Source: Pomacea canaliculata (Eukaryota > Mollusca > Gastropoda > Architaenioglossa > Ampullariidae). Taken from it: 64,000 bases of DNA. The stretch spans positions 13,508,074 to 13,572,073 of the forward strand of contig NC_037595.1 of the NCBI RefSeq assembly GCF_003073045.1. The letters are read 5' to 3'. Both the position numbers and the translations under genes were made by a program. Below, piece by piece: positions 1 to 64,000 of this stretch (positions within the stretch are counted from its first letter, which is position 1; each line of letters starts with the position of its first letter). Under the pieces are notes generated by a model that worked only from the letters and a program-made list of their open reading frames with translations, had not been told where the DNA came from and made no database searches.

Positions 1-3000
1 AGAGAAACTGCACCAACTACAGTTACTTGAACATTATGCACTTCCTTCATTGTGTCTTTATTCTTCGAAACGATTTTAGAGAAATTTGAATGTACCTCTT
101 GTTTTTCCCGACACATCCATTTACCGAGCGAACGCCGAGTGTTTATGCGTGGTGCAAGGTCTCAACCCAAAACACAAATAACCCTCCTCCTGGAAGGTGA
201 GGACGAAAACAGGCGGGCGCATAAACCATCCCGCAAGTAAAGTGCACTTAACAACGGCCTGCAGCCTGCACGTGCAAACAGAAACATCATAAAGATCTGG
301 TTGGATAGTTATTCCCATTCTATTTTCTTGTTTCAGACACAGTTTCCATCGCCTTACAGGTGTCAGGCTTACTAATTAGGTGTTGCAGGTCATCATCAAA
401 TGATTACTATAACTTCATCACGTTTTCCTTTCGACTATAAATTTTTTTTTTCACCCGCTTCTGGTCCTGCTCATTTGTTGAAGTTTCTGGCAAGATGTTT
501 ATTGTCCAAAATGTTTTGAAGCTTTTAGCTTCAGGGTTTTAATGGTTCCTGAAAGCTGTACCGTTTTGCTACAAGCAGTTAAAAACAAGATTTTAATGAA
601 ACCTCGGACTGAGGGCTTCTTTCAGTACTGTCTACACGTTATCATTGAGGGGCAGCAACAAGATGAAAGATTTCTTCTTAGCCCTGTCTTTTTTTCCCCT
701 CCATTTATCTACCCCCTTTTCTCTCTTTCCTCTCATCTGCTCGCTTGGCCTTGCCCTATCCCTAACCCTGTGTCCTTATTTGATGTTTCCGAAAGCACTT
801 AAATTCAACAACCATACTGCAACATCAAGTACAACATCCCTTTTGGTTACAACAAAGATCTCATCTCACGAGCAGAATGGTTGTCAAAGTCTTAGAGTGT
901 GGCACAACACTGGCGACACTAACAACACCGCTTTATGGATGTTTGACCTCTTCACGCGCGTGGCGGACATTCTGTAAATGTGAATAACATGTCACAAATT
1001 TGGTTTGAAACAACAGGGGAATAAATCTACCTTTTCAGCCTTATCTCTCGATAAACAAGCTAGTAAAAAAGTGAAGTTCAATAGGATGTTTTGCAATATC
1101 GTTATGGAATCGGGAGAATGATCAGCGGGAGGGCTTGTAACGTGAGTTTTCGATGTTCTTGTTTTCAGTGGACACCCAGTAATGAGGATTTTGTTGGTAG
1201 TCTGGATGTAGATGAGTTTTTTTTTAGAAAGTTTTCGTCCACGTGACCCAGGATGAGACCAGCGTACCTGAGATTCGATTGCTTGAAAGCTGAAATGAAA
1301 TAAGTTGTAGCCTGCTAGCAAGTCTATTTATTTCCCTTTTCTTCTTTTCTTTATTGCGACATGAGATAAAACAGGAGCAAACAAAAAACAGAAATGAAGT
1401 TATCTTCTCCCACACATGCATGCGCGTACACACAGAGATGGAGACACGGAATGAGAGAAAGTGGGAAACAGAAGGCTGTATCTGTGTGCTTTTATCTTGG
1501 TTAAAGGCTGAATTCAATTGCAGCTTCTTAATGGAGAGGTACAGTTCGAGGAGAGAAGAGACCATCTGAGACAACAACAACAGTATCGAGCATCTTCGAC
1601 GACGCCATAATGAAAGTGAAGGGCTGACTGGATTGTAACCAGATGCGCTGCTTCAAGCACATCACATTTTTCTCAAACATCTGCCCAGATGATGCAAAAA
1701 AACTTCTTGGCCTAATGGGCGGTGAAGATGATGAGTTCACAGATCAATGTAGTCCTGTGGCCATGTAGCCAAGGTGGCCAGAGGGAGTGTAGCGATGTGG
1801 TTAACGGATTATAGGGAAACATAATTCAATCAGCCGCTTCCTCACGTCTGTTTGTTTTCACCTAGCCGACATTTTCTCAGGCTTTTTTTTTTTTTTTTTT
1901 TTTTTTTGGAAAAGAATGTACATACGACAATACTACCTTCTGGTTCTCCGGTAGTCAATGATGATGGTCATCTTGACCGTCGATCACACGATTGTTTACA
2001 GTCATCATGCTAATAAGTACATTGAATACCTGTCTTATTATTTACCTTTTCTTCGTTTTAAGCTTTCTGAATAGGATACCCCTAAGGTTCCTCTAACGAG
2101 AACTCTTCCAGTGATGTTGGGTGGGGTCTTCCTGTAATGAGAAATCTGCTTTTGGTGTATGTACTTTTTAATTCCATCTCCCTGGAAACTAGCTGGCAGT
2201 TTGTTCCAACATGTTACTTTAGCTTGCAGTTGTTTTAGCTGGAATTTCACTTGGAGATGCTGCAACAGCAGATGTTTGCAAGGAGATGCTGTGGAGGAAA
2301 GAAACTTGTTGATAAAGACACCAGGACGGACAAGTTCTCTTATTCTTTCCTCTGCAGTGTTGTTGTGCAATTTTTACCTTCACCTTTCTTTTATTTCTTG
2401 CCAAGCACTTTCTCATCGTTGCCTGATGTGATAAATCGTGTCATGAATTTGCTTTTATGCCTCCACCCTTCACATAATGGAACCGTTCTTTCACTGACTG
2501 CTCCTCTAATGGAATCGCGTTTATCATTCTGTTGTGCTCTTCAGTTCACTCTCCTGTTAAAAGACTTTAATTGCTTACAATTGATCACGGTATGCTTAAG
2601 AAATTATTATTCCTCCCAAGAGAGAGAAAGATAGTGCGTGGGTGCATTAGTGCTGTTGAACGCTGAAAAATACTGTGCATCGTGCAGAAGAGAAAATGTC
2701 GAATACACTTTCTCCGAGCTGGGAGTCTGCTCAGATTATTTTTGTTGCCGTGTTTTGCACCGGTCTGTTGTTCCTGGGAAAATACTACGGGCCTTGTGCC
2801 AGAACAAACTTGCCAACATCGACCACTTTCTGTCTCGAAGGAAACATGGCGGCCGTTATCGTGTATTCAAACTCTCGTATCTGCCTGGTGATTAATTCTG
2901 ATCATAACCAGATAAGCGGACAAATAGCTGTCGAATGCGAGACGGTAAATAAATTTGTTGCTTGACGAACACAGGCCACGAGGTTTGGAAATAAATATTG

Positions 3001-4540
3001 GTGAAATCGGTACACATTAATGAAGTCATACAACGAATTTATAAGAGAAAAAAGCATTAGTATTTAGTATACAATATATTTTCAATGAGTTTAATATTGA
3101 TTGTTGGAATTTTACCTGGCGATTGATTTATATCTTTTTTTCCACTATGCTGGTCTGTGTGTGTGTGTGCGTGTGAGCTTAAAGACGGTATGTCTATATT
3201 CATGTATGTACTTGAGAGAGAGGAGAGAGGCAAAAAAGAAGGAAAAACTAGGCTAGTAGAGAAAGATGAAGTGGACGTGACCCCAAATAAGCCATGTACA
3301 TTTTGTTTTATGACATTTTTCAACCACAAATCAGTTTACTATATTTAAAAGAATAATTTGATCTTGCAATGTCGTGGTTTTTGAACTTTAATTCTGTCTT
3401 TCATTTTCCTTTTTCGTTTTTTTTTCTGGTTATTTTAATAAAACTACAAATAAACGACATGTATAGATTTTATTTCACTTCCCCTTGAACTTCACGCTTT
3501 GAATTCTCAAATCCAGAAAAACAACAGAGGCCCATTGATCGAATGTAAATGAGTTTCCGAAATTAAATTAACAATGTTCTTTGTTTCTTAACAAACGTCG
3601 GGGTGATGGCTGTTGGGGGTAATTACTGGGGGTAATGACTGCCAGGGATAATGATTGTTGGGAGCGATGAAGTTCAAAAATCAGACATTTAGAAGGTGGA
3701 GTTTGATCGTGTCGTTGCACTCCTCTTTATGTTTGTGATGCACAAAAACAACTGTCGAAATGCTTGAGTGTGCATAGGCTCCCCTTCCACAGGGTGCGCT
3801 GTAGGGGACACTGCAGTCAAAGGGAGGGAACCGAAGGGGGAAATCCCCCTCTCACCGGAGAGCGCGGTTACCACCCGCCAAGAGGCAGAGCTGACACCCG
3901 ATAAACTGATGGCGAAGATACCGCATGTACAAACTTTCATTTTGTCTTCCAGAGGCTGACACCGAGTCCAGTCACTGACTCTGACACCAGACATGTCCGA
4001 AACTCTGGCACCACTGGTCTCTGTGATGCAATGGTTTCTCCCTCAACTTTGACCCACACGGAAGGGGCTTAAGCTCTCGTCCGATGCTCCGGTGAAAGGT
4101 GGTGGCAGGGGGAGTTAGGGGAGGAGTGATTGAGGGGGAAAGCTTATCGGTATCACATAAATACCCGGGATTCTACCTCTATGCAAATCGGTCAAGGACA
4201 GCTAAACATAAACCTCCCTGTGGATACCCCAGCAAGGCCGTTCTCTCTCTTACCCTCTACTCTGCTTTCTTCCCCACCCCTCCCCCATACATATATCCTC
4301 TCTTAACTGTTTGTAAAATAACAGTTATGGCCCTTTCGGGACAATCTGATGCCTACATCACAAAATTATTTTCTAGCTTTGTGACAGTTTCGTCGCAATT
4401 CATCATCTAAGCTGATATAATCATCGGAATTTTATGTTTGTTTAACGATCAGAGGTTGAGTGAGTTATTTTTACTTGCTTTATCGCCACGTCAGCAAACT
4501 TCCCCCGACGACTGCGTTTGTTGATAGTGTATAACTGTCT
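1..4540. other. Unassigned DNA, no gene recognised
   Basis: I see no convincing gene. The stretch is AT-rich with short chance reading frames. It holds a 25-base T run (1883-1907) that could be the A tail of a minus-strand retroposon, a short GT repeat near 3156-3174, and a degenerate G-rich repeat built on GGTAATGACTG at about 3600-3665. A GC-richer patch at 3797-3930 has an acceptor-like CCTTCCACAG and an open plus frame, but no good donor, so I do not call it an exon. Confidence 0.5.
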
Positions 4541-4549
4541 AGAACGGCA

Positions 4550-4579
4550 GGGTCAGCTGCAGGGTCAACTACAGGGTCA
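4550..4579 (+). promoter_or_regulatory. Triple GGGTCA direct repeat
   Basis: GGGTCA occurs three times at 4550-4555, 4562-4567 and 4574-4579, each separated by six bases, so the period is exactly 12. GGGTCA fits the RGGTCA half-site used by nuclear receptors. The regular spacing may be a short tandem duplication rather than a binding site, and no gene is seen next to it. Confidence 0.25.
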
Positions 4580-4745
4580 ACTAACCCACCCCACCCAATC
4601 TTCCGGTACTTCAGGGTTTCAGGAGATTTATGTCTGACGGAACACTTGTTTTATATACACGACCATTTGCCACATCAACATGCATCTTTCAAAACATTGA
4701 TGCTCACCAATGTGCTCCTCTTGTGAAAGGATGTGAATGTGTGAT

Positions 4746-5231
4746 CAGAGGCGGCGTTAGGAACCGTTAGGAACACGCGGGGCCTGGGGCCGACCATTCG
4801 CGCGGGGCCGGGGTAATGGAGTACGTGTATCAATATCCCTATTGATATGATGCCGGAAGCACTGATTTATATAGAGTTAGATAGGCTGGATATATTTCGC
4901 GAAATAACGAATGAATTTAGTGTTTTAATTGTTCGTAACCTTTCCCACCGTTTGTGGCTGTAGCGGTTTTTTCTTAAAGCGAAATAATATGGTGACGATA
5001 ACTTCATAAACTGCTTGTTATTATTGTCGGGCTTAACGTGAAGACATTGGTTCAATAATTTGCTTAATTAGAACTTAGAAGTGTTTTCTGAGCGTCAATG
5101 TTTTTGTTACAACTTGTTTAACACAGCTGGCAATAAGTCATAAAGATGACCTCGGGGCTAAAGCGCGGGGCCCCTTCGAGAGCGGGGCCTGGGGCGGCCG
5201 CCCCATTTGTCACCCCCTAACGCCGCCGCTG
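4746..5231. mobile_element. hAT-type non-autonomous DNA transposon (MITE)
   Basis: The element has terminal inverted repeats: the left end reads CAGAGGCGGCGTTAGG and the right end, reverse-complemented, reads CAGCGGCGGCGTTAGG (15 of 16 match). It is flanked by a perfect 8-bp direct repeat TGTGTGAT at 4738-4745 and 5232-5239, the target-site duplication length of hAT elements, and the ends begin with CAG as hAT ends often do. Inside both ends are GC-rich GGGGCCTGGGGC motifs, while the middle is AT-rich and has no transposase frame. At 486 bp it must have been moved by a transposase made elsewhere. The intact duplication and near-perfect ends suggest a fairly young insertion. Confidence 0.85.
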
Positions 5232-5239
5232 TGTGTGAT

Positions 5240-6540
5240 GAGAGGAAAGAAAAGTAGAGATCAGAATTGAGGAAATGTTCAATTCCACACTATGACATCA
5301 CTAACAGCAGAACGATGCATTATCAATGACCACCTACATGTAATGATGACGAAGTGTAGGAAATATTTTGGTCTCCACACTCCAGTACCCTGCTGCCAGC
5401 TATCGGCGAGGTCTTCACACACTCTTTCCTCTCGACACAGATTGACGATGAACGAACTGAGAGTAGAGGCTGGCCTTTGACCCATTTTCCCCCTGTTTCT
5501 CAGTATGTCAATCAGCAGCCACAGGTTCTAATTTATTAACACTAGGATATTGTTGCAGGACATGAGCCAGAGGCCCAGTTTCCGAAACGACCTTATTCAC
5601 AGCTTGCGCACATTTGTATGTGTGTGCGTGCGTACGCTCGCGCTACATTTGTGTTACTGGTCGTCTAAAATGAATTTCTATTTGTGCTATTGATATATCA
5701 AAATATTTTCTACGACTACGCACCACACATGCCCGCTGACGCATGTGTGTCGGCAACCATGTTGTTTTTATTTACAGTGTCCCGCCGGGATGTAAAAACA
5801 CGGGGTCAACAGGTCAGACAGAGCACACACCTGTTGATGGCGATGGTACGATGGTACGTTCAGGACTCGTTCATTTGTGAACTATGAATTTGCTCGGCTG
5901 GCATCATAATCTGGTTAGGACCTTGCATCCAACAGGTACCTATCATGTCTTTATTTTCAACCATTGCATAGTTTCGTGCTAGCCATCCTCTCTTCCTTAG
6001 CTCCAGCTTAGGAAAGATGCTTAGAGCATTTGCTTAGAGCTGTTTCTACCCTCCCAATCCTCAGTACATTTTCTATATTGAATAAAAGCTGATGACAGGT
6101 TGTTTACAAGACTTGTTCCTTAGTAACTACAGGAAAAACAAGATCTCAGCTATTCACACCCCGCGGGGTCGTTAAAAGTCTGTAACTTCGAGCTTTGCAC
6201 GAACCTTGAAAACAACCGTGAAAGTGATGCTGACTTAATTGATGGAAAGAAGGCTGCAGTGAGATCAATGGTAGACCGGCGGTCCACACGGTGGGAGACA
6301 GCGATCCTCGTCTTTGTTCCTCCCGCAGATGACAAACCTCACCGGCGCGGGGGAGGCGACGGCAGCAAGTGACTGGCGAGTTACCGTTCCTTGCCGTCCA
6401 TGCTCCCTCCTTTGCTACAGTCGCGCGGCGAACTCTCCCCATCATCCTCCCAACCCCCTCCTCCCCCAACCGCTCCACTTTCCTTTCATCGCCGACGATC
6501 TGCGCGGCTGGGTCTCCCCCGCCTCTTGCACGTGCGTTAG
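5240..6540. other. Unassigned DNA with GC-rich island at its right end
   Basis: No gene is called up to about 6290. From about 6290 to 6720 the base composition becomes strongly GC- and CpG-rich, unlike the surroundings, and both strands have long open frames there. This may be a promoter island or coding sequence; the best coding reading is the plus-strand exon starting at 6541. Confidence 0.4.
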
Positions 6541-7915
6541 GCGCTGCCGTCGACGTGGGCTGCTTGCCATCCATCTTCACAACGCCGCCGCGCAACGGGA
6601 CGGTGGGCAGCAAGGGTCTGGGAGTGGTCAAGGTCCTTGATGACCACAGCTGGGTCTGGGGTGTGTTCGACTTTGGGCGTCCGACCATCTCCTTGTCGCA
6701 CGGCCACCGTGTCCCGGTACCCACGGTAAGCATTCAAAGGAGTCAAGGAGACGAGGTGCGTGGGAGGATGTGCGTTGCATAACAGAGGGGTGTGAGTGTG
6801 AGTATGTTTGTATGTGTGTGAGTTTATTTGTGTGTGTGTGTGTGCACGAGTGATTGTTTCTATTTTTTCCCTTTTTTTCCATTCCTGTTGGCTCATATTT
6901 TTCAAGATATGGAAAAGCAGAGTGGTTGGACAGTACGTGGGCGTGCGCGCGTGCAAAGTTCTCTGAAGTTTCTCGGGGAAGTTTCCGTTTCGGGCTCCGA
7001 GCGCGCGTGAATGAAGTGTCTTTGTTTTGATTATTAGGCTCGTCATGATAGAGATATGCAAGCTCTATATTCTCACATTCTGTGTCAGGCAGTGCGTGGG
7101 AGCAAGCTGGCGTCAGCAGAACAAGTGTACAGGAACACGTAAGTACTATCCTTGAAAACACACACACAGAGGGTCGGTGACGGGAAAATAGTTTTGGCGA
7201 GTTTTGTTAAAGAATGAAGACTATGTTGTTTTGTCTGCTGCTATTCTTAGCAAGCTTTTGTTTACCATCAAGCATGGCTGAAACCATTCATCTATCAACC
7301 CATCCATCCACAATCTTGCTTCATCGCTTGCTTCTGTCGGGGCGAGTGCTCGTTCTTATCGTGTTGTGGCGAGAAAAGTGTAAATGTCGTCCGTGGTCAA
7401 AAAATCCAACTTCCAGACGTCGAGTTATTTCAGCAGCCGGTAGGAAGCTTGAAAACTAACCACCCTGCCAACTCTCAAGAAAAAAGAATAAAGCTTGTGA
7501 GTGTGCACGTTCCTTCGTGTGTGTATGTGTGTGTGTGTGTGTGAGCGCGTGCGTGTTTGCATGAGTATAGAGTTTCTGAGGCAAGGGAATGCCAGTGAGT
7601 GCACGAGGTGGTTCATAAGTATAAACGTATTTTCCTCCAGTTTTTTAACGTCTTTGACACAAGATGTCCTTCGCTCGCTGGAACAAAAACGCGTTTTCAC
7701 GTAAAAACCACGTGAAGGCGGGGTTCCGGATTGCACGTGGCGAGACGTGGGAGTTCACGGAGAGTGCAGCTTCAGGCTTTTACTGTCGAACTCCTCTTAT
7801 CGTGCCAGCAGAGCAGAGTGCTAACGTTGGCCGTAAGTCCTCCGGCATCTGCTCTACGTGCTGCGGTTGGCTGGTGCAGAACAACACCTTTCCCTCCCGC
7901 AGCTTTTTGATGGAG
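6541..7915 (+). CDS. Candidate multi-exon gene, product not recognised
   Basis: I do not recognise the product; it is built from splice signals and codon bias. Proposed exons: 6541-6725 (after a pyrimidine-rich acceptor ending GCGTTAG; ends at ACG|gtaagc), 7089-7138 (after TTCTGTGTCAG; ends AACAC|gtaagt) and 7641-7700 (after TTTTCCTCCAG; ends TTCAC|gtaaaa). These three join in one open frame with phases 0 and 2. A further open stretch, 7664-7915, ends at GAG|gtacga and is rich in G/C third positions, but it overlaps exon 3 in another frame, so only its right part (for example from about 7822) could follow. Visible stretches include VVKVLDDHSWVWGVFDFGRP, EQVYRN, LTQDVLRSLEQKRVF and a cysteine cluster GICSTCCGW. 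No start or stop is assigned. The minus strand also has open frames here, so strand is a judgement. Confidence 0.3.
6790..6846. repeat. GT-rich microsatellite
   Basis: Interrupted (TG)n with TGTGAGTGTG and TATGTGTGTG blocks, lying in the proposed intron between 6725 and 7089. A similar GT tract is at about 7511-7560. Confidence 0.8.
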
Positions 7916-8915
7916 GTACGAAAACATTTAAGATGCTCATCACACGATGACTCGTAAGTGGCCATGCATTTAAACATAAACAAATAAACACTCTGTCCGA
8001 GTTTTCCTCCTTTGAGATCCTCCAACAGAACATTTGCCAGCTCGTTGAGAATATCCACTTGTTATGTGAAAAAGAAAGTTGATTCTTTCATTTCCATTTT
8101 TAAAAGCAATCTTATTTTGTCCTCATTATTCATTCATTGCTTTTCCACGTAGAATTTTTTTTTTAACATTATATCATTTTGAGTAAGGTTAAATGCTAGA
8201 GCAGAATAAGACCTTTCTGCTTGTTTCATCACGTAGGAGATTAAGATGCAAACAGCAATCATCAAACGACAGGAGAAATCGATGCCTGACGATGTTACAG
8301 GCTCTGTTGTCGTCAACAAATAACAACGCCGGGCTCAGTTGCGGCTTTTGTCGTCGAAAAGCACGATCACCACACGAGTGACGATAAGGTCACGTGACAT
8401 TTATACGCTGCTCGAGCCCTCGGGTGGGGGTCGGCATTCTCCTAGGACAGTGCCAGACTCGGTGAAATGACCAGTCTGCTCACCGATTCCTTTCTGGAGA
8501 AGAAGTGCTTTGGCAACGGTTCCACGGCGACTGTAAAACTAATATCTTTCGCAGAATGTGCCCGACCTTGACCTATGAACTAAGAAGCTAAGTAGCAAAG
8601 GTCATTGGAGAGGATCGGAGCAAACAAGTAGCAGAACTGCATGAACTTTTACTTAATGCCTTCCACAGTGGCAAGGCGCATGGCTGTTGTGGTCGTCTGC
8701 ATACTGTAACCGTCATTCAACGTCCTGTCTGTCTGTAGCAACGTATTACTTACTCACCCGTCTATACCTTTACTGAGGGTGTGGGTGTGTGTGGTGGGCA
8801 GGGGTGTTCATTACAGTATTGTGGGTGTGTTTATGATACCTCATAATAGTACTGTGATTAAGAATCTTCTCAGATCCATTCCTGTAAACTTTAATTAGTC
8901 ACGTTCACTCACTGC
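7916..8915. other. Unassigned DNA
   Basis: No gene is called. It contains a perfect 10-bp palindrome GTCACGTGAC at 8389-8398, which equals the CLEAR-type E-box bound by TFEB-family factors in vertebrates. No promoter can be tied to it. Confidence 0.4.
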
Positions 8916-9060
8916 GGCCCGGTGGCCTGACATCAATACAGTGAGGGTTGGGTGTCCTGGGTTCAGTTCTCGTCTCGGGCACTCTGTTCTTTCTCTGTAT
9001 GTGGCATCTGTCCACAGGACTGGCTGCCTTGCCGTGATATAGTGTGTGTTTAATTTTTGT
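8916..9060 (+). mobile_element. SINE-like tRNA-derived fragment
   Basis: The block starts with CGGCCCGGTGGCCTGA and has CCTGGGTTCAGTTCTCG about 45 bases on. The second motif resembles the pol III B box and the spacing fits a tRNA-derived SINE head. No clear A tail or target duplication was found, so the ends are approximate. Confidence 0.35.
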
Positions 9061-12000
9061 TTCTCTCCCCATCCTTATCTCTTCTCCTTCTCTGTGTACA
9101 CAATGAGTGCATTACCACAAAGGGTAATACTGAGGAAATGCATATTGTATAAATGAAGTGTTTATATTCATTGGAACACTCTGTAACGCTCACATTCTCT
9201 TTAAAACCTCAGAAAGCAGGTAAAAACGCAGACAGGAATCGACCTAAAAGATCGACCAAAGTTTTACATACAGCAAGGTACTAAAACATTCTAAGTACAT
9301 GAAGGACAACAGATATTTCTGCTAATTAAGTTTTCATTAGTCCTCAGTTTTCTGTTTAATATTTTCCAGTAAGTTGAAAACCGTTTATTTCTTTTAAACA
9401 ATCATTAAGACTTAATCTCTCACATTTTATTTCAAGATGTTATCTCGGCTTTTCTGACAACTTAATTAAAGCTCTACATCCTGATCCGCTTACATCCATG
9501 TCTGTATATGTACACCTAACTGCGTATATACTGACAGACAAGCACAGGTACACGGGTAACGAAGCGAGGACGAGAAAGACGTTTTAACGGTCTTGTTGAC
9601 CGCGTGACTTGGCAAAGCGAGGTGAAGAGAGCGTGCATCTAGATGACAGATGATGAAGTAGACGAGTAGATGTTCTAGCCGAGGGCTGTGGCTGTCGACC
9701 TGCAGGGGACCGGGCTGCGCGACGGCAGGGCCATGACGCAAGTCACCTACGTCACTACAGGTGCTGACGTCTTTGTAGTCGGGTTCGTTACGGATCACGT
9801 GAGGGCGAGGCTCCGCGCTGTGTAACGTAACACGTGATGTAGAGTGCGTCACAAGACTCGCTCATTAGAGTTGTTTGCTAACACGTGTCGGAGATTGATC
9901 ATGCAATCACAGAAGCATCGGCACATGGTTACTTTGTGTGGGTGGTGCGTGTGTGTGTGTGTGCGTATGTCTGTGTGATTTTATGTTTCTGGGCAACCTT
10001 TTGTTGTTGTTGTTGTTCTTGTTGTTGTTTAGCCTGATACCCGTAGAGGTGAATGTCGAGTAGAGAGGGCACTAAAGATTGTTCCTAGTCTGCGACCGGG
10101 TTGGGAGAAGAATCCTCCCCTCGGCTGCTTTTATTACGAGGCAGTCAGGCCTTGGAGTGTTTACAAGGCGCTAGCCCTCGCCTCCGGAAAACAAAAATAA
10201 CAATAAACCTGAAGAGGTGAGATCGAAAGATTGCGCATGCGCTGCAAAGACAGAACAGAAAGAAACAGAAAAACCCAGTGATGTCTGGGGAAGGGGTACA
10301 GGGTCGGGGTAATATATATTTTTTTTTCATTTAATTAAGAATTTTAGAAAATCTGGAATGATTGGCGGTATTCTAACCTTTCACGGCAATACATTTTGTC
10401 CGTTAATTTCTGTAGAAAGTGTATATAAAGAGACATAAAAGCAGAAGGAAGAAAATAATAGCAAGTATAGATTTTTTTGTTTGCTCGGTTTTTCTGTGGT
10501 GGGAGAGGTGGTTAATTGTCAAGGTCCAATCGTTGACTTCCTTTCCTTTTACTTGAAGAAGGTACGCCACACCTGTTACCTGAAGAACACGCATTCGGTG
10601 TCGGAAATTCGTAGCAGTCTTTTTTTAAAAATAAGTTCAATATGTTCCCTCCATTGTAACAAAATTAGTGTAGCTGTCTTCAATAGGCTAACTACCCCCT
10701 ACCCTGTAACACAATATTAGTGTCGCTGGGAACCAGCAAAGAGTCAAGAAGATCATTTTGATGGGATTCCTTTTGTGCTTGTGTCATCAAGTGCATGCGA
10801 TGTAAACTTAACTCCGGTTGTAAGAAGGTTCTTCAATGGAAAGGAGGACTAACGGGATTCTGGGGATGAGGTGACGTCACGCGGGAGGCGGATGAAGGGA
10901 TGAGGAAGTAACTCTAGACAATTACAAAATGGCGGAGAAGTAATTGAGTCTGTGGCTGCCAGGGTCCACGTCTTGTGTTCTCTTAAATTGTGCAGCAGGT
11001 CAAATTCTGGTTTGTATGTTTTGGGTTAAAAGCTATTTGTAAATATTTGGTAGAGATAACATCCGTTGAGGGAGGGTGTGTGTGGTGAGTATATTGTTGG
11101 TAGGGTGAGTTTTTCTTTATTTACTTTTGTTTATTTTTTTATTTGTTATTATTTTCATTTGTATGTTTTTGATTAACTGTATACAGAAATTAGTTAAAAT
11201 TCACAGATTTCTCATTTTTGTCCAAGTAAAATCCTTCATCCATTTTCTCTTTTAATAATTTTAGCATTACCGTAATTGTAATCAATTAAAATTTGAACTG
11301 GTTTTAGATTAGTAGTGTAAGAATGTAAGAATGGTTGACACACAAGCTAGAACATCAGGTATGTCTATTATATACTCAGGAAAGGCAACAACAAGACAAA
11401 TTTTCAAAACAGTGTTCCTGAAAAGCCCTGAAAAATTAGTGATGCTAAATTAGTTCTCCAAGACTACTTGCAATGTCTGGTTCGTAGCAGTTTAATAATC
11501 CAGAGTCGTATTATTTATTGTCACTACACGAATGAAAATCTCTTGTGGACAATAGCTTGGTGATGTACACTCATGTACGTCTGACGATGACAAAGACTGT
11601 TTCGGAGACTACAGGTAGGGGGCCGCTTATATATCAGGAATTTTGTATCAGGGTAGTCGGTACCGTGTGGGAGAGCCCACCATGTCATGCCAGCGATATT
11701 TACAGACAGAAAATCCACTGGCGGTCTATTAGGAAATATAATAATCGAAACATTAGAGACAAATATTAATGTTTTGTTCTCAATGCTTCCGGCGTAGCTG
11801 TAAATAAGCCATGGTGTTTACCGACCCCTCCACTACTCCCTACCCCCTCCTCTCATCAACCCCAGTCTGTTCGGGGTACACACGTCTCCCGGATTTCGAT
11901 TCTGGTCGTAATTCAAGACTTTCTAAGACTTTTTTTCCGACATGGAGCACGTCGGAAGCCCGTATTGATCACGGTGAAGCTAATCAAGCATCGAATGGCT

Positions 12001-13355
12001 GGTCTGTACTCGATGGTTTAGTCTCAACCACCCAGGACTTGCTGTCTTGTCCTGGTGTCGTCTGCTGCAAGCAGGTTCAAAGCTTCTGTCTGTGCTCCAT
12101 GTAATCTTTCTGTTGTCACGTGGTACACGTTATCGAGACGGAGACGTTATGAGACGTTGACGTTCGAGAATTGCGAATGTGCTTTAAAGGCTAACCAAGT
12201 CCTGTCACATTTTTGTCCCTACAATGCCTTTAATTTGTAACTTTTTTTCGTAGGGGATGCGAGGACACTCTCTCCCTCTTTCTCCGCAGTGACTTTTAAT
12301 CAAATGATGAAACTGCAGATTGATGCTGACAGAATACATCCTTCTTACAATAATTTCTTATTTTTCTTATATATATATATATATAAATATAAAATGCATA
12401 TTTCTATTGTTATTTTTCGCTGTCAGTATCATTCAATCATTTTCATAAGCGAAATCATTTATTCTACGGTGTGGCTAAAAATGCTAACTCTTGCCAAATA
12501 TCTGGTTTTCCACAACAATTTTTTGGGAAGGAGGGGCGAACTTCTTACTGGACAGACAGGGAGAGAGGCTGGTGCTGGAGAGGAAGGAGGGAGAGAGTGT
12601 GGGGGGGGGGGCTGTCTGACAAGCTCGAGACATGAGATGAAATCATCCCACTGGCTAAAAAAAGGACTAAATTTACCGCTTTTTTATTATTCCAGAAACT
12701 GTTATGACTGAAAGGGAGTAGCAAATTAAGAAGCTTCACACGACAGGAGCAGACCTCAACCTTCCCTTTCATTTTAGAAATGTGCACTCCACTTGTGCCC
12801 TTGATTCTCACACGTCTGCACCCTCCTCGCAAGGTGCGGCGCAGCAGCCCGGAGTCTGGTTGCATCACTGTGCAGCCTGCAACTGAGTGGAGGAGACGCC
12901 AGTCGTCACATTCTCCCTCCAGGCTGTCTGCTACACAGTCTGAAGTGTTATGTGACTAATTATTGCCAAGATGTTTGCAATTGTCAGCATTGTGCTTACT
13001 GATGTCCTTACATCACAATGCACAATTCAGACTACTTGCTTCTATTTTTAAATATCTTATCTATTTTTTTTGTGTATACCCTTCCTTATTTATTCCACCA
13101 CCACAATCACTATCTCCTATTTTACTAGGTTATTTATTATTTACTTTTATGATTTAACCTTATTTGAATTATATAGCTGTATGCGATTTCTATTATCTGT
13201 AGAAGAAGTAAGCTGGGAAAACCCAAAAGTATCCGAAAACTATAGAGTGCATCTCAACATTGAAGTAACTGAGAGGATACAGTGGGCTGGGCTCTTAACT
13301 GCTTTTTCTGTTACATCAAGAGACAATCATTTTCCTTCCTGACAGTTGTTACCGA
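9061..13355. other. Unassigned DNA
   Basis: No convincing gene. A GC-richer patch at 9540-9850 has open minus-strand frames without clean splice sites. At 10,872-10,935 a CRE palindrome TGACGTCA is followed by AAAATGGCGG (YY1-like), a pair often seen in TATA-less promoters, but no exon is recognised beside it. A T/A-rich stretch runs from 11,100 to 11,350, an AT dinucleotide tract lies near 12,368-12,386, and a G run near 12,601-12,611. Confidence 0.4.
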
Positions 13356-13359
13356 GCGA

Positions 13360-13480
13360 AGGGCTGAACATCTTATTGATGACCCGCAAGAAAACTTAGA
13401 CCGCTAATGGCTTTTACCTAGGTTCTAAGCCGGGTTTCGAACTCGGGTCGCTCTCGTAGATAACCATGAAGATGATATTT
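13360..13480 (-). mobile_element. SINE-like tRNA-derived fragment
   Basis: Read on the minus strand, the piece contains GCGACCCGAGTTCGAAACCC, a near-perfect pol III B box, preceded by a tRNA-like GGTTATCTACGAG. This is the usual head of a tRNA-derived SINE. No tail or flanking duplication was resolved, so the borders are rough. Confidence 0.4.
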
Positions 13481-16400
13481 CTGTTTACTGAAAATTAATC
13501 CAAGAAACTTTAATTTTAAACATGATATTACTGTCAGCTCAAAAGCTACAGATCTTCGGATGTAGCCGGTTGGGTCGTTGGTGATTTTCAGACCATAACC
13601 AACATTTCATGTAAACGACTCTACTAACAGAATTACTATATTTAAAAATAAAACCTTCTTAACGATCTCCGAATGCGATGTTATCTCTCATTATTTTAAC
13701 ATCGTACCTTACGGACCGGGAGACAATGTCTGAGGGTTTTGGCTGGCTGTCTTCCAGAAATAAATGGAGGCATGTCTTAAATTTCTTCATTATATGATAC
13801 TGTTACATACATGACCGTCCACCCTTGTATACTTCCTAGTGTCTCGGCGCGTGTGACTGTCAGAAAGAATCACTGGTCATTAGAGTTCAGACCTGACCAG
13901 ACGGCACAATATGAGGCACAAATATAGTCTGATGCCAGTAAATTCTTCACAGAACTCTCACCTCGGAATTCCGGGACCCAGTGACGTCACAGGAAAGTAC
14001 GTTGGCAACGGTAAGCATGAAGACGACAAACGTCGATGACACTAAAGGTTGGCAATGTCTGTTGTCGGAACATTCTACAGACAGAACATGCATTCCTTCC
14101 CGCCCCTCTCAACACCATTTGTCCTGTCACCATGTTTGGAGGTTAGCAAAAATGGTCAGTGCCACTCATGTCTTCTCTTAGACTAGTCTTAAACTACATC
14201 TCCAAAGATGTAGATAATAATGAAAACATGAGAATTGCGATGATTTAATTTCGGTTATCTCATCTTTCACCGTTTATCGTAAAGACAGACGGAGGAAGGC
14301 ATGGAGAAGGAGTCCTACTCCCTGACCTTACAAATTTCCCAGCAGCAGGCGGCTGTTTGAACAGGTGTACTCTTTGAACTTTCCTTACCCTCCTTCTTGA
14401 CTTGCACATCGCCGACCTGCTCTGCTCTCTTCTTTTGGCGGTTTGTCAAATGCACCCCACACCGCCAGCTTCCCCTTTCCGACGAATAGCTGATGCAACT
14501 ATTTGGGACATGAGGGGCGTCAGACTCCAGACGATTTACACGCCGACATGCAGACATGCTATTCCAGATGCTCCTTTCACAAACCCTCTTCTGCTTGGCA
14601 CTGGGGCTGATCGGTTTTTAAATCCCACCTCAAACCCCTCACTTAAAAAGCAATTACTCGTCTTTTTGGATGAGGAGGCAGGAGGGCGGAACGACTAATC
14701 TTTGTGATAGTCTCCTACACACAAGGGATGGCATGCGTTCCTCGTCCTTGTATTAGGAGGTGCCATCCGGAATCCTCAGGTGTGCCTCAGTGGCGGCATG
14801 CGGAAGGTACCTGAGTTCCGGTGTTGGGCGTGCGTGACACGACAGGTACGCTAATCGTGGGTAGAAGTCGGGAATACAACATGTACTTTGTGTCCACCAA
14901 ACATTCAGAAGTGTCTAGTGGTTGCCATGTCGTCTGATTAGCCTCATTTCGTGACACATTTTTCTTAAAGCTATTCTCTCTCTCCTCTCTCTCACCCCCA
15001 GCCTTTGTCAACTCTCTCAACATTTCACACAAACAACTGTGCAAGTGTTTTTTTAAAAAATATTTATCTGCTGTTTTCTATTGTGACTTTTCAGTATTAC
15101 TGAATTGTGAGATATACACACATTCCCACCGCACACACACACACAGAGGACTTTTGTGATTTTGTTCAGCTTTCCTAAGTTGCATCCTCGTCGGGAAATT
15201 TTATTGAGATGTTTCTGCTTAATTGAAAATATAAGATATCAGAAAAAGACGAACATATTTCAGCCTGTAAAAGTTCCATATTTATGACTTTCGTCTTCCC
15301 CTGTAATATAATATTCATTTTTTTTACATCTCTTTATAAATTTGTTTCGTATTTCATAGCCCTCTGTCCTTGTCCATCGCGGCCCCCTCGCCACATCTCA
15401 GACCATCCTCTGGCTCACATCTCCTGTGTCCAGCACCACACCCTCACCAACTCTCAGGCTCCTGGCTCACATCTTGTCCTTATTTACACCTGCTCTTATC
15501 GTAAAATTACTTTAAAAAAAAAAAAAAAAAAAAAACCCACTCAAAATCCGTTACTCCGAAAATGGCAGGCTAAAGACCAGACTGAACGGCATGGAGTCTG
15601 ATACCCGGTTGTGTGGCGGTTGTCGGGTGCTTAACTGCCTCACTCAGCCACGTCAGAGTCTGTCGGGCTGCGGATTACTCCTTTATCTGCACGTGGCACC
15701 AGCAGCCAGGGAGGTCGTCCTCACACAGGATGGCTCTCTGGGCAAGCTGGACAAACAAGCTGCCTTTAAAGATGGTCAGACATGCACCTTCTGTGTCCTT
15801 CTTGCTGATGGATCTTCCTTACCGGGAACATCAAATGTAGGACTGTTTTAATGAAGCTTTTTTATTCAACCAGAATATAATAAGTTTTCATAGTCACATA
15901 CTGGACGGTATATGTACCAGACTATGAGTTATGTCTAGCAAGAAGCTGTTCAAACAGGCGCAAATCATTTGAAAAACTGTAATCCAGGCTGCAAGTGTTT
16001 CTGTCCACATCATCCGTTCAGTAATAGAACGATAGGTTTTGGGGTGTTTGGTTGTTTTTTGTTGGGTTTTGTTGTTGTTGTTTCCTCGTTTGGCTGCCCT
16101 GCAGAATGCATATTTCAGTTCATAAGAAGAAAAGCAGTACAAAATTCACAAATATAATAATTCCAAGGCGTTCAACTGTTGTTATAAGTTTCTTTGATTT
16201 TGCATACAAATCGACGACTTTGATGTTCTACAAAATGTTCTGACAATATCGCTTAAGGCTCTTGATCATCTCAAATTGCTGAGCTCAAAATATCAGCTTT
16301 AAGCGACCCGACTACCGTACCACTAATGCTTTTCTTCATTGAGGTTTTCTAGCTGGTCGTGAGTGAACTCAAGTCAAGAATGAGTCAGAAGCTCACCCTC

Positions 16401-19205
16401 GGAACTCCGCTACGTCGTCACGTGACCTATCCATGATGCCGGAAATGAATGGAAGGTTGCGAGGGTGCTGGTTGTGGGTGGTAGGGGAGAGAAAAAATGG
16501 AATGATGGAGTGGTATGTTCGCCAGCATCACCCATCCTTGATTGCGCTGCCAGTTCCTCAGGCGCAATGAAGGTTTTTGTTGCGCCCACGTGACTGTGCG
16601 AACTGTTCGCATGGGTACACACTTCCAGACCTGCCTCCAGACCTCCTACACCCCATGCTTTCTCTTTATATATATATAAAACATACACAGAAACACATGC
16701 ATATTATATATACATCTACATAAAATATGAAAGTTTAAAAATGAGTGTTTGTACATTTTTTCCACAAGGACATTTTATGTCCACGAGCATGAGCCAAATC
16801 CGTTAATGGAGCTTTGTATGCATTCTTCTATGTTTCAGAACGCGATTACTAGTAGTCTACCTTTGCACCAAGTAGGTGTAGACAGCACCAAGTAAGTGTA
16901 GACAGCGCTTATTTGAATGGGAGGGTTGGTAGAGGGAGAGATGAGGACCCACATTAAATACACTTTAAACATTTCTCCAACTTTTCAAAATCATGTAGAA
17001 GTGGACCACCAGAGGATGCTTACAGACATCTTTCTCTGTAGTCTGTCCTCTACTCAGGTCCTCGTCTGGTGTGGAATTGAAAGTTCTTGCATTTTTTTTA
17101 ACCTAGTGTACATTGTTCAAAGATATCTCTGAGTTAAGGTAAGTAGTGATTTATCCTGTAATGAAGCAGTATAACATTCCAAATCACCATGTATCCTTGT
17201 GTAGTGTTTGTCCCATGGCCAATATTTTTACATGATTTCCTGTAAATATTTCTGTATGATGTCCAGTTGACACTATCGCTGGATGATGTCACGTGGACAA
17301 TATTTCTCATTGGCCTGTGGACATTATTTCTCCGCCCTATGTTCCGTCTTCAATGGACAGCATTTCTATCTCCAAAGTTTTGTGCGATGGAAGGAAAGAA
17401 TGGATGAAAAAGAAATGAAGAACCGGCGTTTCTGAGTTATAAACGGACGCCATTAATTTTCTTGAACCACGCGACGACCACGTGAAGACCACGTGAACAA
17501 AACTCGGGGAAGTTGCCGAGACAAACGGAAGTCAACAAATAAAACCTGCTTCCATCCCCAGAATTAAGTTATCGCACGTTTGTTTGCTTTTGATACTGGC
17601 CTGAAAAAGCGGCCGAAGGTGTTCGAAGATAATCGGGTTTTCAGCTCGAGTTGTATAAAAGTGCAGTCTCAATATGCACTCTGACCTGGCCCTCGTTATT
17701 TTCACAATATGCTTCGTCCTCTCCTAACGTCTGCAGGCTGCTTGGAAATTAGAGAACTAATTATTTACACGAAAACTAATAAGCTGACAGGGATTATAAA
17801 ATTCAGAGGACCTCGTCTACTCCAGTTATGTTTTGCTTCATATTTGCTCCTTGTGTATATATGTGTGTGGGAGAGAGAGAAAGGGAGAAAGAGAGAGCTT
17901 GTGAGCATCTTATTTTCATTTTCAGCGGTAGAGAGATCGAATTCAGCAACATTCATGCTTCATCTCCTCTGTTTTAAAAAAAGGATTTGGGGACAACATT
18001 TTTAAGTCACCTACTCAGAAGATGTTTTTGAGCTCGCGTCGTGTTTGGGGCTGCACTCTCATCACCGACATACTTTCTAGGGCGGGCCTAACGTCCTGGT
18101 TCCGCGATGTCCGGGGTCCGACGTGATTTTAACGTGATGTGATATCACGTGATTCGTATGATAATAAGTTTGACGGAGTTCTTACAAAACTGGCTACACT
18201 TGACTCAACCATCATTCCGGTGTGGTGTACACGTGATGGACTTAGCGCCTGCACTGTGTCTTTAGTCTGACGGGATGTATCACGTGATTGTTTCTCGACT
18301 TCTATCCTGTCTCTTGCGCTTCTTGGCATCCTTCACGTCCCGATATCATCTTGTGATAGGGACACCTTGCTCTGTACCCTTCTCTTTAAAATATTTCCTA
18401 TTCGCGTACTATGCCTTCGCCTGCGTTTCATTTGCACATTTCCATTCATGTTGTCAGCTGATGAAAATCTCCTCGCCACATAAATAAAAACAATACTCAC
18501 TTATTTTCCCACACCCACAAAATGGATAACAATGTTCCAATACTTAAAAAGCTTCCACACAGGATTAATCTTTATTAAAAGACAAAATTTTACCTGGAGT
18601 AATACAAAATTTGCAAAAGTGATTGCTAAGCAGTGTTGGAAGCTTTTGTCAGGCTCACGATGAACTCTTTGACACCGTGACTTATCTGCACTTAGCTTTT
18701 CAAACCAGTCCATCCATACATTCAGTTCTCATGTAACATCTCCTAGTGAGTTACCTCCCGGGCTAGCGCCTCCGAAGACGCTAATTATCTCCCTTATGAG
18801 CTACACTTCCGGATGATAGCAATGTTATAAAAGAACAATAGATAACAGTCCGGGTGTTACATGGGATGGAATCTCAAAGCATTAGTCTGGCATGTCATCG
18901 TCTGTTGCTCGATGTCAGCGTCCTTGCGTGCTTCAGCTTGTTTACTACTTTTGTCCTTACTTCATGTTCTGGGTTTCTTGTAATTGCTGAACCTCCTCAC
19001 TTCCTGTCCTGCTCCTCCCCCACTCACCCATTCACACGTTTTATGCTTTTGTTTACTTCCTTTAGTGTTTTAACTGTTATTTTTTTTTCAGTTCCCATTT
19101 TCTCCTTTTCTCTCATTCCCTCACTTTCGCTTACTTCTTGTCAGGTGTGGCAGATGTTAAAGTATTAATAGCCAGAGTTCAAGGACTGGTTTCCAGTGAA
19201 GGCCA
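13481..19205. other. Unassigned DNA
   Basis: No gene is called. It contains CRE palindrome TGACGTCA at 13,982-13,989, an A run near 15,513-15,534, a possible minus-strand tRNA-like fragment at 15,591-15,660 (TGGCTGAGTGAGG followed by GGGTATCAGACTCC), a full GTCACGTGAC palindrome at 16,417-16,426 and a loose repeat of TGGACA(n)ATTTCT at 17,270-17,370. An open plus frame at 15,690-15,850 looks mildly protein-like but lacks supporting splice sites. Confidence 0.4.
16865..16904. repeat. Two-copy 20-bp tandem repeat
   Basis: CACCAAGTAGGTGTAGACAG is followed directly by a second copy with one G-to-A change. It is a short tandem duplication with no visible function. Confidence 0.7.
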
Positions 19206-19209
19206 CATC

Positions 19210-19400
19210 CTCTTTTTTTTTTTTTTTTTTTGAGCAGAGGGTAAAGTTGGTTTCGACTCCAGACCCCTGCCTCCCTGTGCAAGGTCGTGAGTGAGTATTT
19301 GCTCGCGCGTAGGAGGGGGGCAATAAATCCTGTGAAACACATATGTGGGGAATTAAAGAGGTGTGTCCCAGGTAGAGTTAAACGCCAAGCAAAAGTGTTT
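19210..19400 (-). mobile_element. SINE-like element with A tail
   Basis: On the minus strand a tRNA-like region with a B-box-like GGAGTCGAAACC runs into CTCTGCTC and then an A tail (the T run at about 19,212-19,231 on the plus strand). Body plus terminal A run fits a retroposed SINE. The 5' limit near 19,400 is an estimate and no target duplication was identified. Confidence 0.4.
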
Positions 19401-20332
19401 TCCATTTCTCCCACCCATAAATGGGATCTTCGTACCCACCCTCCTCATCTGCCTTCACTTGCTGCTCTTGTCTTTCAAGGCTGTGAGATAGTTTCCTCTG
19501 TCGCTCTGAGAGATGAATAAAGAATAAATAAAATAAAGTAAGCTAACAGTGACTCCTTTAGGTTGTTCTTAAAGTAAACAACTATGCTGCTCTAGATATT
19601 TTTTGTCGCTTTGAATAATCAGTATTTTTTTTTAATGAGCACTCTCGTGATCCTTTAGTCGCCGTTCTATAGTATTTGATCTTTTGAAAGTGTTATGAGG
19701 TCTTTCTGAAGATACTTAAAAATATACTTCGAGACTTCAAAATATGCTTCAAAAGATATAAAGCTACTGGTCCCAGAATAACACTGTCCTTGTCTGCTAA
19801 TAGTTTCCTGGACATTAGAAAACAGTATGTCATCTTGTATGTGATGCCCGGATGCTGTCCTCGAATCCACTTTCTTGCAGACTGTGTTCCAAAGGAGGTC
19901 AAAGGAGAAACTTTGTTGGTTTTTTGTTTTTTTGCTCTACTTTATTCTCTGATTTCTCTCCGACTACACCAGTTAGTTGTTTTTGTAACTTATGCTTTGA
20001 TGTAATTACATAAATAACAAAGATGTACAAGGAATGAAGATTGTTTGAAAGTGAAGTCCCATCACCTGTAACTCTCACATAATTGTTTTCTAAAAGATAG
20101 GACCATGTTCTAGCCTCGGTTCTCGGACCTGAAGAAGGGTAGATACCATATACGTCTATGATGATTTTACTTAACAACAAAACAGAAACATGGATTGAGA
20201 ACATTTTGAATACGACTGAGGTTAAATTTGGTTTCAGCTCAAGTCTTCTTACAATTTTCCCATTAAGCAGAAAGTAAGTTTGACCAGGGGATGCGTTGAT
20301 GGACGCATGGGAGATTGCAGCCGACTTCACGT

Positions 20333-20333
20333 G

Positions 20334-20375
<42 letters not shown>

Positions 20376-20460
20376 TCATCGTCATCATCATCATCCATCC
20401 ATCAACCATCCATCAACCATCAATCAATCATCAATCATCATCAACCATCATCAACCACTC
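20333..20460. repeat. CAT/ATC microsatellite
   Basis: About fourteen uninterrupted CAT units (20,334-20,375) are followed by degraded CATCATCC and ATCAACC variants to about 20,460. The reading frames through it (runs of Met, His or Ile) are artefacts of the repeat. Confidence 0.9.
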
Positions 20461-21822
20461 GAGCTAACTGCCTTAAACTGAATTAATTTATTAATAATCA
20501 GTGGTCATCTCCGGACAAGTAGGTTACAATTCAAAAAGTCTTATCACTATTATGAGCTAGTGACCTACTTCTATTTTTGTTATCACCGGTTGCTTTTAAA
20601 ATAGAGTTTTCTCTAGAATCCCCACGATATTAGACTTTCATTAATGGGACACACAAATGGTACCTGACATCAAGTTCATTTTCATCAGCAAAGCCGGCTT
20701 AAAAAAAAAAAATGTGTAGGACGAGAAGGACTTGGACACAAAAAGTTCATAAAACCAAAATGTCCTTATCACAGCAAATTTTTAGACAACCTCTTGGTCG
20801 TCTTTTGATACATATAATCAGTTTCAAGAAAACTCTACCGAATTTTCTCTTCCTTTAAAAAACTCTGATTAAACAAAGAAATAAGATCGCAGGCGATCAG
20901 GTCCACGAATTTCTAGTCAAGTGCTGTTGCAGGGAGGCAGGTCTGAAGCACTCCTGTGCCCGCGGCAACCGTCTGTATCAACACACAACGATAAGTTTAA
21001 TTTTCAGTGGCTTTATTTGAGTGGGTTTTTGTCGCCAGGAGACTAGGAACTGAAAAAAATTGTTAGAACGTGTTTGCAGAAGACATATATCTCTCTTTGT
21101 GTGACAGTTATCTCTCTTTCTCTTCAAAAAAAAAGGAAAAATGTCAGCGGACATGAGCGGTGGGTTCCGCTTCAAGAATTGGATTTGATCGATGTTCGTT
21201 ATTTTTATATTAAACTAAGATGAGGATTACAAGTGTGTAAAGATGCAAGGACTAAGAGACTTGTGTCCTACACCGTTTTATGGTTTTTTCTTGTTTTTTT
21301 GTTTTTTTGTTTTTGTTTTTGTTTTTTTGTTTTTTGCTTTCATTTTTAGGGTTCTGTCTAATAAAGGGCTCTGCAGGTTTATTTAAGGAACTTTGGTGTA
21401 ACTGGAGAATTAGAATAACCTGTCACTGATCCTCATTTCCTACTATGATGGACGATGTACAAACTTTTTGTGTCCTCGGGGTCTCCTCGCCGAAAAGTAA
21501 ATACAGTCAAGACAGTCAACAAGCTGCCGGTCTGTCGGCAAGTCTGTCTGCAGACTTTAAAGCCCACAAGAAATGACTAATGAGGACAGGTCATTCTTAC
21601 TGAGATCACGTGAACCCCTTGTTAGTTACCTTGGTCACCCTGTACTGCTTTCATCTAACCTTCTTATACAAGATATCGATTACGGAATCAATGACCATTT
21701 TATTCCTTCTGTCGTGCTTCTCGAGAATTAACTGAAGTAGAGAAATTTTAGAGAGATATCTGAGATATTAGAGTCGGGCTATGTTAGAAAATTTGGACGA
21801 TGTATAGCTTCCTGCTTTTGCT

Positions 21823-21905
21823 CCACATTACACTGCTGCTCCACATTACACAGGATCCCTTCATTACACAGTTACTCCACATTACACAATGGCTCCATTA
21901 CACAT
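21823..21905. repeat. Imperfect CTCCACATTACAC repeat
   Basis: The motif CTCCACATTACAC or shortened forms of it occur about five times at 15-25 bp spacing. It is a degenerate minisatellite with no other visible signal. Confidence 0.6.
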
Positions 21906-22337
21906 TATCTTCGTTGTTTTCAGGCCCCGGTAAGGTGTCGTGCACAGGTGGAGGGACGGAGGCAACCAGACCCTTTGCTACCCGGGGTGCTTGCTGCACT
22001 TACCAGCATCTTGTGTGAGCTGCTGATCATCGCTAGGCTTATCAAGTACGCATCACTTGTTTGCTCTTAATTAACTAATTGACATATTTATCAATTAATT
22101 TATGGATAGTAGTCTTGATTGATTGATTGATCGATCTCTGCTTTTTACTGTTAATTTCCATTGTTGCCGTCAGCTCGTCTTCTACCGTCTGGGACTTATT
22201 CACTTACGGGGCTGTCCTCGCGGATAATTTTATTTGATCCGACTGAGATGTTTGTGTCTAGGATTTCGATTACAGTGTATTGCTCTTCAATGTTTTAACC
22301 ACTCGCACTTGGTCGACTTCAGTCGGTCGCCGACGGT

Positions 22338-22693
22338 TCAATAAAGACAGTAGCCCTTGTATCCTAACCTACATTTGAAGAAGATACTGTTGGAAGATCT
22401 CTTTATCCGGACAGGTCTGCCGAGGGTTTTCACAGAAGCCACTGGGACACAGACATCTTGGTTAAGGGCTCTCGCAGAGTAAATTTGCATTCTGTCTGCT
22501 GAAGGCTTTTTCTGAGTTAAAGTCGTACAAATGTTACTCTGACCTACGGTAGTATAAACAAGGGAATAGCTAACAGTAGATGATGCACAGGATCCATATG
22601 TTACAGAGGATTTTGTAATTCTATGGCCGAAGCATGAACAAACAGTCAAAACCAGAATGTTTGTCAGTCCAGCTAACACATGAAGCCGTACTC
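22338..22693 (-). CDS. Possible small secreted cysteine-containing protein
   Basis: A single minus-strand frame runs from an internal ATG near 22,700 to TGA at 22,338. From that methionine the protein begins MFRVRLHVLAGL and continues with a hydrophobic stretch ending TVCSCFG, a plausible signal peptide. The remaining roughly 95 residues carry five spaced cysteines (in SYGSC-like, NIC, DVC, FKC and GYC contexts) and end RLGYKGYCLY. A minus-strand AATAAA lies about 110 bases beyond the stop, near 22,223. I recognise no family. Codon use is not strongly biased and there is no independent support, so this may be a chance frame. The listed right border approximates the first usable start. Confidence 0.25.
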
Positions 22694-22729
22694 TGAACAT
22701 TTCAACATAAAGACAACATTTAAGCATTT

Positions 22730-24470
22730 TTACAAGAGAAACTGTCTTGGCTCTTGCTTAACGATAACATTAATTTAAGATGAAAATTTTAAAAAAAATG
22801 AAAAGCTGCTGACACGTCCTAATAACAATAAATATTTGATTAAAAAGTCTGTGTAGTCCTGAAGCGTTTAAGTTTAGTAGCTAATCGTAAAATAAAACTA
22901 TTTTAGAAAGGGAAAAAACTCCTTTCGGTTTGCGAAATACAAAGCTATAGCATCCTCAGACCGAGATTATTAAGATCGAATCCGTGACATGTTGAGAATG
23001 AACACATTTACATCTCCTGACTACACCCTGTGAGAAAACTGAGAACCTAATGGGAGGTGGTGTAATATGCCAATAATATTATCTTATAACATGGCCTGTC
23101 CTTATTTTGATATCAAGCCATGTTCTTGTTCTCACATCATTTCACGGACGTGTGGGCAGGTGAGGCTGTCGACTTGTTTCTCCCGAATAGAAAGGGTATT
23201 GGCTCAGATTTTAACAACTAAGAATTGTATTTCTTTCTTCTTTCTTTCTTTCTGTTTTTGACCCACAATGTCGTCTTTGTGGGTTTTCAATTGTTTCGCT
23301 TCAAAAGATGAAGCCAAGTCTGTAGCATCTTCTTTTTCTTTTGTGTTTTTTTCCAGTCCTCTGCTGTACAAGAGTCTTTCTCTTTAATCTCTTGTTTTTA
23401 TAGTTCTGATACTTTAAACGCTAATATTGACAGCAATATTAAGAAGGTGGAATAATGCCGACGACGTCCTCACCATCGACATCACCATCATCGATTGCCT
23501 CAGTATTTGAAGTCTCTCGGTGTTAACCGCCATTTTGCTATTCTTACCAGAGCTTCAGAAAATCTGAATATAATACACACGGGGGGAAAATCTTAAAGGG
23601 CAACCCTTTAAGACAGCTGGGCACCATCGAGCTTTCTCGGAGAGATTTTGAGATTTGACGCAGCTGGAAAGGGTCTGAACGATGAGTCATGGAGGAGCAA
23701 AAGGAAGTGGAAGCCTGTGTCGAATGCTCGGTAGACTAAAACATTCAACAATGTGTTTTGAGAAGTGTCTTCCACGAGCTGATGATTAAAAAGAAACGTC
23801 GGGTGTTCGATAATCGCCATTTGGGGAATGGTGTAAGACACTACCTCACCCCTCTAAACCAACCACCCCACGTTTTTCAATCATCGATTCGATAGACATT
23901 CAGTCTGTAAGAGTTTCTTTCCCATTCTCCTACTCCTCCTTCATATATTGTTTTGTTAGAATGAGAGAAAAAAACAGAGAGCTGTAGGTAGCAGGAGATA
24001 TAATCTAAAAATTATTACCTTTTTGACTTATAATTGCAGCTGTTTTGTTTTATTCGTGGTAGAAAAACATAAGTTTTTATGCTTTATACATTTATCAAGG
24101 TATTTTCTATACTGACGAAAAACATACAATGGCAAGATGAAAAGGACCTAAAAGCCAATTTTTCTGTTATTTTTATAGTTCTGTCGTGTCTGTGTTACCA
24201 TCCACGTTTTCCGGTGTCTATGAAGATGTTTCTTTTCCTGGAAAATTTGTTTTAAAGTTCTGTGGCTATTACAGGTATTGTATAAGGGAAGTAATTCATC
24301 TGTTTGTTCACGTCATCGAAAATTAATTTCCTTTTCATTCCTTCTGCGTCCTTCATGCGAATGTTCCGGCTGCAGAGTCCGGTTTGACACTTTGTGGTCT
24401 AAAATGTCATAACTCAGGTTAACAATAGCAGCAGACGGGTTAATACGAGGCACAGACTTGGCTGCTTGCA
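22730..24470. other. Unassigned DNA
   Basis: AT-rich sequence without a supported gene. It has a pyrimidine-rich TTTC stretch near 23,228-23,250 and an AAAATGGCGG-type motif (minus strand) near 23,527-23,540. Nothing else stands out. Confidence 0.4.
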
Positions 24471-24477
24471 CTCCAAG

Positions 24478-24520
24478 CCAACATGGCGGGTCTTCATCCA
24501 AAATGGCCGCCCTGACGTCA
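24478..24520. promoter_or_regulatory. YY1-like and CRE motif cluster, possible promoter
   Basis: ACATGGCGGG, AAAATGGCCGCC and the palindrome TGACGTCA (24,513-24,520) lie within 43 bases at the edge of a GC-rich island. ATGGCGGC is the YY1 core and TGACGTCA the CREB/ATF site; together they are common in animal promoters. About 400 bp further on the plus strand is TATAAAG (24,936-24,942). Which transcript, if any, starts here is unknown: it could be a far 5' exon of the insulin-related gene. Confidence 0.3.
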
Positions 24521-24782
24521 TAGGAAATGTAATCTTTGCTGCCGGTAAACGAGATGTCTAGGATGTCTCTGCCATCTCATGGGGTGGTTGTAATGTGGGA
24601 GGAGACTTGGTGGGCGAGGGTGAGGGGGAGAATATTGCAGGAGACATTTGGGGGGAAAGTGGTGGGGTAGGAGGGGAGGTAAGTGAGGGTAAGGTGGGGG
24701 GTCTACTACTCGATCAAGATTTCATCCACGCGATTTATCAACACCATCCCACCGACCCCATGGAAGCGGTGTCACTGATATT

Positions 24783-25181
24783 TTACATGTTCCTTCCTAC
24801 CCACACGGCAAGGCGCTTTGCTGCTTCTCGCTTGGGAAGCCCATCCACCCTCTTCTTCCTGCGCGCGCACCTGCACACGACGTCCGGTCCTGCGCACTTG
24901 AGGAGACCGCGAGATTTGGAAATCGATGTTGGCGGTATAAAGTGATGGCTGCTGCTGCTGCTGACTGAGAGACCGGGAGCTGCGGCCAGGCCTGTGTTGT
25001 CGGCGGTGACAGCGGGCGGCGTGGTGTTGGTTGTTGTCGAGTACAGTGCAGGGGCTTCTGGCGGCGACAACTCGGTCGTCTGCTGCTTGTTGTCGGGGTC
25101 CACATCACTGGCGGCTGAACTTTTTGGAACTTGGTGCGGTACAGACCTCTTTCGCCTTTCCACCTTCCATAGGTAAGCGCA
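24783..25181 (-). CDS. Candidate last exon of an unrecognised minus-strand gene
   Basis: The exon follows a good acceptor (CACTTGCTGCTACAG) and stays open for 132 codons to TAA at 24,783-24,785. Third positions are strongly G/C (all asparagines are AAC, most lysines AAG), unlike the AT-rich surroundings. The product starts CAYLWKVERRKRSVP, which includes a furin-like RRKR, continues as a Ser/Thr/Pro-rich stretch, then KCAGPDVVCRCARRKKR and two more KR sites before the end at VGRNM. Several basic cleavage sites and three clustered cysteines would suit a secreted precursor, but I recognise no family and found no upstream exon. A plus-strand donor-like site near 25,171 is the reverse of CTTACCTATGG and is probably coincidence. 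Confidence 0.35.
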   Translation of the reverse strand, partial: CAYLWKVERRKRSVPHQVPKSSAASDVDPDNKQQTTELSPPEAPALYSTTTNTTPPAVTADNTGLAAAPGLSVSSSSSHHFIPPTSISKSRGLLKCAGPDVVCRCARRKKRVDGLPKREAAKRLAVWVGRNM

Positions 25182-25256
25182 CTGTAGCAGCAAGTGAAAA
25201 TAGTTCACAAGATTCCAACGGTAGGAAATGTATTTTTTTTCCCGAGAAAGAGGTAA

Positions 25257-25303
25257 GTTTGTTTGTTTGTTTGTTTGTTTGTTCGTTTCTTTCTTTCTTT
25301 CTT
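25257..25303. repeat. TTTG/TTTC microsatellite
   Basis: About six TTTG units change into about four TTTC units. It is a simple repeat with no other signal. Confidence 0.85.
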
Positions 25304-26652
25304 TGACTAGAATATCTTTGATATGTGACTGATATTATGAATAACTTTTAAAATACAAAGGCTTGTAAATATAGAAGTAAATAAGCAAACAGAAGTGTAA
25401 CTGCTAAAGAAAGAAATAGTCTGCAATTCTGTGCATGAAATGAAATAAACTTTTTTTTAAAATAACTATTTTATAAAACGAGAAGACCTTTATCTTCCCA
25501 TAGACCTTTCCCTCTCTTTCTTTTTGTGCGTGTGTGTGTGTGACTGAAGATCATAGGCCTCGAGAGAGTCCTTGTAGTAGGATTATTCCACTAATAACCC
25601 TGATATATAAAATTCCATACATCTGTAATGATTCAGTCAACGCTACACATTATTTGAATTGAGTTAAGTTGTTCAATAATTATGTACCTTGTGCTCTCTA
25701 CTGCAACTGTTATCCCCAATTTTCTTTTACAAATATTTGGAAATATTTGTACTGATATATTATGTGCAACGTAAAATTTATTTTGAAGAAAGAAGTACGA
25801 ATGACTGAAAAAGTCGGTTAAACTTTCTACTGCCATAGCCATACATTTCTAGATGACTTGGGTAGTTGGGTGGTCTTACATTTGAATGATGACCGCAGTT
25901 GATTGAACATTCAGTCACTTCACAAACTTTAGGAAACATTTTATGAAAGAAAAGAAACAAAAAAGACTGTATATAATCTGTGGACCTCAGCAACCATTTT
26001 TTAAGGTTTAATCCTTCTCCTTCTCCTCATCAGCATCATCAACGTACATTTGTTGTTCAGCGCTCTTCTACAACATTAGGGTATGTAGGTCTGAGAGCTA
26101 GTCCATGTACATAACATCACGAACAAAGGAAATAAATAAAGGAACAATCTTTTAATGATACTTTGAGACGCTTTATCTACGCAAGAATTAATACGCATTT
26201 CTTCAATGTATGTAGCTTGTATGTTGACAATATTTAGAACTAATTATGAGGGCTTCATCAGTGAAAGTGTCACGTGAACCATAACGGTGAGGTCTACATC
26301 TGTAGACAGTAAACTTCTAGTGGAGGTCTATGGACAGTTTAGCACATGAACACGACAACGAATACTTTGAAGAGTTTGTGTGACAGCAGCTGTGAACACT
26401 CAGGCGTTAAATGAGAACAGTGAACACATATCAGAGGTAATGTTCACGACAACAACAACAACACGACTGAGCGGCTTTCTAGAAGTCTGTTGAAGGAACA
26501 ACCGTGTTACTGGATGAGCTCTGCTCCATTCCTTGCGTCCCACCGTTAATTCGTTTCTCGCCGAATTAAACAGCCGAGCATCGTGGCGAGTGTGTGATGG
26601 TCAGTGTAGTGGGAGACATCAGGCCTACACCCCGTCAACACACCACAAACAT
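25304..26652. other. Unassigned DNA
   Basis: No supported gene. A minus frame near 25,780-25,990 contains ECSINCGHHSN and PPNYPSH, faintly CUB-like, but its base use is that of noncoding DNA. A TCACGTGA palindrome lies at 26,270-26,277. Confidence 0.4.
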
Positions 26653-26966
26653 GTGGACGAGTCCAGAGCCGCCATCTGGTGACACTGTCAACACACATCA
26701 GACAGTTGTGGACGAGTCCAGAGCCGCCATCTGGTGACATTGTCAACACACATCAGACAGTTGTGGACGAGTCCAGAGCCGCCATCTGGTGACACTGTCA
26801 ACACACATCAGACAGTTGTGGACGAGTCCAGAGCCGCCATCTGGTGACATTGTCAACACACATCAGACAGTTGTGGACGAGTCCAGAGCCGCCATCTGGT
26901 GACACTGTCAACACACATCAGACAGTTGTGGACGAGTCCAGAGCCGCCATCTGGTGACACTGTCAT
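26653..26966. repeat. 55-bp satellite, six copies, with CTCF/YY1-like core
   Basis: Five full 55-bp units start at 26,653, 26,708, 26,763, 26,818 and 26,873, and a sixth partial unit of about 38 bp starts at 26,928. Copies are nearly identical; the main variable base is GACACTGTC in units 1, 3, 5 and 6 versus GACATTGTC in 2 and 4, so part of the array grew as 110-bp dimers. Each unit holds CCAGA-n7-TCTGG, a small inverted repeat, and on the minus strand TCACCAGATGGCGGC. This fits the CTCF core (CCASYAGRKGGCRS) at all but the first base, and also contains the YY1 core ATGGCGGC. The array ends about 1.9 kb upstream of the insulin-related start codon. Confidence 0.9.
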
Positions 26967-28817
26967 CAAGAGCCAAGCAAACAATCACACGGCCACTTTA
27001 CAACCACACCACAGCTCTTCCATGTTCAAGAACTAAAAGGAGAGGTCGAGAACAAATGACCTGACCTGAACATTGAAGTGAGCAGCAGATAAAATAATAA
27101 CTGCGGGGTCAAGCGGAGGAGAGATCTCAGAAGGAGGCGAGGGAGGAGTAAAGTGGAAGCACGGTAGCTCAGCGTGCATTGCAACCAGCGAATCTTGAAT
27201 TCGTTGAGAGAAGGAAGAGCAAACTAGACACTAATTGAAAGGCGCTGACGAAAAAGAAAAATATCTGCAAGCTATCTATCAACAGCGAACTAAAATACTG
27301 CGTGAGTGAGAGTTGTTTAGACACAGAGAAACTAAAAAAAAAAAAGGAAAACAACCTTAGTAACAACTGTGTAGAGACAATGAAAATAAAAGAATGTGTG
27401 ACATAGAAACGAAAAGACTGAATGGACGGTGTGTGTAGAGAGAAAGAAAGAAAAAAAAGAGACTATGGGAGGACAGGCGTGGAATGACAAGTACAGAATT
27501 AAACCATAGGAAGAAGGAAATATAGTCATAAAAATAACCATTTGTAGAACGAAATTCTTCGGATGTGTCAGCTATATGTTTACCTTCCCAAACCATTTTT
27601 TCGGAAACAGGAAAAGATTCGTTTTTAAACCCATTAAAATAAGTAATTTAAGCAATGGAAATAAAATCGTAAAATGACTCCAGCAAACACTTTGAACTAC
27701 AAGTCTGCTGTGATAACTGGAAGCGACTTCTAGAGCTTCGACAGCTAATTGCAGATGAAAAGCAGGCATCCGTAGCTTTGGTAGACGAAAACACATTTAT
27801 TCGAATGACTGAAAATGGAAAACAAATACGAAATATCAAGTTGACTAGCTTTGTGTTATGATATATAACATGTGTTAAATAGAATACAATAATGTAACAT
27901 CAGCTGATGGCAGAGGTGGCTGGCAAACAACGGGGTGGTGCCAGTCGACGACCATTTTCACAAGAGTTCCAGTCTTTCTGTTCTTGAGCGGGATAAAAAT
28001 TATGTGATGCCAATGACCATTCTTCATTAACATAAGCTTATTTTTAACCCTCTACTAACACGGACAATGTATGTTTCTTTGTTACAATTCTATAATAACA
28101 TGAGGTGACATAAGAAGAAGGTAGTTATTATTTACTAATATCTTAAAACATTTCTAGAGATGTTGAAAGGCTGTTATTCCTCATGCACGTGCGATGTGCT
28201 AGGTTTCTGTAAGTTATCACAGGTTTGATACAAGTTTCAGTCATTCTTGTCGGAAATATCCTGGAGATATTGAGAAAGTCTGTTCCACATGACTCTCATT
28301 AAGAATTATAAGTTGAACTTTAATAATTTCTTGGAATGGGTAGAGTGTTGACTGAGAGATGTTCGTTTTATGGAAAATATTGAGGCGGCAAATATATCTC
28401 AAGAACTGGGAGGGAGGAAGAGTATGTGAGAGGGAGAGAGAGAGAGAGAAATAAAGAAAGAGGATTAAACTCTTAAGAGTGCACTGCTTGACACGAAGAC
28501 GATTTCGAATTCTAATGAGATAAAACAGACAACAAAGTCGTTTTGTCTCTTTCATCTCGAAATGCTGAGTAAAGGGTAAGCCGTAGAACCAAGTGACATT
28601 CAGCAACAAGCCTCCTCGACTTTCTGTTAATAATACCGTTAGACGGAGCAGCAAATGCCATCAGGAGCATGAAGACTGCGGAAGTGTTGAAACTGATGGA
28701 TTTACTGCAGAATCTTAAAAGTTTGTGCACTCATTACGAAATGCAATTCTCGAGTGTGGAGAATAAAGTGGCAGGTGAGTCACAGATAGATGAGAACTCT
28801 TGTCCCTGTGTGTGCAG
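26967..28817. other. Unassigned DNA upstream of the insulin-related gene
   Basis: No coding gene is called. A tRNA-like GGTAGCTCAGCGTGCATTG near 27,166 may be a SINE remnant and a GA-rich tract lies near 28,430-28,450. Just before the insulin-related gene, 28,669-28,774 ends in GCAG|gtgagt and 28,817 ends an acceptor-like TGTGTGTGCAG. A 43-base intron would be unusually short, so the acceptor more likely joins a more distant 5' untranslated exon. Confidence 0.35.
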
Positions 28818-28850
28818 GTGCCTTGGGGTTTGCTGGGACTTGACTCCACT

Positions 28851-29820
28851 ATGGCGGTGTCGTGGCAGTGCTGGCCCCTGGTGGTGTTAGGGGTGGTGGC
28901 GCTGCACGCGTCCACGTGCTTGGGGACCTACGAACACACGTGCACGCTGTCCACGCGGTCACGAGGCGTCCATCCGCAAGGCATCTGCGGCAAGAACCTA
29001 CCCAAGATCCTCAGCGACATCTGCGGGCCCGGGGGGTACATGGGCCGGTGGTTAAGCAAGCGAGAGGCGCCCACAGATGCAAGTGAGTTATCTTCTCTTG
29101 ATGTAGTGGGGGCGGGTCAATCAAAGATGCCGTGGGCATAGCACACTTCTGTGAAGTTTAACAAAAGTCCGTTAAGTCTGAAGTGGTCCGAGAAAGGGTC
29201 AAACGGTGTTAGAAGTGTGATTTTACTAAAACATTACCTAGGGGCTAAATATTTCTGTGACTTTCCTTTCTGCTGAAAAGTTCAGGAGTGGGGATGTGGA
29301 GATCAAGCCTGAACAACTGAAAACGAGGCTGTGTAAATATATCAGGTGTTGTCCTATGTATGATTGCTCTTAACCTTCTCCTCACATCCACCCCAAAAGT
29401 CCATTTCTTTTATCTTTCGTTTTTTCAGTTTTTGTCTTCTGTGTCCTTCTTTCCTTTTCATTTTTAATTCCTTCTTTCTTTCCCTTCTTCTTTAACTTTC
29501 TTTTCGATTGTCTTAGCTTTTTTCTTGACATTTGACAACTATAAAAGTAAATTGTCATTGCTTAACTAATTTGAAGAAACAACCGCACTGTCACATACCT
29601 CATCATTGCATTCCTTTGTTCTCTTGTAGGTGTGGAGCTGAGGGAAGAGACAGAGTCCATTGCTAGTCGACTAAAAGATATCCTTTTAGGAAAAAGAGAA
29701 GCATTATCTTACCTGCACAAGCGGCAAGCCGGCTACGGTTCACAAGGAATCACATGTGAATGTTGCTACAATGCGTGTAATATTTACGAACTCCTGGAGT
29801 ACTGTCAGTACAACAAGTGA
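28851..29820 (+). CDS. Molluscan insulin-related peptide precursor
   Basis: This gene encodes a secreted prohormone of the insulin superfamily. Coding exons are 28,851-29,082 and 29,630-29,820, joined in phase 1 (GCA A|gtgagt ... TTGTAG|GT), the classical insulin C-peptide intron position and phase. The 140-residue product has a signal peptide (1 to about 25), a B chain (about 26-69) with Cys31, 45 and 58, KR at 70-71, a C peptide, GKR at 98-100, KR at 108-109, and an A chain (110-140) with Cys120, 122, 123, 127 and 136 in the pattern CxCCxxxCx8C. Eight cysteines rather than six, and the CECC motif, are typical of molluscan insulin-related peptides, known from Lymnaea cerebral cells where they control growth. 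The A chain starts with Gln, which could form pyroglutamate. An AATAAA follows at 30,010-30,015. Confidence 0.93.
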
Positions 29821-30009
29821 TCAGTTCTTCACACGATCGCCGGCCTCAACCTTCCACAGCCTCTGTGACATTGTTGACTTCACAAACATTTGCTATTTTT
29901 GTGTGATTAGATACTTTGGTTTCTCCAAGGGTGGGGTGGGGGAAATGTTCATCACCAAGCGCCACATCAAAGCCTCTTTCTCGTTCTGCCTCAATATAAA
30001 TGAACAAAG

Positions 30010-30015
30010 AATAAA
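30010..30015 (+). terminator. Polyadenylation signal of the insulin-related gene
   Basis: AATAAA lies 190 bases after the stop codon, in an otherwise unremarkable 3' flank. A second AATAAA is near 30,052. Confidence 0.5.
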
Positions 30016-30059
30016 ACATAGTTTACAAATGACAAAATGACTTTTGACTTCTAAATAAA

Positions 30060-33000
30060 TTTCGACCTCCATTTTTTTTTGGAACTTTGATTTATCTTGA
30101 CTTTTATGTTGACACTTCTGTGTGGTAGGATATGTTCACATGCATTCATATTTAAACTTGGTATATTCATAAACAGATTACATAATTAATTTGAAGTGAA
30201 CTTCTTATAGAAACAATCTTGCAGAACTTACAAGGCCGTTAATGTTAAAAAAAAAAAAACTATTATCGTGATGAATGGCGGATTCAACTATTGAAACTGT
30301 AACAGTGGTTTCATGTGTTGCCTTGAAAAGTAGAGTCCGCTTACAAGAAATGGAAAGAAAGTGTGCTTTTCTCATCCCTTCGCATGGAATAAAGCTTAAT
30401 ATAGAGCTGGTGAGATGTACCTGAACAACATCAATGAAGTAGTCAATGATGTAAAGGTAACTACTGGATGAAGCTGATGCCGTCGGTATTACCGTAAGAC
30501 CTTTACAGTCTGTATTTTTTGTATGTCCTTCTTACTTTCTGTCTGATGCTAACTCCTGCCAAATCCTGCAAAGCTTTAGAACCGAGCTTTGAATGGATTC
30601 CTTCCTGCAATTTTAGAGAAGAAGAGGGAAAAGTCACCCCATTCTGACTCATGAATAAAGAGATCTCTGGCGCAAAAAAAAAACAAACAAAAAAAAACAA
30701 CAGTTTTGAGAATCACTAGCCTTGAAGACACTGATTAGCAAAGGTGCTTACCTGCGGGCTGAACTGAGGTATCCTGTTCATTGTCCCAGTCCATCGTGCT
30801 TTGCGGCCTTCATCTGAACTCATCACGCGAGGCTGTCGTCAGTCATCTCTCAGCAAGAGACTTTCGGCGTCCTCTCATCACTGTTCTTCCCTTCAATAAA
30901 CTTCTTTGCCAGTCTTGAGGCACTTGCCGGTAGCTTCGATTCTGTCTCAGACCTTGCAACACGTCTACTTATTATTATCATTATTATTATTATCATTATT
31001 AATGAAACTCAGTATCTAACAGTCTGTGGGGGGATGGGGACAAAGCTGGGTTCACTAAAAGAAGCGAGCCCTGAACATGAAAAATATTCTGGTATACGGG
31101 AAGCAAAGACAATAGTGTTTCGTCTATAGATAAAAATGGTAAAAATTGATGTTGCAATAAAAGGAATATTTTACGCTTCGAGAAAGATCGTACCATGAGT
31201 ACTCGCTAATTTGTTTTTTAAATGTTGCTCACATAAAATGATCGATCAGTGCTGGCAAATCGTGTTTTGTTCTGATCACTTGATTAAAATATCCTGCGGC
31301 AGCTTCTATAGTCCTACTCCTTTTTTCAGGAGTTGTTTTTCCCAGTCGAGGACAAAGTGGGCGAGTGAGTGAATGAACGAGTATGTGAATGTGTGTGCGT
31401 GCGTGTTCAGAGAGTGAATGGATGGCACTGAAACATTTGTATAAACATCTTGGGGCTCTAGGTAGGTAACTACTTCAAAGAAAAGCGTGGGCGTGGAAAA
31501 TGTGTTCTAAAGTTGTATCATAAATAGGAGGGGAACATTATATTGGAGAGGAGGGTAGTCAAAAAAAAAAAAAAAAAAAAAAAAAAACTATACCCAAACA
31601 CTCTCCCAATTAAAATCAGAAAATCGAAAGATCGGTGTTAAAAATATCAAAATTACTATTTTAATAAATATAAAAAATATTTATAATTTCAAACAATAAA
31701 ATCACAGTCACCCAGACCAACAGAACAGAATCACACTATAAAAGACTTGTATTTCAAGGGACTGAACACACTTTCATTAATGAAGGTGACAACCAACGGA
31801 TTTGATGGACTCCGCTCCGCGGTGAGGTCGTTCAAATATTCTCTTCGTTCCTGACTAACAAGCCAGCGCAAATGCTGCTGCATACATGGATGTTAACTGC
31901 GGCCATTAGTGTTTGCAGAGAGCAGGTAATAAAGAGGGACGACTTCCGGTGTGGGTGGATTAAGGACACCTGGACATTTGCTGCTTACTGCTGCGAGGCT
32001 AATCTGTCGGCTGTAAAATCTGGTTTCCTGTTGTATGCACGATAAATTTACGTCTGTAAAGCTCTCATTGCTGCCTTGATGAGTGTGCTCGCGGTAACTC
32101 TGTCTTCTTTGTGTGTAATTGCGAGAGCAAGCCTCAGGGCAGACATCTTGTGGAGACCGCTGACGTCAGAGGAGCCATACTGCTCAAAATAACCGATCAT
32201 CATTCTCGTGTTTGTTTCCTAGATGAATATGGAAAAGGTTCATGCTCGAATTAATGCAGTTAATAGCTGGGTTTTTTTTTACCCTTCTTTACTAGTCATG
32301 AATTGTGGTCCAGGTATCTGATATGTACATAGGTATAACAGTTAGTGTTCCTCGACATTATGTGCTGACTACATTAACTTCTTCTGTTAAAAGTAATGTA
32401 AGAAATATAAGATGCCTCGTGAACTTGCTTACTCAGTGTGTGTGTGTGAGAGAGAGATACATCAATTTAACAATGAGGTGTTATAATGGAGAAAGCATAT
32501 TGGTACACCCTCAGTAGAGCTTCTAGTTTATTGTTTCCGCCAAATGTGTTGAGAACTGGGACTTTTGCATGCGCCAACATTTTTTTTCCCTTGCCAGCAT
32601 TTCTATCAGGCGTGGCAGATTAAAAACAATTGTAACAAACGATAAACCAACTGACTTTAGATAGAAGTCAATGGATGGACCACTCTCTGAAGAAATGGTT
32701 CTTGTGTGTCTTTAACGACTCACGTACGAGTGAACCGAGGTCTCTACTGGACTGTCAAACGATGTGCTGGCTCGGTGACAACCTTGATTCTGGCTCGCAA
32801 GGAAGTTCAGAAGGAATTCCACGCACAAACTTTTGCTTAAGTTCAAGGTAGTCAGCGACGAACCAAATTATTTACAAATACCTTTCATTTCAGAGACTGG
32901 TTGATGGAGTACGAAAGGGTTACCCGGTTTGTGTTTCGAAAAAAATACATATAAATGTCTGACCGAACTTCTTCTCGACAGCGGACGTGAGGTCTCTTAA

Positions 33001-35905
33001 CATCGCTTTACGGGGGATCAGGCAGTCACAAGGTCGTTAAGAATCTTCAACAGACATGCGCGTTTGACCTTTCTTCCGTCGTTGGGATGACGTCACTGCG
33101 CTAACCGCCACTTGGGTCCAAAGCTTTGTCGGAGTCGGAGAGGACCGGAGCATGAATGGGTAACGGGACTTGTGTCTGGGTCACAGTGAGTGCACGTGCG
33201 CCGCGCGAGGGAGGAGAGGAGGAGATGGGAAAGTGAGGGAGAGAGGTGAAAACGAGGTCGTTCTTGTAACGGCGGCCTTTTCTATGTGGTTAAAAAGGTT
33301 GTTCTTACACCAAAGGGGCTTGACATTTGGCGAAGCTGGCGATGCAAAATAGCTGGGGGGAAAATGTGTTAAGCGCCTTCCCCTCCCTCCTCCCTGGAAA
33401 CTTTTTTTGTCTTTTTCGTAAAGGTCTTTCAGTTCAAAACCTCTACGATTCCACCCGATGAACTATTCATTCAAATGTAGATTGGCTTATCAGACATTTC
33501 AAATCCGTGAAATGTTTCTTGTGTTGCTCACTGTTGTTGTAAGACATTGCAAGGCTTTACTAGTTACTGACTGAATAGTTTGTTTGTTGTTGGTTTTTTT
33601 TTTTGGGTGTGGGGGCGGATGTTGTTTGTTTGTTTTGGATGGCTGCTATTTAAGATCAGTATAAGACTTGACAAGCACTAAACTTTTGAGTTTCAAAAAT
33701 CCCATGTAATAAGCAACATCAAAATGTTAATAAATAGGTGGAGAGAACGTTTCTAAAAATGGACTAGAAATACATCTTACATGTTACTATTAAAGACCCT
33801 TGAAAGTGTTATTAATCGGAGTAAATGATTCTAGATGACTGGCAAAAAATATCATCTTTATGAAGTATTGGTGAGTGCCAGCACAAGAAATGCATTTTGG
33901 GTGTGAGAACATGCATAACATGCATGAACAACATGAATAATATCTATGAACAACATTTATACATCCATCCAGACCTGTCAGCTCTCAACCTCGAAACCTA
34001 CACCAGCTGAATTACATGGGAGATAAATTCGTTGTAGCTATTTTTTCCAGAGACACTAATATGCTGGTTGTCTCCCTTGAATGTACCGTCCTTGTGTGCA
34101 TGCGTACGTACATGCGCGCACGTGCTTTCAGTGCTCTCGCTTTTCATTCTTTTGTATTTGCTTTTATTAAAGGCGCTTTGACATTGTTATCATGCAGTTT
34201 TTGTTGTTGCTGTTGTTTTAGCGAAGAAACAACAACAAAACATGCTTATGGTGGGAACAACTTTAAAATTTGTTTTTGTTTAAGACAAAGACAAGAAAAA
34301 TAATGTTTAGAAATGCTACCTCACCCACTCCAGAAGTTGTAAATAGATGTTTTGACACATTTCTTCACATTATACACCGCATTGTATTTACTCTCTTCTT
34401 ATAAACAGTAAATTAGTAAATGTAAAAGACAGTATTAAAAACCACCCTGAACTGTTTTATTTGATTCACGATTGTAAACGAAAATTCACATCAGAGATGG
34501 GGATAGCTTTTCCTTTCATTCACACAGAAAGATTGATTGATTGATTGATTGATTGAAGAGCCGAGCTCTAGTGAGAGAGACAGAAATGCGAATTTTTACA
34601 AACTCATCCTTTGTGGTTTTAACATTCAGGTGATTAGCACAGCTAGTGTAATAAAACTGATCATAATAGTATCATAATACAGTATCATTGCAGTATGACT
34701 ATAGAATGTAGTGATGCAGTTCCACTATAGTATTACTATGGTATAGTATAGTAAGATAATATAATACAATATCTAATAGTATGACTATAGTATATCATAA
34801 TACCGTTTTACTATAGTAAAGTAATACAATATCTATATAACATATTATTATATAGTATATCATAACCCAGTATCATAGTGAATATCGCTATCACCATAAT
34901 CTAGTGTAATTAACCATTTACACTCATTGTCCCAAACAGCCATTTGAAGCGGCAAACATACTCATTTAATAAACATTAAAACGAAGTGCTTCAACGAACT
35001 TTTTTACGACGTTTAAAGCAGTTGGAACGCCTGGTAGTGCAGTGGTTAAAGGTCTTTGAGTCGTTCATGCTACTTTCTGTCTTTCTAAGCGCTTCTTTTT
35101 CGACCTGGCTTCTCTTTTGAGAAGTCGATTTTCTGTACACTTGCCTCTTTTCAACGACTAAGGTTTTTTCTGTCCATATCTGTCGAAACTTAAAAACCGT
35201 CCACCTTCACCTGGTTTCTTTGCCGGGTGACGTTTGTCTCTGTCTGTCTCGGCGAGGACGTTACTGTTCCTCACCCTTTCTCTCATTTTGAAATCACGAA
35301 GATGACTATCAGGCCACAGATCTCCTTCTTGACCTTCTTTACCCGAGGTCCTAAATGTAAGGAATTAGTACAGCGGGATCGATGTCAGCAACAACTGACT
35401 GGACTTCCATCAAGTACTAAAGTATCAAAAGTGAATAAGTACGGAAGATAAGATGATATGGCAACGGTAGTAGTGATTAAAAAAGAAAGGAGAGCAAAGA
35501 TGAAAAGAAAACTCGTTTCAGACTGTAATCTGTATTGCTGGTCGAAGAGTTATTTTTGTGTCCATATGTTCTACATCTTTAGGACCAATATCAGAATTTC
35601 GAGACTAGCAGATTAAAGGCCCAGTTAACGATCTCCGACAGAGACCTACATTTTGTGCTGCGTCATTGCCTATCAGTTCCAGAACTTTAGCCCGAACCTT
35701 GGTATGTGATAAGGAAAGTAAGGCACGAGAGCAAATAGGTTTTGTCTGAATGTTTATTTGGAAGAATCTCAGTCCTGTGCTTCCAAAAGGAAATGACTTA
35801 ACAAATCGCTTATCATCGGAAAAATGATATAAAAAGAAAGAAGTCACGCATATATTTTTCAAACATTACTATCAGTAAGGTAAGAACAAAAATAAAGTCT
35901 CTATA
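30060..35905. other. Long unassigned stretch, repeats only
   Basis: No gene is supported. It contains A-rich runs (30,673-30,700; a 27-base A run at 31,561-31,587), a TTATTA/TTATCA tract at 30,966-31,000, CRE palindromes at 32,161-32,168 and 33,088-33,095, a GATT repeat near 34,531-34,555 and a tRNA-like SINE head TGGTAGTGCAGTGGTTAAAG near 35,032. From about 35,800 the sequence matches the 3' flanks of temptin-like genes B and C, so the duplicated unit starts there. Confidence 0.4.
34640..34885. repeat. AT-rich degenerate ACTATAGTA repeat
   Basis: Variants of ACTATAGTA, AGTATATCATAATAC and ATAATACAATATC recur through about 245 bp. Many are near-palindromic, so the strand could fold back. It looks like decayed low-complexity DNA. 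Confidence 0.6.
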
Positions 35906-35909
35906 GAAA

Positions 35910-35910
35910 T

Positions 35911-35950
<40 letters not shown>
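35910..35950. repeat. TC/CA compound microsatellite
   Basis: A (TC)n run of about 27 bases passes into (CA)n. The equivalent places beside genes B and C have only short CACACA-type tracts, so it grew after the duplications. Confidence 0.85.
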
Positions 35951-36264
35951 GTTAAAAGAAGAAACGTGGACCTCAGATGATCTATTTGTTGCTAACATGC
36001 GATGGTCTCTAATCTTATTCTGTGCTTCTTTCATTCAAATAGTAACTCGACTATTGACTGATTCTTTTTTTCTTCTTTAATGAATAAATTATGAGGGACT
36101 GGCAAAGCTTCGAAGAGTTTGAAATGTTTTATGTGCTTCGCAGCAAGTCTTTACAACCTGGTAACCACAGACAGTTTATTTGTGACAAGTGTTCACTTTC
36201 ATGCAGATTATCGTTATGAGATGTCCATGCCGGCCCTTCGTCCCAACACTTGACACGGTCAAGA

Positions 36265-38505
36265 TTATGAAGGGCAAGCAAACCAGCTGTTTCCACATTT
36301 AGCTGATCCAACAGGCTCACAGATACCTGCATACAAAAATAACTTCATAAAAAAAGTACGAAAACATTTAACATTAAATTATTTAAAACATTACAGAGAA
36401 TAGCGTGCATTCTAGATGATTGATTGATCACAAAAGCTCATGGACATGAACCATTTAAATGTTTTGACATGCTCATAACCCCCAATCCCCTACCCACTGG
36501 AAGAAAGTTTGCGTTGTCTGATCCCAGCCACTCACACTAACAATGTCTGTACACTTCACATGTAGCATGCTGTGGAAAGTGTTTTAGTTTTTAAATGATT
36601 TAACAGTTAGAAAGAGCCTTTCTTTATACTTTACGTTTGATTCCACATCCCAATCGTTAGCGACCTTGCCATAGATATTTTAAGGAAGTTAATCTGTAGC
36701 CGACTTGAAAACGCTAGAAGAGGTAACCTGGCGGAGCGGAAGTGGGGAATGTGCGAAGGGAGAAGCGTATGCAAAGGTTTTCTGACCAGCAGAGTGCGGG
36801 GAGTGTGGAGTCGGAGATAACAGAGAGAGGAGGATGACTTCCAAAGACTAGATAATTATGGAATTGATGATATTTCTTGTCGTTTCTGACATCTGACGTG
36901 GTACTCAGTATCAGGAATACTGTCAGTTCTCCATACCTGGATGTCCTTTAGGACTGGCGAGGTTGACGGGGTTGGTGGCGTTCCACTGGCAGCTGCTGTC
37001 GCCCAGCTCCTCACCGTTGGACACACCGTCACCATCGGAGTCCTTCTGGCACAGGGCAGTCGTCCACGCATTACCGGCTGCAGCAAAATCCTGGCAGAGA
37101 ACAATAGCAACAATTACTAATCTGTAAACAACTATTACTCAGTTGCTAGCTGTCTTCCAACTGTAGCGGGACAGAACGAAATCCTGCGAGAAACATAAAA
37201 TGTCGGGAAAGTTCTATGTGGTAGGGATACAAACAATAGTAATAATGAAAGGAAAGCCATCAAGTCAGAAACTGTTCTTTTTTAGCTGAAGAGAACAGTG
37301 AAATGACTGGGTCTCATGCGTTTGTTTAATTCAGTATATTCTGACTTGCTACTTGGTCTCCTCCCTGTCTGGCAGTCAGTCTGACATTTTTATGCTAACG
37401 TCTTGATGCCTGTCTCGTGTGTTTCATCCTTTCATTCGTCGCTTACAAATATTTACACAAATAAATATAGAAAGTCGTTCCATACTTAATGATATAATGA
37501 ATTGATTAGATCATTGACTTATCAAAATGACAACACAGCATCAGTAAACTTGCTACAAACAAAATTGCTTTAAACAACTTAGATACAGATGTGTATAGCG
37601 AAAATGAAAACGTGTGTGCTTACACGGTCATTGGACAAGTCATTACGAAGACTAGATTAAATGCTAAAGAAGTTAATAAAAGGCAAAAAAAGCTAATGAT
37701 AAAACTTTATTACTCCGTTCCAATGCTTTATTACAGTAGTACTAGAAATGGGTTTGGGGGAAGAAATCACATAAAGCAAGACAGCATGAGAAATAAACCC
37801 ACAAGTCCGAAAGGGTTTCTTGGTCCACCGCCCTGGCTCGCTTGGTGACCAACACCAGGCCAAGGAGACTTGTCACACGGGTTGACCACGTTCTTACCAT
37901 TGGGAATACTATCCTGGAAGGTGGGGAAGGGCAGTGCCAAGGGTAGGAGACACACCAGCAAGATCGAGGCGAGCACCTGGTGACAAAACAAACTTTAAAT
38001 GTTTTCAGATCGCCTGTGGACACACATCACTCCACGCGAATATAAACTGTCATGGGTTACAACAAGCAATGAAAAGTTGGATGACTCAGAGCTTGACATA
38101 GAATGAATTGAACACATCGAACTTGCAGTCAGGCAAAGTACATAAAAACTTATTCCAGTTAAAAATAATGTTTAATGAAATAATGAAAGTCAGATGTAAA
38201 GTACTGTCACCAATGAATTCGTAAGTCATCATAAAGGTAAAAAGCAAAAGATGACAAACCGAGCACTTCAAAGAACTCTGTAACACGACAAAGTAAAAGC
38301 TCGGGTGGGATAAAGAAAACATCGATTTTTAAAAGCAAAAGCAAAGGTCAAGAAAAACAGAAAAGGAAGGTAAGAGCAGACACCGAAGATTACATATCAA
38401 CGCATCATGTGAAGAAAAGAAATGAGTAAAAGTCGTGACCTCTGACTTTCATAACACTGACATGTTGCTGACATGTAATCAACTACTTACAGTGAGGGAG
38501 GCCAT
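36265..38505 (-). CDS. Temptin-like secreted protein, copy A
   Basis: Temptin is a secreted attraction pheromone component of Aplysia; this protein has its layout. Exons in reading order: 38,491-38,505 (MASLT), 37,803-37,976, 36,937-37,090, 36,265-36,326, phases 0, 0, 1, all GT-AG. The 134-residue product has a signal peptide (about 1-21) split by intron 1, then FPTFQDSIPNG, NPC (Cys39), WPGVGH, GGGPRNPFG, DFAAAGNAWT, a calcium-loop-like DSDGDGVSNGEELGD (80-94), and HPGICEP. Cysteines are at 39, 77, 97, 117, 125 and 132, all kept in the four copies. N100-A-T is an N-glycosylation sequon. Short exon 1, whole-gene integrity and a good promoter argue for an active gene. A minus-strand AATAAA lies at 36,175-36,180. 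Identity to temptin is by recalled motifs, so the exact role in this animal is inferred. Confidence 0.88.
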
Positions 38506-38555
38506 TCTACGTCTGAAGTCTTCCTGGGAGAATGTCAGCAGCGTACAGACCGTAA

Positions 38556-38600
38556 CGTTATATAGCATCGGGAGGGTCACCGTGGTCCTGTGACGTCAGA
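38556..38600 (-). promoter_or_regulatory. Promoter of temptin-like gene A: TATA plus CRE
   Basis: TATATAA (plus-strand 38,558-38,564) lies 52 bases before the ATG, and TGACGTCA, the full CREB/ATF palindrome, is at 38,591-38,598, 26 bases further out. The sequence between and around them (GATGCTATATAACGT, GTCAGAGGTC) is conserved beside B and C. Confidence 0.75.
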
Positions 38601-39755
38601 GGTCAACCGTTTGCTCTGAATCACTTGGCCCGAGGGTTCATGTTGAAGTGGGCTAATGTACAGGTACAAATATTTTTAGTTTGGGACCGTAGTTTGACTG
38701 CTATCGCTTAGTCCTTTAGTAAAAACTGTAGTCATGTACTTCTCTTGCGCACACACTCACGCAAGCACACACACACATCTGTTTATAATGTTGACTTTAT
38801 CAAAGTATTATGTTGGTAATCTCTTTCCCTCTACATGTATATGTGTCTGTTTTTCTCGCACATACCAGGAGGCAGACATTCCACGGTCCACGATTTTTGT
38901 AGTCCAATAAACTAGTAGATTTTGAAACGTTTTCAATATTCACTGACAGTATTAAACTGTCACACGCTCCAAGTAGCGGATACAATTACCATTTATTTAA
39001 ACTTATTATAAACAAAAGAAAAATTTGTAGTTTCAACACCTGTTTCCTTTCTAATGTTAGTTTTACGCTAAGAAACAGGACATCCCGGTAGGAGACGATT
39101 GCGGACTGCTGGACATTTATTTTAAGCCATACATTTGGTGTGCTGTAGAGTAAGGGGCTTGATGTAGATGTTGTACTGACATGCTATGGAAAGCTGTCAC
39201 GTGTTACAATAACTGTTACGATGATTGTGACTTAGCCGCCGCAAATTTCTAGCCTTTTATTGAAAACCACTCTGACATGATTAAGGCAAAGAGGTATTTT
39301 ACACAGTAGAAAGTTTGGGAAAGAATTAAGAGTATTGACCGCTCAGAGGGCACATGTATTCATTCTTTGCTGACTTATTATCAGTTAGGTAAGAACAAAA
39401 ACAAAGTCTTTATAGAAATTCACACAAACACACACAAACACACACAAAGAAGAAACGTGGAGCTCAGATGATCTATTTGTTGCCAACATGTGCTAGCCAC
39501 TAATCGCATTCTGTGCTTCTTTCATTCAAATAGTAACTCGACTATTGGTTGCATCTTTTTTCTTTCTTTAATGAATAAATTACGAGTGACTGGCAAACTT
39601 TCGAAGAGTTTGAAATGTTTTATGTGCTTCGCGGCAAGTCTTTACAACCTGGTAACCACAGACAGTTTATTTGTGACAAGTGTTCACTTTCATCCAGGTT
39701 ATCGTCATGAGATGTCCATGCCGGCCCTTCGTCCCAAGACTTGACACGGTCAAGA

Positions 39756-42161
39756 TTATGCAGAGCAAGCAAACCAGCTGTTTCCACATTTACCTGATCC
39801 AACAGGCTCACAGATACCTGCAAACCAAAATAACTTCTTAAAAAATGTAGTTGTTCTTGTGTAACAACTGCCAAACCAGTTATTTATACTTTTATGCTTC
39901 ATTGTGGACTGAGTAAACTGCTGTTTATCTATCAAACATATTCATACGCAAGCCGACTTTAATTTATAAACATATTTACATGCACGCGAAAATATTTAAC
40001 ATTAAAATATTTAAAACGTTACAGAGAAAAGTGTGCAGTAAAGATGATTGCTTGATATCAGCCTTGATCGTAAAAGCTCATGGACATGAACCATTTAAAT
40101 GTTTTGATATGCTCCCAACCCCCAACCCCCTACCTTTAGCTATCTTGCCATAGATATTGGAAGTTAATCTGTAGCCACTTGAAAACACTAGAAGAGGTAA
40201 CCTGGCGGAGCGGAAGTGGGGAATGTGCGGCAGAGTGCGGGGAGTGTGGAGTCGGAGACAACAAAGAGAGTAGGATGACTTCCAAAGACTAGATAATTAT
40301 GGTGATATTTCTTGATATTTCAGACATCTGACGTGGTACTCAATATCAGGAATACTGTCAGTTCTCCATACCTGGATGTCCTTTAGGACTTGCGAGGTTG
40401 GCGCCGTTGGTGGCGTTCCACTGGCACCTGCTGTCGCCCAGCTCCTCGCCGTTGGACACACCGTCACCATCGGAGTCCTTCTGGCACAGGGCAGTCGTCC
40501 ACGCATTACCGGCTGCAGCAAAATCCTGGCAGAGAACAATAGCAACAATTACTAATTTGTAAATAACTATTACTCAGTTGCTAGCTGTCCTCCAACTGTA
40601 GCGGGACAGAACGAAATCCTGCGAGAAACATAAAATGTCGGGAAAGTTCTATGTGGCAGGCCTAGATGAAGATGCGTATAGATAAAATTAAAACGTGTGT
40701 GCTTACATGGTCATTGGACAACACATTGCTAAGACTAGATTGAATGCTAAAGAAGTTGATAAAAGGCGTAAAAAAACTAATGAGTAAACATTATTCCTCC
40801 ATTCTAATGCTTTATTAAAGTAGTACTAGAAATTGGTTAGGGGGAGAAAATACATGAAACAAGACAGCATAAGAAATGAACCCACAGCTCCAAAAGGGTT
40901 TAGTGGTCCACCGCCCTGGCTCGCTCGGTGACCAACACCAGGCCAAGCAGACTTGTCACACGGGTTGACCACATTCTTACCGTTGGGAATACCATTCTGG
41001 AAGGAGGGGAAGGGCAGTACCAAGGGTAGCAGACACACCACCAAGATCGAGGTGAGCACCTGGTGACAAAACAAACTTTAAATGTTTTCAGATCGCCTGT
41101 GGACACAAATCACTCCACGCCAATATAAACTGTCATGGGTTGCAACATGCAATGAAAATTTGCATGACTCAGAGCTTGACATAGAATGAAGTGAACACAT
41201 CGAACGTGTAGTCAGGCAAAGTACATAAAAACTTACACCACAGAACATACATCGCCCTTAAACCGTTTACAGAGATTTACGTTTGTGTGAGACAAACAGC
41301 AGAGGTCAATTCTGTGCCAGCTGGCAAATACATGTGAAGGGAGATGCTCGTGGGAAATATATGGCACATATAAGAGAACATTCGGTTTTCTTTCTGTATT
41401 TTTGTAATGATATTTTATTTATTTTTATTGACTGTCATGTTTGTCATACGACACAAAATAATTTGTTCAGAAAGAATGTTTTATTTATGGCAAGATCACA
41501 AAAAATTGCAAACAACAACTCTTTTCCTCAAAGCACTGCGAAGAGACGTTGATTAATTATTTCTGCTAAAGTACAAGAAAAGTCTGATGTACTTCTGAAT
41601 TTGGAGGTTCTTCAGTTTATGTTTTATGTATATCAGAATTTATGAACCCTTAAACTACAACTTGCTGAAAAACATGTTTGTTTCTATTGTTTGGCGCGTT
41701 TTTCTTTCATATTAAACATTTTTATCACTTTTGTTCTAGCAGGAGCTATAATAATAATAAGAAGAAGTTCATACCGAGCAATATTACAGTTAAAAATAAA
41801 GTGTAACCGTTATGTTAATGAGACAATGAAAGTCAGATTTAACGTACTGTCACCAATTAATTCGTAAGTCATCATTAAGTAAAAAGCAAAAGATGACAAG
41901 CCGAGCACTTCAAAGAACTCTGTAACACGACAAAGTAAACGCTCGGGTGGGATAAGAAACAAGTGATTTTCTAAAGTAAAAGCAAAGGTCAAGAAAAACA
42001 TTTAAACAGAATGAAGGTAAGAGCAGACTCAGACGATTTCACATCAACGCATCATGTGAAGAAAAGAAATGAGTAAAAGTCGTGACCTCTGACTTTCATA
42101 ACACTGACATGTTGCTGAAGGGATGAAAGTGTAATCAACTACTTACAGTGAGGGAGGCCAT
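39756..42161 (-). CDS. Temptin-like secreted protein, copy B
   Basis: Exons in reading order: 42,147-42,161 (MASLT), 40,886-41,059, 40,372-40,525, 39,756-39,817, with the same phases as copy A; product 134 residues. Signal peptide, IPNG, NPC, WPGVGH, DFAAAGNAWT, DSDGDGVSNGEELGD, the NAT sequon and all six mature cysteines are kept. Exon 3 differs from copy A at only about six bases of 154, the closest coding pair in the cluster. Intron 2 is short (360 bp) because it lacks a block present in A and C; intron 1 is long (1087 bp) because it has a block of about 550 bp missing in A. A minus-strand AATAAA lies at 39,666-39,671. No disabling change was seen. Confidence 0.88.
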
Positions 42162-42211
42162 TCTATGTCCGAAGTCTTCCTGGGAGAACGTCAGCAGCGT
42201 GCAGCACGTTA

Positions 42212-42256
42212 CGTTATATAGCATCGGGAGGGTCACCGTGGTCCTGTGACGTCAGA
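42212..42256 (-). promoter_or_regulatory. Promoter of temptin-like gene B: TATA plus CRE
   Basis: TATATAA at 42,214-42,220 and TGACGTCA at 42,247-42,254, with the same mutual spacing (26 bases) and the same distance to the ATG as in gene A. Confidence 0.75.
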
Positions 42257-42404
42257 GGTCGACAGTTTGCTTTGAATCACTTGGCCCGAGGGTTCATGTT
42301 GAAGTGGGCTGATGTACAAGTACAAAAAGTTTAAGTTCGGGACCGTAGTTTGACTGCTATCGCTTAGTCCTTTAGTAAAAACTGTGGTCAAGTGCTTCTC
42401 TTGC

Positions 42405-42807
42405 GCACACACTTACGCAAGCACACACAGATATCTGTTTATAATGTTTACTTTATCAAAGTATTATGTTTGTTAATCTCTTTCCGTCTACATGTTTATA
42501 TCTCTGTTTTTCTCACACATACCAGGAGGCAGAAATTCTCACAGTCCAAGATTTTTGTAGTCCACTATACTAAAAGATTTTGAAACGTTTTCATTATTTA
42601 CTGACAGTATTAAACTGTCACACGCTCCACGCAGCGGATACAATCACCATTTATTTAAACGTATTATAAACAAAAGGAGAATTAGTTTCCTTTCTAATAT
42701 TCGCTAAGAAACAGTGATGAGATTGAAGCGACTGTTTTTCTTTCTTCCCGCATTAGCTACCATTACGGAAAGGGAAGCTACTGTGTACATTAAAGGGATG
42801 TTACTCG
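42405..42807. repeat. 403-bp duplicate upstream of gene B (partner at 46,620)
   Basis: This block matches 46,620-47,022 with the same length and a single mismatch by my reading (CAATCACC here, CAATTACC there). The equivalent block upstream of gene A (about 38,740-39,070) is clearly more diverged. It lies about 250 bp beyond the ATG of gene B. Confidence 0.85.
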
Positions 42808-44133
42808 GACGTCGCCTGCAGCAGCCGCGTGCAGCAGGATGATGTTTGTTTGTCCTCGCGTTGTCCCTGGGGAAAGAAAGATGTCTAGGTTCAAGGTCCA
42901 TACAGAATGTCAGATGTCTTGTGTCAAATGTCAGCTCTCGGGATTGCTACTGTGACATCATCATGTCATGGAGGACCAGGGTTTATGTCTTTAGCTCATG
43001 TTGAGTGGGGAAACGTTCACGATGTTTCGGAATTAATGATGAATTAACACAATCTGGCCCCTTGTAAAAACCGTTTTTCTAGCTTCATGCTTCATAGTAT
43101 AGTCGAATCTTAGCCGCCGCAAATTCCTAGCCTTTTATTGAAAATCACTCGGACATGATTAAGGCAAAGAGGTATTTTACACAGTGGAAAGTTCGGGAAG
43201 AATTAATTAAGAGTATTGCCCACTCAGAAGGCACATACATGTATTCATTCTTTGCTGACTTAACATCAAGAGTAAACATGGTAATGCCCTTAGAAAAGTG
43301 TTGCTACCAGTTGTTATGTTACTGTAGCACACTGTCACACAACCGTCAGGTTTTAGAACATTCATCTTTCTATACCCGATGCTTGAGAGTTTTTGGTGTA
43401 AAAGAAGAATAAGAGCGGTGAAAATATTTTCGGGAATGACTGGGACACCCTTTCGTATGTTTCTAAAGTTTGGTGTGTTAGAAATTCGGTTCAGCTTGTG
43501 GGAAATATTTATTTTTACCTTTATTTATTTGCAGGTAAAGATGACTTATACATCAAGCACTGCTAATGCTCTATTGAGTAGGCTAACGGGGAGAGGGAGG
43601 AGGGCGCAAGTGTTCCAGCAATGTGTACTTTGAATAATAACAGTATTACAGTAATGTTGTTGACGTAGAAACAGACTCCGCCGCAACAAAAAAAAAAAAA
43701 GACAACAAATGTCGTTTCATCAGAAAAAAATATATAAAAAGAAAGAAGTCCTAACTATATACTTTTAAAACATCATTATCAGTAAGGTAAGAACAAAAAC
43801 AAAGTCTTTATAGAAATTCAAACACACACAAAGAAGAAACATGGAGCTCAGATGATATTGTTGCCAACATGTGCTAGCCACTAATCTCATTCTGTGCTTC
43901 TTTCATTCAAATAGTAACTCGACTATTGGCTGATTCTTTTTTTTTTTTTCTTTAATGAATAAATTATGAGGTACCGGCAAATTTTCGAAGGGTTTGAAAT
44001 GTTTTATGTGGTTCGTAGCAAGTTTTTACAACCTGGTAACCACAGACAGATTATTTGTGACAAGTGTTCACTTTCATCCAGATTATCTTTCTGAGCTGCC
44101 CATGCTGGCCCTTCGTCCCAAGACTTGACACGG

Positions 44134-46376
44134 TCAAGACTTTGGAGGGCAACTAAACCAACTGTCTTGACATCTATCTGATCCAACAGGCTCACAGATA
44201 CCTGCAAACAAAAATAACTTATTTAAAAAGAGCAATACGTTCTTGTGTAACAACTGCCAAACCAGTTATTTATACCATTTATAGTTCAATGTGGACTGAG
44301 TAAACTGCCCTTTATCTCACACATATTCACAAGCAAGCCAACATTTTTATAAACATATTTGCAAGCACGAGAGCGAGCGCGCGCGCGCACACACACATCC
44401 ACGAAAATATTCACTTAAAACATTACAGAGAAAACTGAGCATTCTAGATGATTGATGTCAGCCTTGATCACAAAAGCTCATGGACATGAACCATTGATAT
44501 GTTTTGACATGCTCCCAACCCCCAACCCCCAACCCCCAATTATGGAATTGATGATATTTCTGACATCTGACGGGGTACTCAATATCCCGAATCCTGTAAG
44601 TTCTCCGTACCTGGATGTCCTTTGGGTCTGGAGAGGGGGATGGGGTTGGTGGCGTTCCACTGGCACATGCTGTCGCCCAGCTCCACGCCGTTGGACTGAC
44701 CGTCACCATCGGAGTCCTTATAGCACAGTTCAGTCGTCCACACATAACCGGCTGCAGCAAAATCCTGGGACAGAACAATACCAACAATTACTAATCTGTA
44801 AATAACTATTACTCAGTTGCTAGCTGTCCTCCAGCTGTTGCGGGATAGAACGAAATCCTGAGAGAAACATAAAATGTCGGGAAAGTTCTATGTGGCAGAG
44901 ATACAAACAATAGTAATCATGAATGGAAAACCATTAAGTCAGAAACTGTTCTTTTTTAGCGGAAGAGAACAGTGAAATGACTGGGTCTCATGCGTTTGTT
45001 TAATTCAGTACAGTATGTGTTGACTTATCCACTTTGTCTCCTCTCTGTCTGGCAGTCAGTCTGACATTTTTCTGCTAACGTCTTCCTGGTTGATGCCTGT
45101 CTCGCGTGTTTCTTCCTTTTTTTCGTCGCTTAAAAAGATTTATATAAATAAATATAGAAAGTCATTCCATACTTAATGACAGAATGAATTGATTAGACCA
45201 TTGACTTATCAAAATGACAACACAGCATCAGTAAACTGGAATAAACCTTGCTACAAAAAAAAATTGAGCATGAGAAATAAACTCACAAGTCCGAAAGGGT
45301 TTCTTTGTCCGCCGCCCTGGCTCACTTTGTGACCAACACCAGGCCAAGCAGACTTGTCACATGGGTTGAGCACATTCCTACCGTTGGGAATTCTATTCTG
45401 GAAGTAGGGGAAGGGCTCTGCCAAGGGTAGCAGACACACCAGCAAGATCGAGGTGAGCACCTGGTGACAAAACAAACTTTAAATGTTTTCAGATGGCTTG
45501 TGGACACAAATCACTCCACGCGAATATAAACTGTCATGGGTTACAACATGCAAAAAAAATTTGGATGACTCAGAGCTTGACAGAATGAATTGAACATATC
45601 GAACGTGTAGTCAGGCAAAGTACATAAAAACTTACACCACAAAACATACATCGCCCTTAAAACCGTTTACAGTGATTTACTCTTGTGTGAGACAAACATC
45701 AGAGATCAATTCTGTTCCAGCTGGCAAATACTTGTGAAGTTAGATGCTCGTGGGCAATATATGGCACATATAAGAGAACATTCGGTTTTCTTTCTGCATT
45801 TTTCAAAAATGATATTTCGTTTATTTTTACATATTGTCATGTCTGTCATACGGCATGAAATAAGTTGTTTGAAAAAAAGAAACATTTTATTTGTGTCGAG
45901 ATCCAAAAAATTTGCAAACAACAGCTCTTTTCCTCAATAATGTCCTCAAATAATTTCTGTCTTCCCACATGAAAAGGAAAACATTGAAGACATTTACTGA
46001 GCCTTTGATAAAAGTGTTAGCATCGTCTCATGTGATGGACAATGCTTGCAGGAAGTGTGGTTAAAAACCAAATACAATTCTAGTCTCAACAATAACAATA
46101 GCAACACCGAAGATTTCTGTAGCATATTTCTCTACCGTACAGTAGCTTTACGGACATTGTCTGAGGTACACAAAGAGCCTAATGTATATCTGAATTTGGT
46201 GATTCGTCAGTTAATATTTTATGTAAGGAAGGTAAGAGCAGACACCGACGATTTCACATCAACCCATCATGTGAAGAAAAGAAATGAGTAAAAGTCGTGA
46301 CCTCTGACTTTCATAACACTGACATGTTGCTGAAGGGAGAAAAGTGTAATTAACTACTTACAGTGATGGAGGCCAT
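44134..46376 (-). CDS. Temptin-like secreted protein, copy C
   Basis: Exons in reading order: 46,362-46,376 (MASIT), 45,287-45,460, 44,611-44,764, 44,134-44,201; phases 0, 0, 1; product 136 residues. The six mature cysteines and IPNG, NPC, WPGVGH, GGGQRNPFG and DFAAAG are kept; the loop reads DSDGDGQSNGVELGD. The C terminus is two residues longer (ending CPPKS) because the stop used by A and B is changed and the frame closes at the next TGA. Compared with B, nearly all codon differences in exons 2 and 3 change the amino acid. The AATAAA used by A and B is AATAAT here. Confidence 0.87.
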
Positions 46377-46425
46377 TCTATGTCCTAAGTCTTGCGGGGA
46401 GAACGTCAGCAGTTACAGTACGTTA

Positions 46426-46470
46426 CGTTATATAGCATCGGGAGGGTCGACGTGGTACTGTGACGTCAGA
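46426..46470 (-). promoter_or_regulatory. Promoter of temptin-like gene C: TATA plus CRE
   Basis: TATATAA at 46,428-46,434 and TGACGTCA at 46,461-46,468, again 26 bases apart. The flank has a few changes compared with A and B, but both motifs are intact. Confidence 0.75.
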
Positions 46471-46619
46471 GGTCGACAGCTTGCTCTGAATCACTTGGTC
46501 CGAGGATTGATGTTGAGGTGGGCTGATGTATATGTACAAATATTTTTAACTCAGGACCGTAGTTTGGCTGCTGTCGCTTAGTCCTTTAATAAAAAACTGT
46601 GGTCATGTACTTCTCTTAC

Positions 46620-47022
46620 GCACACACTTACGCAAGCACACACAGATATCTGTTTATAATGTTTACTTTATCAAAGTATTATGTTTGTTAATCTCTTTCC
46701 GTCTACATGTTTATATCTCTGTTTTTCTCACACATACCAGGAGGCAGAAATTCTCACAGTCCAAGATTTTTGTAGTCCACTATACTAAAAGATTTTGAAA
46801 CGTTTTCATTATTTACTGACAGTATTAAACTGTCACACGCTCCACGCAGCGGATACAATTACCATTTATTTAAACGTATTATAAACAAAAGGAGAATTAG
46901 TTTCCTTTCTAATATTCGCTAAGAAACAGTGATGAGATTGAAGCGACTGTTTTTCTTTCTTCCCGCATTAGCTACCATTACGGAAAGGGAAGCTACTGTG
47001 TACATTAAAGGGATGTTACTCG
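46620..47022. repeat. 403-bp duplicate upstream of gene C (partner at 42,405)
   Basis: Near-identical partner of the block upstream of gene B. Similarity continues less perfectly to about 47,340 (for example CAGCAGCCGCGTGCAGCAGG versus CAGCAGCAGCGTGCACCAGG). Confidence 0.85.
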
Positions 47023-47344
47023 AACGTCGCCTGCAGCAGCAGCGTGCACCAGGAGGATGCTTGTCCTGGCGTTGTCCCTGATGAAAGAAAGATGTCTAGG
47101 TTCAAGGTCCCATACAGAATGTCAGATGTCAGAATGTCAGATGTCTTGTGTCAAATGTCAGCTGTCGGGATCGCTGCTGTGACATCATGATGTCATGGCA
47201 GTCCAGGATTTATGTCTTTACCTCATGTTGAGTGGGGAAACGTTCGCGATGCTTCGGATATAATGATGAAGTAACATAATCTGGCGCCTTGTAAAAACCA
47301 TTTTTCTAGCTTCATAGTATAGTCGAATCTCTCTTTCTCTCTCT

Positions 47345-50160
47345 CAACACACACACAGTGGAAAGTTCGAGAAAGAATTAAGGGGACTGAGTATCACCCT
47401 CTCAGCAGGCGCAGGCTAGTATTCATTCTTTGCTTAGTAAACATTAATGCTGGGTAATGGCCTCAGGAAAAAAATGTAGCTACTAGTTGTTGTCACTATA
47501 GCATACTGTCACACAACCGTGAGGTTTTAGAAGAACATTCATCTTTTTGTAACCGATGCTTTGGATTTTTAGGTGTAAAACAATAAGAGGGGTGAAAATA
47601 TTTTCAGGAATGACCGGGACACCCTTTCGTATGTTTCTCAAGTTTAAAGTGTTAGAAATTAGGTTGAGCTTGACTGAAATTTTTTTTTTATCTTTTTTTA
47701 TTTTCAGGTAAAGATGACTGATACATCAAGCACTGCTAATGCTCTACTGAGTAGGCTAACGGGGCGAGGGAGGAGGGGGCTAGTGTTTGAACCCTGTGTA
47801 CTTAGAGGACTTAACTATGTCACACACCCACACACAGCCAGTAGTAAGGTGACCTCAAATGTTTTATCTTAGATCTTTTCATTTTCTAACCGCTTGCCAG
47901 CACCAGACAAAAGCAGTTATCGCAAAAATGCAAGGTTAAAATTTAGTTCGTTGTACAGGAATACTATTAAAATGATGTTTGTCTTGATTTCTGTTTTTTA
48001 AAATTATTTTTATTTTACTAATGGAAAGTTAAGTCTTTGATTCATTTAACTTGTATGTTTTTGAAATATTTTATTCGTTTACAAGCAAAACTATACAAAA
48101 TACTTGACAATAGTACATTTATGAGTCTCTTGCACCAAGCTTTTGCTTTAAAGCAAAAAAAGGTCATAGGTCAAATATTACATGGCACTCGGTTTGCTGG
48201 ACACGTCATCGCATAAAGTCAAGTATTTTATTTCTTTATTTACTTTTTGTTATTGCTGAGTGAAAGCTTTAAAACTCGCTGCCGCTGGTAGAGAATGATG
48301 CATGACCGCATTTTTTTTGCCCTGAAAAACTATTTTAGCGGCTGTTTTCGGTAACATTTGTTTATGTGACTGCGTGTACAGAAACATATAAAATTGTTTA
48401 TATCCTGTTACGGAGGCTCCTTGGGAAAGAGCTAGATTTTATTTATTTGTCAAGGTTATTCAGAAAGCTATAAAATGCAATAAATTCTGTTACATCAACT
48501 ATTCAGCAGGTCTCAAAAGTAAAGATTTCAATAATTCTTTCGAAACAGTTTCAATACTGCTATTTGTTCAGTGCGCACACACTGACACGCGTGCATGGTT
48601 ATTTCTAATCTTAGCATGAAGGGAAAGTTCGGAAACACCTACTCGAGTGTACTGGTATCTCAGAAGCCACGCTTTACTGACATGACCTCATTAGTCAGCA
48701 TTTATGTTTATATTATCTGACATTATTTCTCCCGTCCTTGTCTTTGACCCTTTCCTTGCCTGACTGGCTAGCTGGCTGGCTCTCTTTCTCATGTTGGCTG
48801 CCCTATCTCTTTCAAAATAAGACGAATTCTTTAAATGGGCGTGAGTGGGGGTAAATACCTTTCTAAAGTGGAGTAAGGCTCAGTGAAAGATAGTCTGTCC
48901 CCAGATTTTAGTCTGGTGATTATCCCCCTCTCGTTGTTGAGATACAAGTTGGTATCTATGCACAGGAATGAGTCAACAAAAATGTTGTAAATGTAAGGCA
49001 CCAGAGAATAAGAGTCTCAGTTAAGCTACCTTTCATACCTGTATTAGATAGTACACACACACACATAGACATTCTTCTACTTATCTCTCGCTGACCACAG
49101 TAGACGCTATTTTTTCTATATTCCGTGACTTAGTTCTGTCTCGTTCAGGCGGGGTATGTCTGTCTCTTTTGCAATTTTTTCTTTAGGCTACCAGCAGTTC
49201 TAAGACCAAAGTTTCATGTGTGTTACACTTTGTTTAAGTAACCTAGGGGAATCAGATAACACTGTGGGTAGAGCAACAGTAGCCACCCCGTCAGGCGCGC
49301 ACAGGGTTCGATACCCGTGTTAAACATCGTACCTCCCTCAACTGACTCAACCGTGGGATGGACATGTGACTTCTTAGAGGTAGGTCAGTGCCAGATAGAT
49401 ATGCACAAATGTTCCCCAAGACTTGTCGAGATCTCTGGCACCTCACTCTCCATCCACCACAAGGTTATGGAACTACTTTTATCTTTTTGTGTCCGATGCT
49501 TCAGCACTTTTTGAGGTCTTCCACATGTTATTAAAAAATGAACAGTCGAAACATGTTTGGGGGGATCAGTCCGAAACCAAGACTTTCTGGAGTTTTGTGT
49601 GCCAGTAACTAACTACTTTTACTTTTATTTTATTTTAATCTTTTTATTTGAAGATAAAGCCTGCTGTGGGTGCAATGAACTGTAAGTTGTTCACTGGGTC
49701 TAGAGTGTGGATGTGGATGTCGGAGACCTACCCTCTCCGTCAAATGCCTTTTACCTCCCCTGATACACCAAGCACTGCTAATAATCTGTTGGGTGAGTGT
49801 GGATATGAAAGTGTTGTCCGTAATTTGAATATAATTAGTCACCAATACACACAATGCATTCAGATGTGGGTGGCTGGGTGTGTATGCTGCTTGTAATGGA
49901 AGAAAGACAAGTGAAACAACTGATCTTTCTTAGCTTATGATTTATTCTCAATAAACCCAAAATTATGTTCTCTCTCTCTCTTTTTCAATCTCTCTCTCTG
50001 CACACACACACACACAGTCAGCGCCAGAAGGAACAGGTGTAAGATAGAGCTCAAATGTTTTATCTTCGATCTTTTAGTTTTGCATAAGTAGCCGACGTGA
50101 GATAAGAGCAGTTAGCACAATAATCTAACTATACATCACAGTATTGGAATAGCTGTTGTT
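47345..50160. other. Spacer between temptin-like genes C and D
   Basis: No gene is called. Parts are duplicated flank: a block with CATCAAGCACTGCTAATGCT occurs at about 43,545, 47,715 and, diverged, 49,768; and TCAAATGTTTTATCTT is shared between 47,855 and 50,051. The middle (47,900-49,250) is AT-rich and unique in this window. A SINE-like fragment lies at 49,255-49,345. Confidence 0.45.
49255..49345 (+). mobile_element. SINE-like tRNA-derived fragment
   Basis: GTGGGTAGAGCAACAGTAG resembles a pol III A box and is followed about 35 bases later by AGGGTTCGATACCCGTG, a canonical B box with its T-stem. The anticodon arm does not fold as a normal tRNA, so this is a tRNA-derived SINE head rather than a tRNA gene. 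The 3' part was not delimited. Confidence 0.5.
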
Positions 50161-50374
50161 TGTCTTTTATTCTGGCTTTCTTCTATCAATATTTTACAAG
50201 TGAGAAAGGTTAAAAGTCTCTTCCACAAGTAGCCTGTAAGGGGTTTAAATGTCTTATTTGTAAAGCAAATCTCTACAAATGACTTGGTAGTCATTTTGTG
50301 GGCCTGCATGCCGTGAAGCAGATTCCTGTAACGGGCTGCTGGTGTCAGGATGTCGGACGGCAGGTGAAAGGTTA

Positions 50375-53300
50375 CTAAGGGCAAGCAATCCAGCTGTTTC
50401 CACATTTACTTGATCCAACAGGCTCACAGATACCTGCAAGCAAATGGGTTGTGTAACATCGTGAACAAATTAAGTGTGGATAATGAACCTGTACTTAGTG
50501 TTATAATCGATACGTAGTGTAATTTTCAAAAAGTGTTGTATTATATTATACTTAACAAATAATTGGTTTTGACTTATGGGGTACGCTGTACTTTCTTTAT
50601 TTATCACAGACGTAAAAATCCATGCTTATATACACACATGGGCACACTAGTACGCGTACATACTTGTTAGTACATAGAAGCATACATGTACACATACACA
50701 CATAGATGCATGTAAGTACCTAGATAAATATATAAATAGATATGCATACATACACGCACAACTAGACTTTGATTGATTGCATTCTAAATATTTAACATAG
50801 CATACTTAGACACTTTCCTCAGATGGGGAACAGACTATGAGCTTATGACAGATGTTGAGATAAGTATTACAGCGTGGTTAGAGAATATAACAGGTTTTGA
50901 AAGGAATTCCACGAGTTGTTTGAATAATGAAACATTCGCGTTGGAGATTAACAGAAGTCATGCAATCTTGAATAATTATTCAGGATCTAGTTTATCCTCG
51001 AAAACATTTCTATTGTCAGTACCTGTTTATGCACAGAATAAAAAGGAATTTACATATCAGCAAAAAAACATGGATGACAGTTATCCATAACATGTTAGTG
51101 ACACATCTCATGCCATGTCTTTGATACAAGGTACACCAAAATCTAAGATTAGTCAAAGTACCAAACAGGCCCAACAGCTAGCTTCCCATACCCGGATGTC
51201 CCTTGGGACTGGCGAGGTTGATTGGGTTAGAGATGCTCCACCTACAGAAGACGTCGCCCAGTTCCTCGCCGTTGGACACGCCATCATTGTCAGAATCCTT
51301 CCGACACAACTCAGGAGTCCACATATTTCCAGCAGCGGCAAAATCCTGGAAGAGAAAAGACAGTAACAATTACAAACTTTTTTTGGCTGCTAATGCATGC
51401 ATTCTAGTTTATGACAATCACTTTAGAGAAACATGTCAGACTTGATATTTTTTGATAATTTAAATTTTTATGCAACTTTGATTGAAGGAGGAGGTGAGGT
51501 TTGCGCACTTGAAGCAAGTTCGGGAGTGACTGGCCTCATGTTTTGCTCTGCACTTTCTACATTTCCACGATGTTTTGATGACTCTGCGTGTGCAGGACAA
51601 TATTTAAGAGCATCTGCTAAATCTTTCAACTGGTGACAGTATTCTATAAAAGATATATGCTTTACAGTGGCACCAAATGATTATAAATGCTTGCTTCGTT
51701 GCTGATTTGTTAAACAGAAATTTGTTAGACAGAGTACTTATCTACAGGACGGGAGAAAGAAACCTGTTGTCTCGAGACCATGTCCTGCTCGGAGCGGTCA
51801 GTGAGAAAGTTACGTGGTCCTTTTTTTAAAACTACTTCATTGAAGTGTACATCTCAGGTAACTGCATTAGGTTTGTGTATGAACGATGACAGGTTCAAAA
51901 TTTTTGAAGTATTTCAACTTCGGAGATTTAGTGTCGACATTCTGGTTCTTGGATGTTAACGTTTGTAGCTAACGAAGAAATTCCCTGCGTTTTAGTTTTC
52001 AAAACGGACATGGAGAAAATTATAAGGTTATATATTGATATTCAATATATATTTAATGATATGTATCTGTGTGTGTTTTGTTTTCATGTGAAAAATCTGT
52101 AGAAGGCTGATGAGTATGTACTGCTATGATATTTGGAGATAAACCAAACAGGTCTTGTCGTATTCCTCTGAATTTGTTGAGCGTAAGCTTTAATTTCTGA
52201 GATGTTATAAAAAACGGTATGCAACCCATTCGGAAATCTGAGAATTATTAAAAGAAAGCAACTCTATACAAGGTGTTATATGGTATGGAAACGTGCGGCT
52301 AAAATGTTACTGAAAATATTCAATCAAGCAAATCAAATATCGTAACATAAGAACACACATCAGATTAATATTCACGAATTCTTCTTTCAACCCTTACACG
52401 TCGATGGCGAAAGCAATAAAAAGAGAGACAGATGGGGTAAAAAAAAGTAGGGGGTAGAGAAAAATAGACACGTGAAAGACTGATGCAGGACAACAAATGC
52501 ACCTACAACTCCGAAACGGTTTTTTCTTCCGCCGCCCTGGATCGCTCGGTGACCAACCCCAGGCCAAGGCATTTGGTTACAGGGGTTACGTACATTCCTG
52601 CCGTTAGGAATACTGTCCTGAAAGGAGGAGTAGGATTCTGCCAAAGGTAGCAACGCTACCGCCAAGATAGAGGTGAACACCTGGAGACAAAACAAATGTG
52701 GACAAAACAAATGTCAGACAAAACAAATTTCGGTGTCAGAAAGCTTGCTGAAATTTCACAAAAAAACCCAAAAAAACGCCACATAGAGCATTTCACAGCA
52801 GGCAGCAAGACAGCGGGCAATAAAATGTGTCACGTGATGCTCAATACCGCGTGCAATAAAAACAGAGGATGGGATACATAATAGCAATGAAACAGAATTT
52901 GTCACGCAGTCATGAAACGGCATCCTTTAGAAGACCATCCTTACAGAACAGTCAGCTAACTGTCAAAACAGTGCGAAAGCATAAATAATTTTTAAAGGGA
53001 GATAAAGCTATAAAGTGAAAAAAGCTGGTAAAGGAAGCAAACCAATGTCAGGGAGGTAACCCCGACAGCTGAGTGGCCTCCGCGAAAATTTGTCTTACAG
53101 AACTTGCACATATAGATAGAGATTGTTATTTTGTTCAAGCAAAGGATGAAATCGTTGCAATATGAAATAAAAAGACAAGAAAAATAAATGTTTATGTTGT
53201 AAGATCATACAAAGTGTAAAAGCATGCAGCTTTAACAAGTACTTCTGAGTAGATTAACATGGCTTTGATAAATAGTAACAGTTCTAATGAATATATTGAG

Positions 53301-53812
53301 ATAAAAAAATAATACAGCAATTCATTCACTTACTGAGCCTTGAGAAAATGCGAGTATCCACTTGTTTTCAATGAAATGTTTGCAGTAAATAATGCATTTA
53401 GCTGTTGTTGCAATAAAGCTGTCAAGTATTACAGATGTCTTTAGTCAAAGTGTGTGCAATAAGACAAATTTGAAAGAGCGAGGTGTGAGAGAAATATTCA
53501 TCAAAGTCAAACAACCCAAGTGATCAACGAGGACTTTATAGGTACTTGGCACAGAAAGACTTAGAAAATAACAAAACAAACACTTAAAAGAACAAGGAAG
53601 GAAGACATTAAAAGAAGATTACCAATAAATGTAGAACAGACAAGATGCCCTGAGGAGGTGCAGAAAGCAAAGAAACGAACATTTTTGTTAAAAAGACAAG
53701 GTGAAGTTCGTGATGCAAATTTATACCTGGTTTTCTTAGGACTGTCAGGTGTAACTTAAGTGAGAAAAACATAAATAAGTTTAAAACAATTGCTTACAGT
53801 TACAGATGTCAT
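50375..53812 (-). CDS. Temptin-like secreted protein, copy D (most diverged)
   Basis: Exons in reading order: 53,798-53,812 (MTSVT), 52,507-52,680, 51,192-51,345, 50,375-50,433; same phases; product 133 residues. It keeps the signal peptide, IPNG, NPC, WPGVGH, DFAAAG, DSDNDGVSNGEELGD, HPGICEP and six cysteines. It lacks the NAT sequon of A-C (WSISN instead of WNATN), has NRFG for NPFG, and stops one codon earlier than A and B. Introns are larger (1117, 1161 and 758 bp) and share little with the other copies, so D split off first. A minus-strand AATAAA lies at 50,166-50,171. Confidence 0.87.
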
Positions 53813-53860
53813 CCTAGATTCCCGTCCTCAAGTGAGACAGGAAGCAGGGCAGAGTTTCTC

Positions 53861-53906
53861 AGTTATATAGCACTGGATGAGCCGTTATGGCCTTTGTGAC
53901 ATCAGA
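53861..53906 (-). promoter_or_regulatory. Promoter of temptin-like gene D: TATA plus CRE variant
   Basis: TATATAA at 53,863-53,869 and TGACATCA at 53,897-53,904, one base off the palindrome, at almost the same spacing (27 bases) as in A-C. The following AGAGGTC is also shared. Confidence 0.65.
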
Positions 53907-54861
53907 GGTCGCCACAATTTATTCAGATCGTCCTACAAGTGGGCTGAGGTACGAGTTTTAAATCCATTGCTTTCGTGGCCTGTCTGCAGGTAATCCTTTA
54001 GTCCATCCTAGAATCTTTGTGTTGCACCAACCTGTCATTCAAACGTGTTAAATATTCTCTTGAATTCATCAATTTGTGTTTGTCCATCTCTGGATATCTT
54101 TCTGTGTATCTATCTCTCCCAACACACGCTGACAGATAAACATAAGAAAGGGTATTAAAAATTACTATTATTTACTACATTAACTATTCAAATAAACAAT
54201 CAAATTAACATATTTTATAGTTTAGTTGTTTGAGTAATGTGTTTTTTTGCGCTCACATTTTATTTGTGGCCTCAAGAATATGACAAATATCCTCTGGTTA
54301 GCCTTTCCCAGGTTCTAAGGGACGTTACTGCGGAGTAGCCCGAGCAGCTTTAAATGCGCATGCGCCACGTCCTCGAGTTCTCTCCCCTGAGGATAATGCC
54401 GCCAGCTACAAAGTCAACAAACAAAATGTCATGTCAAACGTCACATGGCAGACGTCACTTTTCCGGATGCACCTGTAACGTAACAGAATGATGTCGAAAA
54501 TTTTTATTGCAGTTCTTAGAAGCAGCTTTTAAAAATGTTGTTACATGTAGGAAATGGCGTCGTGTTGAAAAACCAGTTTCCTCAAAGCCTTTTTTTCTGA
54601 CAAATTAATGATGTGCCAGAAACTAGACACGTTTCGGTTTAGCCGACCTTTACACTTGGAGGTGGAAGTTGCTGAAATTATTTGATTTGTAGACAAGAGT
54701 TGGAAGAAATGTTTAGTGTAAACTCGCGGTCACACACACTGACACAGTACGCAAAGGTGTTTATACAAGTAGATGAGAACTAATAGATGTATAGGCTGTA
54801 GGAAAAGGTGTGGATACGTTTGAATGAAATGGATGACAGTGTGCGTGTGTTGATAGTTGTG

Positions 54862-55187
54862 ATACAATACAATACATAACAACTTTATTGATTCCCAGGT
54901 GCAATTCAAGGTAGTGCTCGTACTAGCAATGGTATATACATAAACATGATATAAAAAAAATAATATAAATGTACATGTTCAAATAGTGTCTTTCTCACAC
55001 ACATTCTCTCACTTATTACACCAGTTTGACTGTCTGCAAGTAAAGGTTCCTGGTGTCATAAGAGTGTGAGAACTATGCTTTCTACTAAGTCATTGGTTTC
55101 TTGTTCTCCAGAGCAGCCTAGCTCCTCAGACACTTGTTTTCCAATGCCTGGAACCAACGCTTCATATCCGTAAACCACGATCGGTAC
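54862..55187 (-). mobile_element. LINE 3' end fragment
   Basis: Read on the minus strand, the piece ends GGGAATCAATAAAGTTGTTATG followed by TATTGTATTGTAT, the kind of AATAAA-plus-short-repeat tail many LINEs carry. Upstream of it a frame reads FFVVPIVV and then about 30 more residues to a stop; VVPIV is a motif I associate with the C-terminal part of some animal LINE reverse-transcriptase proteins. No reverse-transcriptase core is present, so it is a 5'-truncated copy. Clade not assigned. Confidence 0.5.
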
Positions 55188-55270
55188 TACAAAGAATTTG
55201 TACAGATTACAAAGAATTTGTACAGATTACAAAGAATTTGTACAGATTACAAAGAATTTGTACAGATTAC
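55188..55270. repeat. 20-bp perfect tandem repeat, about four copies
   Basis: Unit TACAGATTACAAAGAATTTG repeats exactly with a 20-bp period. Each unit boundary makes the inverted repeat TACAAA-GAA-TTTGTA. The repeat begins inside the LINE-like coding stretch (LYKFFV on the minus strand), so it grew there by slippage or unequal exchange. Confidence 0.9.
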
Positions 55271-55723
55271 AATTCGTAGTAATCATGTTATGGCTGCCCA
55301 TGGCCATTGACGATGCTTTTTGTTATGATCCTGGTGTGGTCGACATTTGTTGTAGAATAGTTGCCAGTGATTATTATTTATACTACCTGAATGAGAGCGG
55401 TGCAGGTGTAAAAGGCCATTGACACCTTCCCTGCTACCCGATGGTCATGGCTGAAGTATGGCTTGTCGCCGGCAACACAAGACGGAGATAGGCTACCCGG
55501 ACAAGCTGCACTTTCACACTTGTCACTTTTGGTCACATGTTGAAATTATTTTTTGAAATATGCCTGAAGCGCTTTAATTAGTTGTAGGGTATAATTAAAT
55601 TTGTTTAATGACAATGGTAGGGATAATATATGCCAATGAATTTGCTGTCCCTGATTCACTGTGGGGATATAGAGGATATGTCTCTAGTAAATCGGTCGCT
55701 ATGTGCAATGAACTCGCAGTGAA

Positions 55724-55754
<31 letters not shown>

Positions 55755-55762
55755 GCTGCTGC

Positions 55763-55804
<42 letters not shown>
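55724..55804. repeat. GTT/TTG microsatellite
   Basis: About 27 GTT units with a GCTGCTGCT interruption in the middle. Val or Thr runs in frames here are artefacts. Confidence 0.95.
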
Positions 55805-55998
55805 AAAACTACTGGCCATGTTATTTTGGCCATCTATTCATGGTACACGTTGTCCTTTTCGCGTACTGTAAGACCCACCACTGTCACCCGCACTCATAAA
55901 CGCCCTTCATAATATTTTAAATCGTGTGCAATAAATCACCGAGAAAGGCAGATGCGGGAAGATCACAAAGATATTTGAGAATTGGTGTAAAGCAAGAA

Positions 55999-56069
55999 GC
56001 ATCGGTGGTCTAGTGGTAGAATACTCGCCTGCCACGCGGGTGACCCGGGTTCGATTCCCGGTCGATGCA
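55999..56069 (+). tRNA. trnG-GCC: tRNA-Gly (GCC)
   Basis: The 71-nt gene folds as a normal cloverleaf: acceptor GCATCGG pairs with TCGATGC (with one G-T), the anticodon loop CTGCCAC has GCC at 56,031-56,033, and the T arm is CCGGG-TTCGATT-CCCGG. A box TGGTCTAGTGG and B box GGTTCGATTCC are intact. A TTTT pol III stop follows a few bases later. It decodes GGC and GGT glycine codons. Confidence 0.97.
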
Positions 56070-56715
56070 TTATGTTTTGTCGATTTGCTTTATTTTTATA
56101 ATAACTGGTGACTGTGCTGATATGTAAGGCAACAGTGTTGATGTCTAGCTGTAGCACTCGTTCGTGCATCCTTCCTGTCTCGTGCGCAGATATTTCACAA
56201 AATTCTTTATATTTTTCAAAATATGTTTACTCAGTGTACGAATTCTCATCCAACAATATGAACACGTTATTTTATTTACTTTGTTTTGGGTGCCACGTCC
56301 AGTTCGAAAGTATGAACATCCACGACCTGCTTTGTGTGTGTTAGAGAGAGGGCGGAGTTAGTACGTACCTATTCTCAACTACTGTATCGACTGGGTAGTT
56401 TGTTGCGAGTAAAGTGAGGTCTCTAACACCTCTCACTTCTCAATGAATGGAGGGTTAGTGATCTACCTTTACCCTTTAGCAACTTGCAGGCATATGCACA
56501 ACATACTAGCTCCAAAAATTTTGATCCTACACACACTACACGTCTGCTTCGCTTGCCAGTAACAAGGCCACGGTGTGTTCCAACGAAGCTGTAAACGTTC
56601 GTTGCCACATCCGGGCATGACCTGGATGACACTCTCACATAAAAATAAATCATTGCCAAAAGCAGACGTGGAAGGATGAAGAAGATGTTTCATACCTTAG
56701 AACTGTATGAAAGGC

Positions 56716-56786
56716 GCATCGGTGGTCTAGTGGTAGAATACTCGCCTGCCACGCGGGTGACCCGGGTTCGATTCCCGGTCGATGCA
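56716..56786 (+). tRNA. trnG-GCC: tRNA-Gly (GCC), second copy
   Basis: Identical over all 71 nt to the copy 717 bp to the left, with GCC at 56,748-56,750 and a TTTTT stop three bases after the gene. The flanks of the two copies are unrelated, so only the gene body is conserved. Confidence 0.97.
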
Positions 56787-56789
56787 ACT

Positions 56790-58580
56790 TTTTGGTCGCA
56801 TATACTCCCTAATCATTGTGCTCCTACAACTGTTAGTATAATAACAGTAATAAGGACAAGCTCTGGTGGAAAATAAAAACAGTATCGGAGAGACGAGCGT
56901 TAGAAAAAAAATGGATTTCTGATTAGTAAAAACTCCGCGCTTCAAAGAGTGAATATGTGTGGAAAATGGAAATCTGGAGCCAGAGACTCAGCTAACAAGT
57001 GAGGTTTCAGACAAGAAAGAAATCAGCAAAGAGAGACCGAGCAGGAGCAAAGTATGTAATACAAAGTATGTAACAAGAACAATTTAGCATCTTCCACACT
57101 TCTTCCAGCTTTTCAAATAAACTTCAGCAGGTCAAGATGTTTATCAACAGCAGTTACCACCTAACTCTTACCGTTTATTTTCAAGGGCTTTCATGATAAA
57201 TGATGTAAGTGCGACTGATCAGAAGTCGTTGGATTGAATGTACTTTGTGCGAAAGTTTCCAGAAAATCAAGAAACTATCAGAAGCTGGAAGTGATGTTGT
57301 AAGATTTTATTAACATCCTCGGTACTGTATAAACCATTAAGGTTGTTGCCTAAATTGCAAAAACCCTCCCAAAGGTTTCAAAAAACAAAATGACAGGTGA
57401 ATTAAAAACAAACTGAACAGGAAAACAAAAAAGGGGGGGGGGGGAATGTGTGAGACTGTCGTGCAGGTATGGGCAAACACTAAAGTAACTCCTCCTATAC
57501 TTCCAGACTCAGGGTGATGATAGAGTTATTGCTGGCTGTCAAAGAGTTTTCATTAAAATTTGTAATTAACGACATTTTCTTAAGTGTACGCTAGGCATCA
57601 TTGTCCCCCCTTTTCAAGAGGTAGCGAGCTGGCTGTCCTCCGTATTTATAGTAATTAAATCGCCAACGTGGCCTGGTGACATCAGGTGACACACTCACAC
57701 ACACACTCACACACACAGGTATACTAATGCTCCACTTTTAAAACCTGAGACTGCTACATACTAGACATATTTTCATTGAGACAATGAACAGCCTGCTCCA
57801 TCACCTGTCTTCTGCCTTCTCCGATAAATAAGGTTCAAATCGTCTGGATGGGAAAGGTGTGTATGTGTGGGTGGTGATGGAGGTAGGTAGTTAAGTGTGA
57901 ACTCGTATGTAGGACCTGAAGGCCTCAACATGTGTCGGAGTTTTCTCCCTTCACTAGGTTTTATCGCAGGAACTAAACATAATTCAGACTACTCCTTGTA
58001 ATTCTCTGCTCGTTCATCAGTCAGTCTTGATTGATTCTTAATTAGAATGTCGTCCGAAACTATCTATCACGAACCACAACTATCAGGGCTGAAACAAAAC
58101 AACTCAGCAATCGCTGGGAAAATGATTTTATTTACTTCAAACAAATAAAAATAATGTTCTTAGCTAAGAGTGTGAACATGCAGGTTACTGCCAGGCTGCT
58201 CTCACAATCACTTCTTCTCTTCAGGAAAGCGGCAAGAAGACGAGCTTTTCCGAAAAAAAAAATTTAAATATGTGGACAAAAAGAAAATGCATCCCTCCAA
58301 ATATTCAGTTCAAAAGCGATTTTGACGACACATATAGTCTGTGATGCAAGAGTAACCCAGAAATGTATGTTCATGTTAATAACTTGCAACCTGTTCCTTC
58401 TGTCCACTATATTTATCAGCAAACATAATTACAACTTTCTTTCTATTTGCTGGTGCTGTCAGACGAAAAGAAATATGTGGACAACATGAAGTCAGCGATT
58501 CCTGCAGATTGTTTTCCTCCAGCCTGCATTCTTCTTGTGATGATCGCTTGCCCTGAAACGAAAGATGAAGCTCCCTTGTC
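56790..58580. other. Unassigned DNA
   Basis: No gene is supported. It contains a G run near 57,434-57,445 and a CACTCACACA repeat at about 57,685-57,717. The right end is probably 3' flank of the membrane-protein gene. Confidence 0.4.
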
Positions 58581-58585
58581 AAATA

Positions 58586-58591
58586 TTTATT
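58586..58591 (-). terminator. Possible polyadenylation signal of the membrane-protein gene
   Basis: AATAAA on the minus strand (TTTATT on the plus strand) about 200 bases after the stop codon at 58,794. Confidence 0.4.
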
Positions 58592-58793
58592 ATTTTGCAG
58601 CTGATGATTCATTAGATAACACTAGATAACCTTAATTAGATAACTTTAATTATTACAACAAAAAGTTATGGTGAGAGTAGTTTACTGTCTAAGTAAGAAC
58701 TTTTATAAGAGGATTGACACAATGTAGTCCATGCACAAAATGTTTTGAACACAATCTTTTACCAACTCAGGCTTGATTACTACTCACTTCACA

Positions 58794-61700
58794 TCAGTTA
58801 TCATCGTTTGCAGCCTTTTGCTTGTCCACCGTCTTGCAGGTGGCGTACTCGTTGCCTTCTGCCCTCAGTCTGTCTTCATTCGCGGCATGATCTTTACCCT
58901 CCTTCACACCTTTCTGCTCAAACTCACCCTCCACCTCCTGCTTGACGGCCGTGGTTTGGTATTCGGGGGGAGGGGTGAAAGGTGAAATCATGTAAAAGTT
59001 GTTCTCAGCTGCTGGCGGAAGTTTCTCCGGGTGGCGCTCCAGGTCGATGGACTTCTTCTTCCGGCGGCATCGCACGCACAAGCAGACGACGAGACAGGTC
59101 AACAACAGAAGTGCCCCACAACCACCAGCCATGGCCAGGATGACCCACATGGGAAACATTCCTGCCTTTGAGACCTCGATCACTGGTTCTTGCATGTGTG
59201 CACTGGCTGCCTGCAATAATAATAATATCATGCAAAGGAGTCCAAACACACTTATATTTTAAGTTCTCTTCCCTTGTCTGTGGTGTCAGGAGTGTGAAAT
59301 TACTGTTATTCTGAATATTCCAACTGCTAAGGATTGAGGCTTTTAAGATAAAATGATTTACAAAGGAATAAAACTTTCTTTTTTTCCCCCTTCGCAAAAA
59401 TTTTTTAAATTCATTTATAACTCTGTAGTATGGGAGGGCTTTTGAATGCCATTATTTCTCCCTCCAAACCATCTGTGTGTGATGAGAGAGAGAGAGAGTT
59501 AAAGTGCTAAAGATTGGGAGTTGGATCGAGAGAGGAGGAGAGCGGGTAGTACACTTGGTCAAAAGAGAGAAATGAGGTCTGCTTTCGTCTACACTCTACA
59601 GGAAGGTTTTTAAATATTTTTTTTTTTATTTTTTTTATTTTTTTTCCTGACAGAAGAAAACTTAGTGCAGGCAGTAATGACGGCCCTGGAGCTCGGTGGC
59701 GAGAGGTAGACAAGCAAACTGTATGCACTGGGATTAATGCAGGTTGTAAAATGCTCGCATGAACAAAGACAACACAAAGGACCTTGTGTAATCCTGTAAA
59801 CTGCCCTACCCTACCCTACCAGTTTGGGTTTTTAGCTACCTGAGAGGAACAACCATCTCTTAACTGGCAAAAGCTTGCCTTCATCCTTTGTTTTCAAGAG
59901 AATATCCAACTTCTTGTTTAACTGTTGTTGGGTTTTTTTTTTTAGTATTTATTTATTTTATGAAGGAAACAACAAATCAAGAAACTGTTTGATTTTTAAA
60001 TGTTTGTCTTTGAAATTAGTGTTTATTGGTATGCTCGTAAGAATTTGTTTGCATTGTTTTTGTGACTAGGTTATTTACGAAAACAGACATTTGCGGTGTT
60101 GTTTGCTTTACTTTCTCCATTACGACCATCTGTTTCACTGTTACTGAGGACTAACGGGCTGTTAGACACTTGCACCTCGCGTGTTGTCAGTCACTGATGT
60201 CAGGAGGTTGATTAGAACATAGATATCCATAGACAAGTGCGAACGCTCACACACACGCACGCACACATGCACGCACTCACGCACAGATATGAACATAGAT
60301 CTTCATCATTCACTCGCCCATGCTCACACGTACTTATAAATAATAATAGTAAACTCATGCACTCACATTTCACACACAAATTTAAGCATATATGAATAGA
60401 AATTAACAAGTAAAATCAAATAAAGAAAAAATGGAGCTAACAGAATAGAGAATATTATCCAGTCTGTCATCAAGCTACATCGCTTGCGGTGGAAGGAAGT
60501 AGCAAGGAAAAACAATGTCAAAAAAAGCTTCCTCCAACGTATTTCCTTGGCGGCGAGGTCGCGACAGTGACATTTGTTTTCGTGCGGAAAATGCTGTCCT
60601 GTCTTCATAAATACTTAGTGAAAAATGGAGAGGAAATAAAAGCCCTTCCAGCACAATTAACAGTTTGTTTTACGTGGTGGGAGCAGATGGGACTGAAAAA
60701 AAAAAAACGTTCACGTCTGTACGTGCACTTCCCTGAGTCTGAAGATAAGTTTTATTACATTAATTAAAATGTGAACCCACTCCTTGAGCTTGCTCGAACG
60801 AAAATGTGTGCATGGGGTGAGAGAGTAAAATGTCTACCACCAAATTTGAGTCCAGTTTTCAAGAAACTGAGATGAAGATGTAGTTGAAGTCACTATGCAG
60901 TTCTTGAACACTGTATTCACTTGACTAACTTGAACAATTTACATCCGTCAAAGGCTGATTTTAACTGAACAAATACAGACAAACTTTTAACTAACTTTGA
61001 CAAAGTTATTTTATCAGGATTTTACACAAATTTTCGCAATATGCGAGCATGTTAATAATGGATTGTCCAACCTCCGAAGTTTCATTGTATTGACAAATTA
61101 GTGGCAAACCCTCGGTTTCCGTGTGACTTTTACACACAACTTAGCCAATCTTGGTTAATTAAACATGTGGTTAATTATTAAGAAAGGCCGTCAGTAGAAA
61201 ACCAACTATCGTGAGTAAGTTCTGACACCTGTGGTACTGTACCTTGTGTTCGTGTTCAGGGATGCTCTTTAACGATGCCTTGCGTGCAGCAGAGTCTCTT
61301 GCTGAAGGGACAGAAGAATCCCCACCAGAGACTTTGGCATCAACTGCTGGTGGGGAGGCGGTGGCGGCGGTGGTGCCGGCTGAGGAGACTGTGGACAAAC
61401 ATGTCACAACATCAAATTGCAGTGAGATTGTTTCCTTTCCCTGTCCGCTCCTACCCGTGTCTTTGCTTTTATGGGTATGTCTTTTTGTGGGGGTATCCCT
61501 CTTTTTCCTTCTGTCTCTCCCCAGTACTACCGGAATATTTAGGAGCAAACCAACCCCAGAAATTTATTCAAAACAGTACCTTTTTATATGTTTTCAATCA
61601 TATTTAAATATAGTTTGAAGTGATGAAAGACGCCAAGAGAACTTTCTACTTCGCTTAGTTTCGAAGTGCTGTCTACTGTAAATGACTATATTGTAGGAAC

Positions 61701-63901
61701 CAGGGAGGCAAAGAGCGGGGAGGGTCAGCGCCCCCTCAAAAAAAAAAAAAAAAAATGAGAATGTCGTTCACTGTCAGCGAGTTTGCATCCTCTCCCCGCC
61801 AAAAAAAAAAACATCACCACCAAAGGCCGAGCATCTTCCTACGCCACAGAGTCGCTATATTGCTGACATTATTTCTCACATTATTGTGCCATGTATCAGA
61901 CATTTCCAGTATGTGAGGACCTACCTCTGTCTGGAAAAGATGGCGCAGGATTTGGGAAGATCGGTGGTGACGTCATCCCGGTGGCAACCTTTCCAGTCGC
62001 CTCTTCTTGGACTACATCGGACAATAGTTCAAGAGTACCCACAATCAGAGGTAATGTATAATATGAAGCCATTAAAATAATTTTATATTTTTGTAGTAAT
62101 AGCAGCAGTAGCAGCGATAGTAATAGTACTTCGTACATTATCAGTGACAGAGGAGTTTGAATTTTATTCATGAGGATGATGATAATAATAATAAATGCAA
62201 AACTTGTAAAGCGCATACTCACACTCCTAAGGAGCATGCTCTTAGCGCTTGAGAACAATAATAAAATATGGACAGCATGCGAGGGACAGGAAAACAAAGA
62301 AATAACACATCAACTATACAAGAATAAACAATATTAACGAATAATAAAATAAAGACAGAAATACAGAAAAACAGGAAACACAAATAAGAACCAAATAACA
62401 AGAACAAGAGCTGAGAGTAACATGATATTGTGAAAGGAAGGGTGTGAAAAAGGCCTAGCATTATAGGAAGAAGTGGTTTTTTCAGACTTAATGAATAAAA
62501 TATTGTCTGTTGTATTAAATCTGCTTTAAAGTGCCCTACTTCGCAAGCGCAGACAAAACTGTCCCAGGAATGCCAATGTCGACTGCAGCATCCTTTTGCC
62601 CACAGCTCCAACCTGATCGGTTCCACACAGATCCTGAGCCTGTTGCATTATGCAGGGTCCGATCACCTGACTGTTCCTGTTCAATGAAAAATGCTCTTTA
62701 GACAAAGTTAATCGTAGAGGATGATTAGAATCAGTAGATAAAGACTGAAAAAAGACAACAATCTGATGATTGAAGCTGATCTGCTTCTTAGTTCCCTTGT
62801 CCAGAACATGCTTTCCTGAGTATTTCTTACCGGCAGACTTGAGAAAGCTGTTCCTGGTTCTGAGAGTTGATGATATCAAAGAGAGAAGTGGTGATGCCAG
62901 CCTGAGCAAGGCAGCCATTAAGGAGGGCTTCTGTTTTAGTTTTGCACTCGGCGATCCTTTGTATTATCGTCAGTTCTTGACTGGCTGTCCCTGAACACAA
63001 AACGAAGCTGTGTGTTTATTGTGTTGTGTCCTGAGATCAATCTGAATTCTTTTTTTTACGATCAACGAAGCCATTGTTTCTTGACTGAATGTTTATGATT
63101 ATAGACCAACTCCTGGACAGAAACACTTTTATCTACTAATTTCTGTGATGTACACAAGGTTTTCTACTTACCCTAAAAGTCTATAATTACAAAGAATGAG
63201 AGAAACCTAATTTTTACCTTGAGTTGGGCTGCTCTGACTGTTCGCGAACATCTGAGGCTTCATCTCATTCTGGACCCGCTCTTCCGGAGCCAGCTGAGGC
63301 AGCTGCTCAAGGATTGCTCCGGGCCGGAAGGAGCTTTGGGTTGTCTGCTCGTTAACCATCACCGGTCCCTCATCTTCGTACTCGACGTTTGGCTGCTGGT
63401 TCGGGGGCGGGGTGGTGAGGATGCTGGTCAGTAAGGGGGCGGGGATGGGGTTTGGGTCAGAGTTCACCTCCTGCGACGTGTCGGTATGTTCTTGCTGAGA
63501 TACATCGGACTCAGATGACTCCTGTTGCAGCGGTTGTTGTTGCTGCTGTTGCTGTTGCTGTTCCTGCTGCTGAGGAGGCTGGGGTTGTTGTTGCTGCTGT
63601 TGCTGAGGTTGTTGTTGTTGTGCCTGTTGTTGCTGGAGTGTCCGCCGGCGCATTGTTTGCTCCATGACGTGTCGCATCATCATCTGTCGTTCCCACTGCT
63701 GCTGGTTGGCCAGCGCCTGCTGGGCCATCATGGCCGCCATGTAGCTGGACATATCGTTGTGGGTCTGGGGCTGGCCGGGAGGTGACTGCTGGGCAGTCGA
63801 GTAGGAAGGACCACGTGGTCGGAGGTAAGGGAACTGCCGACGAGAAGTGCTGGAAGTCCAGGATTGTCCCTGGGAAACACCTTTCCTTCCAAAACTGGCT
63901 T
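58794..63901 (-). CDS. Uncharacterised single-pass membrane protein, 5' end outside window
   Basis: I do not recognise the family. Exons in reading order: 63,218-63,901, 62,831-62,990, 62,540-62,670, 61,925-62,011, 61,243-61,388, 58,794-59,210; every junction is in phase, giving about 540 residues with the N terminus missing. Order of parts: a Met/Gln-rich region with a long interrupted Gln tract; a helical-looking segment with six spaced cysteines over exons 2 and 3 (contexts AEC, NGC, QVC, GPC, DLC, QFC); a Ser/Thr/Pro/Ala-rich stalk; a transmembrane helix (from about FPMWVILAMAGG to LVVCLCV) stopped by RCRRKKK; and a tail of about 90 residues with PPPEY, a PPxY motif bound by WW domains such as those of NEDD4-type ligases. 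The donor of exon 3 (CGAA|gtaggg) is weak; unspliced, that frame ends at 62,526, so two separate genes is the alternative. The 87-nt exon 4 can be skipped without a frame change. Confidence 0.6.
63524..63640. repeat. CAG/CAA-type repeat coding for polyglutamine
   Basis: Plus-strand GTTGTTGCTGCTG units read as mixed CAG and CAA codons on the minus strand, interrupted by Pro, Glu and Ala. Mixed codons make the tract less slippery than pure CAG. It lies in the first visible exon of the membrane-protein gene. Confidence 0.85.
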
Positions 63902-64000
63902 CTTTAAAGAAAGTCAAAAAATCATAATCATCAATCATCAATCATCATTATGAGTATGCCCCTTTCATCTCCCATATCTATAAATACAGGCACACCTATA

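Follow-up and report, generated by a model that had tools for sequence, protein, structure and literature searches.

The window, a stretch of 64,000 nucleotides from Pomacea canaliculata, contains a temptin-family cluster of four adjoining copies (A, B, C and D), which code for small secreted-type proteins (Table 1). In the translated exons, all reading frames are intact and the splice sites match the consensus; B and C, like their neighbours, are on the minus strand. Signs of a pseudogene (broken frame, defective splice sites, core residue loss) are absent from all four copies. The spliced copies B, C and D score 123, 121.5 and 117.9 bits, respectively, against the Temptin_C profile (PF24784; curated cut-off 27). 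For copy A, exons 2 and 3 each exceed this cut-off in a genome-wide profile search, which was run exon by exon on unspliced DNA. Six mature cysteines are common to all four copies, and a calcium-type loop is present (DSDGDG in A-C, DSDNDG in D). By eye, the N-terminal ~21 residues are hydrophobic in translation and are presumed to be a signal peptide. When exon 4 is compared with that of D, only 3 (A) and 2 (B) of 54 bases differ; in exons 2 and 3 of A and B, 39-46 of 153-174 bases differ from D. A Pfam scan of seven other frames of the window returned no family above its cut-off, solved structures gave no match to copy B up to E=1, and one scan of viral contigs with copy C gave no relatives.

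Table 1. Exons of the four temptin-family copies and the upstream tracts shared by B and C.
Feature	Position	Strand	Remark
Copy A exon 1	38491..38505	-	start of presumed signal peptide
Copy A exon 2	37803..37976	-	
Copy A exon 3	36937..37090	-	carries DSDGDG loop
Copy A exon 4	36265..36326	-	A looks constrained
Copy B exon 1	42147..42161	-	
Copy B exon 2	40886..41059	-	
Copy B exon 3	40372..40525	-	
Copy B exon 4	39756..39817	-	
Copy C exon 1	46362..46376	-	
Copy C exon 2	45287..45460	-	
Copy C exon 3	44611..44764	-	amino acid differs from B in 12 of 51 codons
Copy C exon 4	44134..44201	-	exceeds exon 4 of A and B by two codons; C is accelerated
Copy D exon 1	53798..53812	-	
Copy D exon 2	52507..52680	-	
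Copy D exon 3	51192..51345	-	
Copy D exon 4	50375..50433	-	D is the outgroup copy
5' flank of B, tract	42404..42825		matches C 46619-47040 at 420 of 422 aligned bases
5' flank of C, partner tract	46619..47040		2 mismatches in 422 to B 42404-42825

The genome codes for at least 13 temptins according to the genome-wide Temptin_C search. Outside the window, six copies lie in tandem on C8, two on C4 and one on C11. They resemble the window cluster in their domain and in the DSDxD loop, which is found in all eight in-frame copies of this set. Their intron 2, however, is located ~8 codons further on. The C8 cluster is under ordinary purifying selection, with a dN/dS of 0.09-0.36 in all 10 pairs among its five in-frame copies, unlike the crown formed by A, B and C of the window.

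The interval 40372-45460 is bounded by the 3' end of B exon 3 and the 5' end of C exon 2. For this region, the original prediction was an excess of amino-acid-changing differences between B and C. The underlying count is exact: among the 109 codons of exons 2 and 3, 24 differ by an amino acid and 4 by silent changes only. The assumed chance expectation of about 3:1 is also right (246.5 nonsynonymous and 80.5 synonymous sites), and the elements described as fixed (the six mature cysteines and the motifs IPNG, GVGH and DSDGDG) are indeed identical in A, B and C. By itself, however, the excess could arise by chance (dN/dS 1.60 for exons 2+3, from an Nd of 33 and an Sd of 7, with a one-sided Fisher P of 0.18; dN/dS 1.69, P=0.12 for all 132 codons), and whole-gene pairwise dN/dS was rejected as a test for selection. 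Flanking noncoding DNA had been described as far more similar than the exons, but the values are close: 264 of 2844 alignable noncoding positions are mismatched (9.3%; introns alone 112/1129, 9.9%), compared with 40 of 328 in exons 2+3 (12.2%). Near-identity of B and C noncoding DNA is limited to a 422-bp tract that begins 243 bp upstream of the start codons and is probably the product of recent gene conversion. The nonsynonymous rate (33/246) exceeds that of all noncoding DNA 1.45-fold (one-sided P=0.027), that of noncoding DNA outside the tract 1.24-fold (P=0.13) and that of introns 1.35-fold (P=0.069), a mixed outcome. Homogenised silent sites had been named beforehand as an observation that would speak against selection. 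They were looked for and not found: silent sites differ at the same rate as introns (7/80 vs 112/1129, P=0.85), so no special homogenisation affected them.

Codon models, run with a uniform synonymous rate on three close copies of 132 codons, separate the A-B-C crown (dN/dS 1.70) from the D branch (0.27, P=1.2e-5). The P values given here are nominal over many tests. The crown mean does not significantly exceed 1 (P=0.12 for all codons; 0.30 or 0.19 for exons 2+3), and it falls to 1.13 (P=0.75), or to 0.98 on exons 2+3, when tandem doublet mutations are modelled. Thus, neither the B-C pair nor the crown has a whole-gene dN/dS significantly above 1. A class of sites above 1 is nevertheless recovered. 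A plain comparison of M1a with M2a on A, B and C gives a 2dlnL of 20.2, with 33% of codons at a dN/dS of 6.3; across site models, about one-third of codons fall into a class with 4.6-6.3. Plain site and branch-site tests are inflated and were not taken at face value, as the 95% point of the plain site test is 13.9 under a doublet-bearing null. With doublets modelled, M2a is still preferred (2dlnL 8.66, P=0.013; exons 2+3 only, P=0.038). The observed value was reached in 2 of 400 null simulations with doublets and in 0 of 250 noncoding pseudo-codon sets. The class above 1 is therefore robust to multinucleotide change. The corresponding branch-site test is significant for the crown (P=0.0028; exons 2+3 only, P=0.011) and for C alone (P=0.0011; exons 2+3 only, P=0.0023), the focus on the C branch having been picked after the data were seen.

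Assignment of changes to lineages shows where the acceleration lies. Relative to noncoding DNA, codon positions 1+2 change at 1.7-2.1 times the rate on the C branch and at 0.3-0.4 times on the A branch; copy A looks constrained. The C-branch count at these positions (27/264) is above that of noncoding DNA (66/1370, P=0.0012), of noncoding DNA without the tract (64/1064, P=0.020) and of introns (27/521, P=0.011), while codon position 3 changes at the noncoding rate (8/132, ratios 1.0-1.3). Nine other temptins of the genome were used to sort sites beforehand as variable (51) or conserved (44). At the family-variable sites, the C branch shows 14 events across 102 positions, compared with 58/1370 in noncoding DNA (3.2-fold, P=0.00025). 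The excess is 2.6-fold (P=0.0019) when the tract is left out, and the result holds with each doublet counted once. At the family-conserved sites, C has 2 events in 88 positions. Variable sites thus change more than conserved ones (P=0.007), an unevenness that is predicted by selection and not by free drift. The deficit at conserved sites relative to noncoding DNA is not significant (P 0.31-0.58) and is gone at two looser thresholds (0.7-1.1 times). For B, the selection signal is borderline: with doublets counted once, 5 of 102 positions changed at family-variable sites (at the main threshold, P is 0.07-0.10; all four thresholds together span 0.04-0.15). The family-variable sites that have changed number 20.

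Under relaxed constraint, C (and B) would have become dispensable after duplication and would drift neutrally, with a dN/dS near 1 that is slightly above it by chance. The whole-gene mean of the crown and the nonsignificant deficit of C at conserved sites are compatible with this. In addition, C has replaced the glutamate at position 90, which is invariant in nine other temptins, and this could reflect a loosened constraint. Drift would not, however, be expected to raise codon positions 1+2 on the C branch or the family-variable sites above the noncoding rate, nor spare the conserved sites relative to the variable ones, and frame, splice sites and cysteines are intact. We consider relaxed constraint unlikely. 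Multinucleotide mutation, a documented source of bias in selection tests (PMC10336034), may also inflate the apparent amino-acid change. Signs of tandem doublets are present here: adjacent mismatches in noncoding DNA exceed expectation between B and C (45 vs 31.8, P=0.006) and are above it for A-B (15 vs 9.7) and A-C (18 vs 14.6), codon positions 1-2 hold 10 of the 11 adjacent B-C mismatch pairs in the coding sequence, and modelling doublets removes more than half of the 2dlnL of the site test. Mutation alone has, however, no reading frame, yet none of the 11 pairs straddles codons and only one lies at positions 2-3. As the tests stay significant with doublets modelled, and for C also with doublets counted once, a purely mutational artefact is improbable.

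A false ratio might also be produced by gene conversion that homogenised silent sites or imported diverged pieces. Conversion seems to be active at the cluster, as indicated by the 422-bp tract, and the closeness of exon 4 of A and B to D, while exons 2 and 3 are far, could be read in the same way. But the silent sites have diverged like introns, conversion cannot spare amino-acid sites alone, and a donor under constraint would bring mainly silent changes. The C-branch results stand without the tract, and exons 2+3 alone are still positive in the site-class and branch-site tests, though more weakly. This explanation is highly improbable. GC-biased conversion was also considered and rejected: the C-branch changes (7 AT-to-GC, 17 GC-to-AT) run in the opposite direction.

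Judged from the sequences, selection appears to have driven protein change in C, and perhaps also in B, at flexible positions, with the structural core preserved. Diversifying selection is thus upheld by lineage assignment and by the separation of sites, and not by the ratio on which it had been based nor as a contrast between B and C. Adaptive divergence is well known for duplicated secreted reproductive proteins. We favour, at a probability of about 0.64, adaptive divergence of a tandemly duplicated secreted protein, with A constrained and C (possibly B) positively selected. A, B and C would have arisen from one parent by recent duplication, D being older. In copy A, constraint would have preserved the ancestral protein. 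Positive selection would have acted on C, and perhaps more weakly on B, at family-variable positions, with the disulphide frame and the calcium-type loop retained. The variable positions may represent the surface seen by partners or receptors. By analogy to the temptins of Aplysia and Biomphalaria, the duplicates may have come to differ in specificity as chemical signals in the water or the egg mass. A signalling role of the cluster is putative and assigned by family only, and a role in the shell or egg matrix fits the sequence equally well.

It is tempting, if rather doubtful, to see here a lineage-specific signal repertoire in formation, in which one copy is held constant, its neighbours are pushed towards new surface identities, conversion keeps the upstream DNA alike and a second temptin cluster remains on conserved duty. 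Snail temptin would then diversify in the service of mating or species recognition and would be more than a conserved "glue" of the pheromone complex. Confirmation of adaptive divergence would single out particular residues of this pheromone-family protein as candidate determinants of signal specificity; copy A, being constrained, and the C8 cluster would serve as built-in controls. Within the open-licence literature, which was the scope of the search, the terms "temptin" and "positive selection" were found together only in an oomycete secretome study.

A multigene temptin family is also found in the snail Biomphalaria, comparable to the set present here. For B. pfeifferi, 12 partial temptin-like genes and one with a signal peptide were described; the portion of the text consulted reports a tree and contains no selection test, and it states that two species of differing mating habits showed no notable difference (PMC10075465). 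In Aplysia, temptin is described as a protein pheromone that acts in the water as part of the attractin complex. The window proteins share with it the Temptin_C domain, the cysteine frame, the DSDxD calcium-type loop and a secreted-type N-terminus. They differ in that there are four tandem copies, one of them diverging, and in that their pheromone activity is putative. Salamander pheromones and abalone lysin belong to a class of duplicated proteins, reproductive or signalling in function, that evolve rapidly: amino-acid change is raised while the cysteine frame stays fixed. Compared with these, the signal in the window is weaker and comes mostly from one copy, and the reproductive role is putative.

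Four temptin-like genes in tandem (copies A to D) were modelled on the minus strand of the window. Every model consists of four exons joined at consensus splice sites, and its reading frame is open over 133-136 residues. The spliced products of B, C and D match Pfam Temptin_C with 118-123 bits (cut-off 27). No fifth copy was found in the window by tblastn with the A-D proteins as queries, the sole match elsewhere being 6567-6599 (E=0.95). Copies A, B and C form one group (the crown), to which D is an older outgroup. Exon 4 of D (50375-50433) differs from that of A (36265-36326) and B (39756-39817) at 3/54 and 2/54 bases, respectively, unlike exons 2 and 3, where about a quarter of the bases differ; this likeness reflects either conversion or strong local constraint. 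Two short tandem arrays (55189-55268 and 55724-55804), with a 20-base unit in four copies plus interrupted GTT runs, are found 5' of the D gene. On the plus strand, a B-chain-like frame (28794-29141) is followed downstream by a frame (~29755) which reads GITCECCYNACNIYELLEYC and has an A-chain-like cysteine pattern. Judged by its cysteine pattern, we take this pair to be a putative insulin-like gene; the B-chain-like frame alone has no match in Pfam or among solved structures.

Gene models of the temptin-like copies
Feature	Position	Strand	Type
copy A	36265-38505	-	gene model
copy B	39756-42161	-	gene model
copy C	44134-46376	-	gene model
copy D	50375-53812	-	gene model

The original prediction of diversifying selection relied on exons 2 and 3 of B and C. 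Its codon count is exact (24/109 amino-acid-changing, 4/109 silent-only), and the neutral expectation of ~3:1 is right (246.5 nonsynonymous and 80.5 synonymous sites). The excess as such is not significant: 33 nonsynonymous and 7 synonymous nucleotide differences give a dN/dS of 1.60 (one-sided Fisher P=0.18), and all 132 shared codons give 1.69 (P=0.12). Chance alone could thus account for the excess in this one pair.

Flanking noncoding DNA had been described as far more similar, which does not hold: B and C mismatch at 264/2844 noncoding positions (9.3%; only alignable blocks are counted, which can understate divergence) and at 112/1129 intron positions (9.9%), compared to 40/328 (12.2%) in exons 2 and 3. 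The exception is an upstream tract (42404-42825 in B, 46619-47040 in C) with 2 mismatches in 422 bp, which starts 243 bp before the start codon in both copies. Within it, B and C agree without a mismatch over 241 and over 162 bases, lengths equalled in 0/2000 shuffles. Shared constraint does not suffice as the sole cause, because A differs from B and C by about 10-14% in two 150-column windows spanning most of the tract. Judged from its sequence, the tract is probably explained by gene conversion. Nonsynonymous sites (33/246) appear to be faster than noncoding DNA, which is suggestive, not firm (one-sided P=0.027 against all noncoding, rising to 0.13 when the tract is left out and 0.069 when introns are the sole reference). 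Silent sites (7/80) change at the intron rate (P=0.85). Thus, conversion has not selectively erased silent changes, and the homogenisation that would have undermined the prediction is not seen.

The changes were assigned to lineages as those unique to one copy in A, B, C triple alignments. At codon positions 1 and 2, C has 27/264 unique changes, compared to 66/1370 in noncoding DNA (2.1x, P=0.0012), 64/1064 once the tract is excluded (1.7x, P=0.020), and 27/521 in introns (2.0x, P=0.011); P values are uncorrected throughout despite many tests, and the focus on C was chosen from the data. A raised mutation rate would lift position 3 too, but C is at the noncoding rate there (8/132). Copy A looks constrained (4/264, 0.3-0.4x noncoding, P 0.009-0.12), and B lies in between (11/264, 1.6-2.0x, P 0.08-0.15). 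The residue is the same in A, B and D at 91 positions, and C deviates at 11 of these; corresponding lone deviations number 2/82 for B and 1/81 for A.

The genome (440 Mb in 24 contigs, with the window on contig C6) yields 26 temptin exon matches, eight of them in the window, and codes for at least nine further temptins, six in tandem on contig C8, two on C4 and one on C11. The fifth C8 copy (L047, 19811567-19811680) has a broken exon 3 reading frame, looks like a pseudogene or assembly error, and was excluded from site classification. Intron 2 of the window cluster is ~eight codons upstream of its position in the C8, C4 and C11 temptins (L044-L052); it seems to have been moved or replaced in one temptin group.

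Copy D and the other eight temptins define 44 conserved and 51 variable domain positions, with A, B and C unused. With each changed codon scored as one event, regardless of how many of its bases differ, C shows 14/102 events at variable positions, compared to 58/1370 in noncoding DNA (3.2x, P=0.00025; with the tract omitted, 2.6x, P=0.0019), and the excess is seen at 4/4 thresholds (2.4-3.7x, P 0.0002-0.004). At conserved sites, C has 2/88 events (variable versus conserved, P=0.007); this deficit relative to noncoding DNA is not significant and is absent at two looser thresholds. B has 5/102 events at variable sites (2.2-2.5x, P 0.07-0.10) and 1/88 at conserved sites (P=0.22); counted by base, its variable sites (8/102) exceed noncoding (P 0.003-0.008). 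A has 2/102. The excess in C is the strongest single evidence for selection, because relaxed constraint does not predict a rate above local noncoding DNA at sites picked blind to A, B and C.

Codon likelihoods were computed with a purpose-written program checked against iqtree2 (one-ratio values agree within 0.1: -1114.36 and -1114.29; A-B-C only, -821.93 and -821.87). The models lack synonymous-rate variation, and the data are three young copies from one genome. With D as outgroup, dN/dS is 1.70 in the crown and 0.27 on the D branch (P=1.2e-5 versus one ratio). Site models, run on A, B and C alone and thus independent of tree choice, prefer M2a to M1a (2dlnL=20.2; P=0.0008 on exons 2 and 3 alone), with 33% of codons at dN/dS 6.3 and the remainder near 0. 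Plain branch-site tests concur (2dlnL 22.2 for the crown, 19.9 for C). Diversifying selection is supported for a class of sites, but the crown mean does not significantly exceed 1 (P=0.12; 0.30 or 0.19 on exons 2 and 3 under two frequency models).

Multinucleotide mutation is a known source of false selection signals (PMC10336034). Adjacent B-C mismatch pairs exceed expectation in noncoding DNA (45 versus 31.8, P=0.006), and 10/11 coding pairs are at codon positions 1-2, one at 2-3 and none across codons. With tandem doublets modelled, the crown mean is 1.13 (P=0.75 versus 1; 0.98 on exons 2 and 3). The branch-site tests keep their significance, with P=0.0028 for the crown and P=0.0011 for C (0.011 and 0.0023, respectively, on exons 2 and 3 alone), and M2a is still preferred (2dlnL 8.66, P=0.013; exons 2 and 3, P=0.038). 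Simulations under a doublet-bearing null reach the doublet-model value in 2/400 cases and the plain value of 20.2 in 0/400, with the plain test's 95% point inflated to 13.9. Noncoding triplet sets from the cluster reach either value in 0/250 cases; they are an easier control because they lack constrained sites.

Fast change is not general for the temptins of this genome, since among the five in-frame C8 copies (95 codons, mature exon 2 part plus exon 3) 10/10 pairs have a dN/dS of 0.09-0.36, including close ones (b-c 0.09 at dS 0.26; d-f 0.34 at dS 0.18).

It is likely that a temptin gene was duplicated, that one duplicate was kept and that another was driven to alter the readable face of the protein. 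We infer that this face would be on the surface, read by receptors or partners. In a table of highly expressed P. canaliculata genes, a temptin transcript, unmatched to a copy, has the second-highest RPKM among the rows shown (PMC4328836). Temptins are described as secreted proteins with a calcium-type loop which attract conspecifics in Aplysia and Biomphalaria; a shell role is reported in other molluscs, and in zebra mussel temptin-like genes are mantle-specific (PMC10075465, PMC11940790, PMC9210306).
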